DNA from: an uncultured Prevotellaceae bacterium
GTDB taxonomy: Bacteria; Bacteroidota; Bacteroidia; Bacteroidales; Bacteroidaceae
Length of the DNA stretch: 9,619 nt
NCBI GenBank assembly: GCA_945787625.1
Contig: CALZJL010000029.1
Coordinates: 1 to 9,619, forward strand
Reading direction: 5' to 3'
The notes under the pieces are model-generated. The model was not told where the DNA came from, searched no databases, and saw nothing but the letters and a program-made list of their open reading frames with translations. Each line of letters opens with the position of its first letter. Within the stretch, counting starts at the first letter, position 1. Made by a program: the position numbers and the translations under genes. This document shows positions 1 to 9,619 of this stretch, piece by piece.

Positions 1-2
1 AG

Positions 3-89
3 CATGGTCGGGACAACGACTTCTCGCTACACCCCCGCTTCGTAGAGCACAGGACGTACGGCAGCGTCAATTTCTCGCTGTTTCAGTAG
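3..89 (+). CDS. C-terminal 28 codons of a probable outer-membrane beta-barrel protein (5' end outside window)
   Basis: An open frame enters from the left edge and ends at TAG (87-89). The visible peptide starts HGRDNDFSLHPRFVEH and ends TYGSVNFSLFQ. The end alternates polar and hydrophobic/aromatic residues (Y-G-S-V-N-F-S-L-F-Q), as in the last beta-strand of an outer-membrane barrel, where aromatic residues close to the C-terminus serve as the signal for the BAM insertion machinery. That role is known for barrel proteins in general; assigning it here is inference from 28 residues. The gene converges on the receptor-like gene to its right and the two 3' ends overlap by 7 bp (83-89), which fits tight chromosomal packing and argues that this is a real gene end. 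Family and function cannot be named from this fragment. Confidence 0.5.
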   Translation, partial: HGRDNDFSLHPRFVEHRTYGSVNFSLFQ

Positions 90-3000
90 ATCGGTCTCAT
101 ACGCTCCCCACCTCCAAAGCCGCGTCCGCCACCCTGACCAGGACGATTTCCGCCAGGCCCTTCGCCCGGGCGACCCATACCGGCACGAGCCTCCTTGTTG
201 CCAGTGAGGTTGAGGCGGTAACTCACCTTAAACATGAAGTACGAATTGATGGCATTCGTATAAGTGTCGCTGCGCATCGTAGCAGAGATGACGCGAGAGA
301 TATTGCTACGCTGCTGCAGCAGGTCGAAAGCCTGTGCCGTAATCGTGAGCGAACGTTTCTTGAGGAACGACTGCGAAATCTGAGCGTTCCATATCACCTC
401 GGTAGTATTCATGCTCGCGTCAGAATAGCCCCTGCGGTAGTTCGGGCCAATGTCGGTGCTTATACTCATGCCAAAGGGCAAGTTGATGATAAAGTTCGCG
501 CCATAGTTGAAGTTCCACGTATCCATATTGCCCGTACTCTGCACAGCGTTGCGTGCGTGCATATAGTTGAAGCCAGCGTTGAGACCGGCCTCAAGCGAGC
601 CGCTCTCGCCCCAGTCCGTACGATAGTTGCCACGCAGATACTGACGCAGCGTCGTAGTCTTGGTCGTAGCCGTAGCGAGCAGTCCCTGCTCCAGAGCGTT
701 GTCAAAGAGGATATGCATGTCGTCGAGCGTGATATTGTTGAGACTGGTCGTAGAGCTGCCGGCATTGCCGAGAATGTCGAGCACATCAATGCGGTTTGAG
801 ATATAGCCCACCTTGTTAGAATGGTCAATGCCCGTGTTGACATTTATGCTCCAATGCTTTTTGCCATCGAGAGCCGTATTGAACATCAGGTTGGCCCCCA
901 CGCTCCAGTTGCCGTTGACATTCATCGGGCGCGTATAGCGATTGCCCGTGCTGCTGTCATAGATAGTAGCCGTCGAGATGCCACGCTGTGTCTGCCTGAA
1001 GTTGGCATTCACAGCCCAGCCCATCTGCTTGGGCGTGAGGTAGTCATTGTAGTCCAGATTAAAAGAATTGTTCCAGCTGCTTTCGAGCCCCGAGTTGCCG
1101 ATGCTTACGTTCTGCAGATTAGTGTTGTCGAGCACCTCGATGAGATTCAGCATATCGGGCTGCTGCATACTACCGCGATAGTTTGCCCTGAGCTGGCTCG
1201 TCTGAGAAATCTTCCAGCGCACGTTGAGCCTCGGAGCCCAGTTGTAGACATTGCGCACGATGGCCGTATCCACCGTGTTCTTCTTGTAGTCAAGGTCAGT
1301 ACGCTGAGGCTGGAAACTGATGCCTGCATTAAAGCGGAGCTCCTGCTTGTTCTCAAACTTGCGCGTGTAGCGCAGCAGAGCCTGCGCATTGTGATTGTAC
1401 TCGTTGTAGACCGAGTACTGCGAGTTCTCCCAGTTTTTCACCATGTCGAGCACCTCATAGCCAGGCACATTGCCCATGTAGAGCTCGCGCAGGTTGGCAA
1501 GGTCAGCCTCAGTATAGATATAGTCATACCCATACCACCGATACAAGAGCGAATCAAGGCTATACACATTGCGCTCGCCATTGTTGTAGCGATACTGGAA
1601 CTGATACGAGAGCTGGAGATTCATGTGACGCGTCAGAGGCTCCGTATAGCTGATACGCGGCTGAATATTCCACGAAGTCGAAGGGCTCTGATTGAAGCGG
1701 TTCGTGTAGACACGCGGAGACGTGCCACGCGAGTCAGCCTCCTTATAGTAGTACACGTCATTGATGCTCCACGAGTTGCTCCCCGAAGTCGAATAGCCAC
1801 CGCTGAGGTTGAACGTGACGTTACGCCCCGGCACAAACAGACGGCGGTTGACCTGGAGACTGGCATTAGCATTGTGGCTATAACTGCGCGAGAGCGACTC
1901 CGAGAGATTGTGATTGACTATAAAGTCCTCATAAGCGTCGTCGGCAAGCGTATGCTTCCCACGCTCGCTGTCCCACATCTCCTCCCCCGCCATCGTCTGC
2001 GTAAGAGGGTCAGTCATATACTGATACGGGTCCTGGTCGTAAGTCATAGACTCACCCTCTCTGCTGCTCTTGCCCTTAGAGTAGGTATAATTAGGGCGGA
2101 AGATGATATTAGTCATCGAGTCGGGCATCCACTCCAAGCGGAAATGCGCCCTCAGATTCATACTCACCGTAGTACCATTTGAGATGGAGTTAGCCCACGT
2201 GCTGCTACCGTCCTGAAGGAAAGTCTGGCTCGACGTCTTGCTCCAGTCCTCGCTCGCCCTACGGCGGAAGAACGCACTACCGCCCATGCGCAAGAGCCCC
2301 GCACTATAGTCCGGCTTGCCATTCTCCCAAGCAAAGTTAGCACCCCCCATCTGGCTTGTCACGATGCCGCTGCCACCGCCGCCGCCCATACGCCCACCCC
2401 CAGGCATACTCTGGTCGTTGACATTGTTCACGCTCGCTATTACAGAAAACTGCCGATGGTCCAGAAAGCGGCTGACATTAGCCTTCACCGTATAGCGGTC
2501 CTTCGTGCCATAGCCCCCATCGAGATTCACAATCCAGCCCTCCTTCATACCCTTCTTGACACTAAGGTCGAGCACCGTCTCCTCCTCGCCATCGTCGATG
2601 CCCGTCACACGGCTATAATCGCTCTTCTTGTCGTAAGCCTTGATCTTCTTGACCATCTTGGTCGGAATATTCTTCATCGACATCTGAGTGTCATCATCAA
2701 AGAACTCCTTGCCATCGACAAGAATCTTCTTGACCGACTTGCCATTGACCTTGATCGTGCCGTCATCGTCCACCTCGACCCCAGGCAACTTCTTCACCAG
2801 CTCCTCAAGCACCGCCCCCTCAGGCACCCTGAAAGCATCAGCATTGTAGACAAACGTATCAGCCTTCATCTCGACCTGCGCAAGACGCTCCACCACGAGA
2901 GCCTCCTTCATCAGGCGCGAATCCTCGCTGAGCGCAATCGGACCCAGATTCTCAGACTTCGTCAGCGCGATGTTGCGCAAGTGAGGCTTGTAGCCGATAT

Positions 3001-3238
3001 AGCTGATACGCAGGATATAGCTGCCCACCTTGACAGCAGGGATACGGAATACACCGTCATTCATCGCCGCAGCGCCAGACACCTGAGAACTATCCTTAGG
3101 ATTGAGCAAAACAGCAGTCGCCCCGATGAGAGGCTCGTTGCTGCCCTGTTCGACAATCTTGCCCGTGAGCACCACCTTCTGCGCCAGAGCAAACGTCGCC
3201 ATGCCCAGCAATACGACGAGTAATAAGGCTTTACGCAT
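83..3238 (-). CDS. TonB-receptor-like outer-membrane beta-barrel protein with N-terminal carboxypeptidase-regulatory domain
   Basis: Complete 1051-residue protein. Residues 1-20 are a signal peptide (MRKALLLVVLLGMATFALAQ; cleavage near A19/Q20). Residues about 22-105 form a carboxypeptidase-regulatory-like beta-sandwich (GKIVEQGSNEPLIGATAVLL, then GVFRIPAVKVGSYILRISYI). Residues about 125-228 resemble a receptor plug, with the blocks LPGVEVDDDGTIKVNGK (151-167), ILVDGKEFF (172-180) and TGIDDGEEETVLDL (212-225). From about 235 on come many alternating Tyr/Asn-rich amphipathic strands typical of a large barrel, ending in SYFMFKVSYRLNLT. This layout fits the Bacteroidetes 'outer membrane beta-barrel family' of TonB-receptor relatives. 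No SusD-like partner lies next to it, so a SusC-type glycan-uptake role is not supported; the ligand is unknown. A Gly-rich insert (279-291) and a Gly/Arg/Pro-rich tail after the last strand (about 1013-1051) are unusual. The ATG at 3238 is chosen because it gives an intact signal peptide. Aro-type genes lie 112 bp upstream, with no clear promoter of its own in the gap. Confidence 0.9.
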   Translation of the reverse strand: MRKALLLVVLLGMATFALAQKVVLTGKIVEQGSNEPLIGATAVLLNPKDSSQVSGAAAMNDGVFRIPAVKVGSYILRISYIGYKPHLRNIALTKSENLGPIALSEDSRLMKEALVVERLAQVEMKADTFVYNADAFRVPEGAVLEELVKKLPGVEVDDDGTIKVNGKSVKKILVDGKEFFDDDTQMSMKNIPTKMVKKIKAYDKKSDYSRVTGIDDGEEETVLDLSVKKGMKEGWIVNLDGGYGTKDRYTVKANVSRFLDHRQFSVIASVNNVNDQSMPGGGRMGGGGGSGIVTSQMGGANFAWENGKPDYSAGLLRMGGSAFFRRRASEDWSKTSSQTFLQDGSSTWANSISNGTTVSMNLRAHFRLEWMPDSMTNIIFRPNYTYSKGKSSREGESMTYDQDPYQYMTDPLTQTMAGEEMWDSERGKHTLADDAYEDFIVNHNLSESLSRSYSHNANASLQVNRRLFVPGRNVTFNLSGGYSTSGSNSWSINDVYYYKEADSRGTSPRVYTNRFNQSPSTSWNIQPRISYTEPLTRHMNLQLSYQFQYRYNNGERNVYSLDSLLYRWYGYDYIYTEADLANLRELYMGNVPGYEVLDMVKNWENSQYSVYNEYNHNAQALLRYTRKFENKQELRFNAGISFQPQRTDLDYKKNTVDTAIVRNVYNWAPRLNVRWKISQTSQLRANYRGSMQQPDMLNLIEVLDNTNLQNVSIGNSGLESSWNNSFNLDYNDYLTPKQMGWAVNANFRQTQRGISTATIYDSSTGNRYTRPMNVNGNWSVGANLMFNTALDGKKHWSINVNTGIDHSNKVGYISNRIDVLDILGNAGSSTTSLNNITLDDMHILFDNALEQGLLATATTKTTTLRQYLRGNYRTDWGESGSLEAGLNAGFNYMHARNAVQSTGNMDTWNFNYGANFIINLPFGMSISTDIGPNYRRGYSDASMNTTEVIWNAQISQSFLKKRSLTITAQAFDLLQQRSNISRVISATMRSDTYTNAINSYFMFKVSYRLNLTGNKEARAGMGRPGEGPGGNRPGQGGGRGFGGGERMRPIY

Positions 3239-3270
3239 AGAAAAGAGAAATCAATACAATTAGTAAGTCA

Positions 3271-3308
3271 GTCTGTTTTATCCATCACCTTTGACGAGCA
3301 AAACAGAC
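3271..3308. repeat. Perfect 9-bp inverted repeat between aroB and the receptor-like gene
   Basis: GTCTGTTTT (3271-3279) and AAAACAGAC (3300-3308) are exact reverse complements separated by 20 bp. The structure lies 33 bp upstream of the receptor-like start codon and 42 bp past the aroB stop. It could be a transcript hairpin (attenuator or processing site) or a dyad binding site for a regulator. No T-run directly follows the second arm on the minus strand, so it does not look like a standard intrinsic terminator. The repeat is seen in the sequence; its role is inference. Confidence 0.5.
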
Positions 3309-3326
3309 CAAGGTTTAAAGCCCCAC

Positions 3327-3343
3327 GCAAAAAAAAGTTTTGC
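3327..3343 (-). terminator. Weak candidate terminator/T-tract just after aroB
   Basis: Eight nucleotides past the aroB stop, the minus strand carries GCAAAA, a short loop, then TTTTGC inside a run of eight T residues (plus strand A8 at 3329-3336). The 6-bp stem is AT-rich and short and the T-run sits inside the stem, so termination would be inefficient at best. It may simply be a homopolymer. The receptor-like gene downstream may therefore be partly read through from the aroB transcript. Confidence 0.2.
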
Positions 3344-3350
3344 CACCGCC

Positions 3351-4403
3351 TCAGTTTTCGCGATAATAGTCGAGCATCTCCTCAATCTCAGCCTTCGAAG
3401 CAGACTGGTCGATACGAATGTCGCCCACCCCACCCAAGAGAGTGAAATTGATAACGCCACCCTGATTCTTCTTGTCGTGAGTCATCAAGTCGTAAAGCAC
3501 ATCATAATGACGGCACTCAAACTCAAACCTCCCATAGTGCTCCCTCACGAAAGCCTCAATCTGATGGAACAGCAAGCTCGGGAAGCCACACCTGCGCACG
3601 CTGAGATACAGCTCCATCACCAAGCCCCACGCCACGGCATAGCCATGCAACACCGTACGATTCTCACTCAGCGCAAGACTCTCGATGGCATGCCCCACCG
3701 TGTGACCCAAGTTAAGAGCCTTACGAACGCCCCTCTCCGTAGGGTCCTCCGTGACGACAGCCTCCTTGATCGCCACACTCTTCCCCACCAGCCTCATGAG
3801 CTCCACATAGTCAGGCTCCTCGATGTCGAACGCCAGCAGCTCCGTCAGATGCCCACTCCCGTCGAGCAAGCCATGCTTGAGCATCTCAGCATATCCCGAG
3901 AGGAGATTAGCCCTGTCGAGCGTACGCAAGAACTCCCCCGAGAGCAGCACACAGCCAGCACAGTTAAAGACCCCAATCTCATTCTTCAGCCCCCCGAAAT
4001 TGATACCCGTCTTGCCCCCCACCGAAGCATCGACCTGCGCCAGCAGCGTCGTCGGCACATTGATATACGCCATGCCACGCTTAAACGTGCTCGCAGCAAA
4101 GCCCCCCAAGTCCGTCACCATACCACCCCCGAGGTTCACCATCAACGAATGACGCGACGCTCCCCCAAGCTGCAACGCCGCCCACACCTCAGCAAGAGAG
4201 TTGAGATTCTTCGCCTCATCAGAAGAGCCAATCGTAATCATCATAGCCCCACTCATACACCCAAACCCCTTGACAAGCGGCCAGCAGAGCTGCACCGTCG
4301 TCGTATCCGTCAAGACAAAAAGCCTGTCATGAGCAATCCCATCAATCGCAGCCGTAAGCTCACGCTCAAGAGCGTCCACCAAAATCACATTCTGTTTCAT
4401 CAT
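3351..4403 (-). CDS. aroB: 3-dehydroquinate synthase
   Basis: AroB converts DAHP to 3-dehydroquinate, the second step of the shikimate pathway, in the cytoplasm, using NAD+ and a divalent metal (Zn or Co). Counting from an in-frame GTG at 4406, the diagnostic blocks are the nucleotide-binding NLGGGMVTDLGGFAAS (91-106), VPTTLLAQVDASVGGKTGIN (117-136), GYAEMLKHGL (171-180; E174 is the expected metal ligand), TEDPTERGVRKALN (219-232) and LNLGHTVGHAIE (231-242; H235 a metal ligand), and H254 in LHGYAV as the third ligand. All expected active-site positions I can place are present, so it should be active. Length (350 residues from ATG) is normal for bacterial AroB. I chose the ATG at 4403; a second ATG follows at 4400 and the GTG at 4406 cannot be excluded. 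It begins 8 bp after the stop of the upstream multidomain gene, so the two are almost certainly one operon. A separate shadow frame on the opposite strand stays open across the whole gene and is not taken as coding. Confidence 0.96.
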   Translation of the reverse strand: MMKQNVILVDALERELTAAIDGIAHDRLFVLTDTTTVQLCWPLVKGFGCMSGAMMITIGSSDEAKNLNSLAEVWAALQLGGASRHSLMVNLGGGMVTDLGGFAASTFKRGMAYINVPTTLLAQVDASVGGKTGINFGGLKNEIGVFNCAGCVLLSGEFLRTLDRANLLSGYAEMLKHGLLDGSGHLTELLAFDIEEPDYVELMRLVGKSVAIKEAVVTEDPTERGVRKALNLGHTVGHAIESLALSENRTVLHGYAVAWGLVMELYLSVRRCGFPSLLFHQIEAFVREHYGRFEFECRHYDVLYDLMTHDKKNQGGVINFTLLGGVGDIRIDQSASKAEIEEMLDYYREN

Positions 4404-4411
4404 CACAACAA

Positions 4412-7400
4412 TTACATAACCCTGTCCTCAGTCAGACAGAAGTCTGACACATCAGTTATCTCAATCCCCGAATAGTAGAACTGCAAGATCTCCCTATACG
4501 ACTTCCCCCGATGCCCCATGACCGCAGCCCCAATCTGACACATACCCACACCATGCCCCCAACCCCTGCCATGCAAGACAAAGTCAGGCCCCACAGCCCC
4601 CTCAGCCGCAGGAATCACCTCCACATCAAACGCACTCGAAAAGAGATGCGACCCACTCAAAGCCCTGCGAATCTCCAGCTCCTTGCCGATAATCATCGAA
4701 CGCAGCGAGCCCACAATCCTAAGCCTGCTGATATGATAGCCAGGACCACGCTCCACCGCCTCCAGAGCAAGCACCACACCGAAATCCACCTTCAGCCTGT
4801 CGAGCAGCAAGTCATGAAGCTCCCCCTGAGCCAGACGCACCTCCCAACGATAGAAATCACGCGTCTCAAGATCATAATCATTCAGCACCTGACGCAAGAC
4901 CACCTCATCAGAAGTGTTGCAATACGGATCCGCCACACTACGCAGATACGGCTTCGACACATTCTCCCACGCAAAGCGAAACTCCTCAGTCCGCCCCCCA
5001 CAACACTTCGAAAACCTCGCATCGACAATCTCATCGCCAAACACCATGATCTGCCCGCGCGTAGCCTCCACCGCCTCACGCACCACACTCCGCGTAGCGC
5101 GCGTCACCCCCTGATACCGCTGGCAATGATCATCAGCACACACATCAAAAATCGTATGGTCCTCACGATCATACCAACGCACGATCTCATTGTCATTCTT
5201 CGTAAAAGCAAAGAACTGAGGCTCCCCACCCACACGTCTCCGCCTCACCATCTGCGCATACAGCCAGCTCCGCGAAATCACCGCCGCAGCCTTCAGAAAC
5301 TCCAGCGAACACGTCTCCTTCATCTCGCTCGAAATCACACTCGCCAGATACTCCTCCACATCAATCACATTGATTGCCACAATCCTGTCCTCGTCCACCA
5401 CCAGACGCAACACACCGCGAAACGTCAGCGTCTCCTGCCTCTCCCAGTGAAACTTCACCCCAATCGTCACCCCATGCAAGCTAAACGAAGGCACCTCCGT
5501 CCCCCCCACAACAGGGCGGAACGTCAAGTTGCGATACAGCTGCCCCCTCCAGCGCAGCGACCCCTCCTCAAGCACCACCACCTCAGACCCCGAGACCACA
5601 TGCCCCTTGGCCGAATACTCCCCATTAATCGTAAACCCAATCGAATCGCCACTCATGATCCCCACACAGACCTCATGCGACAAACCCACGCCCTCCCTCA
5701 GAGCATCACCCACAGCCACATCATTCGAGCCAGCACCATCAGCGACAACATTCGGGCGAGGCGCATCAGACACAGCATCAATGACAGGCTCCAGCTCCTC
5801 CCAACTCAACGTCACCTCCCTCAGGATACCAGCCGCCCCCTCATACGTCATACCCACAAAGTCCCCCTCACGAGGCGTGATAATCAGTCCCCCCATATCC
5901 AAAGCCCCCGGAGAGACCATCACACGCCCCCTCCCCTCCTCAGCATAGTAACACTCCGGCCTATGCTTCGCACGCGGGAAAATCAGCGTCACCAACTCGT
6001 CCCCACGCCCCAGCGAGCCCTCCTGACGCCAACAGATAAGATTCATACGAGGCTCCGCCTCCCCCTCCACCACAGGCAAAGCCCTATACAGCCGCTGACA
6101 CAGCACACTATCCGCATCAGAAGGCAAACTCCTAATCACAAACACCGGACACACATACGACTCCAACACAAACAACCCACAACGATCACTCGTATTGCCA
6201 GCCTCACACATATCCACCGCCCTCGCCCCCGTCAGCGGATAAATCTTACGCAGCTGAGACTCATACCTACGCCAGTCACGCTCAATCGGCACCACCCCCC
6301 GGCTCCCCGACTGCAAATGCATGTGATCCGGACACGAAGCCCCACACACCGGGCCGTTGTAAAACACGATCTGCCCCCTCAGAGCCCACGCCATCCTACG
6401 CATCGCCGTAAAATGCGACCAAATACTCTGCGGAGCATGACGACGCGCCGCAATAGTGAAATGCCGAGGCAAAATCGGAAACGGATTGACCAACACCTGA
6501 TAATGCCTCTCCACCATCAACGCCCGCTGCACCGCCGGACGATTCTCATCACACAAGAAACAAGGACGCGCCTCCAAAGCCGCCCTGTCAATCCTCGCCC
6601 CCGTCGACACCATACGCGCAGGATTCCACTGCACACACAGCACCCCCGCCCCATCAGCCACACCCTCACCCGAGCGAGCCAGCCCCCTCGACCTCACCCC
6701 CTCCAGCGCAGCATACCTCTCAGCCACCTCAGGCCACACCCCCAGCTGATCGTCAAAAAAAGCATCGACCTCCTCCTCACACACCTCATGCCCCCACACC
6801 ACATTCAACGCCCTACGCGCCACAATCTCCTGCGAGCGCAGACTGTCCTTATAGAGATTATTCGCATTAATCCTATCCTGACTCAAAGCCGCATCACTAT
6901 TGCCGTCCCAACGGCGACACAGATACAACTCATCGTAAATACGCCCGATACGAAAACGCCTGCTGATCATCAGCCCCAGAGCATAATCCTCCCCATAGCT
7001 CGTATTCGGAATCTCAATCTCCCTCAACACCCTCGTATAGAAAGCCCTCGGCGCCCCCAGCCCATTGATGCGCAACGCATTGTTACGCCCATTCTGAGCC
7101 GTCCACTCCCTATGGTCAATCAGCCCCGGCGGCAACGTCTCCAGATTAAAGTCACACATCCTGTACGACCCGATCACCATCGCAGCCCCCTCCTCGTAAA
7201 ACTTATCCACGATCCTCTGCAACGTATCCTCCCCACTATAAAGGTCATCACTGTCCAGCTGCACCACAAAACGCCCCACACGCCCATCGTGCACCGCCAG
7301 ATTCCAGCACCCCCCGATCCCCAAGTCATCACGCTCCGGCACGATATGAATCACCCTCCCGTCAGCAGCAGCAAACCTCTCCACAATCTCCGACGTCCCG

Positions 7401-8212
7401 TCCGAGCTCCCATTGTCCACCACCATCAGATTAAACGCAAACGACGTCCGCTGCCTCAACACACTCCCGATAGCATCAGCAATCGTACGCACACGGTCCC
7501 TCACAGGAATCACCACCGTAGCCTCCACCGCAAAATCATCATCCTCCTCAAACCTCACCACATCAAACTCCCGAGGGTGCAAAAAAGCATTAATCGCCCT
7601 CAGATGACGCGTACACGCCCTCTCCATCTCCACCTGCCGGCTACGATTCCTCACGTCCACATAGTCAAACTGCTTCTGCCCCGACAAACGCGTATCCATC
7701 TCCACCTCCGTATACAGAAACTCACGCACATGCACAGGCAGCCTCCGTCGGCTCAGCCACAGACGCAAGTCATACAAGCCCGCAAACCTATAGCGATGCA
7801 GTCCCCCCTGCGCAGCATACACCTTCAGCTCCGCCGTACGCACCAGCAACAGCCCCCCCATCTGGAAATCGTCCCTCACACTACCCTCCTGATAGTCAAT
7901 CAAAGGCATCGCCCGCCTCTCCCCGTCAGGCAACACGATATAATGATCCGCATACAACAGCAACGCATCGCTGTCGCGCGCCACCGTCAGCATTCTCTTC
8001 AAAGCATGAAACCCCAGCCTCAGCCTGTCATACTTCGTATAGATCAACACATACGGAGCCGAAGCACGCTCAGCCATCTCACACACCGAGCGAGTCGAGC
8101 CCACCCCCTCCACCAGATGAAACACATTGTCCACCAGCGCATCAGCCCTAAGCTCACGCTCCGTATCACCACCCTGCTCACTATCAATCCAAGGAATAAA
8201 GCAATCAATCAT
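4412..8212 (-). CDS. Four-module fusion: degenerate GT-A + family-2 glycosyltransferase + GalT/HIT-like (DUF4922-type) + SpoIID/LytB domain
   Basis: A single 1266-residue frame. Residues 1-215 look like a reduced GT-A-type domain ([19 protein letters not shown] 57-75, [14 protein letters not shown] 84-97, [12 protein letters not shown] 143-154). Residues about 228-470 are a canonical GT2 domain: [20 protein letters not shown] (231-250), [14 protein letters not shown] (264-277), the metal/nucleotide-sugar QLDSDDLY (318-325), GEDYALG (407-413) and [11 protein letters not shown] (431-441). Residues about 523-815 resemble GalT/Ap4A-phosphorylase (HIT-superfamily) enzymes: [11 protein letters not shown] (550-560, a CxxC pair), [19 protein letters not shown] (574-592) and [12 protein letters not shown] (623-634, HxHxQ with H630, H632, Q634). 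Residues about 846-1255 are SpoIID/Lyt[19 protein letters not shown] (947-964, E963 the likely catalytic acid), [12 protein letters not shown] (972-983), H1019/C1025/H1029/C1030 as a likely zinc site, CCGGRTEEF (1070-1078) and [17 protein letters not shown] (1215-1231). I see no signal peptide or membrane helix. The ATG at 8212 begins right where homology-like sequence begins. The chain's joint function is unknown; wall or surface glycan metabolism is inferred. Confidence 0.9.
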
Positions 8213-8262
8213 ATAGTCGAAAGAATAACATCAAATCCAAAAACTAACATATCAACGACCAC

Positions 8263-8270
8263 AAATTTAG
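8263..8270 (-). promoter_or_regulatory. Candidate Bacteroidetes -7 box for the fusion gene-aroB operon
   Basis: On the minus strand the bases read TAAATTTG, an exact match to the Bacteroidetes -7 consensus TAnnTTTG. Transcription would begin near 8256, giving a leader of roughly 44 nt before the ATG at 8212. No good TTTG-type -33 element lies at the usual 19-21 bp spacing (the nearest TTTG, 8282-8285, is only 11 bp away), so the call rests on one box. There is no clear Shine-Dalgarno before the ATG, which is common in this phylum. Confidence 0.4.
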
Positions 8271-8323
8271 CAATTAAATTTCAAAAAATCCCCCTTCCCC
8301 ACCAAAAATCTCACAAAAACACC

Positions 8324-8331
8324 TAACTTTG
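8324..8331 (+). promoter_or_regulatory. Candidate Bacteroidetes -7 box for the ATP-grasp-like gene
   Basis: TAACTTTG matches TAnnTTTG exactly. A start of transcription near 8338 would leave about 20 nt of leader before the ATG at 8359. This placement also argues against the in-frame TTG at 8329 as the translation start, since that codon lies within the -7 box. No convincing -33 element is visible at standard spacing. Confidence 0.45.
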
Positions 8332-8358
8332 CACCCACACCCCCAACACCCACAAACA

Positions 8359-9246
8359 ATGCGCATACACATCTTCAACCCCGAAAACGACATGGCCCTC
8401 GCCCACGACCACCCCGGCTACACCCCACCCGCCAGCATACGCGCATACATCGAGCGCAACTGGCGCCTCCCCTACCAATGGGCAGCCCCCGGCGACATCG
8501 TATGGGACCGCCGCACCCCCTTCAGCCACTACCACATCAACGACTACACCCACATCGAGCTCTGCCCCTGGGGGTGGTCCAAAGCCATCGTCCACCAGCT
8601 CCAGAGAGCCGGCGTCCCCCGCCAGCACATGCCCAGCGACTCCACCCTCCGCCAGCTCCGCACCCTCTCCAGCCGCGAGACCACCGTCGCCATACAACAA
8701 GAACACCACCTCGAAGCCCACGCCTGCCACACCATCGCCCAAGTCGAAGACATACTCGCCCGGCAGCAAGCCCACAAGACCTACATCATGAAATCCCCCT
8801 GGAGCTCCAGCGGCAAAGGCCTCATGACCACCGCCAACCCCCACTGGCGTCAATGGGCACAGCGCATCCTCCGCCAGCAAGGCGCCCTCACCCTCGAGGG
8901 CAAGATGCCCCGCGAGCGCGACTTCGCCATGGAGTTCACCCTCGACGGCCGCGGCACCTGCACCTACCTCGGTCTCTCCCTCTTCGACACCGACCCCCAC
9001 GGCCACTACCTCAGCAACCACCACGGCACCGAAGAAGAAAAGACCCAGCTACTCCTCGCCACCCATCCCCACCAAGCCCAGACCCTCGCCGCCCTCCGCC
9101 GCTACTACATCGAGCGACTCCCCCAGATGGCCCCCTGGTACAAAGGCCCCGTAGGAGTCGACATGCTCATCACCCCCGACGGCGAGATAAACCCCTGCAT
9201 CGAGATAAACTGGCGCATGACCATGGGTCTTGTGGCACTGTTATAA
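8359..9246 (+). CDS. ATP-grasp-like protein of the IFNPEND family, probably missing its 3' end
   Basis: 295 residues from the ATG at 8359. The start is chosen because MRIHIFNPENDMALA matches the conserved opening I associate with uncharacterised Bacteroidales proteins, and an in-frame TTG at 8329 would give a low-complexity leader inside the promoter box. Visible blocks are IFNPENDMALA (5-15), ELCPWGWSKAIVHQL (67-81), YIMKSPWSSSGKGLMT (142-157, resembling the ATP-grasp lysine plus flexible Ser/Gly loop) and GPVGVDMLI followed by CIEINWRMTMG (263-271, 280-290, resembling the ATP-grasp metal-binding E-x-N-x-R). This suggests an ATP-dependent carboxylate ligase-type fold; substrate unknown. The gene is divergent from the glycosyltransferase operon. 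Codons are overwhelmingly C-ending until residue 289, then read GGT CTT GTG GCA CTG TTA TAA, and the protein ends only five residues past the EINWRMTMG motif. I infer truncation or 3' replacement near 9226. A genuine short C-terminus remains possible. Confidence 0.75.
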   Translation: MRIHIFNPENDMALAHDHPGYTPPASIRAYIERNWRLPYQWAAPGDIVWDRRTPFSHYHINDYTHIELCPWGWSKAIVHQLQRAGVPRQHMPSDSTLRQLRTLSSRETTVAIQQEHHLEAHACHTIAQVEDILARQQAHKTYIMKSPWSSSGKGLMTTANPHWRQWAQRILRQQGALTLEGKMPRERDFAMEFTLDGRGTCTYLGLSLFDTDPHGHYLSNHHGTEEEKTQLLLATHPHQAQTLAALRRYYIERLPQMAPWYKGPVGVDMLITPDGEINPCIEINWRMTMGLVALL

Positions 9247-9451
9247 CCAAATAACCAAAATATGTAAACCACTCAGTTCAAAAAAGACTTCAAACGTATC
9301 AGTAAAGATATAAGGAAAGTTGAGGCTCTTTAAAAATCGTCAGACTGTTTGCAGAAGGAAAGGATAAGGGAGGAGGAAGCACCACGCGCGGCATTTCCCC
9401 CTCAACCATATCAGCAGTTCACATAGCACTCATACAGCTCGTTACGCACTA

Positions 9452-9583
9452 TTTTGTAGTTTGGTGATTTGGTTGTTTTGTCGTTTCTATTCATTTAACG
9501 AGCATTAAACGGATATTAAACGAGCATCTAACCACCAGGACAACCAACCAAACAACCAAACAACAAAAAACTAAACAACAAAA
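9452..9583. repeat. Imperfect inverted repeat with GT-rich and AC-rich low-complexity arms
   Basis: TTTTGTAGTTTGGTGATTTG (9452-9471) matches the reverse complement of 9564-9583 at 16 of 20 positions, with about 92 nt between the arms. The arms extend into low-complexity sequence: GGTTGTTTTGTC on the left and repeated CCAA/CAAA words on the right (9540-9584). This could be a MITE- or REP-like element, a transcript hairpin, or chance complementarity between biased low-complexity tracts. Confidence 0.4.
9495..9527. repeat. Three tandem 11-bp units inside the inverted repeat
   Basis: TTAACGAGCAT (9495-9505), TAAACGGATAT (9506-9516) and TAAACGAGCAT (9517-9527) lie head to tail, with one difference between units 1 and 3 and two between units 2 and 3. 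An 11-bp period is close to one helical turn, so each unit would show the same DNA face, as in iterated protein-binding sites. They sit centrally between the GT-rich and AC-rich arms. Confidence 0.55.
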
Positions 9584-9619
9584 CTTGGAATTGTTCTCGC
9601 TTATTCGTAACTCTGAGCT

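Follow-up and report, generated by a model that had tools for sequence, protein, structure and literature searches.

Within a window of 9,619 nucleotides from an uncultured Prevotellaceae bacterium, the whole stretch of DNA analysed here, one long gene appears to join glycosyltransferase (GT), DUF4922 and SpoIID domains in a single chain. The locus raises two questions: whether such a protein is real, and what an enzyme with these parts could be doing in the cell. The features to which the analysis refers are as follows.

4412..8212, minus strand: whole fused gene, 1266 amino acids, ATG start, no interruption
7595..8212, minus strand: divergent GT-A domain 1, residues 1-206, from the AlphaFold2 model and secondary structure
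6788..7522, minus strand: GT2 domain 2, residues 231-475
7244..7261, minus strand: DxD motif QLDSDD, residues 318-323
6983..6994, minus strand: GEDY motif, candidate catalytic base, residues 407-410
5783..6775, minus strand: DUF4922, Ap4A-phosphorylase/GalT-like HIT domain, residues 480-810
6311..6325, minus strand: HMHLQ motif, residues 630-634
4445..5677, minus strand: SpoIID/LytB domain, residues 846-1256
5324..5326, minus strand: Glu963, aligned to catalytic Glu101 of C. difficile SpoIID (5txu)
5123..5158, minus strand: zinc-site-like H1019, C1025, H1029 and C1030, counterparts of H134, C140, H145 and C146 in C. difficile SpoIID

The fused frame and its domains

The original prediction described one uninterrupted frame and recommended that a join error be excluded. 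The frame is conserved across homologs and real: the best 120 of 7997 scored homologs align at 64-99% identity over 98-100% coverage and share the three Pfam domains of the fused gene. Of the 85 near-relative loci listed and compared, most of which come from separate genome assemblies, 74 have the full fusion. This proportion overstates how common fusion is, because the scan of genome contigs retained the best 80 of 567 relatives. Among the 74, locus L027 starts at residue 254, where its contig ends. Near-full coverage in the best homologs and recurrence in separate assemblies rule out an assembly or sequencing error as the source of the frame for any practical purpose. The opposite-strand open frame of 1271 amino acids (4511..8326) finds no support among the homologs. 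Plasmid carriage was set aside: the matching plasmid-collection records appear chromosomal by gene content and served only as annotated relatives, while two unannotated records yielded DNA alone. The Pfam label PF26216 is also present on homologs.

All of the domains named by the original prediction (GT2, DUF4922 and SpoIID) were recovered, but its count of three fell one short; in the structure model the chain is made of four domains, two of them with a glycosyltransferase fold, the additional one being a GT-A domain at residues 1-206. Because the VIA-align rows for the first model say little about residues 1-193, domain 1 is identified from the model, from structure matches to the chondroitin polymerase K4CP that cover both GT domains, and from a weak, local profile match between domains 1 and 2 (E 0.019, probability 2.4%). 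Its D89 and D115 are identical in 84/84 aligned sequences reaching them among the matches listed. The E. coli K4 chondroitin polymerase (2z86, 2z87) likewise has two GT-A domains per chain, whereas domain 1 of the fused protein is divergent and its two GT domains are placed differently relative to each other (rmsd about 22 with both included). Domain 2 belongs to the GT2 family, with a Glycos_transf_2 (PF00535) match at residues 232-364 (69.1 bits, cut-off 23.3) and an invariant DxD motif, whose D320, D322 and D323 are identical in 85/85 aligned sequences reaching them, the window included, among the matches listed. E408 and D409 of the GEDY motif are equally invariant (85/85 among the matches listed), and by the precedent of GT2 enzymes this motif is a candidate for the catalytic base.

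The third domain is a member of DUF4922 (PF16269, residues 485-636, 184.5 bits, cut-off 23.6), and its H630, H632 and Q634 are identical in 85/85 aligned sequences reaching them, again counting the window and among the matches listed. A search of PDB sequences with DUF4922 gave no significant match (Apa2 at E 1.5), whereas the fold search assigned it the fold of Apa2 (4i5t), of the Ap4A phosphorylase/GalT type. Apa2 and GalT/ADP-glucose phosphorylase are its closest known counterparts, although the score for the Ap4A phosphorylase family PF19327 is just under the cut-off (22.4 against 23.1 bits). By analogy of fold, the proposed making or recycling of a sugar nucleotide would fit this domain.

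The C-terminal domain matches Pfam SpoIID at residues 941-1058 (82.1 bits, cut-off 23) and falls within SpoIID_LytB (NCBIfam TIGR02669) at residues 946-1253 (164.8 bits, cut-off 83.3); it scores below the stage II sporulation protein D equivalog TIGR02870 (133.7 bits, cut-off 234.75). E101 of C. difficile SpoIID is catalytic according to the accessible text of PMC6221140, and the aligned Glu963 is identical in 84/84 aligned sequences among the matches listed, as are H1019, C1025, H1029 and C1030, which were paired with their counterparts by motif and spacing because the alignment to 5txu is gapped there. Judged by these residues and scores, the domain is a predicted SpoIID-type lytic transglycosylase. 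The earlier view that the signature motifs of each domain are intact therefore holds, as the active-site residues are invariant among the aligned relatives listed.

Split relatives, co-inheritance and gene neighbourhood

It had been guessed that relatives would carry the parts as separate adjacent genes, in the manner of a Rosetta-stone fusion, and a neighbourhood survey of DUF4922 and SpoIID genes in Bacteroidales had been suggested. Such split genes were found, often adjacent and nearly strictly co-inherited, together with recurrent recycling neighbours. The loci among the 85 listed that lack the full fusion are split into three genes, into a GT-DUF4922 fusion with separate SpoIID, or into GT with a DUF4922-SpoIID fusion. 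Judging from the lengths of the open frames, 36 DUF4922-positive genomes drawn evenly from Bacteroidales probably comprise one with the full fusion (G140), three with a GT-DUF4922 fusion (G073, G149, G153), three with a DUF4922-SpoIID fusion (G022, G039, G125) and 29 in which the frames are separate. The statement that no characterised protein of this order is known agrees with our search, since the literature searched held no characterisation of the fused architecture.

Co-inheritance was assessed in 149 Bacteroidales genomes (36 with and 113 without DUF4922) of which the completeness was not given, so that an absence may reflect a gap. Tandem GT was present in 36/36 DUF4922-positive versus 1/113 negative genomes, any SpoIID in 36/36 versus 50/113, and an AmpG-like permease (E ≤ 1e-60) in 36/36 versus 3/113. 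Matches of the MurQ kind occurred in 19 of the positive genomes (16 above the curated cut-off) and in 11 of the negative ones (6 above it, two in pieces). The phylum sample agrees with the order sample for the trio of GT, DUF4922 and SpoIID. There GT was detected in 40/296 genomes; the 38 of these outside the order sample had DUF4922 in 38/38 and a full SpoIID in 37/38, while none of the 20 tested among the 256 GT-negative genomes had DUF4922 or a full SpoIID at E ≤ 1e-15, and 5 of the 20 had weak SpoIID tails.

The idea that the domains serve one pathway gains support from context, as genes for AmpG, NamZ, MurQ and a putative sugar kinase are repeatedly found next to the trio. In stretches of 4-20 kb around DUF4922, many cut by contig ends, the 36 genomes had GT in 30 cases, AmpG in 26, SpoIID in 24 (within 3 kb in only 22), the putative kinase in 17, NamZ in 14 and MurQ in 9. 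Near-complete operons were seen in G107, G135 and G014, the last being the genome from which the reference locus L075 comes. An AmpG-family cluster, of which two members were identified, is present in 60/85 loci and lies next downstream in 58 (among the matches listed). The AmpG matches score under the curated AmpG cut-offs, and the kinase is so labelled for its place beside MurQ and for a match to BadF/BadG that is weak (21.2 bits, cut-off 31.5). Further clusters (2-8) recur upstream in the listed loci. This linkage belongs to the relatives and not to the window's own locus, where AmpG is not adjacent and the next gene is aroB-like. Thirteen genomes in which the fusion lies away from AmpG were searched: 11 have an AmpG-like gene elsewhere (at least 43% identity), one has a 27% match only, and one (1.6 Mb) has none.

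A described operon may hold the same genes. The accessible text of PMC5388701 lists the Tannerella forsythia ampG operon (Tanf_08345-08370) as xanthan lyase, gtf, gtf, lytB, ampG and ybbC, and describes no function for gtf, gtf and lytB. Relatives with split genes show a matching order (Golvesin_C/xanthan lyase, GT, DUF4922, SpoIID, AmpG, NamZ), with separate genes in place of the chain fused here. By this order Tanf_08355 is probably DUF4922 and ybbC probably NamZ, and by analogy the operon looks like a holder of the split gene set. Its AmpG is reported to import GlcNAc-anhMurNAc and GlcNAc-MurNAc (PMC7670621).

Compartment and possible function

By hydropathy and eye, the 1266-residue chain has neither a signal peptide nor a membrane helix, and an N-terminal signal or anchor was visible in none of the fusion, the split members and 8/8 chosen linked SpoIID proteins. 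A signal peptide was thus visible in 0/8 chosen genomes for DUF4922-linked SpoIID versus 12/12 for the other type of SpoIID in Bacteroidales; peak hydropathy was 0.56-1.58 versus 1.42-2.81, and because these ranges overlap at the edge the call rests on the eye. The module accordingly looks cytosolic, which argues against action on the sacculus and makes imported fragments the likelier substrate. In this it differs from C. difficile SpoIID (5i1t, 5txu), which works on denuded glycan in sporulation, as it does in scoring under the sporulation-protein cut-off.

Three enzymes nearly always found together, often beside a pump for cell-wall fragments, probably form an unstudied intracellular machine for dismantling such fragments, and we favour, with some confidence, the reading that the fused protein is a cytosolic peptidoglycan-sugar salvage enzyme built from three nearly always co-inherited proteins. 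The domains, their intact active-site residues, the co-inheritance, the operon context in relatives and the lack of a visible SpoIID signal peptide are observed; from them we infer the cytosolic site, the substrate and each reaction. AmpG would bring GlcNAc-anhMurNAc and GlcNAc-MurNAc into the cell, where the fused enzyme would take them apart, the SpoIID domain acting on the MurNAc side, where it would cleave the muramyl/1,6-anhydro bond or open it again, and the GT2 and Ap4A-phosphorylase-like domains on the GlcNAc side via a nucleotide sugar, and the products would pass to the sugar kinase and MurQ. Counting against salvage, a SpoIID-type enzyme is expected to require a MurNAc-GlcNAc bond, which the imported disaccharides lack. 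The folds of the E. coli recycling enzymes AnmK, NagZ and MurQ are not known to be related to those of the fused protein. Their route and the fused protein likely share substrates and compartment (in part after PMC7670621), whereas the fused protein has no kinase domain. A more specific and rather speculative version makes the protein self-contained and phosphorolytic, with imported GlcNAc-anhMurNAc as its substrate: GT2 running in reverse with a nucleoside diphosphate would lift GlcNAc off as nucleotide sugar, the Ap4A-phosphorylase-like domain would use phosphate to cleave this to GlcNAc-1-phosphate and give back the nucleotide, and the cytosolic SpoIID would open the anhydro ring to yield MurNAc.

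The same parts could instead be biosynthetic, the GT and nucleotidyl-transferring domains building a glycan or activated muramyl sugar from salvaged parts that SpoIID trims or transfers. The resemblance of the tandem GT-A domains to two-domain K4CP and the Ap4A phosphorylase/GalT fold of DUF4922 are in keeping with this, but the neighbours that were identified (AmpG, NamZ, MurQ) serve uptake and breakdown, which weakly disfavours it, and we hold it to be unlikely. Less likely still is a neutral join of neighbours that share regulation and no common substrate; the split parts are often adjoining genes with short overlaps, as such a join would need, yet co-inheritance persists where SpoIID lies apart (P. 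distasonis), no SpoIID lies within 3 kb of DUF4922 in 14/36 genomes (broken contigs may account for some of these), and fusion is seen for more than one pairing.

The relation to AnmK

A further possibility, somewhat stronger than these though still doubtful, is that the module is a non-homologous replacement of AnmK, in which SpoIID would use water or a sugar acceptor to open the 1,6-anhydro ring of (GlcNAc-)anhMurNAc and so provide a kinase with MurNAc. AnmK is found in 4/36 DUF4922-positive versus 94/113 negative genomes of the 149 Bacteroidales (Fisher 3.9e-15), and no AnmK match was obtained in G107, which carries the complete operon and falls outside the main clade. According to the accessible text of PMC7670621, T. 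forsythia uses GlcNAc-anhMurNAc as a MurNAc source with no predicted AnmK ortholog, and its processing of anhydro-muramic acid without AnmK is said to await exploration; the same text reports that free anhMurNAc supports limited growth, which speaks against replacement, and describes P. gingivalis as lacking AnmK and releasing fragments, so AnmK absence need not mean replacement. Moreover, when 140 genomes are placed on an rpoB tree, the signal comes mostly from one clade, and independent pairs gave a mean of 2.4 inverse and 0.0 same-way of 9 (median p 0.5), with one same-way pair in a few of 200 pairings. That tree omits 9/149 genomes (G057, G060, G092, G102, G141 and G145 without match, G096 and G121 as fragments, G110 in two pieces), retains five partial rows, and has a very long branch (G106) and 44/137 inner branches open. 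Across the phylum AnmK is kept in 17/40 GT-positive versus 190/256 GT-negative genomes (Fisher 1.3e-4), and the control genome Bacteroides ihuae has matches for both DUF4922 and AnmK. Both the tree and the phylum sample thus weaken the case for strict replacement, an idea that arose from the order sample.

Salvage, the reading that we prefer, concerns how gut and mouth Bacteroidota reuse cell-wall fragments. The phosphorolytic version, if true, would be a second cell-wall recycling route, independent of NagZ and AnmK, spanning Bacteroidota and in part coexisting with AnmK. A lytic-transglycosylase fold is pointed to as working in the cytoplasm, which would be unusual. The literature searched describes no function for the trio, and its nearly strict co-inheritance, its place in the same operon and its fusion in this lineage make it a directly testable candidate for the processing of anhydro-muramic acid.

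The fused frame and its active sites

A frame on the minus strand at 4412-8212 runs unbroken for 1266 residues. Every protein family in it is already known, and three were identified by domain search well over their curated cut-offs:

residues 232-364, GT2 (Pfam)
residues 485-636, DUF4922 (Pfam)
residues 941-1253, SpoIID/LytB (Pfam and NCBIfam)

That the uninterrupted fusion is real, as the original prediction held, is borne out by the 120 best homologs listed, which align over 98% or more of the query and share all three of these domains. Our active-site alignment had 98 rows, the window plus 97 frames from 85 loci (the genome loci being the best 80 of 567 relatives), with split genes entered separately. 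Among sequences reaching the position, GT2 residues D320, D322, D323, E408 and D409 and residues H630, H632 and Q634 of the DUF4922 HMHLQ motif were invariant (85/85), as were SpoIID residues E963, H1019, C1025, H1029 and C1030 (84/84). Judged by these residues, the three enzymes look free of decay, in agreement with the earlier view that no domain is a decayed passenger. In the alignment to C. difficile SpoIID, E963 falls opposite E101; since gaps interrupt the printed alignment around H1019, C1025, H1029 and C1030, motif and spacing were used to match these four to H134, C140, H145 and C146 of that enzyme. According to the available text of PMC6221140, in vitro activity of the C. difficile enzyme requires E101, C140 and H145, and H134A and C146A retain partial activity. 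A 1271-amino-acid open frame antisense to the fusion (4511-8326, plus strand) is probably a by-product of base composition.

A literature search covering few subscription papers found no description of the four-domain order, of a SpoIID subfamily without signal peptide, or of a phylum-wide trio of GT, DUF4922 and SpoIID.

Split relatives and gene neighborhoods

Full fusion was found at 74 of the 85 loci, a share that is overstated because the 80 genome loci were taken as the top matches among 567 relatives; separate frames occur in 29 of the 36 DUF4922-positive genomes drawn evenly across the order. It had been anticipated that relatives might carry the parts as separate adjacent genes, and the same 85 loci include such splits: GT-DUF4922 with a separate SpoIID (3), all three separate (3) and GT with a DUF4922-SpoIID fusion (2). 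In P. distasonis (two loci) adjacent GT and DUF4922 genes lie at one place and SpoIID at another, and one locus ends after DUF4922 at a contig end. As far as gene structure tells, the two-part pairings show that the parts were fused repeatedly, or have partly re-separated. At L083:9971-13299, the separate P. distasonis SpoIID gene comes after a gene for an OPT-family oligopeptide transporter, a possible hint that the substrates bear peptides.

Again among these 85 loci (genome loci, best 80 of 567), an AmpG-like cluster is present at 60, directly downstream in 58. At the reference locus L075 (Bacteroides propionicigenes) the order is SSF symporter, Golvesin_C protein, metallophosphoesterase, GT, DUF4922, SpoIID, AmpG-like and NamZ; the AmpG-like members of L075 and of a second locus, L081, have the AmpG family as best match, with scores under its cut-offs. 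The proposed neighborhood survey, made on 4-20 kb stretches around DUF4922, many ended by contig ends, found within them GT in 30 of the 36 genomes, AmpG in 26, SpoIID in 24, a putative sugar kinase in 17, NamZ in 14, and MurQ and the Golvesin_C protein in 9 each. One of the 36 is the genome of L075 (G014), source of most reference proteins. The kinase label is putative, coming from a weak BadF/BadG match under cut-off and a place beside MurQ.

Several further features were observed. Several gene clusters recur on the upstream side, for the most part on the opposite strand, and are common to up to 33 of the 85 loci (genome loci, best 80 of 567). A large gene, always of one cluster (15), lies directly downstream of the fusion in five (L006, L009, L027, L035, L078), the L006 member being a GH92-type glycosidase, over cut-off. 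Some AmpG-like permeases next to the trio have a mid-protein insert of ~180 residues (L278:10972-12843, L254:12237-14111, L272:12263-14128), and the open frame that holds the best AmpG match reaches at least 540 amino acids, not ~440, in 14 of 39 genomes. MurQ matches in two genomes (G021:C54:5000-5749, G139:C25:32205-32954) fall within ~560-amino-acid frames, possibly fusions with another enzyme.

The window is an exception, its fusion being flanked by the following, with an OMP beta-barrel gene after the AroB-like gene:

3351-4406, minus strand: AroB-like gene, 292.4, just under the aroB equivalog cut-off of 305
8262-8269, minus strand, and 8324-8331, plus strand: candidate TAxxTTTG boxes facing both divergent genes
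8359-9246, plus strand: divergent gene without family assignment, beginning MRIHIFNPENDMALA
9541-9584: short tandem repeat array, unit CAAACAAC, near the window end

The boxes resemble the Bacteroides -7 element. For the window's copy of the divergent gene, Pfam gave nothing at E 0.1 and NCBIfam nothing close to a cut-off, and an ATP-grasp fold is only a guess; relatives of this gene adjoin the fusion at L002, L003 and L045, and L002 also has the aroB-like gene. A search of 13 genomes in which the fusion is not beside AmpG found an AmpG-like gene at another site in 12, with identity of at least 43% in 11.

Co-inheritance and compartment

DUF4922 is present in 36 of 149 Bacteroidales genomes, and the tandem GT in the same 36, plus a weak match in one DUF4922-negative genome (G025) that has MurQ on the same contig. 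In this sample, any SpoIID was found in 36/36 DUF4922-positive versus 50/113 DUF4922-negative genomes, and an AmpG-like permease (E <= 1e-60) in 36/36 versus 3/113. Across the phylum, GT occurs in 40 of 296 Bacteroidota genomes; those outside the order sample have DUF4922 (38/38) and full-length linked-type SpoIID (37/38). Neither was detected at E <= 1e-15 in the 20 GT-negative genomes searched (of 256), five of which gave weak SpoIID tails. One genome has two tandem GT copies (G073:C1 and G073:C9), one fused to DUF4922, the other in a SpoIID and AmpG operon without DUF4922.

By eye and hydropathy, no signal peptide was seen in the fusion or its split parts. The linked SpoIID starts directly with its domain (8/8 genomes chosen of 36), whereas that of DUF4922-negative genomes has a signal-like N terminus (12/12 chosen of 50), the hydropathy peaks overlapping at the edge (0.56-1.58 versus 1.42-2.81). 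Identity to the window's SpoIID is 44-48% for the linked type and 23-29% for the other. Since no signal peptide is visible and GT and HIT domains are present, the trio is likely cytosolic, an unusual location for a lytic transglycosylase.

A proposed role in peptidoglycan-sugar recycling

The T. forsythia operon Tanf_08345-08370 reads xanthan lyase, gtf, gtf, lytB, ampG, ybbC (PMC5388701, available text). In the accessible part of PMC7670621, T. forsythia AmpG is reported to have peptide-free GlcNAc-anhMurNAc and GlcNAc-MurNAc as major substrates; the organism has no predicted AnmK ortholog and grows only to a limited extent on free anhMurNAc, and the step after AmpG import is said to await exploration. 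We found no described function for the trio part of this operon in the accessible text of the literature on it. Because of these AmpG substrates and the trio's apparent place in this operon, we consider it rather probable that the trio dismantles AmpG-imported peptidoglycan-sugar fragments. SpoIID would act on the muramyl bond, and the GT and HIT domains would act on GlcNAc through a nucleotide sugar. The exact reaction scheme is much less certain than this role; that the fusion is a phosphorolytic splitter of GlcNAc-anhMurNAc, with GT2 reversed, DUF4922 using phosphate to give GlcNAc-1-phosphate and SpoIID opening the anhydro ring, seems to us unlikely.

In the order sample AnmK is nearly exclusive with DUF4922 (4/36 positive versus 94/113 negative genomes). 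Most of this exclusion falls in one clade of 34 genomes on an rpoB tree of 140, with AnmK matches in 0/34 and DUF4922 in 29/34; outside it, 4 of 7 DUF4922-positive genomes keep AnmK. Of 9 independent pairs on this tree, 2.4 on average were inverse and 0.0 same-way, which falls short of significance; a few of the 200 pairings included one same-way case. Phylum-wide, AnmK is found in 17/40 GT-positive versus 190/256 GT-negative genomes, and Bacteroides ihuae, a control genome, has both DUF4922 and AnmK. Because of the one-clade signal, the AnmK-positive carriers across the phylum and B. ihuae, the trio is not defined by AnmK absence, and it may stand in for AnmK in part of the phylum.
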